From Muribaculaceae bacterium (GTDB taxonomy: Bacteria; Bacteroidota; Bacteroidia; Bacteroidales; Muribaculaceae): 39,666 bases of DNA. Below the pieces are notes generated by a model. It saw nothing but the letters and a program-made list of their open reading frames with translations, was not told the origin of the DNA and did not search any database. The DNA lies in contig JAFTDD010000016.1 in NCBI GenBank assembly GCA_017454355.1, positions 1-39,666 of the forward strand, given 5' to 3'. Shown one piece after another: positions 1-39,666 of the stretch (the stretch's first letter is position 1; each line of letters starts with the position of its first letter). The position numbers and the translations under genes were made by a program.

Positions 1-2
1 AC

Positions 3-353
3 CCGCGTTGTATCCGCCCTAAGCCGCTGACGGAGCCTATCGGAATGGACGAGAAAGCGGCCGACGGCTCGCGGCTGCGGCCCTACGTGGTGTTCTTCGG
101 CGAACCGGTGCCGAACATTCGCCGGGCGACGGAACTGGTGGAGAGCGCCGACATTTTTGTGGTAATCGGCACGTCGCTCCTGGTCACACCTGCCGCCGAC
201 CTGCTCCATACGCCACACTGGAATGCCGCGCGCTACGTCATCGACCCGGGCGATGTGCCGTCGGCCGTCAATTTAGGCTACAAACACATTCGCGCCGGCG
301 CCTCGGCCGGCCTCGACGCTCTTGCCGAAATCCTGCTCACCACCGGAGATTGA
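3..353 (+). CDS. Sir2-family NAD-dependent protein deacylase, C-terminal part
   Basis: The window opens inside this gene; the frame is open from base 3 and ends with TGA at 353. The visible part carries the Sir2 signature: LRPYVVFFGE followed by PN, then ADIFVVIGTSLLVTPAADLL, which forms the NAD-binding strand and GTS loop of sirtuins. Sirtuins remove acyl groups from lysines in the cytoplasm, using NAD. The segment before LRPYVV holds one Cys (RCIRPKP) and no second CxxC pair where many sirtuins bind zinc, so this may be a zinc-less form; the first Cys pair would lie outside the window. An internal ATG at 45 lies within the conserved fold and is not the start. Family assignment is firm; substrate unknown. 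Confidence 0.85.
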   Translation, partial: PRCIRPKPLTEPIGMDEKAADGSRLRPYVVFFGEPVPNIRRATELVESADIFVVIGTSLLVTPAADLLHTPHWNAARYVIDPGDVPSAVNLGYKHIRAGASAGLDALAEILLTTGD

Positions 354-392
354 TTTCTTAGACATAAGCCTGAATTCCACAACTCGATATTT

Positions 393-443
393 TTATCTCA
401 AAAATTCTCGTGACTATATTTAAGGTTGCGGATTTTAGGATAA
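393..443 (+). repeat. Dispersed 51-base repeat, copy 1
   Basis: This stretch matches 34426-34476 at 44 of 51 positions by eye, without gaps. The best conserved part is AAGGTTGCGG followed by TTTAGG. Both copies lie on the plus strand just after a plus-strand gene (Sir2 here, dnaX at the other site). Function unknown; a shared 3'-end or promoter element is possible. Confidence 0.6.
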
Positions 444-480
444 GAATTCTTCGGGAAATATGCCATAAAAATCGGAGATA

Positions 481-544
481 TTTTCGCTGAAATTTTGAAG
501 TACTACTTCAGATTTTCGCTGAATTTTTGAAGTACCACTTCAGA
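481..544 (+). repeat. Two tandem 32-base repeats with palindromic cores, possible operator
   Basis: Bases 481-512 and 513-544 are tandem copies with two differences. Each contains a palindrome: GAAGTA-C-TACTTC (perfect) in the first and GAAGTA-C-CACTTC (one mismatch) in the second. They end about 15 bases upstream of the -33 element of the ATPase promoter, a natural place for a regulator to bind. No regulator gene is adjacent; an operator role is inference. Confidence 0.5.
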
Positions 545-559
545 TTTTCTGCATTTTTC

Positions 560-590
560 TTGCACATTTCGAGTTTATTAACTATTTTTG
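560..590 (+). promoter_or_regulatory. Bacteroidetes-type promoter for the DUF4143 ATPase
   Basis: TTG at 560-562, 20 bases, then TATTTTTG at 583-590, which matches the TAnnTTTG -7 element. Transcription would start near 597, leaving a leader of about 14 bases before ATG 611. This supports 611 rather than the upstream in-frame ATG at 527. Confidence 0.6.
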
Positions 591-610
591 CGCTCAAAAA
601 GATTAGAACA

Positions 611-1753
611 ATGCTTGAGCGTATATTAAATTTAGAAGAGGCGAGAGAGGACAGTCTGTTTCTCTGGGGCTCGCGGCAAACCGGAAAGAGCACATTGCTG
701 AAAATGCTTTTCCCTAAGGCCATAGTGTATGACCTGCTAAGGAGCGACTTGAGGATGTCGCTGCAACTTCACCCATCGCGGCTACGCCAAGAGTGCGAAA
801 TGTTCAGCGATGGCGAGTTGGTCATTATTGATGAGGTTCAGATGGTGCCCGCGCTGCTAAATGAGGTTCATTGGCTGATTGAGAATAAAGGCCTACGGTT
901 CATCCTGAGCGGATCAAGTGCCCGCAAGTTGCGGCGCAGTGGGGCAAACCTGTTGGGTGGTCGCGCGTTGAGCCAGACGTTATTTCCGCTCGTCAGTGCC
1001 GAAATTCCTGATTTCGATCTCAACCGCGCGTTAAATCACGGAATGCTGCCGCGTCACTATTTGCTGGAAAATCCCGCAATGAGACTGAGGGCATATATTG
1101 GCGATTACCTCCAGCAAGAGATTGCCGAAGAGGCGATTGTGAGGCGTTTAGACGCGTTCACTCGTTTCTTGCAAGTGGCGGCGCTGAGTAACAGCGAAAT
1201 TGTGAACTACACCAATATCGCCCAAGACTGCGGCGTGTCGTCAAAGACAGTCAAGGAGTACTTCACCATACTTGAGGACACGTTATTGGGATTTTTCCTG
1301 CCATCGTTCACCCGTGTGGTGAAACGCCGTGTTATTCAATCGCCAAAATTCTATTATTTTGATGTCGCAATTGCAAATCATCTGCTGCACCGGTACCCAC
1401 TGCAGCCGGGCACCGACACATACGGCCATGCGATTGAGCACCTTGTCATTCAAGAATTGCGGGCTTTTTTGGCCTACCGGCATCCATTCAAACGGTTTAG
1501 TTATTGGCACACGTTGGACAACAAATATGAGGTTGACGCCATCATTGGCGATGCCGAGGTGGCTATTGAAGTGAAATCAACGGTTAGCGTGTCGTCTCAC
1601 GATACCAAGGGATTGAAAGCCTTTGGCGAAGAATATCCGGTGGCCAAGCGGATTCTTGTCTGCCTTGAGGAGACGCCACGTTTGGTAAACGGCATAGAGG
1701 TGTGGCCGGTGTCAATGTTTTTCAAGCGGCTGTGGGACGGCAAAATCATCTGA
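611..1753 (+). CDS. AAA-type ATPase with DUF4143 domain
   Basis: A 380-residue protein of the family AAA_14 plus DUF4143, widespread in gut Bacteroidales and of unproven function. Walker A is GSRQTGKST (residues 20-28) and Walker B is LVIIDE (70-75). The C-terminal part has the spacing of a PD-(D/E)xK nuclease: VD at 308-309 and IEVK at 319-322. ATP binding is well supported; nuclease activity is a prediction from the motif only. The start at 611 is chosen because the promoter -7 element ends at 590 and the family begins near this Met; an ATG at 527 in the same frame would add 28 AT-encoded residues overlapping the promoter. It is a single-gene unit, often strain-variable in this phylum. Confidence 0.85.
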   Translation: MLERILNLEEAREDSLFLWGSRQTGKSTLLKMLFPKAIVYDLLRSDLRMSLQLHPSRLRQECEMFSDGELVIIDEVQMVPALLNEVHWLIENKGLRFILSGSSARKLRRSGANLLGGRALSQTLFPLVSAEIPDFDLNRALNHGMLPRHYLLENPAMRLRAYIGDYLQQEIAEEAIVRRLDAFTRFLQVAALSNSEIVNYTNIAQDCGVSSKTVKEYFTILEDTLLGFFLPSFTRVVKRRVIQSPKFYYFDVAIANHLLHRYPLQPGTDTYGHAIEHLVIQELRAFLAYRHPFKRFSYWHTLDNKYEVDAIIGDAEVAIEVKSTVSVSSHDTKGLKAFGEEYPVAKRILVCLEETPRLVNGIEVWPVSMFFKRLWDGKII

Positions 1754-1863
1754 ATGTGCTACTCTGATTCACTGCAAAAGTCGCTTAAAATTATAACATG
1801 AATATCAATGAATCTTCTTGTTAAAAACAACTTGCGGTATGAGGTTCACTTTTTGCAACGGAC

Positions 1864-2008
1864 TCAATTATCAAATATTTGTGACCACTCGGAATAATTC
1901 GGACTGCTGTAGTAGGCAGCGGCCTCGTTCAAGTTCGGTACAGAACACCATGCTGTAGTAATAGTACTGCTTCTTGCCTTTCAATTGATTTTTAACATGT
2001 ATATCCAT
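1864..2008 (-). pseudogene. Possible small gene or frameshifted gene remnant
   Basis: On the minus strand an ATG at 2008 opens a 45-codon frame (stop 1871-1873) that begins MDIHVKNQLKGKKQYYYYS and reads on as MVFCTEL. At about base 1937 the sense seems to pass to the next frame, which continues LNEAAAYYSSPNYSEWSQ and stops at 1864-1866. The joined reading looks more like a real protein than either frame alone, so I suspect one frameshift in a short gene or in the 3' end of a decayed one. No family is recognised. The rest of the gap 1754-2108 holds only the inverted repeat at 2001-2066. Confidence 0.3.
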
Positions 2009-2066
2009 AAATTATCCATGACTATCAATGCGGATGATAAATAATTCATGGATAATTTATGGATAT
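2001..2066. repeat. Perfect 21-base inverted repeat
   Basis: Arms 2001-2021 and 2046-2066 are exact reverse complements, with a 24-base loop. The arms are AT-rich and contain the word ATCCATAAATTATCCAT. The site lies between the converging ATPase and arcC genes, so a bidirectional terminator is possible, but there is no clear T tract directly after either arm. Confidence 0.6.
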
Positions 2067-2108
2067 TTATGATTAAATTAATAAGCGTCTTTCTTCTTTG
2101 CCGTATGA

Positions 2109-3050
2109 TTATCGGTCCTCGATTAGGGTGCCGGTGAGGCCCCGGAGGGCGGCGCGGGCCGTGGTGAGGGAGGTGATGAGGGCGGTGCCGCCGTGGCTGT
2201 GCTCAACAAAGTCGAGGCAGGACTCTATCTTGGGCAACATACTGCCGGGGGCGAAATGGCCTTGGGCGATGTACTCGCGTGCCTGAGCCGCGTTGAGGCG
2301 GTCGAGGTCTCGCTGAGAGGGCTGACGGTAGTTGATTGACACCTTCTCGACGGCGGTGAGGATAACAAGCATATCGGCACCGAGGTCGAGGGCGAGGCGC
2401 GCGCTGGCGCGGTCTTTGTCGATAACGGCCGCCACGCCGGTGTAGTCGCCCGGCGCATTTTCCACAACGGGGATGCCTCCGCCGCCCACGGTGATGACCA
2501 CCGTGCCGGCCTCAACAAGGCGCTCCACCACAGGCAGTTCCACAATCTTGACGGGCATGGGCGATGGCACCACGCGGCGGTAGCCGCGGCCGGCGTCCTC
2601 AACAAAGGTGTAGCCCGTCGTGGCGGCGATGCGCTCGGCCTCGTCTTTACTGTAGAACATACCCACGGGTTTTGTGGGATGATGGAAAGCCTCGTCGGAA
2701 CCGTCCACGACTACCTGCGTGACCACTGTGGCACACGGGCGGTTGATGTCGCGCCGCGCCAATTCGCGCGTCACGGCCTGCTGCAGGTGGTAGCCGATGT
2801 AGCCTTGCGTCATCGCGCCACACTCGGGGAAAGGCATTGCCGGAGTACCCCCACCGTGGCCGGCGGCATACTCAAAGGCGAGGTTCACCATGCCCACCTG
2901 CGGGCCGTTGCCGTGGCCGATAACCACGTCATATCCTTCCTCAACGAGGTCGACGATGGTTGAGGCCGTGCCGTCCACCAGAGCCAGTTGCTCCTCGGGC
3001 GTCTTGCCCAGGGCGTTGCCGCCCAAGGCAATCACTATTCTTTTGTTCAC
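2109..3050 (-). CDS. arcC: Carbamate kinase
   Basis: Last enzyme of the arginine deiminase pathway: it moves the phosphate of carbamoyl phosphate to ADP, giving ATP, ammonia and CO2 in the cytoplasm. The 313 residues are the normal length for the family. Family marks are the N-terminal VIALGGNALG, the GHGNGPQVG stretch (residues 45-53), GRGYRRVVPSP, the GGGGIPV nucleotide-binding loop, and the VIDKD segment. It is the last gene of a minus-strand operon arcA-arcB-arcC, 15 bases behind arcB; that gap holds TAATTAG heptamers. The ATG at 3050 puts the ALGGNA motif at its usual position. Function is firm from similarity and context. Confidence 0.95.
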   Translation of the reverse strand: MNKRIVIALGGNALGKTPEEQLALVDGTASTIVDLVEEGYDVVIGHGNGPQVGMVNLAFEYAAGHGGGTPAMPFPECGAMTQGYIGYHLQQAVTRELARRDINRPCATVVTQVVVDGSDEAFHHPTKPVGMFYSKDEAERIAATTGYTFVEDAGRGYRRVVPSPMPVKIVELPVVERLVEAGTVVITVGGGGIPVVENAPGDYTGVAAVIDKDRASARLALDLGADMLVILTAVEKVSINYRQPSQRDLDRLNAAQAREYIAQGHFAPGSMLPKIESCLDFVEHSHGGTALITSLTTARAALRGLTGTLIEDR

Positions 3051-3065
3051 TTGAGTAATTAGTAA
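3051..3065 (-). repeat. TAATTAG heptamers between arcB and arcC
   Basis: The 15-base gap and flanks read GTAATTAGTAATTAGTTGAG on the plus strand, a 7-base period. The arcB stop codon lies within the run. It belongs to the family of 7-base repeats seen in many gaps of this window. Confidence 0.6.
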
Positions 3066-4058
3066 TTAGTTGAGGGTGGCGTAGATGACGGCTTTGATGG
3101 TGTGCATACGGTTCTCGGCCTCGTCAAAGACGCGCGACTGCGGTCCGCGGAACACGCTGTCGGCGACTTCCATCTCTTTGAGGCCGAATTTCTCGTAAAT
3201 CTCGCGGCCGACGGTTGTCTCCAGGTCGTGGAACGACGGCAGGCAGTGCATGAAGATGGCGTCCGGGGCGGCGTTGGCCATCACGGCCTCGTTCACCTGA
3301 TAGGGGCTGAGCAACTTGATGCGCTTCTCCCACAGTTCTGCCGGCTCACCCATCGACACCCAGATGTCGGTATAAATCACGTTAGCGCCACGCGTGCCCT
3401 CCTCCACATTGTCGGTGAGGGTGATAGTGCTGCCGTTCTGGTCGGCAATACGGCGGCACGTGGCCACCAGTTCGGCGTCAGGCATATTCTCTGCCGGGCC
3501 GCAGGCCACAAAGTTGATGCCCAGTTTGGCCGAGACGACCATGAGCGAGTTGGCCACGTTGTTGCGCGCGTCGCCCATAAAGACCATTTTCAGGCCCTTG
3601 TAGCGGCCGAAGTTCTCCTCGATGGTGAGCACGTCGGCGAGCATCTGTGTGGGGTGGAACTGCGTGGTGAGGCCGTTCCACACGGGCACGCCGGCATAGC
3701 GCGCGAGGTCCTCGACAATCTGCTGGTCAAAGCCGCGGTACTCGATGCCGTCATACATGCGGCCCAGCACCTTGGCCGTGTCCTCGAGCGACTCCTTCTT
3801 GCCCATCTGCGACGAGCCCGGGTCGAGGTATGTCACGCCCAGGCCCAGGTCGTTGCCGGCCACCTCAAACGAGCAACGCGTGCGCGTCGACGTTTTTTCA
3901 AACAGCAGCACGATGTTCTTGCCGGTGAGCCATTTGTGGGGCGTGCCGGAACGCTTCATGCGCTTGAAATCCTTGGAGAGTTCAAGCAGATATTTAATCT
4001 CGTCGGTTGTGAAATCGAGTAACTTCAGGAAACTTCTTCCCGCTAAACTTCTTGGCAT
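3066..4058 (-). CDS. arcB: Ornithine carbamoyltransferase, catabolic by context
   Basis: Cytoplasmic enzyme that phosphorolyses citrulline to ornithine and carbamoyl phosphate. At 330 residues it is of the ArcB/ArgF type. Visible sites are STRTR (57-61, carbamoyl phosphate), HPTQ (135-138), SMGE (235-238, ornithine/citrulline) and HCLPSFHD (from 271, with the catalytic Cys272). The sequence alone does not fully separate anabolic ArgF from catabolic ArcB, but its place between arcA and arcC strongly favours the catabolic role. The start MPRSLAGRSFLKLLDFT is typical of the family. A 113-base gap upstream, holding a GC-rich repeat and a hairpin, separates it from arcA. Confidence 0.93.
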   Translation of the reverse strand: MPRSLAGRSFLKLLDFTTDEIKYLLELSKDFKRMKRSGTPHKWLTGKNIVLLFEKTSTRTRCSFEVAGNDLGLGVTYLDPGSSQMGKKESLEDTAKVLGRMYDGIEYRGFDQQIVEDLARYAGVPVWNGLTTQFHPTQMLADVLTIEENFGRYKGLKMVFMGDARNNVANSLMVVSAKLGINFVACGPAENMPDAELVATCRRIADQNGSTITLTDNVEEGTRGANVIYTDIWVSMGEPAELWEKRIKLLSPYQVNEAVMANAAPDAIFMHCLPSFHDLETTVGREIYEKFGLKEMEVADSVFRGPQSRVFDEAENRMHTIKAVIYATLN

Positions 4059-4104
4059 AATCTTCGTTTTCGTTGTTAGTTTTTAGTTTTTCGTTGTTTT
4101 TTTT

Positions 4105-4138
4105 GGGGGCGGCGCCGGGGGGCGCGCCATGGCCAACC
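4105..4138 (-). repeat. GC-rich dispersed repeat (family C), copy 1
   Basis: Read on the plus strand this copy has GGCGCCGGGGGGCGCGCC followed by ATGGCCAACC. It belongs to a family whose general form is GGCCGGCGCG, a variable base, GGGCGCGCGGC, then ATGGnCAACC. The first two blocks can fold into a bulged hairpin. It lies between arcA and arcB, both on the minus strand. Confidence 0.6.
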
Positions 4139-4142
4139 ATCT

Positions 4143-4160
4143 CCCCTCCTTTAGGAGGGG
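4143..4160. repeat. Small perfect hairpin in the arcA-arcB gap
   Basis: CCCCTCCT-TT-AGGAGGGG, a perfect 8-base stem with a 2-base gap, 12 bases past the arcA stop codon. It could damp transcription or protect the arcA message 3' end. There is no T tract on the minus strand directly after it, so a strong intrinsic terminator is unlikely. Confidence 0.5.
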
Positions 4161-4171
4161 ACGGGGGAGGA

Positions 4172-5401
4172 CTAGTCTCGCCAGAGCGGCATGCTCATGC
4201 AGCGGGGACCGCCGCGGCCGCGCGAGAGTTCGCTGCTGGGTATTTCGAGCACGGTAATGCCTTGCTCCCGCAGGATGGCGTTGGTGACGTTGTTGCGCTC
4301 ATAGACGATCACCTTGCCCGGGGCTACACAGAGGGTGTTGGAGCCGTCGTTCCACTGCTCGCGCTCGGCCGAGATGCGGTCGCCGCCTCCACATTCAATC
4401 AGGGTGACGCTCTCCACGCCGAGGGCCTCGGCGAGGATGTCGGCGAGAGTCTCACGCTTCCGCGAGATTTTCACGCGGTCGTCGTTCTTGCCCGGGGTGA
4501 TTTTGAAGACTTCAAGCGGTCCGAGGATGCCCGGGTGCATGATGAACTTGTCGTGGTCCACCTGGGTGAAAACGGTGTCGAGGTGCATAAACGCACGGCT
4601 CTCGGGAATGCGTATGGCAAGGATAGTCTCGATGGTGGCATGGCGGTTGGCAAAGATATTTTTTGCCAATCGCTCGATGGCGTCGGGCTCGGTGCGCTGC
4701 GAGATGCCCACGGCCAGAGTGTGCTCATTGAGGTTGAGCACATCGCCGCCCTCGATGTGGAAGGGGCGGGTGCGGTCGTAGTAATGCTCCACCTCCATAA
4801 AGTCGGGGTGGTAGCGGAAGATGTAGTCGGCATAGATTGTCTCGCGACAGCGCGTGGTGGAGTACATACGGTTGATGCCCACACCGGTGCCGATACTCTC
4901 AAAGGGGTCGCGCGTGAAGTAGAGGTTAGGCATCGGGTTGACCACGATGCGGCTCTCGCCCTTGACCATATCGGCCAGCGAACTGCGGATGTTGTGATTG
5001 CGAAGCGGCAACTCGTGCAGGGCAATGCCCTCCATCGTCTTGAGCACCAATTCTTTGTTTGACTTGATGTCGCTCAAATAGTCGTAAATTGCCTCGTGAT
5101 AACGCGTTGCTCTCACTCCGGCCTCGGCAATGTACTGTCGCAGGAAGCCCTCGCGCACCTGCGGATTGAGATCGAGCACCTGAGTCATATAGTCCTCCAG
5201 ATAGACGACCTCCACGCCGTTGTCGCACAGCGTCTGCGAGAAAGCGTCGTGCTCCTCTTGGGCAACCTTGAGATAGGGGATGTCATCAAAAAGGAGTTCT
5301 TCCAGCGTGTTGGGCGTCAAATTGAGCAACTCGCGTCCGGGACGGTGCAGCAACACCTTCCGTAGCGGTTTTATCTCGCTTGTGACATTAATACCTTTCA
5401 T
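4172..5401 (-). CDS. arcA: Arginine deiminase
   Basis: Hydrolyses arginine to citrulline and ammonia in the cytoplasm, the first step of the pathway. It has 409 residues, the usual length for ArcA. The N-terminus SEIKPLRKVLLHRPGREL is the classic ArcA opening. NLYFTRDP, HIEGGDVLNL and MHLDTVFT carry substrate-binding residues, and the C-terminus GGPRCMSMP holds the nucleophile Cys401. It is the first gene of the minus-strand arc operon; a -7 element lies about 40 bases upstream. No arginine/ornithine antiporter (arcD) or ArgR-type regulator lies in the window, so transport is unexplained here. Identification is firm. Confidence 0.96.
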   Translation of the reverse strand: MKGINVTSEIKPLRKVLLHRPGRELLNLTPNTLEELLFDDIPYLKVAQEEHDAFSQTLCDNGVEVVYLEDYMTQVLDLNPQVREGFLRQYIAEAGVRATRYHEAIYDYLSDIKSNKELVLKTMEGIALHELPLRNHNIRSSLADMVKGESRIVVNPMPNLYFTRDPFESIGTGVGINRMYSTTRCRETIYADYIFRYHPDFMEVEHYYDRTRPFHIEGGDVLNLNEHTLAVGISQRTEPDAIERLAKNIFANRHATIETILAIRIPESRAFMHLDTVFTQVDHDKFIMHPGILGPLEVFKITPGKNDDRVKISRKRETLADILAEALGVESVTLIECGGGDRISAEREQWNDGSNTLCVAPGKVIVYERNNVTNAILREQGITVLEIPSSELSRGRGGPRCMSMPLWRD

Positions 5402-5442
5402 GCGGATATATCGTTTCGTTAAGGTTTATGCATTTCAATGCA

Positions 5443-5450
5443 CAAAATTA
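5443..5450 (-). promoter_or_regulatory. Probable -7 promoter element for arcA
   Basis: The minus strand reads TAATTTTG, an exact TAnnTTTG match, 42 bases before the arcA ATG. A TTG lies 16 bases farther upstream, closer than the usual 19-21, so the -33 partner is weak. Confidence 0.5.
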
Positions 5451-5519
5451 CAATTTTTTGCCGACACAATCTTATATCTCACGTAAAATTTCGTAAAACT
5501 TCACGTAAAAATCGTGAAA

Positions 5520-5592
5520 GGCCGGCGCGTGGGCGCGCGGCATGGACAACCGGGGCGCGGCATGGACAACCGGGGCGCGCGGCATGGGCAAC
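5520..5592 (-). repeat. GC-rich dispersed repeat (family C), copy 2, internally triplicated
   Basis: A full unit (GGCCGGCGCG, T, GGGCGCGCGG, then CATGGACAACC) is followed by two shorter copies of its right half (GGGGCGCGGCATGGACAACC and a variant). The run ends at the stop codon of the membrane-protein gene. It lies between two minus-strand genes, in the same orientation as the other copies. The 190-base gap 5402-5591 holds only this and the arcA promoter. Confidence 0.65.
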
Positions 5593-6302
5593 TACTCGTC
5601 TTGGCCGGGCAGGGGAGGGGGCAGGACGTCCTGGTATTTGTCGAGGAACGCTTGGGGCGGGTTAGCGAGGTCTCGCTCATCGGCGCGCGTGACGTAGTAG
5701 AGCACGACACTGGCTGCGATGCTGCCGGCAACGAGGGCGAGTTCGCCGCCGTTGAAATAATGCAGGTTGTTGAACGACAGCAGGGCAACGAGCAACGCCA
5801 CTTGCAGCAACACTTTTAGCGCTTTCTTGCCCATACTCACCGGCGAGGGCTGCGCCATACCGATATAGAGGCACATTCCCAACAGGAAGGCGCATAGCGG
5901 CATACCATAGACGGCTAACTGGAAGTCGCTGTTTTGTGGCCAGCCCCAGATGAGGCCCTTGAGGTCGACAGAGCAGGCACTCGTGTCGATGTCGCCGCCG
6001 GTGATGGCGGCCGCGCCGGCGTCCACAACGGTTTCGGCGACAGACGCCGACACATCGTTGATGATGGAGTGGTAGAGCGACGGCAGGAAAAAATAGGATA
6101 TAAAGGCCATCGCGATTAGTAGTCCCAAACCGATTTTTGAGTTGCGGTCAGTTGTCTTTTGGTCGAACGTGCAGTCGTCAATCGTGTCGCGGAAGGCGAG
6201 GCGGAATTGGACGCAGCAATAGGCGACTCCCACGATAAAGAGGGTCGTTGCCATGGCATAGAATTGCCACTTGGTCAAGCCGGGTAAAGTTGTTTCAAGC
6301 AT
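5592..6302 (-). CDS. Unrecognised integral membrane protein
   Basis: 236 residues with about five hydrophobic segments (near residues 13-32, 57-76, 128-150, 160-177 and 190-206). A loop between the second and third segments contains two Cys and is rich in Ala, Asp and Ser; the tail ends PPPLPGQDE. I do not recognise a family. It is the third gene of a minus-strand run (folA-lpxB, SpoU methylase, this gene), but the 134-base gap upstream is filled with heptamers and hairpins, so co-transcription is uncertain. Its ATG at 6302 lies directly beside the heptamer run. Codon use is like that of its neighbours. Confidence 0.7.
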   Translation of the reverse strand: MLETTLPGLTKWQFYAMATTLFIVGVAYCCVQFRLAFRDTIDDCTFDQKTTDRNSKIGLGLLIAMAFISYFFLPSLYHSIINDVSASVAETVVDAGAAAITGGDIDTSACSVDLKGLIWGWPQNSDFQLAVYGMPLCAFLLGMCLYIGMAQPSPVSMGKKALKVLLQVALLVALLSFNNLHYFNGGELALVAGSIAASVVLYYVTRADERDLANPPQAFLDKYQDVLPPPLPGQDE

Positions 6303-6305
6303 AGC

Positions 6306-6373
6306 AGATGTTAGATGTTAGATGTTAGATGTTAGATGTTAGATGTTAGATGTTAGATGTTAGATGTTAGATG
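6306..6373 (-). repeat. TTAGATG heptamer run, nearly ten copies
   Basis: About 9.7 perfect copies of a 7-base unit (plus strand ATGTTAG). The run starts four bases upstream of the start codon of the membrane-protein gene and is therefore in its leader. Copy number is expected to change by slippage and could alter translation. Confidence 0.9.
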
Positions 6374-6392
6374 GCAGCCACGGGGTGGCTGC
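6374..6392. repeat. Hairpin family A, copy 1
   Basis: GCAGCCAC-GGG-GTGGCTGC, a perfect 8-base stem. The same stem with loop GAG occurs at 32443-32461. It follows directly on the heptamer run. Confidence 0.65.
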
Positions 6393-6404
6393 AAACGGTC
6401 GTTA

Positions 6405-6428
6405 GTGGGCGGGGCGGTGCCCGTCCAC
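6405..6428. repeat. Hairpin family B, copy 1
   Basis: GTGGGCGGG, loop GCGGTG, CCCGTCCAC: nine paired positions with one mismatch. Copies at 10887-10910 and 30501-30524 share stem and loop. It lies eight bases past the stop codon of the SpoU methylase gene, so it may act as an mRNA 3'-end structure. Confidence 0.65.
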
Positions 6429-6436
6429 CATTAACG

Positions 6437-6964
6437 TTAGATGTTGGATGTGGCGAAATGCCACATGACGATGGCGGCGGTGCAGGCCACGTTCATGGAG
6501 TGCTTGGTGCCGCGCTGCGGCAGTTCGAGGCACGCGTCGGCGGCATCGACCACGGCTTGGCTGACGCCTTTCACCTCATGGCCGAGCACGAGGGCGTAGC
6601 GCACGCCGGGCTGCGGCACAAACCGCTCGAGGCTCACGCTGCCGTGTACCTGCTCCACGGCGAGAATGACGTAGCCCTCTTGCCGCAACGCTTCCACCGC
6701 CTCAATCGCGGTGGCATAGCGGACCCACGCCACCGCTTCTTCGGCGCCGAGAGCGGTCTTGTGGATTTCGGGACGCGGCGGCACGGGCGTGATGCCACAC
6801 AAGACAATGCGTTCGATGCCCATCGCATCGGCCGTGCGGAAAATCGAGCCCACGTTCATCTCGCTGCGCACCTCGTCCAGCACAACAGTCACCGGCAGTT
6901 TCTCTGCCGCGAGGCTCTGCTCCACGGTGAGCCTGTGGAGTTCCTCCATCGTCTTCTTCTTCAT
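6437..6964 (-). CDS. SpoU/TrmH-family RNA 2'-O-methyltransferase
   Basis: A 175-residue SPOUT-class enzyme, expected to methylate a ribose in tRNA or rRNA using S-adenosylmethionine. The three SpoU motifs are visible: NVGSIFRTADA (near residues 37-47), LVLGHEVKGVS (near 126-136, where most members have GNE), and LPQRGTKHSMNVACTAAI (near 148-165), which forms the trefoil-knot cofactor site. It lacks the N-terminal substrate-binding domain of longer family members, so the exact target cannot be called. Heptamers (TTAGTTG type) and a family C repeat lie in the 57-base gap before it on the minus strand. Confidence 0.88.
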   Translation of the reverse strand: MKKKTMEELHRLTVEQSLAAEKLPVTVVLDEVRSEMNVGSIFRTADAMGIERIVLCGITPVPPRPEIHKTALGAEEAVAWVRYATAIEAVEALRQEGYVILAVEQVHGSVSLERFVPQPGVRYALVLGHEVKGVSQAVVDAADACLELPQRGTKHSMNVACTAAIVMWHFATSNI

Positions 6965-6984
6965 GTAGTCGTTAGTTGTTAGGG

Positions 6985-7017
6985 GGCCGGCGCCGGGGGG
7001 CGCGGCATGGCCAACCG
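6985..7017 (-). repeat. GC-rich dispersed repeat (family C), copy 3
   Basis: Reads GGCCGGCGCC, then GGGGGGCGCGGCATGG and CCAACC on the plus strand. It lies between the stop codon of folA-lpxB and the start of the SpoU gene, both on the minus strand, and is flanked on both sides by TTAGTCG-type heptamers. Confidence 0.65.
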
Positions 7018-7019
7018 GT

Positions 7020-7042
7020 TGTTATTCGTTAGTCGTTAGTAG
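7020..7042 (-). repeat. TTAGTCG heptamers across the folA-lpxB stop codon
   Basis: TTATTCG, TTAGTCG and TTAGTAG follow one another on the plus strand. They encode the last residues (LTTNE) and the stop of the fusion protein. Confidence 0.6.
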
Positions 7043-8725
7043 GCGGGCTGTGGTGGTGGCGCAGGAGGCGGTGGTAAGGCGTGCGGCGACGCGGGCGTAG
7101 CCGTCTAGTTGGGCACTGCGGTCGGGGCCATCGAGTAGCAGGGCGGTGAGGTGGTCGTCGATGGCGTCGACGGTGCAGTGGTGCATCAGCAGTTCGGGAA
7201 TAATGGGCTCGTCGGCGATGAGGTTTGGCAGGGTGACATACTTGCCGCTGAGCAGTTTGCTATAGAACCAGTAGGCGACGCGGCTGGCGTCCATGCGGTA
7301 GCAGGCCACCTGCGGTGTGCCGAGCAGCGCCGTCTCAAGGGTGGCGGTGCCGCTGGTGACGAGAGCCACACGGGCGTGGCGGACGAGAGTGAAAGTCAAT
7401 CCTCCTACAATAGGGACGGCCAGACCAAGGCCGGGCGCTACATTATTGAGGATGTCGCGATAGATGTCGCGGTCGACGCTCGGCGCGGCGGCGATGACGG
7501 CTTGGCAGTCGGGGTGCCTCGCGGCGGCTTGGAGCATTGACGGCAGGTTGTCGCGGATTTCTTTGAGGCGGGAGCCGGGTAAGATGGCGATGATGGGTTT
7601 GGCCGGGTCAAGACCGTGGGTGGCGCAAAACTCGTCGCGCGTGGGCATCGCGGCGACGGCCTGCTCTACCTCGGCTACAGTCGGGTTGCCAACGTAGGTG
7701 GCGCCGCCGTAGCCTTTACCGCGATAGAACTCCGGCTCAAAGGGCAGAATGCAATAAACAGCCTTGACGTAGCGCTTGATGTCCTTGACGCGCCACTGCT
7801 TCCACACCCACACTTTGGGCGAGATGAAGTAGTGGACCGGGATACCGCGGCCGGCGGCGTGTTTGGCAATCTTGAGATTGAACGACGGGTAGTCGATGAG
7901 GATGACAGCCGTGGGCTGCCAGTCGTCGATGATTTTTTTTGCGGTACGCATGAAGCCGAGGATTGCCGGCAGGTGTTTTATCACCTCGACGAAGCCCATG
8001 AAGGCCATGTCGCGGTAATGCACCTCCGGGTTTCGGCCGGCGGCGGCGGCCATCATGTCGCCTCCGAAGAAGCGCACTTGTGCCTCCGGCTGCAGCCGTC
8101 GCAGTTCGGCGATGAGGTGTGAGCCGTGGAGGTCGCCGCTTGCTTCGCCGGCAAGGATGAGGTAGCGTGGAGCCTCGCCCTGGGCGGCCAGGCCAAGGCC
8201 AGGCCCTACAATGGGAACTTTAGTTTCTTTGCGCTCGAGGGTGACAAACTCATAGTCGACGCCTTGTTCCACGTTGTTAACGGCTTGGCCTACAATCTGC
8301 CACTCGTTGGGGTCAATCTCGGGAAACCAAGTGTCGGCATCGGGAAAGGTGGCGTGAATGCGGGTGAGGTGGAGCGTGGAGGCCATTGGCAGCGCCTGAC
8401 GGTAAATCTCGCCGCCGCCGATGACCATGACCGGCGAGGGCATTGTGGCCATAGTCATGGCCTGCTCGAGGCTGTGGGCCACGCGCACTCCGTCGTAGCC
8501 GGGGTCATAGGTCTCGTTGCGAGTGACGACAATATTCTCGCGTCCGGGCAGCGGCCCCTTGGGCAGCGACTCAAAGGTGCGCCGCCCCATGACGACCGTG
8601 TGGCCCATGGTGATGGCCTTGAAACGGCGCAGGTCTTCAGGCAGGTGGCACAAAAGGGAGCCGTCACGACCGATGGCACCGTCGTCGGCTACTGCGGCTA
8701 TAATTGCTACTTCTGGTTTCATCAA
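7022..8725 (-). CDS. folA-lpxB: Dihydrofolate reductase fused to lipid-A-disaccharide synthase
   Basis: One 567-residue frame holds two whole enzymes. Residues 1-169 are dihydrofolate reductase: AIGRDGSLLCHLPEDL, VVMGRRTFESLP, ENIVVTRN, VIGGGEIYRQAL. Residues 187-567 are LpxB, which joins UDP-diacylglucosamine and lipid X in lipid A synthesis: LILAGEASGDLHGSHL, FFGGD, ISPKVWVWKQWR, YVGNPTV, LPGSRLKEI, VTSGTATLETAL. The joint (170-186) begins VPIVGPGLGLA; its DNA (TTGTAGGGCCTGGCC) matches a dispersed repeat core of this genome. No ATG, GTG or TTG lies in frame at the LpxB start, so LpxB seems to be made only as a fusion. A similar peptide (PGLGLAVPIVGG, near 431-442) lies inside LpxB where relatives are about six residues shorter. 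The last residues LTTNE come from heptamers. Confidence 0.88.
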   Translation of the reverse strand: MMKPEVAIIAAVADDGAIGRDGSLLCHLPEDLRRFKAITMGHTVVMGRRTFESLPKGPLPGRENIVVTRNETYDPGYDGVRVAHSLEQAMTMATMPSPVMVIGGGEIYRQALPMASTLHLTRIHATFPDADTWFPEIDPNEWQIVGQAVNNVEQGVDYEFVTLERKETKVPIVGPGLGLAAQGEAPRYLILAGEASGDLHGSHLIAELRRLQPEAQVRFFGGDMMAAAAGRNPEVHYRDMAFMGFVEVIKHLPAILGFMRTAKKIIDDWQPTAVILIDYPSFNLKIAKHAAGRGIPVHYFISPKVWVWKQWRVKDIKRYVKAVYCILPFEPEFYRGKGYGGATYVGNPTVAEVEQAVAAMPTRDEFCATHGLDPAKPIIAILPGSRLKEIRDNLPSMLQAAARHPDCQAVIAAAPSVDRDIYRDILNNVAPGLGLAVPIVGGLTFTLVRHARVALVTSGTATLETALLGTPQVACYRMDASRVAYWFYSKLLSGKYVTLPNLIADEPIIPELLMHHCTVDAIDDHLTALLLDGPDRSAQLDGYARVAARLTTASCATTTARLLTTNE

Positions 8726-8731
8726 TTTTTA

Positions 8732-8795
8732 TTTTATGAAAGGTTGACCGTACGCGCCGTTTCGGTCAACGGTGAACGGTAAACCTTTCATAAAA
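8732..8795. repeat. Inverted repeat between divergent folA-lpxB and cvpA-like genes
   Basis: Arms 8732-8745 and 8782-8795 are perfect 14-base reverse complements (TTTATGAAAGGTT core). A second inner pair, GTTGACCG at 8743-8750 and CGGTCAAC at 8763-8770, gives an alternative fold. The inner part has the 7-base rhythm GTTGACC / ACGGTAA also seen at 36656-36721. It starts six bases upstream of the folA ATG and may affect its expression. Confidence 0.6.
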
Positions 8796-8840
8796 AACGG
8801 ATAATTTGGCAAATGATTATAATTATCGGGCGAAAAGTAG

Positions 8841-8848
8841 TAATTTTG
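8841..8848 (+). promoter_or_regulatory. Probable -7 promoter element for the cvpA-like and sufB genes
   Basis: TAATTTTG, an exact TAnnTTTG match, 18 bases before ATG 8867. No good TTTG lies at the expected distance upstream; the nearest is 32 bases away. Confidence 0.45.
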
Positions 8849-8866
8849 CACCAAATTATTTGACTG

Positions 8867-9397
8867 ATGACATTATTTGACACAATTTTGCTTATAATAG
8901 TGCTGGCGGCCCTGGTTGTTGGCGCCAGCAAGGGATTGATAAAACAGACGGCTTCGCTGTTGAGTTGGGTGATAGGTATCGTGGTGAGCCTCTTTTTTGG
9001 CGATGTGATTACCGACCTGTTTATCCACCTCAATTCCGAGGCGGCCAATTGGCCGATGGCGTCAATCACGACCAAGGCCGTTGCGCTGAGCATTTTTTTC
9101 CTGGTTGTAACCTTGGGGTTACGGTTGCTGTCAAGGTTGCTGCGCGGATTGGTGAAAGCCACCGGCATGGGTTGTCTGGACCGCGCCGGCGGTGCCGCGC
9201 TGTTTGTCTTTAAATATACTTTCCTGCTCAGCATCATTATGAATCTGCTGATGGCTTGGAAACCCGATGCCGAGACGTTCAGAACCCGTCACGCGCTCGA
9301 CAATAAGCCCTACGAGATGACACTGGACCTGATGCCACGCGTGCTGGGCTTTGAAACGCTTCCCAGCGACTCTATTAAAGTAATTGATAAAGAGTAA
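8867..9397 (+). CDS. CvpA-family inner membrane protein
   Basis: 176 residues with four membrane segments (near residues 3-20, 33-50, 72-90 and 106-126). The first part, LFDTILLIIVLAALVVGASKGL, has the F-D-x-x-L and KG pattern of CvpA proteins, which are linked to colicin V production and envelope stress in enterobacteria; the molecular role is unsettled. It precedes sufB by 25 bases on the same strand and is probably co-transcribed. The start ATG follows a -7 element by 18 bases. The rest of the gap 8726-8866 holds the inverted repeat at 8732-8795. Confidence 0.78.
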   Translation: MTLFDTILLIIVLAALVVGASKGLIKQTASLLSWVIGIVVSLFFGDVITDLFIHLNSEAANWPMASITTKAVALSIFFLVVTLGLRLLSRLLRGLVKATGMGCLDRAGGAALFVFKYTFLLSIIMNLLMAWKPDAETFRTRHALDNKPYEMTLDLMPRVLGFETLPSDSIKVIDKE

Positions 9398-9422
9398 TTA
9401 GTAATTGGTTGAGAGTAATTTA

Positions 9423-10868
9423 ATGAGTAAAAGTAACAATAACAACAACGACATATTGAACGAGGCCGTTGGCGGCGAATACCGCTACGGCTTTGTTACC
9501 GACATCGACACCGATGTCATCCCCAAAGGGCTGAACGAGGATGTGGTTCGCCGCATTTCGTCGCTAAAAGGTGAGCCCGAGTGGCTGCTTGAACTGCGCC
9601 TGAAGGCTTATCGCCATTGGCTGACGCTCAAGCAACCCACGTGGGGCCACATCACCATGCCTGAAATAGACTTTCAAGACATCAGTTACTTTGCCGCGCC
9701 AAAAAAGAAGACGGCCACCGAGATTGACCCTGAACTGAAAAAAACATTCGACAAGTTAGGTATCCCACTTGAGGAGCAGAAACAGTTGAGCGGTATGGCG
9801 GTAGATGCCGTGATGGACAGCGTGAGCGTGCGCACCACCTATCGCGAGCGTCTGGCCGAGCAGGGCGTTATCTTCTGCTCGATGAGCGATGCCGTGCGTG
9901 ACTATCCCGATCTGGTGAAAAAATACTTAGGTTCGGTGGTGCCGTATACCGACAACTTCTATGCCGCATTGAACACCGCTGTGTTTAGCGACGGGTCGTT
10001 TGTGTATATTCCCAAAGGAGTGCGCTGCCCGATGGAACTGAGCACCTATTTCCGCATCAACGCGGCCCAAACCGGCCAGTTTGAGCGCACCCTCATTGTT
10101 GCCGACGACGACAGTTACGTGTCATATTTGGAAGGTTGCACTGCGCCGATGCGTGACGAAAATCAGCTGCATGCGGCCATCGTGGAGATTGTGGTTGAGG
10201 AGCGCGCCGAGGTAAAATACAGCACGGTGCAGAACTGGTATCCCGGTGACGAGCACGGTAACGGCGGCATCTACAATCTGGTGACCAAGCGCGCACTGTG
10301 CCGCGGCCAGCGCAGCAAGGTGTCGTGGACCCAGGTAGAAACCGGCAGCGCTGTCACATGGAAATATCCGAGTTGCGTGCTGTTGGGTGATGATAGCGTG
10401 GGTGAATTCTACAGTGTGGCTTTGACGCGCAACTGGCAGCAGGCCGACACCGGCACCAAGATGATACATCTGGGCAAACGGTCGCGCTCAACGATTGTGA
10501 GTAAAGGTATCAGTGCCGGGCATAGCCAGAACAGTTACCGCGGCTTGGTGCGCGTGTCGCCCAAGGCCGATGGCTGCCGCAACTATACTCAATGCGACAG
10601 CCTGCTGCTGAGCGATACCAGCGGCGCCCACACCTTCCCTGTGATAGACGTGGGTAACGACAGCAGCATCGTGGAGCACGAGGCCACAACGAGCAAAATC
10701 AACGAGGAGCAGATTTTCTACTGCAACCAGCGCGGCATAGACACCGAGACGGCCATTGGAATGATTGTGGGCGGCTACGCCCGCGAGGTGATGGCCAAGT
10801 TGCCGATGGAGTTTGCCGTTGAGGCTCAGCGGTTGCTGCAAGTGAGCCTTGAAGGCAGCGTAGGATAG
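9423..10868 (+). CDS. sufB: Fe-S cluster assembly scaffold SufB
   Basis: 481 residues, the usual length for SufB, the scaffold of the SufBCD complex that builds iron-sulfur clusters. Typical stretches are [54 protein letters not shown] and [20 protein letters not shown] near the C-terminus. ATG 9423 is preferred to an ATG at 9405 because the family begins shortly before [17 protein letters not shown] and because TAATTGG/TAATTAG heptamers lie just upstream. sufC, sufD and sufS, which usually follow, are absent; a hairpin and the AT-rich candidate origin come next. The gene therefore seems separated from its partners here. Confidence 0.95.
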
Positions 10869-10886
10869 CCCACTAAATAATCGTTA

Positions 10887-10910
10887 GTTGGCGGGGCGGT
10901 GCCCGCCAAC
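10887..10910 (+). terminator. Hairpin family B, copy 2, behind sufB
   Basis: GTTGGCGGG, loop GCGGTG, CCCGCCAAC: a perfect 9-base GC-rich stem 18 bases past the sufB stop codon. CTTAAACGTT follows, not a T tract, so it is a weak terminator candidate or an RNA-stabilising structure. It shares stem and loop with hairpins at 6405 and 30501. Confidence 0.45.
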
Positions 10911-10948
10911 CTTAAACGTTAGTAGTAGGATCCTCCTCAAAAATAGAT

Positions 10949-11352
10949 GTGTGGAAAAGTGGTGGAAAACGTGTGAAAAACTTGTTGAGAAAAATTAATA
11001 ACTTTATTTGGAAAAACCGACGGAAAAATCATATAAAAAAGCCGACGGAAACTCCAAAAAAGTTATTATTTTTTTTTCGAGAAGATTTTTGCAGGGTTTT
11101 TAACAACAAAATTGAGGAAATGCGACAAAAAATTATTAACTTTGCAAGTTGTACACATGCTGTGAATAATATTTCTACATCGCTGTTATACAACAATAAA
11201 GGTTGTGTATAACCTGTGAATAAATTATTGTCATCATTTAACAAGTTAAGATGCAAGTTTTTTAACATAAAGTTATTCAACAAATTCACAGGCTATAAAA
11301 ACTATCATATAAAATTAATTTTTAAAAAATTAAAAAAACAAATAATAATAAT
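10949..11352. other. Candidate replication origin (oriC): AT-rich gap with DnaA boxes
   Basis: This 484-base gap (10869-11352) has no gene. Three exact DnaA boxes (TTATnCACA, read as TGTGnATAA) lie at 11161-11169, 11204-11212 and 11215-11223. Boxes with one mismatch lie at 10950-10958 (TGTGGAAAA), 10972-10980 (TGTGAAAAA) and, in the other direction, 11149-11157 (TTGTACACA); weaker ones are at 11273 and 11282. The last 60 bases are almost pure A and T and could be the unwinding element. CCGACGGAAA occurs twice (about 11018 and 11042). Genes run mostly minus to the left and plus to the right for 11 kb. No dnaA gene is adjacent, and hand counts of G and C give only weak skew support. The same region must also hold the nadA promoter. 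Confidence 0.5.
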
Positions 11353-12321
11353 ATGAACGTGGACAAAGGATATGTGGACGCACCCGTGGACCCGTCGCTT
11401 GACCTGCGGGCCGAGATAGCGCGCCTCAAGCGCGAGCGCGGCGCCGTGATAATGGCACATTATTATCAGCGTCCTGAAATCCAAGAATTGGCCGACGAGA
11501 TTGGCGACAGCCTGGCGTTAGCACAAAAGGCGGCCCGGACCGACGCAAAGGTGATTGTGCTGTGTGGTGTGCATTTTATGGGCGAGACGGCCAAGATATT
11601 GTGCCCGGACAAGACGGTGATTGTGCCTGACGTGAATGCCGGCTGTTCGCTTGCCGACAGTTGTCCGGCCGACGAGTTTGCTGCTTTTGTGGCAAGTCAT
11701 CCGGGCCACACTGTGATCAGTTACGTCAACACGAGCGCGGCTGTAAAGGCGGTGACCGACATTTTAGTGACGAGCAGCAACGCGTTGAAGATAGTGAACA
11801 GTTTGCCAAAGGACGAGAAAATAATTTTCGGTCCGGACCGCAATTTGGGCAATTATATAGCCGCGACAACCGGTCGCGAGATGTTGATTTGGGATGGTGC
11901 GTGCCATGTGCACGAGCAGTTCTCGCTGCAGCGCTTGCTGGAACTCAAGCGAGAGCATCCGTTTGCCAAGATATTGGTACACCCCGAGTGTCCGCGGCCG
12001 GTGCGGTTGTTAGCCAATAAGGTAGGCTCGACGCAGGCGTTGCTGGAATTTGCCGTTAGTGACGAGGCAGACGAGTTTATTGTGGCAACCGAGAGTGGCA
12101 TTATGCACGAGTTGCGTCGTCGCTGCCCGAACAAGACGTTTATCGCCGCACCTCCCGAGGACGGCACGTGTGCTTGCAACGAGTGCAACTTTATGAAGAT
12201 GATTACGCTCGAGAAACTTTACAACTCGTTGCTGTATATGGCTCCGGCAATCGAGGTTGATCAGGAGGTGGCGCGCCGCGCTGTGGTGCCCATCCGCAGG
12301 ATGTTGGAGTTGAGTAATTAG
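11353..12321 (+). CDS. nadA: Quinolinate synthase
   Basis: Condenses iminoaspartate with dihydroxyacetone phosphate to quinolinate, the second step of NAD synthesis, in the cytoplasm. 322 residues. VIMAHYYQRPEIQ (from 32) is the substrate loop. The three Cys that hold the 4Fe-4S cluster are probably Cys84 (KILCP), Cys213 (HPECP) and Cys278 (NECNFM). FGPDRNLGNYI and SGIMHELRRRCP are further family marks. It opens an 11-kb run of plus-strand genes beside the candidate origin. Its partner nadB is at 36735. The stop codon lies in heptamer-type sequence (TAATTAG). Confidence 0.95.
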   Translation: MNVDKGYVDAPVDPSLDLRAEIARLKRERGAVIMAHYYQRPEIQELADEIGDSLALAQKAARTDAKVIVLCGVHFMGETAKILCPDKTVIVPDVNAGCSLADSCPADEFAAFVASHPGHTVISYVNTSAAVKAVTDILVTSSNALKIVNSLPKDEKIIFGPDRNLGNYIAATTGREMLIWDGACHVHEQFSLQRLLELKREHPFAKILVHPECPRPVRLLANKVGSTQALLEFAVSDEADEFIVATESGIMHELRRRCPNKTFIAAPPEDGTCACNECNFMKMITLEKLYNSLLYMAPAIEVDQEVARRAVVPIRRMLELSN

Positions 12322-12352
12322 ATTTTAGATGTTAGATTTTAGATGTTAGATG
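12311..12352 (+). repeat. TTAGATG/TTAGATT heptamers that include a start codon
   Basis: Between nadA and the peroxidase gene runs a 7-base period of TTAGATT and TTAGATG. The last unit supplies the ATG (12350) of the peroxidase gene, and the run begins at the nadA stop codon. Confidence 0.7.
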
Positions 12353-12961
12353 GGACGAAGAATATTATTTTTATTAACTTTTATATTATCAATTACGACG
12401 ATTATGGCACAAGAGAATGTGTACGGTTTTACCGTGCTTGACCGCAAGGGCAACGAGGTGAACCTGGGTGAGGCATACGGCGGCAAGGTGCTGCTGATAG
12501 TGAACACTGCAACTCGCTGCGGCTTCACTCCGCAATATGAGGAATTGGAGGCTCTCTACAAACAGTATAAAGAGCAGGGCCTTGAGATTCTTGATTTCCC
12601 GTGCAACCAGTTTGGCAACCAGGCTCCGGGCAGTGATGAGGAAATTCACAGTTTCTGCCAGTTGAACTACGGCACCGAGTTCCCGCAGATGAAGAAGGTA
12701 GATGTCAATGGTGAGAACGAGTCGCCCCTGTTTGCTTATCTCAAGAGTGAGAAGGGCTTTGAGGGTTTCAATCTGGAGCACCCCATCGGCAAGTTGCTGG
12801 CCGAGATGATGGCCAAGGCCGACCCGGACTATGCTTCCAAGCCCGACATCAAGTGGAACTTCACCAAGTTTGTTATTAATCGCGAGGGCAAGGTGGTGGC
12901 TCGCTTTGAGCCCACGGCACCTATCGCCGAGGTTGAGGCTTGTGTGAAGTCACTGCTCTGA
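12350..12961 (+). CDS. Exported glutathione peroxidase-like thiol peroxidase
   Basis: 203 residues. The first 20 form a signal peptide (MGRRILFLLTFILSITTIMA, cleavage expected before QEN). The mature part is a GPx domain: VNTATRCGFTPQY with catalytic Cys57, LDFPCNQFGNQAPG with Gln87, and KWNFTKF with the active-site Trp and Asn. The Cys form and lack of selenocysteine point to a thioredoxin-dependent peroxidase that removes hydroperoxides in the periplasm. The ATG at 12350 is kept because it gives the signal peptide; a Met at 12404 would give a cytoplasmic form and cannot be ruled out. Confidence 0.9.
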   Translation: MGRRILFLLTFILSITTIMAQENVYGFTVLDRKGNEVNLGEAYGGKVLLIVNTATRCGFTPQYEELEALYKQYKEQGLEILDFPCNQFGNQAPGSDEEIHSFCQLNYGTEFPQMKKVDVNGENESPLFAYLKSEKGFEGFNLEHPIGKLLAEMMAKADPDYASKPDIKWNFTKFVINREGKVVARFEPTAPIAEVEACVKSLL

Positions 12962-12964
12962 AAA

Positions 12965-13106
12965 GTTGAGAGGTTGAGCGTTGAGAGGTTGAGCCATTTG
13001 CTATCGCGAATGGGAATAAATGTAGGGTCTGGCCGTTCCGGAGACAAATCAATTATCCCCGAGCGCGATAGCGCAAGGCTCAACCCCTCAACTCTCAACC
13101 TCTAAA
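12965..13106. repeat. Mosaic palindrome (GTTGAG/CTCAAC), element 1
   Basis: Several GTTGAG units of 7-8 bases lead into an arm ending GAGCCATTTGCTATCGCGAA, then the core TGTAGGGTCTGGCCGTTCC, then an opposing arm with GAGCGCGATAGCGCAAGG and CTCAAC units. The ends are complementary, so the whole could fold into one branched structure. Related elements lie at 25993-26188 and 35113-35336. It fills the whole gap between the peroxidase and protease genes. Confidence 0.75.
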
Positions 13107-13119
13107 CCAATAACGGATT

Positions 13120-13698
13120 ATGTGGAGTTTGATGTCGATAGTGGCACTGGCGGTGGTAGTGTTTATTCATGAGTTTGGGCACTACTTCATCGCCAAGGCG
13201 ATGGGCGTGAGGGTACTCGAGGTGCAGGTATTCTTTTTCCCGCTTGTGACATACGAGCCGGAGACAGACTCCACGACGCCTGTTGACTCGTGGCGCCGCA
13301 CGCGTTGGGTGCTTGGCTTGCTGCCTCTTGGCGGTGTGACGCAGTTTTATGACGCCGGGCCATATTCGCCGTTGAGTTTGTCGAGCAAGGCGCCGTGGCA
13401 GCGATTATTGATTTCGCTTGGCGGCATCGTGTTCAACCTTGTCACGGCGTTGGCCGTGCTCCTGTGGTGGCTGATTGGGCTTCCCCTGCCTGCACTGCTG
13501 CTCAATGTGGGGTATATATCGTTTATGCTCGCGCTGCTCAACCTTATTCCCGTCTATCCGTTGGACGGTGGGCAGGCACTGTTTATCGCCTACGAGATGG
13601 TGACCGGCCGCGCGCCGAGTGATGAGTTCCGCCGCATTGCCGGCATTGTTGGCTCTATATTCATTATTATATTTTTCTGGATACTTCCTCTTTTCTGA
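13120..13698 (+). CDS. Small M50-family (site-2 type) membrane metalloprotease
   Basis: 192 residues, almost all membrane-embedded. The zinc motif HEFGH is at residues 17-21 in the first helix, and the second metal ligand lies in PVYPLDGGQALF near residue 150. These are the hallmarks of M50 proteases that cut membrane proteins, such as RseP or SpoIVFB. It has no PDZ or CBS domain and is much shorter than RseP, so it is not the standard sigma-E protease; the substrate is unknown. The stop codon is one base from the ATG of the next gene (TGATATG), which suggests translational coupling with the nucleoside kinase. Confidence 0.85.
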   Translation: MWSLMSIVALAVVVFIHEFGHYFIAKAMGVRVLEVQVFFFPLVTYEPETDSTTPVDSWRRTRWVLGLLPLGGVTQFYDAGPYSPLSLSSKAPWQRLLISLGGIVFNLVTALAVLLWWLIGLPLPALLLNVGYISFMLALLNLIPVYPLDGGQALFIAYEMVTGRAPSDEFRRIAGIVGSIFIIIFFWILPLF

Positions 13699-13699
13699 T

Positions 13700-15379
13700 A
13701 TGACTGACGACCAATTGCAGATATATTGCAAAAACACCGGTGAGTATATAGACGTTGACGGTGGTGAGATGCTGCTAAACGTGTTTGATACAATCAAGCA
13801 GCGCTTAGGGTTCACGGCCTTGTGTGCCTACGTTAACAACTGCAACGAGGACTTGCATTATAAGATTTACGGTCCGCGGCAGGTGGAGTTTCTTGACATC
13901 ACAAGCAATAGTGGCTACAGGGTGTACACCCGTTCGCTGTGTATGGTGCTCTACAAAGCCATTAACGACCTGTATCCCGGCAAGCGGCTGACGATAGAAC
14001 ACTCGATTGGCAATGGCCATTATTGTCGCCTTAAGCATAACGGTGGCGCCGTGGTGAGTGCCAAGATAATCTCGGCAATCAAGGCTCGCATGGTCGAGAT
14101 TATCGATAAAGACATCGTGTTTCAGCGTCGCGAGCGACTGACGACCGATGTTATTGAGATGTTCCGCAAGCAAGGCTTGAACGACAAGGTGAGGTTGTTG
14201 AGCACAACATCTGAACTTTACACGGCCTATTACAAACTTGACGATGTTATCGACAGTTTTTATGGACCGTTGGTGCCCAGCACATCCTATCTCAAGGTGT
14301 TTGACCTGGTGCCGTATGAGCAAGGCATGCTGCTGATGGGTCCGGACCGCGGCAATCCGTCGGTTCCCGCTAAGGCCGTGGCGCAGCCAAAGTTGTTCAA
14401 AGCGTTTACCGACTATGTGAAGTTTAACGACATCATCGGAGTGGATGATGTGGGCACACTCAACAAGGTGATAAATGACCATCAGGCATCGTTGCTCATT
14501 AATGTTGCCGAGGCGTTGCACAACAAGATGTTTGCCAAGATAGCCGACGAGATAACGGAGCGTTATCACAATGGTGGAGCCCGCGTGGTGCTCATTGCCG
14601 GCCCGTCGAGCAGCGGCAAGACCACGAGCAGCAAGCGCTTGTCAATCCAGTTGCTCACCAATTATATAATTCCAAAGGTTATCGAACTTGACAACTACTT
14701 TGTTGACCGTCACAGGACGCCTAAGGATGAGAGTGGCAACTATGACTACGAGTCGCTTTATGCCCTCGACTTGGAGTTGTTCAACAACGATATCAAGCGT
14801 TTGCTGGACGGCGAGGAGGTTGCCTTGCCCACTTATAATTTCACCACCGGCGAGCGCGAGTATCGCGGCAACAAACTGCGTTTGGAAAAGAACGATATTC
14901 TGCTATTAGAGGGCATCCACGGCCTCAACCCGGAGTTGACGCGCCAGATACCCGAGGAGCAAAAATTCCGTTTGTTCGTCAGTTCGCTCACCACGCTCAG
15001 CATCGACGACCATAATTGGATAGGAACCTACGACAACCGATTGCTGCGGCGCATTATCCGCGACTACAAGTACCGTGGTCATAGCGCTCAGGCCACTATC
15101 GCGATGTGGCCCAGCGTGCGTCGTGGCGAGGAGAAGTGGATTATGCCGTTCCATGAGAATGCCGACGCCATGTTCAACTCGAGTTTGCTCTTTGAATTGT
15201 CGGTGATGAAAAACTATGCCGAGCCAATTTTGCGTCAGGTGCCGGTCAACTCGCCCGAATACAGTGAGGCCTACCGGTTGCTGAAATTCTTGAGTTACTT
15301 TGAGCCGCTCGACGAGAAGGAGATCCCCAGCACGAGCCTGCTGCGTGAGTTCTTGGGCGGTAGCAGTTTCCATTATTGA
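13700..15379 (+). CDS. TGS-like domain plus uridine-kinase-type nucleoside kinase
   Basis: 559 residues. The C-terminal half is a phosphoribulokinase/uridine kinase domain: Walker A GPSSSGKTT near residue 301, then ELDNYFVDRHRTP, LPTYNFTTGEREYRG and ILLLEGIHGLNP. The N-terminal half resembles the TGS and editing-like parts of threonyl-tRNA synthetase (VDGGEMLLNVFD, HSIGNGHYCRL). This pairing is standard in Bacteroidetes, where it is annotated as nucleoside or uridine kinase; the true substrate is not proven. Start 13700 is chosen over an in-frame ATG at 13619 that lies inside the protease gene; it gives the expected N-terminus and sits one base past the upstream stop. Confidence 0.88.
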   Translation: MTDDQLQIYCKNTGEYIDVDGGEMLLNVFDTIKQRLGFTALCAYVNNCNEDLHYKIYGPRQVEFLDITSNSGYRVYTRSLCMVLYKAINDLYPGKRLTIEHSIGNGHYCRLKHNGGAVVSAKIISAIKARMVEIIDKDIVFQRRERLTTDVIEMFRKQGLNDKVRLLSTTSELYTAYYKLDDVIDSFYGPLVPSTSYLKVFDLVPYEQGMLLMGPDRGNPSVPAKAVAQPKLFKAFTDYVKFNDIIGVDDVGTLNKVINDHQASLLINVAEALHNKMFAKIADEITERYHNGGARVVLIAGPSSSGKTTSSKRLSIQLLTNYIIPKVIELDNYFVDRHRTPKDESGNYDYESLYALDLELFNNDIKRLLDGEEVALPTYNFTTGEREYRGNKLRLEKNDILLLEGIHGLNPELTRQIPEEQKFRLFVSSLTTLSIDDHNWIGTYDNRLLRRIIRDYKYRGHSAQATIAMWPSVRRGEEKWIMPFHENADAMFNSSLLFELSVMKNYAEPILRQVPVNSPEYSEAYRLLKFLSYFEPLDEKEIPSTSLLREFLGGSSFHY

Positions 15380-15382
15380 CTA

Positions 15383-15402
15383 TTAACTAACGACTAACGA
15401 CT
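15383..15402 (+). repeat. CTAACGA heptamers at the start of the LytTR gene
   Basis: ACTAACGACTAACGACT runs directly up to ATG 15403. Same family as the repeats at 17925 and 7020. Confidence 0.55.
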
Positions 15403-16125
15403 ATGCTAAAGTGTGTTGCTATTGACGACGAGCCGTTGGCTCTGTTGCAAATAAAGAACTATGTGGCACAGGTGCCGGGCATCGAACTGGTGGCTGCCTG
15501 CAGCAGTGCCGCCGAGGCAACGCGTGTGCTTGCCGACAATGACGTTGACGTGATTTTTGTCGACATCAATATGCCGGACCAGGACGGGCTGTCGTTTGTG
15601 CAGAGCCTGCCTGTCAAGCCCATTGTGGTGTTTACCACCGCCTATGACCAATATGCCATTGACGGGTTTAAGGCCGGAGCCATGGACTACCTCTTGAAAC
15701 CGTTTGACTTAAACGACTTCAAGCGTGCCGTCGAGAAAGTGTCACACCAGGTTGAGTTGCTTCACAAGGCGGCCAATGAAACTGACGGTGACCTCTTTGT
15801 CAAGGCCGACTATAAGATAATCAAATTGTCATTGCAGAGCATCCGCTATATAGAGGCGATGAGCGAGTATTTGAAAATCTACACCGACGAGCACAAACGC
15901 GCGTTGACGGTGCTGATGAGCATGAAAAAAATAGAGGAGCGCCTGAGTGGCTGCAATTTTATGCGCATTCATCGCAGTTATATCGTCAACCTGCACAAAA
16001 TTGCCGAAGTGTCGCGCAACAGCGTGCTGCTGCAAGGCGATGACAATCAAACGCCACTGCCCATCGGCGACTTGTATAAAGACGCGTTTATGGCCTACGT
16101 CAATAGTCGTTTCCTCGTCAAATGA
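15403..16125 (+). CDS. LytTR-family response regulator
   Basis: 240 residues. Residues 1-120 are a receiver domain with acidic pair DD (8-9), phosphorylation site Asp54 (VDINMP), Thr near 84 (VFTTAYD) and Lys near 104 (LLKPFD). Residues from about 140 form a LytTR DNA-binding domain (IRYIEAMSEYLKIY, MRIHRSYIVNL). Such proteins bind direct repeats upstream of target genes. They normally pair with a LytS-type kinase; the only one in this window is at 24897-25976 on the other strand, so the pairing is only a guess. Heptamers of the CTAACGA type end two bases before the ATG. Confidence 0.93.
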   Translation: MLKCVAIDDEPLALLQIKNYVAQVPGIELVAACSSAAEATRVLADNDVDVIFVDINMPDQDGLSFVQSLPVKPIVVFTTAYDQYAIDGFKAGAMDYLLKPFDLNDFKRAVEKVSHQVELLHKAANETDGDLFVKADYKIIKLSLQSIRYIEAMSEYLKIYTDEHKRALTVLMSMKKIEERLSGCNFMRIHRSYIVNLHKIAEVSRNSVLLQGDDNQTPLPIGDLYKDAFMAYVNSRFLVK

Positions 16126-16129
16126 CGGT

Positions 16130-16158
16130 TTTAGATTTTAGATTTTAGATTTTAGATG
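16130..16158 (+). repeat. TTTTAGA heptamers
   Basis: Four units of TTTTAGA/TTTTAGAT with a 7-base period between the LytTR gene and the next plus-strand gene. Confidence 0.65.
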
Positions 16159-16183
16159 TGTAGACTATTTTCTTTTCAGATAA

Positions 16184-17263
16184 ATGTTTAAGAAGATTTT
16201 TTATACAATATTGCTGCTGGGTGTGCTTGGCGGCGGCGCCTACGGGTATCTGAGATTTAAGGAGCCGATTGACCGGCTGCTCAATCCGGGGCAACGCTTG
16301 GAGGCGCTCACCGGCGGTGTGGTGGTGCTGGCCAACAATTATTATTACCGGCTGCAGATGCCCGACGGACAGACACTCTACTTTAGCGGTGTTGGTGCCG
16401 ACGCGTTTGAGAACTTGACGTTTTCAAAGGACAGCATCGTTATGCAAACCATCACCGGTGTTGCCGCGGCGGTGAGCGATAGCGGCCTGTTTGTCACCAC
16501 GCGCTCTGTGGCTATGCCGCAACTTGCCACTGCCGGCGAGAAGCCGATGAAAGTGCAGGATCTCATTGACCGGCTCTCGACGTGGATCGAGACCGAGCAG
16601 CGCGGTCGTGCCGGCGCCTATCGCGCTCTGGAGGACTCAATCAACGATAACTATTATATCGACAAGAATGACTCCATCGTGGAGCGCGTGCAGGGCTTGG
16701 AAGAGCGCATCAAGCAACGTCAGCGCGACTTGATGGCCGACATCCGCGGTGCGCGAGAGGCGTTGGCCCGCCTCAAGGCGCTTGATCCGGCTCAAGTGAA
16801 ATTTGACTGCGTGAGCCACGTGACGGCGCGTCTGGTGAACACGGCGCTCGACCCGACGGGAGCCGACACTATTCCCTGCACCGTGATTGACGACGGCAAG
16901 GGCTTGCCACTGGTGAAGGTCAAACTCAAGAGCGGCGTCACGCCGGCCAGTGTGCCGGTGTTTGACTTGCCGGGTGGGGGACTGCTCGACATCGGTGGCA
17001 ACGATAGTGTGACGCTTGCCGTGGGCGACAAGGTCCACTTGTTATCCACAGTGAGAAGCAACGACAGTTACCGCACCCGGCGCGTGGATGCCCATGTGGT
17101 GCAGCGCGTGGGTAACAAATTGCTCGTTGACGTGGGTAGCGGACACTCTGTGGCTGACCTGCTGGGCAGCCCTGTCTATACGCCCGACGGTGTGCTGGTG
17201 GCAGTGTGTGCCGAGCCAATGAAGGATGCCGTCAACTTTTTCCACTGTATTATCAGTAATTAG
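16184..17263 (+). CDS. Membrane-anchored protein, possibly a degenerate trypsin-like domain
   Basis: 359 residues. An N-terminal membrane segment (residues 5-23) anchors the protein facing the periplasm. Residues about 150-205 are charged and helical (coiled coil likely). Two stretches recall chymotrypsin-fold proteases: GLFVTTRSVAMP (near 106), where a catalytic His would be expected, and LLGSPVYTPDGVLVAV (near 335), where GxSGxPV is usual. If the resemblance is real the His and the GxSG context are lost, so it would be inactive. This reading is tentative; no family is firmly recognised. TTATCCACA at 17042-17050 is a lone DnaA-box-like word inside the gene. Confidence 0.7.
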   Translation: MFKKIFYTILLLGVLGGGAYGYLRFKEPIDRLLNPGQRLEALTGGVVVLANNYYYRLQMPDGQTLYFSGVGADAFENLTFSKDSIVMQTITGVAAAVSDSGLFVTTRSVAMPQLATAGEKPMKVQDLIDRLSTWIETEQRGRAGAYRALEDSINDNYYIDKNDSIVERVQGLEERIKQRQRDLMADIRGAREALARLKALDPAQVKFDCVSHVTARLVNTALDPTGADTIPCTVIDDGKGLPLVKVKLKSGVTPASVPVFDLPGGGLLDIGGNDSVTLAVGDKVHLLSTVRSNDSYRTRRVDAHVVQRVGNKLLVDVGSGHSVADLLGSPVYTPDGVLVAVCAEPMKDAVNFFHCIISN

Positions 17264-17288
17264 TAATTAGTGATTAGTAATTAGTTGA
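17256..17288 (+). repeat. TAATTAG heptamers across a stop codon
   Basis: Repeats of AGTAATT with a 7-base period start in the last codons (SN, stop) of the 359-residue gene and continue downstream. They are followed by TTTACG words like those at 5480, 22861 and 39480. Confidence 0.7.
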
Positions 17289-17351
17289 GAGTATAAATAA
17301 TTTACGATTATTTACGTGAATTTACGATAAATAAGTTTTACGAAATTTTAC

Positions 17352-17951
17352 GTGAGGAAAATTATGCGTTGTGCATTTTTAAAGATGATTGGGGTGGCTG
17401 CGGTGGCCGCCCTTGCGGCGTGTAACGGCGGCGCGCCGGTGACAGGTAACAACAATGCCGCGAGTGCCGACAGCGACAGCGTAGCCAATGCCGCGCGCAT
17501 TGACAGCATGCGTCTGGCCGCCGAGCGCGATAGCGCCGCTGTGAAGGCCGTGCGCGACAGTCTTGCCGCCAATCCCGACTATCAGGAATTGAAAAAACTC
17601 GTAGCGGCCGAGGCTAAAGACTTCCCTAAGGAACTAATGCCCGGTTTGCTGCTTGCCGGCAACTATATCGAGGGCCGAGAGTTCTACTATATGTACGGCG
17701 TGGACGAGCGCCGGATGGACTTTAAACAAATTGCGGTAAAGCGCGACGAGATGCGGCGGTCGATGGCCGAAAGCATCAAGAAGAGTGTTGACGAGAAGGG
17801 CAACCCGATGGGTCGCTTTGTGGAACTGTGCATCAAATGTGGCGTGAGGGTGAACTATATGTTTGAGGGAGCCCAAAGCCGCCGCACAATGGTTATTAGT
17901 TATACACCGGCCGAACTATCCGCTCTAACGACTAACGACCAATCGAAATAA
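17352..17951 (+). CDS. Unrecognised lipoprotein
   Basis: 199 residues with a lipoprotein signal: hydrophobic VAAVAALAAC with lipid-bearing Cys24. The next 60 residues are rich in Ala, Asp and Ser, likely a flexible or helical spacer; the rest (about 80-190) is a compact domain with FPKELMPGLLLAGNYIEGRE and two Cys in LCIKCG. No family is recognised. A second Met 12 bases downstream could be the start and would still give a good signal. The final residues LTTNDQSK are encoded by CTAACGA heptamers, and the stop overlaps the next ATG (TAATG), so the gene is probably coupled to the deacetylase gene. Confidence 0.75.
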   Translation: MRKIMRCAFLKMIGVAAVAALAACNGGAPVTGNNNAASADSDSVANAARIDSMRLAAERDSAAVKAVRDSLAANPDYQELKKLVAAEAKDFPKELMPGLLLAGNYIEGREFYYMYGVDERRMDFKQIAVKRDEMRRSMAESIKKSVDEKGNPMGRFVELCIKCGVRVNYMFEGAQSRRTMVISYTPAELSALTTNDQSK

Positions 17952-18733
17952 TGGTATTGCTGAGTTTCGATACCGAGGAATTTGACGTGCCGCGCGAGCA
18001 TGGCGTCGACATTCCGCTTGACGAGGCGATGGCGGTGTCGGTTGCCGGCACGACGCGCATTCTCGACATCCTGCGTGAGGCCGACGTGAAGGCGACATTT
18101 TTCTGCACGGTGACCTTTGCCACCCATGCGCCACAGGTGATGCGGCGCATCGTGGCCGAGGGACACGAGGTGGCGAGCCACGGTGTGGACCACACCCGGC
18201 CGCAGCCGAGCGATGTGGCCGTTTCAAAGCCCGAACTGGAGCGCTTGACCGGTGTGAAGGTGAACGGTTACCGCCAACCGCGTATGTTTGCCGTGGACGG
18301 CGATGAACTGGCTCGCGCCGGATATACCTACAACTCGTCCTTACACCCCACGTTTATCCCCGGTCGCTATATGCACCTTGATGTGCCGCGTGTTCCGTTT
18401 ATGGAGGGGGACGTGCTGCAGATTCCGGCCTCGGTGAGTCCGTGGCTGCGGCTGCCGGTGTTTTGGTTGGCGTGCCATCATTATCCGCAGTGGCTTTATC
18501 GGCGGTTGTGCCGGTGGACTCATCGCCACGACGGCCTGTTTGTGACATACTTCCATCCGTGGGAGTTCTTTGCCCTGGGCGACCATCCCGAGTGGCGGCT
18601 GCCTTACACCGTCACCCGCAATAGCGGCGAGGAAATGGCGCGGCGCCTTGCGGCCCTCATCAATATGTTTAAGGCCGATGGTGCCCAATTTTCCACGTTC
18701 ACCGACTACGTGGGTTCACTCTCTAATAATTGA
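17951..18733 (+). CDS. Polysaccharide deacetylase (NodB fold)
   Basis: 260 residues, no signal peptide, so cytoplasmic or facing the inner leaflet. All NodB motifs are visible: SFDTEEFD (Asp7 catalytic base region), the zinc motif SHGVDH (His77 and His81), YRQPRMF (107-113) and FHPWEF near the C-terminus. It should remove an acetyl or similar group from an N-acylated sugar. The start overlaps the lipoprotein stop by one base and the next gene begins five bases after its end. The context of a GtrB-like GT2 and a GT-C protein suggests that it acts on a polyprenyl-linked sugar, as NaxD or ArnD do; this is inference. Confidence 0.87.
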   Translation: MVLLSFDTEEFDVPREHGVDIPLDEAMAVSVAGTTRILDILREADVKATFFCTVTFATHAPQVMRRIVAEGHEVASHGVDHTRPQPSDVAVSKPELERLTGVKVNGYRQPRMFAVDGDELARAGYTYNSSLHPTFIPGRYMHLDVPRVPFMEGDVLQIPASVSPWLRLPVFWLACHHYPQWLYRRLCRWTHRHDGLFVTYFHPWEFFALGDHPEWRLPYTVTRNSGEEMARRLAALINMFKADGAQFSTFTDYVGSLSNN

Positions 18734-18737
18734 TCAA

Positions 18738-19679
18738 GTGAAGAAAGTAACAATAATCCTGCCGGCTTATAACGAGGAGGCATCGATGGATCGGCTCAAG
18801 GAGTGTATGGATCGTGTGCTGCGCGACAACCCTGATTACGAGTGGGAATTCCTGCTGGTGAACGACGGCAGCACCGACAACACGTTACAGCAGATGATAA
18901 GACTTCACAACGAGGATCCGCGCTACAGTTATGTGGACCTCTCGCGCAACTACGGCAAGGAGATTGCGATGATGGCCGGTTTTGACTATGCGACGGGCGA
19001 CGGCGTGATTATTATGGACGCCGACATGCAGCATCCGGTAGACGTGATACCGGAAATGTTGCGCTGGTGGGAAGAGGGCTACGACGACGTGTATGCCACG
19101 CGCAAGAGTAGCGGCGAGTCGTGGTTCAAGCGCAAGACCTCACAGTGGTACTACGCTTTACTGCAATCGTTCACCAGCATCCCCATCCAGCGCGATACGG
19201 GCGACTTCAGGCTGCTGGACCGCTCGTGTGTTGACGCGTTGCGCAGCATGCGTGAGGTGGAGCGTAACACCAAGGGAATGTACTCGTGGATTGGCTTCCA
19301 CAAAAAGGGCATTACCTATGAGCAGCAGCAACGGCAGCAAGGCAAGTCAAAGTGGAGCCTGATGGCACTGTTGAACCTGGCGCTGAACGGCTTCACGTCC
19401 TACACCACCGCGCCGCTGCGCATGGCCTCGGTAATGGGCTTGCTGGTGTCGCTGGTGGCGTTTATCTATCTGATTTATATCGTTGTGGTGACCAATGTCT
19501 ACGGCGAGCCGGTGCAGGGCTATCCCACGATTATGGTGACAGTGCTCTTCCTGGGTGGAGTGCAACTGCTCAGCCTGGGCATCATCGGCGAATATCTGGG
19601 ACGTGTGTTCAACGAGGTGAAGAGCCGTCCCGGTTATTTCATCAATTCCTACAACGGCACCCGCGATCATGTCAATTAA
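18738..19679 (+). CDS. GT2 glycosyltransferase, polyprenyl-phosphate type (GtrB/ArnC-like)
   Basis: 313 residues. Residues 1-230 are a GT2 domain: VTIILPAYNEEAS, LLVNDGSTDNT, DLSRNYGKEIAMMAGFDYA, the metal site DADMQHP, and DTGDFRLLDR. Two C-terminal membrane helices (near 235-262 and 270-292) and the end EYLGRVFNEVKSRP are typical of enzymes that put a sugar on undecaprenyl phosphate. The GTG at 18738 gives the usual MKKVTIILPAYNEE N-terminus; the first in-frame ATG lies inside the domain, and an open frame extends upstream within the deacetylase gene. The next gene starts two bases after its end. Confidence 0.9.
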   Translation: MKKVTIILPAYNEEASMDRLKECMDRVLRDNPDYEWEFLLVNDGSTDNTLQQMIRLHNEDPRYSYVDLSRNYGKEIAMMAGFDYATGDGVIIMDADMQHPVDVIPEMLRWWEEGYDDVYATRKSSGESWFKRKTSQWYYALLQSFTSIPIQRDTGDFRLLDRSCVDALRSMREVERNTKGMYSWIGFHKKGITYEQQQRQQGKSKWSLMALLNLALNGFTSYTTAPLRMASVMGLLVSLVAFIYLIYIVVVTNVYGEPVQGYPTIMVTVLFLGGVQLLSLGIIGEYLGRVFNEVKSRPGYFINSYNGTRDHVN

Positions 19680-19681
19680 TT

Positions 19682-20839
19682 ATGAATTGTGAATTGATAA
19701 AACGGAACCCACGGGCGGCCTCTGTGGCGCTAGCGGTGGTGGTGGCTATCGTGGCCACGGCACTCGAGACTTTCCGCCTGCGATACGCTAACTACTTGGT
19801 GTTCACCGACTCGACGCTCGACTTCTGGAACGGCGTGAGCCCTTATACCCAGCGGTTTGTGGACGACCACGGCCGTTTTTTTCTCTACACGCCGGTGTTT
19901 TCGGTGCTGTATCTGCCGTTCGCGCTGCTGCCCAAGTGGCTCGGGCCGTTTGTGTGGAACCTGACCAATGTGGCACTATTCACCACGGCCGTGTTCACGC
20001 TGCCGTCGCGTTATGACGCGTGGAAGGTGAGAATTTACCTCTTCTTGCTGTTGATTTTGGAGCAGAGTGTGTTTTGCTTCCAGTTCAACATTGTGGTGGC
20101 CTACGTGTTCCTGTTTGCCTATTCGCTCATGGAACGTGGCAAGAGTGGCTGGGCGGTGCTGCTCATCATGGTGTCGGCCACCACCAAGGTTTACGGCGTT
20201 GTGCAGTTGTTGCTGCTGTTCTGCTATCCCAAGGTGTGGCGCAACCTCTGCTTGGCGGTCGTTGCCGGACTGGCATTGCTTTGCCTGCCGGCGCTCAAGG
20301 TGGGGCTTGCCGGCCTCTTGCCGTGTTATATGGACTGGTGGGAGATGCTGTCGCAGCACCAGAGTGCCGCCACGTTTGCCTCGTTGCTGTATGCTTGGCC
20401 ACTGTGTTATCTGCTGGACCACTACCGCCTTGTGCAGATAGTGACCGTGGCTGTGGTAATCGCGATTTTCTTCCTGCGCCATAAGCGTTGGAATGACTTC
20501 ACGTGGCGTGCCACAGTGCTGGCCGTGCTCATGGGGTGGATTATCGTCTTTGGTGACTCATCCGAGACCCACACTTATATCATCTCTTTGGCCGGTTATA
20601 TGCTATGGTATAGCCTGCAAGAGCGGCACACCGTGTTGGACCGGGTGTTGCTTTGGGGCATGCTCATTTTCTTCGGCGTCATCCCTATCGATGCCCTCGT
20701 GCCGTCCAAAGTACACCATTTGGTGAACGACGCATGGTTTGTCAACGTTTACCTCTATGCCATCGCCTGGTGCCGTATGCTGTGGTGTATGGCCTCTCAA
20801 CCTCTAAACCCATCAACCCCTAAACCTTTCAAAAAATGA
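19682..20839 (+). CDS. GT87-type (DUF2029) membrane glycosyltransferase
   Basis: 385 residues with about ten membrane segments. The first periplasmic loop carries an Asp-rich site (FTDSTLDFWNGVSPY), the usual place of the catalytic Asp in GT-C enzymes, and GT87 members have the same D-F-x-x-G-x-x-PY pattern. Such proteins move a sugar from a polyprenyl-phosphate donor to an acceptor outside the cytoplasm. It follows the GT2 gene by two bases, so donor maker and user are probably encoded together. Its last 13 residues (QPLNPSTPKPFKK) come from CTCAACC-type 8-base repeats rather than a conserved tail. The stop overlaps the rdgB ATG (ATGA). Confidence 0.85.
   Translation: MNCELIKRNPRAASVALAVVVAIVATALETFRLRYANYLVFTDSTLDFWNGVSPYTQRFVDDHGRFFLYTPVFSVLYLPFALLPKWLGPFVWNLTNVALFTTAVFTLPSRYDAWKVRIYLFLLLILEQSVFCFQFNIVVAYVFLFAYSLMERGKSGWAVLLIMVSATTKVYGVVQLLLLFCYPKVWRNLCLAVVAGLALLCLPALKVGLAGLLPCYMDWWEMLSQHQSAATFASLLYAWPLCYLLDHYRLVQIVTVAVVIAIFFLRHKRWNDFTWRATVLAVLMGWIIVFGDSSETHTYIISLAGYMLWYSLQERHTVLDRVLLWGMLIFFGVIPIDALVPSKVHHLVNDAWFVNVYLYAIAWCRMLWCMASQPLNPSTPKPFKK
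20790..20835 (+). repeat. CTCAACC/CTAAACC 8-base repeats in the end of the GT87 gene
   Basis: Units such as CCTCTCAA, CCTCTAAA, CCCATCAA and CCCCTAAA follow one another in frame. They encode the protein tail and run up to the rdgB start codon. Confidence 0.65.
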
Positions 20840-21420
20840 AACGAATTGTTTTTGCTACCAACAATGCCCACAAACTCGACGAGATGCGCAAGATTGTGGG
20901 TGACAACTATGAGATTATCAGTTTGGCCGAGTTGGGCTGTCATGAGGATATTCCCGAGACGGCCGACACGCTCGAGGGCAACGCTGTGATGAAGGCGCAG
21001 TGGGTTCATGACCACTATGGCGTGGACTGCTTCAGCGACGACACCGGCCTGGAGATTGACGCGCTGGACGGCCGTCCGGGCGTGCACAGCGCGCGCTATG
21101 CCACCGATGGCCACGATAGCGAGGCCAATATCAACAAGGTGCTCGGCGAGTTGCAGGGCGTGGAAAATCGCAGTGCTCACTTCACCACGGTGATTGCCTT
21201 GATAATGGGCGGCGAACTGCACACGTTCAAGGGGCAGGTGTTTGGGCGCATCCTCACCGAGCGGCATGGCACGGGCGGCTTTGGCTACGACAGCATCTTC
21301 CTGCCCGACGAGAGCGACGGCCGCACGTTTGCCCAGATGGATGCCGACGAGAAGGGCGCCATCAGCCACCGTGGCCGCGCCACCCGCGCCCTTGTGGCCT
21401 TTCTCTCGACTTTGAAATAG
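20836..21420 (+). CDS. rdgB: RdgB/HAM1-type XTP/dITP pyrophosphatase
   Basis: 194 residues, normal length. It hydrolyses non-canonical purine triphosphates (dITP, XTP) to monophosphates, keeping them out of DNA. The N-terminus IVFATNNAHKLDEM holds the substrate-binding TNNxxK motif; CFSDDTGLEIDAL holds the metal-binding Asp residues; GVHSARYA, GGFGYDSIFLPD and SHRGRA complete the family pattern. The ATG overlaps the stop of the GT87 gene, so it is the last gene of the plus-strand run from 17352. Function is firm. Confidence 0.95.
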   Translation: MKRIVFATNNAHKLDEMRKIVGDNYEIISLAELGCHEDIPETADTLEGNAVMKAQWVHDHYGVDCFSDDTGLEIDALDGRPGVHSARYATDGHDSEANINKVLGELQGVENRSAHFTTVIALIMGGELHTFKGQVFGRILTERHGTGGFGYDSIFLPDESDGRTFAQMDADEKGAISHRGRATRALVAFLSTLK

Positions 21421-21446
21421 AATTAGTCCAAAGGACGTAATTTATA

Positions 21447-21633
21447 TAGAAACTGTATCATAATTCATATTTTGGAATTAGGCCGCCCTAACGGGCGGGA
21501 AATCTTTCAAAATCTAAAATAAAATCAAATAATTAATTTCCTCATTTATAATTATTTAATAGATGTGATATTTTGAAAGATTTTTGAAAGATTTCCGCAC
21601 GCAACGCGTGCGCCAATTATGATACAGTTTCTA
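21447..21633. mobile_element. MITE-like element with perfect 19-base terminal inverted repeats
   Basis: Ends 21447-21465 and 21615-21633 are exact reverse complements (core GAAACTGTATCATAATT). The 187-base unit has no gene. Inside are nested palindromes: CCGCCC-TAAC-GGGCGG near 21483, AAATCTTTCAAAAT pairing with ATTTTGAAAGATTT, and GCACGC-AAC-GCGTGC near 21597. Flanking TA could be a target duplication, but it is weak. The form suits a non-autonomous transposon; an RNA element is the alternative. Confidence 0.55.
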
Positions 21634-21677
21634 GGCCGTGTATTGCAAGACAAAGTCTTGTATCAAAAAGAAAGACT

Positions 21678-22283
21678 ATGGCGTTGAAGGCTTTTCTTGT
21701 TGAGGGGCTTGTTGAGGCCGGCTGTGACGAGGCCGGCCGCGGCTGCCTCGCCGGACCGGTAACGGCCGCTGCCGTGATCCTGCCTCCGGACTTTGTGTGC
21801 CCCGAACTCAACGACAGCAAGCAACTCACCGAACGTGCGCGTGAGCGGCTGCGTCCCGTTATCGAGCGGGAGGCTGTGGCATGGGCTGTGGCGATGGTGA
21901 GTGCGGCCGAGATTGACCACCTCAACATTCTTGCCGCCTCCATCTTGGCGATGCACCGCGCGCTTGACGCGCTCGATGTGCGCCCCGAGCATATCTTGGT
22001 GGACGGCAACAGGTTTCGCCCTTATGGTGGCGTGCCCCATACCACTATTATCAAGGGCGACGCTACGATGATGAGCATCGCGGCGGCCAGTGTGCTCGCC
22101 AAGACCCACCGTGACGAGTTGATGCGAGAGTTAGACAGCCTTTGGCCGGGCTATGGCTGGGCGGGTAACAAAGGCTATCCCACGGCTGCGCATCGCGATG
22201 CTATTCGCCGCCTGGGCACCACGCCTCACCATCGCCGCACCTTCCAACTGCTCGAACGCCCCACCCTCTTTGATGATTTGTGA
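21678..22283 (+). CDS. rnhB: Ribonuclease HII
   Basis: 201 residues, normal length. It cuts the RNA strand of RNA-DNA hybrids, including single ribonucleotides in DNA. The motif [15 protein letters not shown] (Asp and Glu of the DEAGRG signature near residues 18-23) starts the fold; [21 protein letters not shown] (catalytic Asp) and [13 protein letters not shown] follow, and [13 protein letters not shown] is the conserved C-terminal segment. The ATG at 21678 gives [22 protein letters not shown], in line with other members. The MITE-like element fills most of the gap before it, so its promoter must lie within or next to that element. Confidence 0.95.
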
Positions 22284-22318
22284 AAATTATCCATTCTATA
22301 ACTCAATCCCCGGCCAAT

Positions 22319-22354
22319 CCATCCTGACCCCGTTTATACGGGGCAGGAGGATGG
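22319..22354. terminator. Hairpin between converging rnhB and MerR genes
   Basis: Outer stem CCATCCT (22319-22325) with AGGATGG (22348-22354), inner stem CCCCGT (22328-22333) with ACGGGG (22338-22343), loop TTAT. Its place between two 3' ends suits a bidirectional terminator; no long T tract follows. The rest of the gap 22284-22452 shows nothing further. Confidence 0.5.
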
Positions 22355-22452
22355 CTGGAGCAGCGGCAACTTGTTTGCAAGACTACCGAAGGATATGTGG
22401 TATATGATAGTTTTTTCGCGGTCTGGTTGCGTAGGAAATGATATTGTGACTG

Positions 22453-22791
22453 TTACGTGGGGAGGTCGTCGAGGGCTGTGAGCAACTGTTTGAGGTCGCT
22501 GCGGATGGCCTTGAGGCGGTCGATGACCTCAAATCGCTTGTCGATGCCCTCGCGGTTGACGCGCAACTGGGCCTGGGCGGCATCGAGTTTGAGGCCTTTT
22601 TCCTTGACGAGGTAATAGATTTTGCGGATTACTTCGATGTCAGACGGCGTATAGAAGCGCACGTTGCGGGCGTTGCGCTTGGGCTTGACGATAGTGAACT
22701 GGGTCTCCCAATAGCGCAGTGTCGACTCGGGAATTCCCAGCAGTTCGGCCACATCACCGATGCGGTAATATTTTTTCTCAAACTTCTCCAT
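22453..22791 (-). CDS. MerR-family transcriptional regulator
   Basis: 112 residues. The first 70 form a MerR-type winged helix-turn-helix: YYRIGDVAELLGIPESTLRYWE, then KPKRNARNVRFYTPSDIEVI. The rest (75-110) is a short helix of the dimerising coiled-coil kind; no ligand-binding domain or Cys cluster follows. It is the small form common in Bacteroidetes, whose targets are unknown. It lies behind rsmH on the minus strand, separated by a strong 20-base inverted repeat, so it probably has its own promoter. Confidence 0.88.
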   Translation of the reverse strand: MEKFEKKYYRIGDVAELLGIPESTLRYWETQFTIVKPKRNARNVRFYTPSDIEVIRKIYYLVKEKGLKLDAAQAQLRVNREGIDKRFEVIDRLKAIRSDLKQLLTALDDLPT

Positions 22792-22855
22792 TACATGCTA
22801 ATTTAGGAAATATATAAACACGAATTGCCATGAATTAATCATAAATTATTATTAT

Positions 22856-22924
22856 CTCCCGTGAATTTCCGTGAATTTCCGTAAAATATTATAATTCACG
22901 TTATTTCACGGAAATTCACGGGAG
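22856..22924. repeat. Perfect 20-base inverted repeat behind rsmH
   Basis: Arms 22856-22875 and 22905-22924 are exact reverse complements built from GTGAATTTCC units; the loop is 29 bases. It starts 31 bases past the rsmH stop on the minus strand and may end or protect that transcript. Similar TTTACG/GTGAATTT words occur at 5475-5520, 17300-17350 and 39470-39600. Confidence 0.65.
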
Positions 22925-22954
22925 GCTTTCTATTAATGGATAATTAATGGTAAT

Positions 22955-23905
22955 TCATGTTAAAAATCGGGATGGGAGGGTGTTGCCGGTTGCCTCGGCC
23001 ACGCGCAGTTTTGCGCTGCGTGAGCGCGGGTTGGCGGCCACCTCGTCGTCGTCTGGCGTGATGACGCGTCCCACGGCGCGCAGCGGGGCGTTGACGTTGC
23101 CGTAGAAGTCTTTGTCGAGTCGTCCGTCCACGTTGCCGGTGCGGATAAAGTTCTTGACCAACCGGTCTTCGAGCGAGTGATAGGTAATCACACAGAGTCT
23201 GCCGCCTGGTCGCAGCAGCGTCACTGAGGCTTGCAGCAGTCGCTTGAGCACGTCAATTTCGCCGTTGACCTCGATGCGGAGGGCTTGAAAGATCTGCGCG
23301 AGTTCTTTCTTTTCGGCGGCAGGTTTGACCAGTGGCTTGACGATGCTGAGCAGGCGCGCGGTGGTTGTGATGGGTTCCTGCTCGCGGGCACGCACGATGG
23401 CCGCGGCGAGTCGTCGCGCTTGCCGCAGTTCGCCGTAGAGGTAGAAGATGTCGGCCAGGCGTTGCTCGCTCTCTGTGGCCAGCAGTGTGGCTGCGGTGAG
23501 GCTTGCTCGCCGATTCATGCGCATGTCCAGCGGTCCGTCGCTGCGAAACGAGAAACCACGCTCGGCCTCGTCGAAGTGGTGGAACGACACGCCCAGGTCG
23601 GCCAGCAGTCCGTCCACCCTCTCCACACCGTGATAGCGCATGAAGTTGGCCACGTAGGCGAAGTTACTGTGGACAAAGGTGAAGCGCGGATCCTCGATGG
23701 CGTTGGACAAGGCATCGATGTCTTGGTCGAGGCCAAAGAGGCGTCCGTTGGATCCGAGCCGGTTGAGGATGAGGCGTGAGTGTCCGCCGCCGCCGTAGGT
23801 GACGTCGACGTAGGTTCCGTCGGCCTTGATGTCAAGACCGGCGAGCACGGCACCGGGTAGCGCCGGCGTATGGTAAGGCATCGGTTGGCTAATCTCCATT
23901 GTCAA
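22955..23905 (-). CDS. rsmH: 16S rRNA m4C1402 methyltransferase RsmH
   Basis: 316 residues, normal length. It methylates N4 of C1402 in 16S rRNA using S-adenosylmethionine. YHTPALPGAVLAGLDI opens the fold, YVDVTYGGGGHSRLIL is the cofactor loop, LFGLDQDIDAL the second site, and GVERVDGLLADLGVS, RGFSFR and ICVITYHSLEDRLVK-type stretches (here LCVITYHSLEDRLVK) finish the domain. In most Bacteroidales rsmH follows mraZ in the division and cell-wall cluster; here no such genes adjoin it, so it is an isolated copy. A -7 element lies 20 bases upstream. Confidence 0.94.
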   Translation of the reverse strand: MTMEISQPMPYHTPALPGAVLAGLDIKADGTYVDVTYGGGGHSRLILNRLGSNGRLFGLDQDIDALSNAIEDPRFTFVHSNFAYVANFMRYHGVERVDGLLADLGVSFHHFDEAERGFSFRSDGPLDMRMNRRASLTAATLLATESEQRLADIFYLYGELRQARRLAAAIVRAREQEPITTTARLLSIVKPLVKPAAEKKELAQIFQALRIEVNGEIDVLKRLLQASVTLLRPGGRLCVITYHSLEDRLVKNFIRTGNVDGRLDKDFYGNVNAPLRAVGRVITPDDDEVAANPRSRSAKLRVAEATGNTLPSRFLT

Positions 23906-23924
23906 TGCATGCTGAAATTTGCAC

Positions 23925-23932
23925 CAAAGTTA
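23925..23932 (-). promoter_or_regulatory. Probable -7 promoter element for rsmH
   Basis: The minus strand reads TAACTTTG, an exact TAnnTTTG match, 20 bases before the rsmH ATG. No TTTG lies at the expected upstream distance. Confidence 0.4.
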
Positions 23933-24003
23933 CAAAAAATTCTGCAATAAATAATTAGCAATGGTCCACAGCAAAAAAGTATTACATCTTACACATCAAA
24001 TTT

Positions 24004-24441
24004 TTAGCCTTTTATTGTTGGATCTTCCTCATCATCGGCAGCCAATATTGCCATCATTTCGGTAGGGGTGACCACGATAGTGGTGTGAGGAAAATGCTTG
24101 ACGTTTCCTGTGACCAGATAGGCATCGTCTTTGGATAGTGCGACTTCGTAGAACACCACATCTTTGGGGTCGGGGAAATACTCGTCAGAGTTAACGCGTT
24201 CGGCATTTATGCCACGTTGTCTTATTTCATTAATCAGGTAATCAATCGTTGCAGGCGTAAAATGAAATTTTGCTCTCCTTAAAACATCATCGTATTCCGC
24301 TAAAATTTCTTCGTTATACAGCGGTTTTACTATGCCCTTCAATAATGCGTCAACTACCTTGACAGTTGCGCTTTGTTGATTGGTAGTGAGCAATGCTGCA
24401 ACGATAACATTAGTGTCAATTACTGCGTGATATGTCTTCAT
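24004..24441 (-). CDS. PIN-domain toxin of a toxin-antitoxin pair
   Basis: 145 residues of the COG1569-like PIN group, predicted metal-dependent RNases. AVIDTNVIVAALL gives the first acidic residue (Asp9); Glu and Asp in NEEILAEYDDVL, DPKDVVFYEVAL and SKDDAYLVTGN provide the rest of the acidic pocket. The ATG overlaps the stop of the antitoxin gene by four bases (ATGA), the usual toxin-antitoxin layout. Expected to cut RNA when the antitoxin is degraded; the target RNA is unknown. Confidence 0.88.
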   Translation of the reverse strand: MKTYHAVIDTNVIVAALLTTNQQSATVKVVDALLKGIVKPLYNEEILAEYDDVLRRAKFHFTPATIDYLINEIRQRGINAERVNSDEYFPDPKDVVFYEVALSKDDAYLVTGNVKHFPHTTIVVTPTEMMAILAADDEEDPTIKG

Positions 24442-24746
24442 AAACCTTTACGTTTGTCGCGCTCGCTTCTTGCTAAGCGAATTTCCTCATTGATTTCGTC
24501 AAGCGTCATATCGGCAACACCATTCCGTTGTGCTTCAGTACGCAAAGCATAGAAAGCGGTAAGCCCGTCAACAGGTTTCTCTTCAAGAGGTGCACTGATT
24601 TCAAATGGGATACGGCGAGTTCTCACCACTGCGTTTACGAAGATGTTCATAGCGGTGTTGGCGCTCATGCCGAACTCTGAGCAGAGTCGGTCAAAGAGTA
24701 TTTTCTGATTTGAGTCCACACGGACTGTCATTGATACTTGTCCCAT
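24438..24746 (-). CDS. RelB/DinJ-family antitoxin
   Basis: 102 residues. The N-terminus SMTVRVDSNQKILFDRLC, then GMSANTAMNIFVNAVVRT, is the ribbon-helix-helix DNA-binding fold of RelB/DinJ antitoxins; the charged tail (MTLDEINEEIRLARSERD) would wrap the toxin. RelB/DinJ proteins usually pair with RelE/YafQ toxins; here the partner is a PIN protein. Such a dimer should repress its own promoter, which lies directly upstream and contains two TGACGnAAAT words that may be its operator. Confidence 0.87.
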   Translation of the reverse strand: MGQVSMTVRVDSNQKILFDRLCSEFGMSANTAMNIFVNAVVRTRRIPFEISAPLEEKPVDGLTAFYALRTEAQRNGVADMTLDEINEEIRLARSERDKRKGL

Positions 24747-24776
24747 ATTTTTAATATATTTGCGTCATTACGGCTG

Positions 24777-24807
24777 CAAATTTACGTCAATTTGATGGAA
24801 TATGCAA
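24777..24807 (-). promoter_or_regulatory. Promoter of the toxin-antitoxin operon
   Basis: On the minus strand TTG (24805-24807), 20 bases, then TAAATTTG (24777-24784), an exact TAnnTTTG. It overlaps the first of two direct repeats, TGACGTAAAT and TGACGCAAAT, which may be the antitoxin-binding site. Confidence 0.6.
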
Positions 24808-24896
24808 GTATAATGCCACTAAAATCTGCAACCCTTGGTATCCTCACGAAAATCTCCGGAAATTCGCGGGAGATAATTAATATTTTTACAAGCGTT

Positions 24897-25976
24897 TTAG
24901 GACTCGGAGGCTGGGAATGAGAGGGAGACGTCGTAGGTGGGCACCGGGGCTGTGGGGTCCGGGCCGATGGAGAGGGTGTAGTTGTCTTTGCCGAAGAGCA
25001 AATCGAGGCGACGCGTGACGTTGGTGACGCCGATGCCGCCGCGGCCGTGCTTGTCGCGCGGCACGGCGGGGATGCTGTTGCGGCAGTTGAAGTGTATCAT
25101 GCCGTCGCTCACGTTGAGCGAGGCGTGTATAAACGAGTCGCTATTGTAACTGATGCCGTGCACAAAGGCGTTCTCGATAAACGGGATTAGCAGCAGTGGC
25201 GGCATCCACACGTTGGGCAACGGGTCCGGCACGTCGAGGGTGATATTCACTTTGTTCTCATCGTGCCGCAGCCGCATCAGGTCAAGGTAGTGGGTGAGGA
25301 AGCGGAAACCCTCTTCGAGCGAGATGGCGCGCGTGTCGGTGCCATAGAGTACGTATCGCAGCATTTTGCTCAATTCCACCACGCTCTGCTTGGCTCGCGC
25401 GGGGTCGATGTCGACCAGGGCGTGGATGTTGTTGAGAGTGTTCATCAAGAAGTGTGGGTTGACCTGATAGCGCAGGTACTCCAACTCTTGTTGGAGGTGG
25501 GCGGTTCGCTCGCGGTCGATGCGCTGTTGCTCAAGTTGGCTCTTGAAGAAAAGTTTGAGGCCGATGTTCGCGCCGATGGTGGTGACAAGCATCGCCAGTG
25601 ACATTATTTCGTGCATGCCCAGTGGCGGCCGCGGTGGCAGACCGGTGGTGCTGCGTCTCTCGGTGCGGCTCAGTGGCGGCCCCTGCCTGTCGGGGCGATG
25701 GCTGAAATTATAGGCAAAGCCGGCGGTAACCAGGGCTAATGTGGCAACGACATAAAGTTGTTTTTTACCGTACCGGGCCAATAGTGGGGCCACGAGCAGG
25801 TCATGGATAATAAAGACCACCAGATAGAGCGCGAGCGCGCCCCAGATGCGCCACACGTCATGCCAGTCGAATGGCACGCTCTGTACCGAAGTGAACACAA
25901 AGTGTCCCAACACGGGCGCGAGGAAAATGATAATCCACACGACCGCGTATATGCTGTATTCCTGCTTGTTGAACAT
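24897..25976 (-). CDS. LytS-type (His_kinase family) sensor kinase
   Basis: 359 residues. Four membrane segments (near 10-30, 43-62, 72-90 and 122-144) anchor it; a short coiled coil leads to the His_kinase domain with QVNPHFLMNTLNN (phosphorylated His175), then an ATPase domain with LIPFIENAFVHGI (N box) and GRGGIGVTNVTRRLDLLFG (G box). Such kinases phosphorylate LytTR regulators. No regulator is next to it; the LytTR gene at 15403 is a possible partner. The gap before it on the minus strand (25977-26192) is a mosaic palindrome. Confidence 0.9.
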   Translation of the reverse strand: MFNKQEYSIYAVVWIIIFLAPVLGHFVFTSVQSVPFDWHDVWRIWGALALYLVVFIIHDLLVAPLLARYGKKQLYVVATLALVTAGFAYNFSHRPDRQGPPLSRTERRSTTGLPPRPPLGMHEIMSLAMLVTTIGANIGLKLFFKSQLEQQRIDRERTAHLQQELEYLRYQVNPHFLMNTLNNIHALVDIDPARAKQSVVELSKMLRYVLYGTDTRAISLEEGFRFLTHYLDLMRLRHDENKVNITLDVPDPLPNVWMPPLLLIPFIENAFVHGISYNSDSFIHASLNVSDGMIHFNCRNSIPAVPRDKHGRGGIGVTNVTRRLDLLFGKDNYTLSIGPDPTAPVPTYDVSLSFPASES

Positions 25977-25992
25977 TGCTTTGACTGGTTAA

Positions 25993-26188
25993 AAGAGAGG
26001 TTGAGCGTTGAGGGGTTGAGGGGTTGAGCCTCGCGCTATCGCGCTCGGGGATAATGGATTTGCTCTGGGGCGGCCAGGCCCTACATTTATCGCCGAGCGC
26101 GATAGCGCGAGGAACGGCCAGGCCCTACATTTATTCCCGAGCGCGATAGCGCGAGGCTCAACCCTCAACCCTCAACCTCTCAACCCTC
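25993..26188. repeat. Mosaic palindrome (GTTGAG/CTCAAC), element 2
   Basis: The inner arms 26021-26049 and 26136-26164 are exact 29-base reverse complements and pair on for five more bases with one G-T. They contain GCCTCGCGCTATCGCGCTCG. Outside are GTTGAG units (left) and CTCAACC units (right). Between the arms are a further copy of the right arm (26092-26112) and two copies of GGCCAGGCCCTACATTTAT. It fills the whole gap between the DUF4353 and kinase genes. Confidence 0.85.
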
Positions 26189-26192
26189 AACG

Positions 26193-27419
26193 CTAATACT
26201 CGATGATGAGGCGTCGAGGTTTGCTCTCGAGGGTGGTATAGCCGGTGGCGATGGTTTGTGAGGCGGCCTCGAGTGGTGCGGCGGCGGCGCTATAACTGTA
26301 GAATGAGCCGCCGCTGATGGTGAAATCGCCGTCTGCCTTCACGCCCTTGGGCGATGAGAGGCCCTTGATGCCTGTTGTGACGACTTGGACTGTGCCGCCG
26401 GTGATGACCAGGTCATCGCCGGTGTTGAGTCCCTTGCCGCCCTCGCCGATGCTCTTGAGGCGCAGTGTGCCGCCGCTGACGGTCATCAGGCTGTCGCTCT
26501 TGATGGCGGCGCAACTGGTGGTGTCGCTCAGACCGTCGATTGTCTCGATGACCGGCGCGCCGGAGGTGATGAGCGTGGTGCGGCCGCCACTGACGTAGGT
26601 GCGGTAGTCACATTTGATGGCCTTGGCGCCGTTGGCCGATGTCGAGGCGTTAATGACACCTCCGTCAATCCAGATGCCGTCGTTGGCCTTGATGGCGTGG
26701 TCCACGCTGCTGACGGCTTGGATGTTGATGCCTGGGCGGAAGCGCAGGTAGTCGTCGCTGACGATTGCCTTGGCACCGACCGAATTGACCGTTAGCGCGC
26801 CGCTACCGCTAAAGATGATTTGTCCCTCGCTGAAGAGGGTTCCCTTGGCCTGCTCGTCGGCCAACTCGGGTGTGGCATAGGTCTCGCCGTCGGCCAGGCT
26901 ATTGGTGGTGCCGTCACCCAGCACAAGGTAGAGCGTCTTGCCGCATTGGTTGTTGATGGCAGGACCCGTGGGGTTGGTGAGCGTGAGGCCGTCAAGAGTC
27001 AGTTTAAACTTGTGCTCGCTGTAAATCTTCAGAGAGCCGTCAGTGCTCGTGCCCGAGGCCACAATGGCCATGCGTCCGATGGCGCAGTTGACGGTCACAT
27101 GGGCGCCGCTGACGGTGGCTGTGATGCCCGTGCGTGTGCCGGTGACGGTGGCTGTCTCGCCGTTGAAGGTGACTGTGACTGTGCGGTCAAACGTGTCGTT
27201 CTCTACGTAGTCGTTGTAGGTCACGTCGGTGGGGTCGGTGGGGATGGTCTCGGTCTCGCCGGTGAGTGCAGAGGTGTCAAACTCGATGCTGATTGGAGTG
27301 ATGGGCACGGGGTCGGTGCCGGGGTCGGCGGGCACGAGGCTGCCGAAGTCGGTGTCGTCCTTGACGCAACCGGCAAGTACCACGGCGCATGCCGCTATAT
27401 ATAGAAATCTTTTTATCAT
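26193..27419 (-). CDS. Surface lipoprotein, DUF4353 carbohydrate-binding-like family
   Basis: 408 residues. KRFLYIAACAVVLAGC is a lipoprotein signal with Cys18, followed by an acidic, Pro- and Thr-rich spacer. Residues about 120-400 are a right-handed beta-helix-like repeat region (GVINASTSANGAKAIKCD, DLVITGGTVQVVTTG, DFTISGGSFYSYS) as in DUF4353 proteins, often named carbohydrate-binding domain proteins and often found beside VTC and DUF4956 genes. ATG 27419 is chosen over one at 27470 because it gives the lipoprotein signal; the longer reading would begin within a repeat. It is the last gene of the VTC group on the minus strand. Ligand unknown. Confidence 0.8.
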   Translation of the reverse strand: MIKRFLYIAACAVVLAGCVKDDTDFGSLVPADPGTDPVPITPISIEFDTSALTGETETIPTDPTDVTYNDYVENDTFDRTVTVTFNGETATVTGTRTGITATVSGAHVTVNCAIGRMAIVASGTSTDGSLKIYSEHKFKLTLDGLTLTNPTGPAINNQCGKTLYLVLGDGTTNSLADGETYATPELADEQAKGTLFSEGQIIFSGSGALTVNSVGAKAIVSDDYLRFRPGINIQAVSSVDHAIKANDGIWIDGGVINASTSANGAKAIKCDYRTYVSGGRTTLITSGAPVIETIDGLSDTTSCAAIKSDSLMTVSGGTLRLKSIGEGGKGLNTGDDLVITGGTVQVVTTGIKGLSSPKGVKADGDFTISGGSFYSYSAAAAPLEAASQTIATGYTTLESKPRRLIIEY

Positions 27420-27440
27420 TTTCGAAGAAATTTTATTATC

Positions 27441-27510
27441 GGCCGGCGCGAGGGCGCGCGGCATGGTCAACCTTTATCGGCCGGCGCGAGGGCGCGCGGC
27501 ATGGTCAACC
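27441..27510 (-). repeat. GC-rich dispersed repeat (family C), copies 4 and 5 in tandem
   Basis: Bases 27441-27472 and 27479-27510 are identical 32-base copies (GGCCGGCGCGAGGGCGCGCG then GCATGGTCAACC), with a 38-base period. They fill the gap between the DUF2490 stop codon and the DUF4353 start on the minus strand. Confidence 0.85.
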
Positions 27511-27515
27511 TGTTA

Positions 27516-28349
27516 TTAGAACTTGAATTTATAAGTCAGGCCGAAGTAGTGGAAGTTTGGCTCCTCGTCCTCTTGGGCACCGATGAGTTGGTAGCGGTAG
27601 TAGGCTCCAAAGGTGTGGGTCTTATTAATGGAGATTTCTCCGCCCAAAGTGAACCTGGCCTTGTCGAAATATCGGTCGTTGAATATTTCGACGCTGGCAA
27701 AGGGGTCAAATTTACACTTTGGGATGTCCCATTCCACTTGCAGTCGGCTGCGCAACATGTGCCTGTCGCGCGCCTTGACTGTGACGTCTTCCCACCACTC
27801 GTTGTCGAAGTCGTAGCGGCGCGTGTCGTGAGTGCCGCGGTGGGTGTACTGGTAGCGCTCACGCAGGGAAATTTTGACTCGCTTGTGTGGCTTGTATTCT
27901 CCGGTGAGGCTCACGTTCAAGCGGTGGCGCAGGCCATAGTAACTTGGGCGCCAGTTGTTGTAGGAGCCGTCCTCGTTATAGGAGATATTCTCGCCGTTGT
28001 TGTCGACCATGAGAATATATCCTGCCGAGATTTTGAGCCACTTCAGCGGCTTGTAACTCACGTCGGCGCCGATGGAGAAGCGGTCGACGGTGCGGAACTC
28101 GTTGCGGGTGCGGAACTCGGCGTCGAGTCCCGCGCTCACTGTTTTGGAGATTTTTTTTGAGACGCCGGCTTCGACGACGAGGCCGGTGTCGTCGGCCACG
28201 GCGGCGGGCGCCGCCAGCAGCATCGCCAGCACGATTGCCACAAGGAGGCACGCTGTTTCAAAACGGCATGGCCGTTTTGCACACAACTCCTTTGTTACAA
28301 AACGGAGCCAAAGTTCTTGCACTTTATACTTTAATTTACTGTTTCCCAT
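27516..28349 (-). CDS. DUF2490-like outer membrane beta-barrel protein
   Basis: 277 residues. After a signal segment (LLVAIVLAMLLAAPAAVADD, cleavage near residue 50) the protein alternates short beta strands with aromatic ends and closes with YFGLTYKFKF, typical of small outer membrane barrels. WLKISAGYILM and RHRLNVSLTGEYK fit the DUF2490 family. The N-terminal extension before the signal is unusually long (about 33 residues), and residues 24-30 are encoded by a perfect hairpin (28260-28278), so the true start may be disturbed. The ATG overlaps the end of DUF4956 by 19 bases, so the genes are probably coupled. Confidence 0.75.
   Translation of the reverse strand: MGNSKLKYKVQELWLRFVTKELCAKRPCRFETACLLVAIVLAMLLAAPAAVADDTGLVVEAGVSKKISKTVSAGLDAEFRTRNEFRTVDRFSIGADVSYKPLKWLKISAGYILMVDNNGENISYNEDGSYNNWRPSYYGLRHRLNVSLTGEYKPHKRVKISLRERYQYTHRGTHDTRRYDFDNEWWEDVTVKARDRHMLRSRLQVEWDIPKCKFDPFASVEIFNDRYFDKARFTLGGEISINKTHTFGAYYRYQLIGAQEDEEPNFHYFGLTYKFKF
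28260..28278. repeat. Hairpin inside the DUF2490 coding region
   Basis: AAAACGGC-ATG-GCCGTTTT, a perfect 8-base stem, lies in codons 24-30, between the start codon and the signal-peptide core. A related AAAACGG word follows at 28299. It looks like a palindromic repeat inserted in frame. Confidence 0.55.
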
Positions 28350-29011
28350 TCTTGTCGTGGAAGTTTGGTCAGGTTGTTGATTTCTTTTTCTTCATGCTCG
28401 TCCTCGGGCAGTTGATAGAAGATTTTGACGATGGCCATATCGCGCAGGAAGTCGATGGCGCCGATGGTGACGCGTTCCACCTTGAGGCCGGTGCGCTTTT
28501 CGAGGTCGGCGATCAGTTCGTCTCTTCGCTCTGGAGTGATGAGTTCAATGCGGTCATACTGGATGAGTTTGGAGTGTTCCTTGCCCAGGTGCATCTCACA
28601 CAGGAAGATGCAGAGCACAACCATCGCGTTTGTGATGAGCAGTTCGGCAAGCGACATGGTGTTGGCAATCGCGTTGACCACGGCAAGCGCTACGAGCAGG
28701 AAAAGATAGGTCATCTCGCGCACGGGCATCGCGTCGGTGCGATAACGCATGATGGAAAAGATACCGAAGAGGCCGATGCCGATGCCGATGCTCGTCTTGG
28801 TCTTCATGTCTTCGAGCACGAAAATCATGAAGAACACAATCAGGAAGATGGCGATGCTCGAGAGCATGAACGTGAAGTAGAAGTCGCGCCGGTGGCTTTT
28901 GGCGAAGTATAGCCGGTCGACGATTAACCACGCGAAAGCCGTGCTGATCAAGAAACGAATAAGCAACTCGATGAAGCCCGGGGAGATTGAGAAGTCAAGT
29001 AATGCGTCCAT
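28331..29011 (-). CDS. DUF4956 membrane protein
   Basis: 226 residues. Four or so membrane segments lie in the first 125 residues (FLISTAFAWLIVDRLYF, FMLSSIAIFLIVFFMIFVL, SIGIGIGLFGIFSI and the AVVNAIANTM region), followed by a cytoplasmic part with KVERVTIGAIDFLRDMA. The RYRTDAMPVREMTYLFL stretch is the most conserved part of DUF4956. Members are typically encoded beside VTC polyphosphate-polymerase genes, as here (VTC starts upstream, 94 bases away). Function unproven; a role in moving or sensing the VTC product is plausible. Confidence 0.88.
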   Translation of the reverse strand: MDALLDFSISPGFIELLIRFLISTAFAWLIVDRLYFAKSHRRDFYFTFMLSSIAIFLIVFFMIFVLEDMKTKTSIGIGIGLFGIFSIMRYRTDAMPVREMTYLFLLVALAVVNAIANTMSLAELLITNAMVVLCIFLCEMHLGKEHSKLIQYDRIELITPERRDELIADLEKRTGLKVERVTIGAIDFLRDMAIVKIFYQLPEDEHEEKEINNLTKLPRQEWETVN

Positions 29012-29105
29012 AACATAGAGTAGTAAACATGAATTATCATAATTTTTTTTCGAGTGGTCGAATAAACGAGTTGATAATTTTATGATTAATTCATGGTAAT
29101 TCGTG

Positions 29106-29909
29106 TCAAGAAATTAGTGCTTGCCTTGCTAGAATGCGTTTGATGCTGTGGAGTCGCTCTTTGAAACGGCCCCGCGGCACATCGGGATTGGTCAATGCTG
29201 TGCCCATGCAGTATTTTGAGAAACCGTGTGGCATAATGCGCAGTTGGCGCAGCATGGCTGTCACGGGCGATGGTTGCAACCCGTCGCGTTTTAGTTCGAT
29301 GATGACGAGGCCGGTGAGGTCGATGTCTCGGCCGGTGTCGCGGTTGTGGAAGCGCAGCAGGCGGTCGATGGTGAGCCGCTCGGTCATCGCCTCGTTGACC
29401 AGAGTGAGTCGCTCGAAGTTGTTCTCGAGGCGCGGCACGAGTCCACCGGTGCCGTAACTCAAGTGGCCGTCTACCCACTGGCGCTGACTTGTGACGAGAT
29501 CCATCCATCCCTGTCCTCCATTGATGGCCCGTGTGACGGAGCCAAAGTCGAGCGCGACGCGTTTCTTTTTGGTGCGGCCGTGGTTGTTCTTGGTTTTCAC
29601 CTCGAGGAAACTCAAGTTGGAACCGAGATAGGAGCGGATGCGTATTTTCTGCCTGCCGGTGTGGCCATGCAGGTGCATCAGATACATTTCCATCGACCGT
29701 GTGTCGTAGTAGAGCGTGTGGTATTGTGCCGCACGCTCGCCGCCGATGTCCTGCACGCGGTAACTGTCTCCGGCGAGTTCCAGCAGCCGCAGCAGCATGG
29801 GCTCGGTGGTGACAAATTTGGTGTCGGTGCGGTTCATCAACTTCACGCCACTCATCTGCTCCAGAGTGATGGGGCGCATGGCTGCCACTATGTCGTTCAG
29901 GGCGGTCAA
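29106..29909 (-). CDS. VTC-domain polyphosphate polymerase-like protein
   Basis: 267 residues forming a VTC tunnel domain of the triphosphate tunnel superfamily. Conserved charged residues that line the tunnel are visible: LMNRTDTKFV (near 25-34), YYDTRSMEMY, QKIRIRSY, FLEVKTKNNHGRTKKKRV (near 102-119), VIIELKRDG and FSKYCMG. In yeast Vtc4 this domain makes polyphosphate from ATP. There is no SPX domain or membrane segment, so it is a soluble cytoplasmic enzyme that may work with DUF4956 next to it. Polymer identity in bacteria is not established. Heptamers and a family C repeat precede its start. Confidence 0.88.
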   Translation of the reverse strand: MTALNDIVAAMRPITLEQMSGVKLMNRTDTKFVTTEPMLLRLLELAGDSYRVQDIGGERAAQYHTLYYDTRSMEMYLMHLHGHTGRQKIRIRSYLGSNLSFLEVKTKNNHGRTKKKRVALDFGSVTRAINGGQGWMDLVTSQRQWVDGHLSYGTGGLVPRLENNFERLTLVNEAMTERLTIDRLLRFHNRDTGRDIDLTGLVIIELKRDGLQPSPVTAMLRQLRIMPHGFSKYCMGTALTNPDVPRGRFKERLHSIKRILARQALIS

Positions 29910-29927
29910 TAGTCGTTAGTCGTTAGA

Positions 29928-29959
29928 GGCCGGCGCGGGGGCGCGCGGCATGGCCAACC
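29928..29959 (-). repeat. GC-rich dispersed repeat (family C), copy 6
   Basis: GGCCGGCGCG, G, GGGCGCGCGGC, then ATGGCCAACC on the plus strand. It lies between the dockerin gene stop codon and the VTC start, with TTAGTCG heptamers on its VTC side. Confidence 0.75.
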
Positions 29960-29974
29960 GCTGACGCCTACATG

Positions 29975-30382
29975 CTAATTGCTCAAGATGTTGCTCAGGA
30001 TGGCATTGACGTCGCCCACGTCAACGGCTTTGTCGTTGTTGACGTCCATAGAGGAGTCTGTGCCGCTGGCGAGAATCACTTCCAGCACGGCGTTGACGTC
30101 GCCCACATCAACAAGGGTGTCGCGGTTGACGTCGTAGATGCTGAAGGAGGAGGCTTGGTCGTTGGTAAACATCATTGTGGCGAGTTCGGCAAGGGTGAAA
30201 GACATGCTTTCAGAGCCGGCTACCGCTGTCGCCTTGCCGTCGGCAAAGGTAATCTTCAGCCCACCGGTACCGATGGTTGACTCTTGCCCGCCTGTGGTGG
30301 TGAACTTGAGGTAGGCATAGTCGGCGTTGGCGGCCAGGGAGGTCACCAGCAGAATAGTCAATGATATGATGAACTTTCTCAT
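29975..30382 (-). CDS. Secreted dockerin-domain protein
   Basis: 135 residues. Signal peptide MRKFIISLTILLVTSLAANA. A small beta domain (about 20-75) contains GGLKITFADGKATAVAG. The C-terminus has two calcium-loop repeats of type I dockerins (DVNRDTLVDVGDVNAVL and DVNNDKAVDVGDVNAIL). Dockerins bind cohesins in cellulosomes; in Bacteroidetes similar ends occur on many exported proteins without known cohesins, so the partner is unknown. ATG 30382 is chosen over one at 30418 because the promoter -7 element lies at 30416-30423 and the signal peptide starts there. Confidence 0.82.
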   Translation of the reverse strand: MRKFIISLTILLVTSLAANADYAYLKFTTTGGQESTIGTGGLKITFADGKATAVAGSESMSFTLAELATMMFTNDQASSFSIYDVNRDTLVDVGDVNAVLEVILASGTDSSMDVNNDKAVDVGDVNAILSNILSN

Positions 30383-30415
30383 AGTCTCTACTGTTTTAGA
30401 ATTGGTTGTGGACTG

Positions 30416-30447
30416 CAAAAATAGTAATTATTTTATTTGTTCACAAA
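30416..30447 (-). promoter_or_regulatory. Promoter of the dockerin gene
   Basis: On the minus strand TTTG (30444-30447), 20 bases, then TATTTTTG (30416-30423). Full match to the Bacteroidetes consensus, with a leader of about 27 bases to ATG 30382. The VTC, DUF4956, DUF2490 and DUF4353 genes may also be read from here. Confidence 0.7.
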
Positions 30448-30500
30448 CCAAAATCAATCAACGCCCCGTTTTTTACGGCCAACGGCCGAAACCTTTCAAG

Positions 30501-30524
30501 GTGGGCGGGCATCGCCCCGCCCAC
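30501..30524. repeat. Hairpin family B, copy 3
   Basis: GTGGGCGGG, loop CATCGC, CCCGCCCAC: a perfect 9-base stem. The loop is the reverse complement (one change) of the loops at 6405 and 10887, so this copy is inverted. Confidence 0.65.
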
Positions 30525-30561
30525 ATCCACAGACACCCGGGGACGGGCGGAGCCTACGGGT

Positions 30562-30614
30562 GGGGACGGTTCTTCTGTTTCACGACTTGTCGCTGAAACA
30601 GAAGAACCGTCCCC
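30562..30614 (-). terminator. Perfect 21-base hairpin behind the SH3 gene
   Basis: Arms 30562-30582 and 30594-30614 (core ACGGTTCTTCTGTTTCA) are exact reverse complements with an 11-base loop. It begins five bases past the SH3 gene stop on the minus strand and is the last structure of that transcript. No T tract follows, so RNA protection is as likely as termination. The gap 30448-30619 holds this and the copy of family B. Confidence 0.55.
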
Positions 30615-30619
30615 GTGTT

Positions 30620-31228
30620 TCACTGCGCCGGTGTGGCGTATTGCTTGCTGATGTAGGCGGTGAGGCCGTTGAAAGTGACTTTATAGAAGTCTCCCTTCAT
30701 CCCGGTACATTCGAGTTTCTGCCCTTTGGCGGGGTGCAGGTTGTTGCCCTTGGCGTCTTGCAGGGCGGGACTCTTGAGCGAGGCGCCGCTACGCAGTCTC
30801 ACGTTGGTGCCCGTGACGATGACGGCCTTTGGTGCCACGGTTGGCGTTGCCGAGGGGGCGTCGGCCTGTCGCCCGGCCTTGCCGGGACGCGGCGCGGCCT
30901 GGGCGGGCGCGGCCTGCGGCTTGGACGAGGGTTGTCCGGCGGCGTTGCCGCGCACTCGGCGCGAGAACTGCTTGCTGATATACAGCGTCTGGCCCTTATA
31001 GTTCACTTGGAAGAAGTCGCCGCTCTCGCCGGTCAGGTCGAGCATGGCTCCCTTGGCGGGATAGACGGGTTTACCCTTGGCATCGCTATAGATCTTGCCT
31101 TGGAGCGATGGAGACTGGCGCAGGCGCACGTTGGAGCCCGTCACTTCAACAAAATCGCCGGCCACGGCAGCCACGGCGACCATCGCGGCGGCAATGAGAG
31201 CCGCCATTCTCTTGATCATTGTTGCCAT
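30620..31228 (-). CDS. Secreted protein with two bacterial SH3 domains
   Basis: 202 residues. A signal peptide (KRMAALIAAAMVAVAAVAG) is followed by two SH3b repeats of about 65 residues (VEVTGSNVRLRQSPSLQGK ... LYISKQF and VIVTGTNVRLRSGASLKSP ... AYISKQY) joined by an Ala/Pro/Gln-rich linker. SH3b domains bind peptidoglycan or peptides in the envelope; no catalytic domain is attached. ATG 31228 fits a promoter 44 bases upstream; a Met three codons later is equally possible. A long open frame extends upstream past this start into the next gene and is not coding. Confidence 0.83.
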   Translation of the reverse strand: MATMIKRMAALIAAAMVAVAAVAGDFVEVTGSNVRLRQSPSLQGKIYSDAKGKPVYPAKGAMLDLTGESGDFFQVNYKGQTLYISKQFSRRVRGNAAGQPSSKPQAAPAQAAPRPGKAGRQADAPSATPTVAPKAVIVTGTNVRLRSGASLKSPALQDAKGNNLHPAKGQKLECTGMKGDFYKVTFNGLTAYISKQYATPAQ

Positions 31229-31271
31229 TGTAGTGAGTAGTTGAGTTGTAACTATATTGGATTCTGTGTAA

Positions 31272-31303
31272 CAAAAGTAGTGTTTTTTGTTCAAAGAGCC
31301 AAA
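31272..31303 (-). promoter_or_regulatory. Promoter of the SH3 gene
   Basis: On the minus strand TTTG (31300-31303), 20 bases, then TACTTTTG (31272-31279). Full consensus match; the leader to ATG 31228 is about 36 bases. Confidence 0.7.
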
Positions 31304-31335
31304 TGCTATCGCGTTTTTTTGTGTCGCGACAGTTT

Positions 31336-32415
31336 CTACACGAGGTCGCCGTAAGTGTTGCGCACCTCGTTGACATACTGGCGCAGCCGCTGCTCGTCGC
31401 TCTTGGGGATGATGAGCAGCGCGTCGGGCGTGTCGGCGATGATATAGTCGTCGATGCCACTTGCCACTAGAACTTTGTGTCCCTTGATGGCAATCACGTT
31501 GCGATGGCAGTCTTGCAGGAGCACACGGCTGTTTTGCACCACATTGCCGTCGCGCCCTTTGGGCGACACGTCGTAGAGCGCTCCCCATGTGCCCAGGTCG
31601 CTCCAGCCGAAGTCCACCTGTTGCACACACACTCCGGCGGCCTTCTCCATCACAGCGTAGTCGATAGAGATGTTGGGGCAGCGCTCGTAGGCGGTGTTGA
31701 TAAACTCCTGCTCGCGTGGCGAGGCCATCAGTTCGAGGCCGTCGTCCATCACCGCGGCAATCTCCGGCGCATGGGTGCGCATGGCGTTGATGATGGCCGT
31801 TGCACTCCAGAAGAACATGCCGCTATTCCAAAGGAACTCTCCGCTGTCGAGGAAGACCCGTGCCAGTTGCTCATCGGGCTTCTCGGTGAACGTTTTTACT
31901 GTGGAGAAAGCGCCCTCGATGGGTGTGCCGCGTTGAATGTAGCCGTAGCCGGTCTCGGGGCGTGATGGTTTGATGCCAAGGGTGAGCAGCGACGAGTTGT
32001 GTCGCTCGACAAAGTCAAACGAGTCGCGCACTGCTTGTGCATACTCGTCGGTGCGGATGATGAGGTGGTCGCTGGGAGCCACCATGATGGAAGCCTGCGG
32101 GTTGCGCGCGGCGATGTGCCAAGCGGCCCATGCGATGCAAGGCGCGGTGTTGCGGCGTGCCGGCTCAAGCAGTATCTGGTCGCTTGAGAGTTCCGGCAAC
32201 TGCTCGGCAATCACCTCGGCATAGCGGCTATTGGTCATCAAGATGATGTTCTCCACGGGCACGATGCCGCGCAGGCGAGCCACGGTCATCTGTAGCAGCG
32301 AACTGCCGGTGCCAAAGAAGTCGATAAACTGCTTGGGCTTTGCCTCGCGGCTAAAAGGCCAGAAGCGGCTGCCCACGCCACCACACATTATCACGCAATA
32401 CCGGTTGTTGTCCAT
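31336..32415 (-). CDS. Mannose-1-phosphate guanylyltransferase
   Basis: 359 residues. It makes GDP-mannose from GTP and mannose 1-phosphate for surface glycans. The N-terminal signature CGGVGSRFWPFSREAKPKQF binds the nucleotide; EPARRNTAPCIAWAA, VAPSDHLI, FTEKPD, FLWNSGMFFW and VDFGWSDLGTW are family marks. It is the single-domain form without the phosphomannose isomerase part found in longer ManC/CpsB proteins. No other GDP-mannose genes adjoin it. A family A hairpin lies in the 206-base gap upstream (32416-32621), which has TTAGTCG heptamers beside the start codon. Confidence 0.94.
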   Translation of the reverse strand: MDNNRYCVIMCGGVGSRFWPFSREAKPKQFIDFFGTGSSLLQMTVARLRGIVPVENIILMTNSRYAEVIAEQLPELSSDQILLEPARRNTAPCIAWAAWHIAARNPQASIMVAPSDHLIIRTDEYAQAVRDSFDFVERHNSSLLTLGIKPSRPETGYGYIQRGTPIEGAFSTVKTFTEKPDEQLARVFLDSGEFLWNSGMFFWSATAIINAMRTHAPEIAAVMDDGLELMASPREQEFINTAYERCPNISIDYAVMEKAAGVCVQQVDFGWSDLGTWGALYDVSPKGRDGNVVQNSRVLLQDCHRNVIAIKGHKVLVASGIDDYIIADTPDALLIIPKSDEQRLRQYVNEVRNTYGDLV

Positions 32416-32442
32416 GTTAGTCGTTAGTCATTAGGAGCGGGG

Positions 32443-32461
32443 GCAGCCACGAGGTGGCTGC
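32443..32461. repeat. Hairpin family A, copy 2
   Basis: GCAGCCAC-GAG-GTGGCTGC, the same stem as at 6374-6392. In both places TTAG-type heptamers flank it. Confidence 0.65.
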
Positions 32462-32578
32462 ACACCGAACGTTGTTAGTTGTTAATGGGTACTCTTCATT
32501 ATTTAACGGATAGAGGCACTGAATATTGTTGAGACAAATTTTCTTGTGGCAAAGCGAGGATATTCCGAAAATTTGCCG

Positions 32579-32586
32579 TAAATTTG
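32579..32586 (+). promoter_or_regulatory. Probable -7 promoter element for dnaX
   Basis: TAAATTTG, an exact TAnnTTTG, 35 bases before ATG 32622. No TTTG at the usual upstream distance. Confidence 0.4.
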
Positions 32587-32621
32587 CATTTCTATAATTG
32601 TACATTCTGAATTATCAAACT

Positions 32622-34379
32622 ATGAGTGACAATAACTATATCGTGTCGGCGCGCAAGTATCGCCCTTCCACGTTTGCCAGCGTGGTTGGCCAGCAGTCGC
32701 TGACCCACACCCTCAAGACGGCGATTGCCAGCGGCCGGTTGGCTCACGCCTACCTCTTCTGTGGGCCGCGTGGCGTGGGAAAGACAACATGCGCCCGCAT
32801 CTTTGCCAAGACAATCAACTGCGAGCACCCCACGCCTGATGGCGAGGCCTGCAACGAGTGCGCCTCATGCCAGGCGTTCGCCACCCAGCAGAGTTACAAC
32901 ATCACCGAGTTGGACGCCGCGAGCAACAACTCGGTGGAGGATATCCGCAATATAACCGACCAGGTGCGCATCCCGCCGCAAGGTGGCCGTTACCGCGTTT
33001 TCATCATCGACGAGGTGCACATGCTCTCCAACCAAGCCTTCAACGCCTTCCTCAAGACGCTGGAGGAGCCGCCGGAGTATGCCATCTTTATCCTCGCCAC
33101 CACCGAGAAGCAGAAGGTTATACCCACCATCCTCTCTCGATGCCAAATCTATGACTTCGCGCGCATCACCGTGCCCGACATCGTGGCGCAACTGCAGCGC
33201 ATCGCCGCCGACCAGGGCGTGGAGGCCGCTCCCGAGGCTCTCAACGTGATTGCCCAAAAGGCCGATGGCGCCATGCGCGACGCGCTGTCGATTTTCGACC
33301 AGGTGGTGGCCAGCACCGAGGGGCACATCACCTATCAGAACACGATAGCCAACCTGAATGTGCTCGACTATGACTACTACTTCAGGCTGGTGGACACGTT
33401 TGTGGCCGGTGACGTGCCGCAGGCTTTGCTGATATATAAAGAGGTGCGTGACAAAGGCTTCGACTCGTTGTTTTTCATCAATGGTCTGGCGGCCCACTTG
33501 CGCAACCTGATGGTGTCGCAAACGCCTGCCACGCGCGTGCTGCTGGAGATGGACGAGCAGGTGAGCGCCCGCTATGTGGAGCAGGCGGCCGCCGTGAGCG
33601 CCGGTTTCCTCTACCGCGCCGTGGACCTGTGCTGCACATGCGACCTCAACTACCGTGAGGCCACCAGCAAGCAATTGCTTGTTGAACTCACCCTGGTAAA
33701 GTTGTGTCAAATCCTTAAGCCCCAGGAGGCGAAACGCGAGGCGACACCCATTCAACCCGTTGCCGCCGCCCCTCAACCCACCGCTCCTCAACCGGCTGCC
33801 GCGCAAACTGCCGCCGCGCCCGTCCGTCAGAGTGTGGCGCGCACCGTCGCGCCACAACCATCGGCCGCCGCACCGACACCTGCCGCCGCGCCACAGTCGG
33901 CCGCGCCACAGCCAAGGTCGGCCGCCAGCCGCCGCCGACCGGTCGCCGCGGGACAGAGCGCGGCGGGTGCCGCCGCAACACAATCGGCGCCTGCCGCACA
34001 AGGCGACACCGTCAGGCGCGAGCCGTTCACCGACGACCAACTCGCCGTCGCGTGGCAGGATTATATCAAGGCTCACCCCAGCGAACACGTCATCATCAGC
34101 GCCATGCAGATGGCCACACCCGTCAAGATTGGTGACAATCAATACAGTGTGGCTGTGGCTAACGTTATGCAACAAAACTTTATGAACGACAGTAAGCACA
34201 AGTGGCTCAGTTCGCTGCGCGACGCCCTGCGCAACGATATGCTCGCTATCGACGTCACCGTTGCCGAGAGCGCGCCGGAGCCCGCCATCCTATCGCCTCG
34301 CGAACTCGCCAACGACATGGCGCAGCGACTGCCACAGTTCCGCGCTCTGGTCGATGACTTTGGCCTGCGACTCTCCTAA
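32622..34379 (+). CDS. dnaX: DNA polymerase III subunit gamma/tau
   Basis: 585 residues. The clamp-loader ATPase: SARKYRPSTFASVVGQ, Walker A GPRGVGKTT (near 46-54), zinc-site Cys in NCEHPTPDGEACNECASC, Walker B IIDEVHMLS, and the sensor TTEKQKVIPTILSRC. Domain III follows to about residue 370, then a linker of about 90 residues rich in Ala, Pro and Gln, then a C-terminal domain (QDYIKAHPSEHVIISAM). This domain binds the polymerase in tau. ATG 32622 is preferred over one at 32598 because the family starts near NNYIVSARKYRP. No slippery A-AAA-AAG site for a shorter gamma form is visible. Confidence 0.95.
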   Translation: MSDNNYIVSARKYRPSTFASVVGQQSLTHTLKTAIASGRLAHAYLFCGPRGVGKTTCARIFAKTINCEHPTPDGEACNECASCQAFATQQSYNITELDAASNNSVEDIRNITDQVRIPPQGGRYRVFIIDEVHMLSNQAFNAFLKTLEEPPEYAIFILATTEKQKVIPTILSRCQIYDFARITVPDIVAQLQRIAADQGVEAAPEALNVIAQKADGAMRDALSIFDQVVASTEGHITYQNTIANLNVLDYDYYFRLVDTFVAGDVPQALLIYKEVRDKGFDSLFFINGLAAHLRNLMVSQTPATRVLLEMDEQVSARYVEQAAAVSAGFLYRAVDLCCTCDLNYREATSKQLLVELTLVKLCQILKPQEAKREATPIQPVAAAPQPTAPQPAAAQTAAAPVRQSVARTVAPQPSAAAPTPAAAPQSAAPQPRSAASRRRPVAAGQSAAGAAATQSAPAAQGDTVRREPFTDDQLAVAWQDYIKAHPSEHVIISAMQMATPVKIGDNQYSVAVANVMQQNFMNDSKHKWLSSLRDALRNDMLAIDVTVAESAPEPAILSPRELANDMAQRLPQFRALVDDFGLRLS

Positions 34380-34425
34380 CCAACGAGATAAATTATCTAC
34401 CTCTCTAAAATTACCGAAAATAAAG

Positions 34426-34476
34426 TTATCTCGTAAATTATCGTGAGTATATTCAAGGTTGCGGAATTTAGGCTAA
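34426..34476 (+). repeat. Dispersed 51-base repeat, copy 2
   Basis: Partner of 393-443, with 7 differences. It lies about 47 bases past the dnaX stop. TTATCTCGT at its start pairs with ACGAGATAA at 34383-34391. Two AACGAATAACTAA words (14-base period) follow before the lemA ATG. Confidence 0.6.
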
Positions 34477-34516
34477 AAACGAATAACTAAAAACGAATAA
34501 CTAAATACAAAAAACG

Positions 34517-35107
34517 ATGAAGAAATTATTTATTGCGATTATCGTTATCGCCGTGGTCGTTTTGGGTCTCTTCTCTTGGGGTAAGGGCGTCTACAACGGC
34601 TTTGTGCAACAACAAGAGAGCGTTGAGGCGGCATGGTCGCAAGTCGAAAACGACTATCAGCGTCGCGCCGATCTTGTGCCTAACCTTGTGGCTACCGTCA
34701 AGGGCTACGCTGAACATGAGCGCGAGACGCTCGAGGCGGTGCTCGCCGCGCGTGCCAGCGCCACACAAATCAAGGTGGACGCCGACGACCTCACTCCCGA
34801 GAAACTGCAGCAGTTCCAGCAAGTCCAAGGCGAACTGGGTGCCGCGCTGGGACGACTGATTGCCGTGCAGGAGAACTATCCTGACCTCAAGGCAAACCAA
34901 AACTTCCTGCAACTGCAAGAGCAACTCGAGAGCACCGAGAATCGCATCACCGTGTCGCGCCGCGACTTCAATGCCGCCGCTCAGACCTACAACACTGCCA
35001 TCCGCACCTTCCCGCAGAACATCTTCGCGGGTCTGTTCGGCTTTGAGCGCAAGCCCTACTTCGAGGCTGCTGCCGGCGCGCAGACGGCTCCCAAAGTGGA
35101 ATTCTAA
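34517..35107 (+). CDS. lemA: LemA-family membrane protein
   Basis: 196 residues. An N-terminal membrane segment (LFIAIIVIAVVVLGLFSWG) is followed by a long helical domain: YNGFVQQQESVEAAWSQVEN, RRADLVPNLVATVKGYAEHE and NRITVSRRDFNAAAQTYN, all typical of LemA. LemA proteins sit in the envelope with unknown biochemical role and are commonly encoded beside TPM-domain proteins, as here: two follow on the same strand. A mosaic palindrome (35113-35336) separates it from them. Confidence 0.93.
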   Translation: MKKLFIAIIVIAVVVLGLFSWGKGVYNGFVQQQESVEAAWSQVENDYQRRADLVPNLVATVKGYAEHERETLEAVLAARASATQIKVDADDLTPEKLQQFQQVQGELGAALGRLIAVQENYPDLKANQNFLQLQEQLESTENRITVSRRDFNAAAQTYNTAIRTFPQNIFAGLFGFERKPYFEAAAGAQTAPKVEF

Positions 35108-35112
35108 TGTTT

Positions 35113-35336
35113 AGGGGTTGAGCGTTGAGGGGTTGAGCGGTTGAGCGTTGAGCGTTGAAGGGTTGAGCGGTTGAGCCTCGCGCTAGCGCGCTCGGGGATA
35201 AATGAAGAGCCTCACCTTAGCGCAGCCGCTCACGGCAACAAATCATTTCTTCCCATTTGCTATCGCAAATGGCTCAACCCCTCAACCTCTCAACCCCTCA
35301 ACGCTCAACCTCTCAACTACTCAACCACTCAACGCA
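35113..35336. repeat. Mosaic palindrome (GTTGAG/CTCAAC), element 3
   Basis: GTTGAGC units on the left, an arm with GCCTCGCGCTAGCGCGCTCG, a spacer, an opposing arm with CCATTTGCTATCGCAAATGG, then CTCAACC units. It joins one arm type of element 2 to the other arm type of element 1 and lacks the TGTAGGG core. It ends at the start codon of the next gene. Open frame through it before 35337 is not coding. Confidence 0.8.
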
Positions 35337-35801
35337 ATGGTTCATCATCAACAGGTTTTTGACGCGCTGCTACCGCCCGAGCAGCGCCATCGCATCGCCG
35401 ACGCAATAACGGCGGCCGAACGGTTGACGTCGGGCGAAATCTGTGTCCATGCAACGCCTCACTGCGGTGACAACGTGATGGACGCCGCAGCGCGCACCTT
35501 TGACCGCTTGAAACTATACTGCACCGAGCGGCGTAATGCCGTGCTGATTTATGTGGTTTATATCGACCGCAAACTCGCCGTGCTTGGCGACAGCGGCATT
35601 AACGACGTGGTGCCTGACGGCTATTGGGACGATATTGTGGCTCGATTGAGCGAGGCGCTTGCCGACGGCCGCGCCGCCGACGGCCTGTGTGAGGCAATCA
35701 ATGATATCGGCCGCAAACTCGCCGCTTTCTTTCCGGCCAACCGCAATGACGTTAACGAGTTATCCAACGACGTGACTTATAGCGATGAAGAGTATGACTG
35801 A
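35337..35801 (+). CDS. TPM-domain protein, no signal peptide
   Basis: 154 residues of the TPM (TLP18.3/Psb32/MOLO-1) family: RHRIADAITAAERLTSGEI, then RNAVLIYVVYIDRKLAVLGD and the helical end IGRKLAAFFPAN. No signal peptide or membrane segment, so it is the short cytoplasmic form usually found with LemA and a second TPM protein. Start ATG 35337 follows the CTCAAC repeats; an open reading frame extends upstream through the palindrome from 35202 but its residues (such as QPLNPSTLNLSTTQPLN) are repeat-encoded. It overlaps the next gene by 17 bases. Confidence 0.86.
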   Translation: MVHHQQVFDALLPPEQRHRIADAITAAERLTSGEICVHATPHCGDNVMDAAARTFDRLKLYCTERRNAVLIYVVYIDRKLAVLGDSGINDVVPDGYWDDIVARLSEALADGRAADGLCEAINDIGRKLAAFFPANRNDVNELSNDVTYSDEEYD

Positions 35802-36648
35802 CCGCCTGGTGGCACTATGGCTCGCCGCATTGCTGCTGGTGATGGCGACAACTGTTACTGCCTGCGGCAGTGAAGAGTCAGGCAATCTTCCTGCCCGGAC
35901 AACGAGCGGCCTGCCGGCACGTCCCGACCCGCCACGCTTGGTCAACGATCTGGCCGATGTGCTGGGCGACACCGACGCGATGGAGGACACCCTCGAGGCT
36001 CTCGCACGCGACACCGGCAACCAGATTGTCGTGGTCACCGTCACCGACCTGCTCGGCCTTGACCCGTGGGACTACGCCCTGCAACTGGGACGCGAATGGG
36101 GAGTGGGGCAGAAGGACAAAAACAACGGCGTGGTCGTCCTCATCAAGCCCAAGACAAGCCGGAGCAAAGGCCGCGCTTACATCGCCGTGGGCTACGGCCT
36201 CGAGGGCGCTATCCCCGATGCTGTGGCAACGCGCATCGTCAATAGCGAGATGATACCCCACTTCAAGCGTGACGACTATCACGGTGGCGCGCAGGCCGCC
36301 ATTGACGTGCTTGTGCCGCTGGCGCGCGGCGAGTATGGCCCGGATGCCTACACCGGCCGCTTATCTGCAGAGGAAGACGATGACGACGTCATTCTGGCAG
36401 TGGCCATTTTCCTCATGATTTTCGGTTTTGTGATGGTTTTCGGCGGTGCGGCAATGATTTCGGACGATGATGACTTCCGCTCCGGCGGCGGCTCGGCCAC
36501 ATGGGGCGGCCCAATCATCTTTGGCGGCGGGGGGCGCTCGTCATCTTCATCGTCGTGGAGTGGCGGCTCCTCATCATGGGGCGGCGGTGGCTTCGGCGGC
36601 TTCGGCGGCGGCTCATTCGGCGGCGGCGGTGGCGGCGGCAGTTGGTAG
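35785..36648 (+). CDS. TPM-domain membrane protein with Gly/Ser-rich tail
   Basis: 287 residues. A hydrophobic N-terminus (LVALWLAALLLVMATTVTAC) could be a lipoprotein signal with a Cys near residue 27. The TPM domain spans about 50-190 (LVNDLADVLG, NQIVVVTVTDLLGLDPWDYA, NNGVVVLIKPK, AVGYGLEGAIPD). A membrane segment (ILAVAIFLMIFGFVMVFGG) and a tail made mostly of Gly, Ser and Phe follow. This is the usual YgcG-like layout next to lemA. It probably works with LemA and the shorter TPM protein at the membrane; activity unknown. Confidence 0.9.
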   Translation: MKSMTDRLVALWLAALLLVMATTVTACGSEESGNLPARTTSGLPARPDPPRLVNDLADVLGDTDAMEDTLEALARDTGNQIVVVTVTDLLGLDPWDYALQLGREWGVGQKDKNNGVVVLIKPKTSRSKGRAYIAVGYGLEGAIPDAVATRIVNSEMIPHFKRDDYHGGAQAAIDVLVPLARGEYGPDAYTGRLSAEEDDDDVILAVAIFLMIFGFVMVFGGAAMISDDDDFRSGGGSATWGGPIIFGGGGRSSSSSSWSGGSSSWGGGGFGGFGGGSFGGGGGGGSW

Positions 36649-36655
36649 GTATAAT

Positions 36656-36721
36656 AAAAAGTTGACCGTTGACCGTAAAGGCAACGCACGGTAAACGGTC
36701 GACGATAAACGGTAAACTTTT
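36656..36721. repeat. GTTGACC/ACGGTAA heptamer inverted repeat
   Basis: AAAAGTT at the left end pairs with AACTTTT at the right, and GACCGTT with AACGGTC inside. Both halves have a 7-base rhythm (GTTGACC, ACGGTAA). Same design as 8732-8795. It starts soon after the TPM gene stop and leads into nadB. Confidence 0.6.
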
Positions 36722-36734
36722 CAAAAAACGACTA

Positions 36735-38327
36735 ATGACTAAACAATACGACTATCTGATTATCGGCAGCGGCGTGGCCGGCATGAGTTTCGCCCTCAAA
36801 GTGGCCCACACGGGCACCGTGGCGCTCATCTGCAAGAGCACGCTCGATATTGCAAACACCGACTTGGCGCAGGGTGGCGTGGCAAGCGTGACCAACCTGG
36901 CGGTAGATGATTTTGACCAACACATCCACGACACGATGGTGGCCGGCGACTGGCTTAGCGACCCGGCGGCCGTGCGCAAGGTTGTCACCGAGGCGCCGGC
37001 CCAAATCAAGCAACTGCTCGAATGGGGAGTAGAGTTTGACCGCAACGAGCAAGGCGACTTTGACCTGCACCGCGAGGGCGGGCACTCGCAGTTCCGCATC
37101 CTGCATCACGCCGACAACACCGGCCACGAGATCCAGCAGTCGCTTGTTGCCGCCGTGCGTGCCAATCCCAATATAGACATCTTTGAGAACCACTTTGCCG
37201 TGGAGATTATCACGCAGCACCATTTGGGTAAAATCGTCACCCGCCGCACGCGCGACATCGAGTGCTACGGCGCCTACGTGCTCGACCAGGAGAGCGGCCG
37301 CGTCGACACATTCTTGTCGCGTGTGACGCTGATGGCCACCGGCGGCATCGGCAGTGTTTACCACACCACCACCAATCCGCTGATTGCCACCGGCGACGGC
37401 ATCGCGATGGTTTACCGCGCCAAAGGCACCGTGCAGGACATGGAGTTTGTCCAATTCCACCCCACGGCCCTCTACCACCCCGGCGACCGCCCGGCCTTCC
37501 TTATCACCGAGGCCATGCGCGGCTATGGCGCCGTGCTGCGCAACCTTGCCGGCGAGGAATTTATGCACAAATATGACCCGCGCCTGTCGCTCGCGCCGCG
37601 CGACATCGTGGCTCGCGCCATCGATAGCGAGATGAAGCAGCGCGGCGAGGACCACGTCTACCTTGACGTGACCCATAAGGACGCCGAGCAGACGCGCCAC
37701 CACTTCCCCAATATCTACCGTCACTGTCTGGAACTGGGCATCGACATCACCAAGGACTACATCCCCGTGGTGCCGGCAGCCCACTACCTGTGTGGCGGCA
37801 TCAAGGTGGACTTGAACGCGTGCTCGTCAATCAAGCGGCTGTATGCCGTGGGCGAGTGCTCATGCACCGGCCTGCACGGCGGCAACCGATTGGCCAGCAA
37901 CTCGCTCATCGAGGCCGTCGTGTATGCCGACGCGGCCGCGCGCCACGCCATCGAGCATCATCAGCACTACGACTTCCGCCACGATGTGCCCGATTGGAAT
38001 GATGAGGGTACCGTCCACAACGAGGAAATGGTGCTCATCAGTCAAAGCGAAAAGGAGGTGGGCGACATCATGAGCGCATACGTGGGCATCGTGCGCAGCA
38101 ACCTGCGTCTGGACCGCGCCTGGAACCGTCTCGATATTCTCTACGAGGAGACCGAGAAACTGTTCAAGGAGAGCAAGGTGAGCCGACGCATCTGCGAGTT
38201 GCGCAACATCATCAACGTGGGCTATCTGATTATGCGCCAGGCCAAAGAGCGTAAGGAAAGCCGCGGCCTCCACTACACTGTCGACTATCCGCCGGCACCC
38301 AAGCAGCCCAGCGACCTGAAATTTTAA
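36735..38327 (+). CDS. nadB: L-aspartate oxidase
   Basis: 530 residues. An FAD enzyme of the cytoplasm that oxidises aspartate to iminoaspartate, the first step of NAD synthesis; NadA (11353) uses the product. YLIIGSGVAGMSFAL is the FAD-binding loop, DLAQGGVA the second site, HREGGHSQFRILH contains catalytic-region residues, EFVQFHPTALY, SLAPRDIVARAID and GGNRLASNSLIEAVVYA are family marks. ATG 36735 lies within ACTAATGACTAA heptamers; it gives the usual N-terminus, unlike an in-frame ATG at 36669 in the repeat. nadC is absent nearby. Confidence 0.95.
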   Translation: MTKQYDYLIIGSGVAGMSFALKVAHTGTVALICKSTLDIANTDLAQGGVASVTNLAVDDFDQHIHDTMVAGDWLSDPAAVRKVVTEAPAQIKQLLEWGVEFDRNEQGDFDLHREGGHSQFRILHHADNTGHEIQQSLVAAVRANPNIDIFENHFAVEIITQHHLGKIVTRRTRDIECYGAYVLDQESGRVDTFLSRVTLMATGGIGSVYHTTTNPLIATGDGIAMVYRAKGTVQDMEFVQFHPTALYHPGDRPAFLITEAMRGYGAVLRNLAGEEFMHKYDPRLSLAPRDIVARAIDSEMKQRGEDHVYLDVTHKDAEQTRHHFPNIYRHCLELGIDITKDYIPVVPAAHYLCGGIKVDLNACSSIKRLYAVGECSCTGLHGGNRLASNSLIEAVVYADAAARHAIEHHQHYDFRHDVPDWNDEGTVHNEEMVLISQSEKEVGDIMSAYVGIVRSNLRLDRAWNRLDILYEETEKLFKESKVSRRICELRNIINVGYLIMRQAKERKESRGLHYTVDYPPAPKQPSDLKF

Positions 38328-38371
38328 TACATTTTAATAGCAGAGTGCAATTATCATGCACCGGTTCCCGG

Positions 38372-38379
38372 TAATTTTG
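38372..38379 (+). promoter_or_regulatory. Probable -7 promoter element for recA
   Basis: TAATTTTG, an exact TAnnTTTG, 41 bases before ATG 38421. No clear TTTG upstream. CCGG-TTC-CCGG lies just before it (38361-38371), a small palindrome that might be a regulator site. Confidence 0.45.
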
Positions 38380-38420
38380 CTGCAGAAAACGAAATTACAA
38401 ACTTAATAACATTATAAACA

Positions 38421-39455
38421 ATGGAAGAGAACAATAATCAGCAGCAGCCTCAGCGTCCGGCCATCCCGGCCGAGAAACTCAAAGCGCTACAGATGGCGGC
38501 CGACAAAATCGACAAGGCCTACGGTCGTGGCTCCATCATGAAGATGGGCGACGACAACATCGCCGACATCGATGTCATTCCCACCGGCTCCATCGGCCTG
38601 AACCACGCTCTGGGCGTGGGCGGCTACCCACGCGGCCGCATCATCGAGATTTTCGGCCCGGAGTCGAGCGGCAAGACCACTCTTGCCATCCATGCCATCG
38701 CCCAGGCGCAGCAGATGGGTGGCATCGCCGCCATCATCGACGCCGAGCACGCCTTTGACCGCTTCTATGCCGAGAGCCTCGGTGTGGACGTTAACAACCT
38801 CTGGATTTCACAGCCCGACAACGGCGAGCAGGCCCTTGAGATTGCCGACCAACTAATCCGCTCCAGTGCGATCGATATCATCGTCATCGACTCGGTGGCG
38901 GCCCTCACTCCCAAGGCCGAAATCGAGGGCGAGATGGGCGACAACAAGGTTGGCCTGCAGGCGCGTCTCATGTCACAAGCCCTGCGCAAACTCACGGCCA
39001 CAGTGAGCAAGACCAACACGTGTTGCATCTTTATCAACCAGTTGCGTGAGAAAATCGGCGTGATGTTCGGCAACCCCGAGACAACCACCGGCGGCAATGC
39101 CCTGAAGTTCTATTCAAGCGTGCGCCTCGACATCCGTCGCATCGGCCAACTCAAGGACGGCGACAACGTCTATGGTAACCTGACGCGTGTCAAGGTGGTC
39201 AAGAACAAGGTGGCGCCACCATTCCGCAAGGCCGAGTTTGAAATCCTCTTCGGGCGCGGCATCAGCCACACCGGCGAAATCGTCGACCTGGGCGTGGAGC
39301 ATGGCGTGATCAAGAAGAGCGGCTCGTGGTTCAGTTACGGCGACACCAAACTGGGCCAGGGACGCGACACCGTCAAGCAACTCATTGAGGACAACCCCGA
39401 GTTGGCCGATGAGTTAGAGGCCAAAATCATGGCCGCCCTTGCCGAAGGCAAGTAA
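38421..39455 (+). CDS. recA: Recombinase RecA
   Basis: 344 residues. Forms filaments on single-stranded DNA for homologous recombination and repair. [20 protein letters not shown] opens the core; Walker A is GPESSGKTT (near 75-83), Walker [31 protein letters not shown] and the loop [20 protein letters not shown] follow, with [17 protein letters not shown]. The N-terminal acidic Gln-rich extension is short. Codon use is strongly C-ending, unlike nadA, as expected of a highly expressed gene or of a change in strand skew. A hairpin follows the stop codon. Confidence 0.98.
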
Positions 39456-39510
39456 CGCCCCCTCCCAAAATTTCTCACGTAAAATCCGTAAAACTTATCG
39501 TAAAATTTGG

Positions 39511-39559
39511 CGTAAACGTGCTAAAAGTGGTAAAAAAAAAGACTTTTAGCACGTTTACG
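39511..39559 (+). terminator. Perfect 18-base hairpin behind recA
   Basis: Arms 39511-39528 and 39542-39559 (CGTAAACGTGCTAAAAGT) are exact reverse complements with an A-rich 13-base loop. A direct third copy with one change lies at 39571-39588. It starts 56 bases past the recA stop and before a converging gene, which suits a bidirectional terminator. Confidence 0.55.
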
Positions 39560-39612
39560 TTATTTTGTGGCGTAAATGTGCTAAAAGTAGTAAAACGGCC
39601 AATGTAGCAGGT

Positions 39613-39666
39613 TTACCAGCCACCGGGGCGGCCACCGCCCCAGCCGCCGGGCCGACCTCCGCCGGG
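39613..39666 (-). CDS. C-terminal end of a Gly-rich protein, cut by the window
   Basis: On the minus strand the last 17 codons read PGGGRPGGWGGGRPGGW and end with TAA. The Gly-Arg-Pro-Trp repeats look like the low-complexity tail of an envelope or RNA-binding protein. The gene continues beyond the window and cannot be named. Confidence 0.5.
   Translation of the reverse strand, partial: PGGGRPGGWGGGRPGGW

Follow-up and report, generated by a model that had tools for sequence, protein, structure and literature searches.

The window analysed here, the whole stretch of 39,666 nucleotides, carries on its minus strand a gene in which folA and lpxB are fused into a single reading frame. Inside this gene lie two copies of a 26-bp word, TGTAGGGCCTGGCCTTGGCCTGGCCG, which we label REP-1 and read as a GTAG-type REP; halves of the same word are found between genes elsewhere in the window. 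We refer to the window's genome as G000 and to its nearest relative as G016. The features discussed are the following.

7022..8722, minus strand: fused folA-lpxB gene (Pfam DHFR_1 at residues 5-164, LpxB at residues 188-554)
8185..8210, minus strand: exact full copy of REP-1 at the folA-lpxB joint, reading VGPGLGLA
7417..7442, minus strand: decayed copy of REP-1 inside the LpxB part, TGTAGCGCCCGGCCTTGGTCTGGCCG, with 3 mismatches in 26, reading VAPGLGLA and common to G016
13021..13034, plus strand: left half of REP-1 (exact 14-mer) in an intergenic inverted-repeat element
26116..26129, minus strand: left half of REP-1 (exact 14-mer) in an intergenic inverted-repeat element
26072..26085, minus strand: second left half of REP-1 (exact 14-mer), in the same intergenic element as 26116..26129

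The codons of the joint copy are (T) GTA GGG CCT GGC CTT GGC CTG GCC. Only 8185-8210 and 7417-7442 come within 3 mismatches of the 26-mer in the window, and none of 100 shuffles produced such a match. The exact 14-mer occurs at four places (8197, 13021, 26072 and 26116). With up to 3 mismatches it is at chance level in the window (14 found against 9.83 expected, with 14 of 100 shuffles having as many), so the short core alone is insufficient to settle the site inside LpxB. The preliminary description of this DNA, which had placed a repeat core inside folA-lpxB twice, was right about coordinates and letters, and the phenomenon is larger than it claimed, with 157 copies in the genome. Its comparison with an intergenic core at 13020, 26072 and 26115 is also borne out by exact 14-mers at 13021, 26072 and 26116, where only the left half of the 26-mer is found.

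These half copies sit in the middle of intergenic elements at about 12966-13105 and 25995-26190, which have GTTGAG/CTCAAC inverted ends and GCTATCGC-type stems. A motif test places 27 of 98 REP-1 copies in G000 within a GTTGAG-type element. A scan of the window against Rfam at gathering scores gave zero RNA-family matches.

The REP-1 family

REP-1 is a dispersed repeat family. At up to 3 mismatches there are 157 copies of the 26-mer in the 2.7 Mb of G000 and none of the reversed-pattern control. The 14-mer of the preliminary description has 100 exact copies, 50 on each strand, again with zero for the control. Among the G000 matches listed, 60 are exact over all 26 bases, and among the 14-mer matches listed REP-1 is mostly single. 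At up to 2 mismatches the word is present in 22 of 61 genomes of the genus. Across the order it is found in one of 119 sampled genomes, which is G000 itself.

The word consists of GTAG and, directly after it, an imperfect palindrome. The hairpin, GGCC-T-GGC-CTTG-GCC-T-GGCC, has seven pairs and a T:T mismatch, and its first stem base lies directly 3' of GTAG. Folded as DNA it reaches -7.5 kcal/mol (z -2.4; 5 of 200 shuffles fold equally well), and its complement reaches -6.0. Compensatory variants of the stem are observed. Where both letters of a pair were left free, 33 listed of 148 G000 matches comprised 21 G/C, 10 C/G and 2 unpaired. We prefer these counts to those from 72 G000 loci (65 G/C, 5 C/G, 2 neither), which are biased because the loci were selected with a pattern demanding G; among 14 loci from other genomes the two paired forms number 9 and 5. 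The double change, TGTAGGGCCTCGCCTTGGCGTGGCC, is the C/G form, and it is the main form among the matches listed in several relatives.

Flanks were compared for 98 of the 100 copies, as two lie too close to the end of a contig. For the 71 of them that are not part of the GTTGAG element, the 26-mer alone is conserved, apart from weak preferences at -1, +26 and +32 (61-63% each). The right half of the word is absent or altered from its first bases onward in 16 of the 98 copies, including the three intergenic ones of the window.

REP-1 thus has the hallmarks of a GTAG-type REP: the GT[AG]G foot, 26 bp where such palindromes measure 20-40 bp, and a dispersed, high copy number. It is also mostly extragenic, with 27 of 100 copies judged genic by open reading frames rather than by curated annotation. 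We are confident that the core is a GTAG-type REP of a Bacteroidales genus, present in at least 157 places, mostly outside recognisable genes in the 100-copy sample and also in coding sequence.

Copies within genes

The 27 genic copies of the 14-mer set comprise 26 in open reading frames and the one at the folA-lpxB joint. Pfam matches with E up to 1e-5 were obtained for the proteins of 22 of the 27, the DUF748 match of one (L079) being slightly below the curated cut-off, and a match in G016 was found for 23 of the 26 ORF segments. L103, which has neither, is the weakest case. Cases where the GTTGAG element forms an N-terminal extension of an ORF (e.g., L021, L061, L086 and L108) are excluded from this count. 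As we interpret the Pfam matches, the host genes include an ABC-F ATPase, RibF, RecQ, MutL, PolA, a LysE-type carrier, a dihydrolipoamide-dehydrogenase-like protein and an aldo/keto reductase with a 4Fe-4S domain. In six of the 27, REP-1 lies between two Pfam domains: at the joint, in the ABC-F ATPase (L013), MutL (L081), PolA (L085), a dockerin/cohesin protein (L104) and the aldo/keto reductase with its Fe-S domain (L115).

Orthologues with and without a copy are found between the two sister species. Among 24 pairs of G000 and G016 genes, the copy is common to both, at the same place and in frame, in 11 and absent from G016 in 13; L068, L103 and L104 had no orthologue among the G016 loci compared and are outside the 24. 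Where G016 has no copy, the net length difference is divisible by 3 in 10 of the 13 pairs (18, 30, 48, 6, 60, 21, 9, 12, 42 and 6). The three others (L081, L093 and L022) were measured over a fixed stretch with gappy alignments. One copy common to both species (L078b) gave -17 in the fixed stretch, and further repeat copies adjoin it. Few pairs are clean enough to fix the ends of the insert or a target duplication. On these comparisons, REP-1 has entered genes many times. The genome-wide search and orthologue comparison that the preliminary description had proposed thus bear out its claim that a dispersed palindromic repeat has entered coding regions: the core is present in many other genes, orthologues with and without it number 11 and 13, and both copies in folA-lpxB are in frame.

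All open frames of the word except one are used. Among the 27 copies we find VGPGLGLA 9 times, RPGQGQAL 10 times, CRAWPWPG 4 times, GQAKARPY 4 times and ARPRPGPT not at all; the sixth frame has a stop. The unevenness over the five open frames (chi-square p 0.014) deserves little weight, being a post hoc test on 27 copies.

In the LysE-type carrier gene of G000 (L078:1416-2177, minus strand) more than one REP-1-like copy lies in tandem and in frame. Three of the 27 genic copies (L078, L081 and L085) are in apparent repair or replication genes (RecQ, MutL and PolA), a class highlighted by PMC3733652.

The LpxB loop and the fusion joint

The preliminary description gave LpxB as about six residues longer here than in Bacteroides relatives. 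This is accurate: compared with 28 unfused aligned relatives, in which the loop is 4-8 residues shorter, the excess is 6 residues for 22 of them, 8 for two and 4 for four, and these orthologous LpxB proteins are without the added residues. The LpxB of G016 has the same extra residues, with 6 mismatches to REP-1, two of them common to the window copy (counted by hand on the alignment). Mismatches that are partly shared in this way are expected from a single old, decayed insertion. Part of the likeness of the loop to REP-1 may nevertheless be native, as E. coli LpxB reads VAPDL--SV where the window protein reads VAPGLGLAV. PGLGLA and VPIVG are indeed encoded at both sites, as had been described. 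The likeness in VPIVG is coincidental, however, since in LpxB it is the native strand after the insert, and relatives have VPVL, VPLV, VPIV and similar at this position.

At the joint, the REP-coded residues (about 171-181) lie between the DHFR_1 and LpxB domains, and the predicted peptide across the fused joint of G000 runs through KVPIVGPGLGLAAQGEAPR. Searching 101 genomes of the genus, we found one match over both parts only in G000 and G016, whose fused proteins are 87% identical. Genomes that say nothing on fusion are G020 and G080 (no match), G069 and G087 (matches of FolA strength only) and a few with LpxB pieces only. The G016 folA-lpxB locus is also public as CAMHQD010000004.1 (uncultured Porphyromonadaceae bacterium); further loci from the same scan are in records titled Bacteroidales, Prevotellaceae or Muribaculaceae, one of them from goat rumen.

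Unfused neighbours show what separates the two genes. In 21 unfused loci, chosen with folA overlapping lpxB or within a few bases of it, the stretch from the end of FolA's last strand (ITL/VTL) to AGEASGD of LpxB measures 29, 32 or 35 nt, that is 2 mod 3, and is out of phase in all 21. G009 (L049), with folA about 100 nt upstream, is excluded from this set, and three of its members (L140, L142 and L144) are named public records that possibly duplicate G genomes. In fused G000 the same stretch is 84 nt and in phase, and in G016 it is 6 nt fewer by alignment; the fused genes are 46-52 nt longer at the joint. The G000 joint contains no ATG, GTG or TTG; that of G016 has an ATG and a TTG.

Despite the same fusion, the alignment shows no copy of REP-1 at the G016 joint. 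Instead the joint matches exactly another dispersed palindrome, here the second palindrome, CCCCTCCTTNAGGANGGGG (C4:70973-70991), which has 135 matches at up to 1 mismatch in each of G000 and G016 (palindromic copies counting twice) and zero for the control. The ATG of the G016 joint lies within this palindrome and might allow LpxB to be started anew. At four other sites (L001, L062, L072 and L079) G016 has this second palindrome at or beside the place where G000 has REP-1, exactly in three and with one mismatch in L001.

These observations argue that an insertion of repeat DNA probably made the folA-lpxB fusion, but not the present REP-1 copy alone. The suggestion of the preliminary description that the repeat created the fusion therefore survives in part: repeat DNA is the probable cause, and REP-1 by itself is not, as G016 is fused with no REP-1 at the joint. 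The simplest order of events would be that a repeat insertion joined the two frames before G000 and G016 diverged and that REP-1 entered the seam later in the G000 line. More specifically, and with a little less than even confidence, we suggest that a palindromic repeat of length 3n+1 landed in the ATGA overlap of folA stop and lpxB start, erased both and joined dihydrofolate reductase to lipid A disaccharide synthase, a different repeat later inserting into the first at the seam. Irrespective of how the fusion arose, our main reading is that REP-1 hit folA-lpxB twice, long ago in the LpxB loop, before G000 and G016 split, and then at the joint, where the copy is seen in G000 and not in G016.

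The phylogeny adds a caveat. In an LpxB tree of 35 rows the fused pair joins G119 (99/95), in which folA lies apart from lpxB on the opposite strand; because this closest relative has folA elsewhere, the ancestral overlap of the two genes is not certain. Adjacency of folA and lpxB occurs in two separate parts of the tree, on labels assigned by hand (G117 being labelled not adjacent without a check).

Two side observations concern the same locus. The palindrome at the G016 joint (G016:C4:70973-70991) is G-rich, CCCCTCCTTYAGGAGGGG; it is dispersed in G000 and G016, and other genes besides folA-lpxB also contain it in frame. The FolA part of the G016 gene (L032) carries a reversed REP-1, reading ERPGQGRALQ and adding about 14 residues, which is absent in G000.

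Alternative explanations

One could argue that both stretches in folA-lpxB are ordinary GC-rich coding sequence, rich in glycine and proline, that resembles a repeat by chance or codon usage. The chance-level behaviour of the 14-mer at 3 mismatches and the VAPDL of E. coli LpxB would fit this view. It is hard to reconcile with a 26-mer that has two matches within 3 mismatches against none in 100 shuffles and whose reversed control is zero in 2.7 Mb, and with relatives that do not have the residues and a joint copy that is exact. On the strength of the control and the shuffles we reject it as scarcely credible. A word kept for a cell function, such as a DNA uptake signal or a Chi-like site, could explain the equal strands (50 and 50), the scatter over the genome and the uneven use of frames in genes. 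DNA uptake signals are thought to originate by point mutation, yet proteins with the word gain residues over their orthologues, and substitutions in its stem are paired. There are also only 157 copies, and one genome in 119 across the order has it. We regard such a signal as very improbable and keep to the reading of REP-1 as a mobile repeat.

A different question is whether REP-1 itself fused folA and lpxB at the gene boundary, G016 having lost or overwritten the copy later. The copy does lie exactly between the two domains, in a joint without ATG, GTG or TTG. However, G016 has the fusion too, with a clean copy of the other palindrome as its joint, and at the four other sites the second palindrome seems to have come first, with REP-1 later going into or beside it. 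This makes a fusion by REP-1 unlikely. It is also conceivable that the peptides are functional additions under selection, for example flexible linkers: the common frames yield small peptides rich in glycine, proline and glutamine, and 11 of the 24 coding copies are in frame in both species. Yet 13 of the 24 are absent from G016, the peptide varies with the frame, and many unrelated genes are affected, so that we would give selection for the peptides less credence still. We favour a scenario in which in-frame, stop-free copies of a mobile repeat would survive in coding sequence with neutral or nearly neutral effects on the host proteins, and in which a dispersed repeat inserted at the overlap of folA stop and lpxB start would have fused the genes in the common ancestor of G000 and G016.

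Relation to known repeats

REPs inside genes are already published, and REP-1 is a new family of that kind, going by the accessible parts of PMC3733652 and PMC6006769. The former describes intragenic repeats of both the GTAG and the CGTC type in several species, many of the host genes serving DNA replication and repair, and considers that such repeats are possibly neutral in linkers or loops. REP-1 resembles its GTAG-type REPs in the GTAG at the foot of a palindrome of 20-40 bp and in being present in many copies, mainly intergenic with a genic minority. It is unlike them in occurring in Bacteroidales and in being mostly single among the matches listed: the accessible text of PMC3733652 assigns GTAG repeats to Proteobacteria, Cyanobacteria, Chloroflexi and the PVC group, and its single mention of Bacteroidetes concerns CGTC repeats. 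In PMC6006769, as far as its text is accessible, REPs lie in frame within subclass 2.4 tnpA-REP genes, a subclass abundant in Bacteroidetes. Those REPs are in the transposase genes themselves; the genes entered by REP-1 are unrelated household genes, and a cognate transposase was looked for without success.

The preliminary description likened the repeat to the palindromic elements of Rickettsia. The parallel is apt for the effect, palindromic repeats within many unrelated genes, but not for the anatomy. PMC3733652, in its accessible part, places the intragenic RPE-4 and RPE-6 of R. conorii among the CGTC-type REPs, whereas REP-1 has a GTAG foot rather than CGTC, and a different sequence. Palindromic repeat coding sequence is also reported for Mollicutes (PMC2996958, in part), and small mobile sequences, some intragenic, are described in the accessible part of PMC2229807. 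A search of mostly non-subscription literature for intragenic REPs or palindromes in Bacteroidetes or Muribaculaceae gave PMC3733652 and PMC6006769 as the relevant papers.

The most unusual feature of the REP-1 case is the gene fusion marked by a repeat; a literature search judged from titles and abstract openings gave no paper that mentions a folA-lpxB fusion. Among hairpin repeats that write peptide into conserved proteins, REP-1 is an additional case, from the Bacteroidales, for which sister species provide orthologous sites both occupied and empty. The folA-lpxB gene is, in addition, a concrete and testable case of a fusion in which repeat DNA forms the seam in each of the two species where the fusion was found. 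If the 3n+1 insertion reading is true, small hairpin repeats would give rise to fused genes in addition to inserted loops.

Transposases and other palindromes

In the literature, the spread of REPs is attributed to Y1 transposases. The E. coli enzymes recognise GTAG and a conserved mismatch in the stem when they bind the single strand, and their cleavage site is a CT beside the element (PMC8266576, in its accessible part). REP-1 resembles that system in its GTAG foot, stem mismatch and adjacent CT. Of the 71 copies lying outside the GTTGAG element, 19 have CT directly 5' of REP-1, where the background is 4.8% (p 7e-10). The excess was tested after reading the E. coli paper and stems partly from REP-1 copies sitting in the second palindrome (CCTCCT). 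We infer that a Y1 (TnpA-REP-like) transposase would have mobilised REP-1 as single-stranded DNA.

The search for a cognate transposase gave none. The G000 assembly, 89% complete, has 10 Y1 matches; REP-1 directly flanks none of the 8 that were examined, in seven regions, and none of the Y1 genes in six G016 regions. The nearest REP-1 to a Y1 gene is at about 0.6 kb in G016 (L158), and copies of the C/G type lie at about 1.4-1.7 kb in G025 and G000 (L165 and L150). When six of the G000 proteins were compared with NCBIfam, four scored high enough to count as IS200 transposases, but all fell short of the 80 bits demanded of REP-associated transposases, the best reaching 63.3. No correlation between copy number and Y1 count was obvious by eye over 61 genomes, and G082 has 13 copies of REP-1 and zero Y1 matches.

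Some of the Y1 genes of G000 (L149-L153 and L155) have inverted hairpins of their own on either side, which bear no relation to REP-1, and the gene in L149 has the G-rich palindrome just upstream. Finally, G000 contains a second GTAG-footed palindrome, GTAGGGGCAGAATTTATTCTGCCC, with 117 matches at up to 2 mismatches (e.g., G000:C27:15943-16003). Two inverted copies separated by about 13 bases often occur together, as in REPINs.
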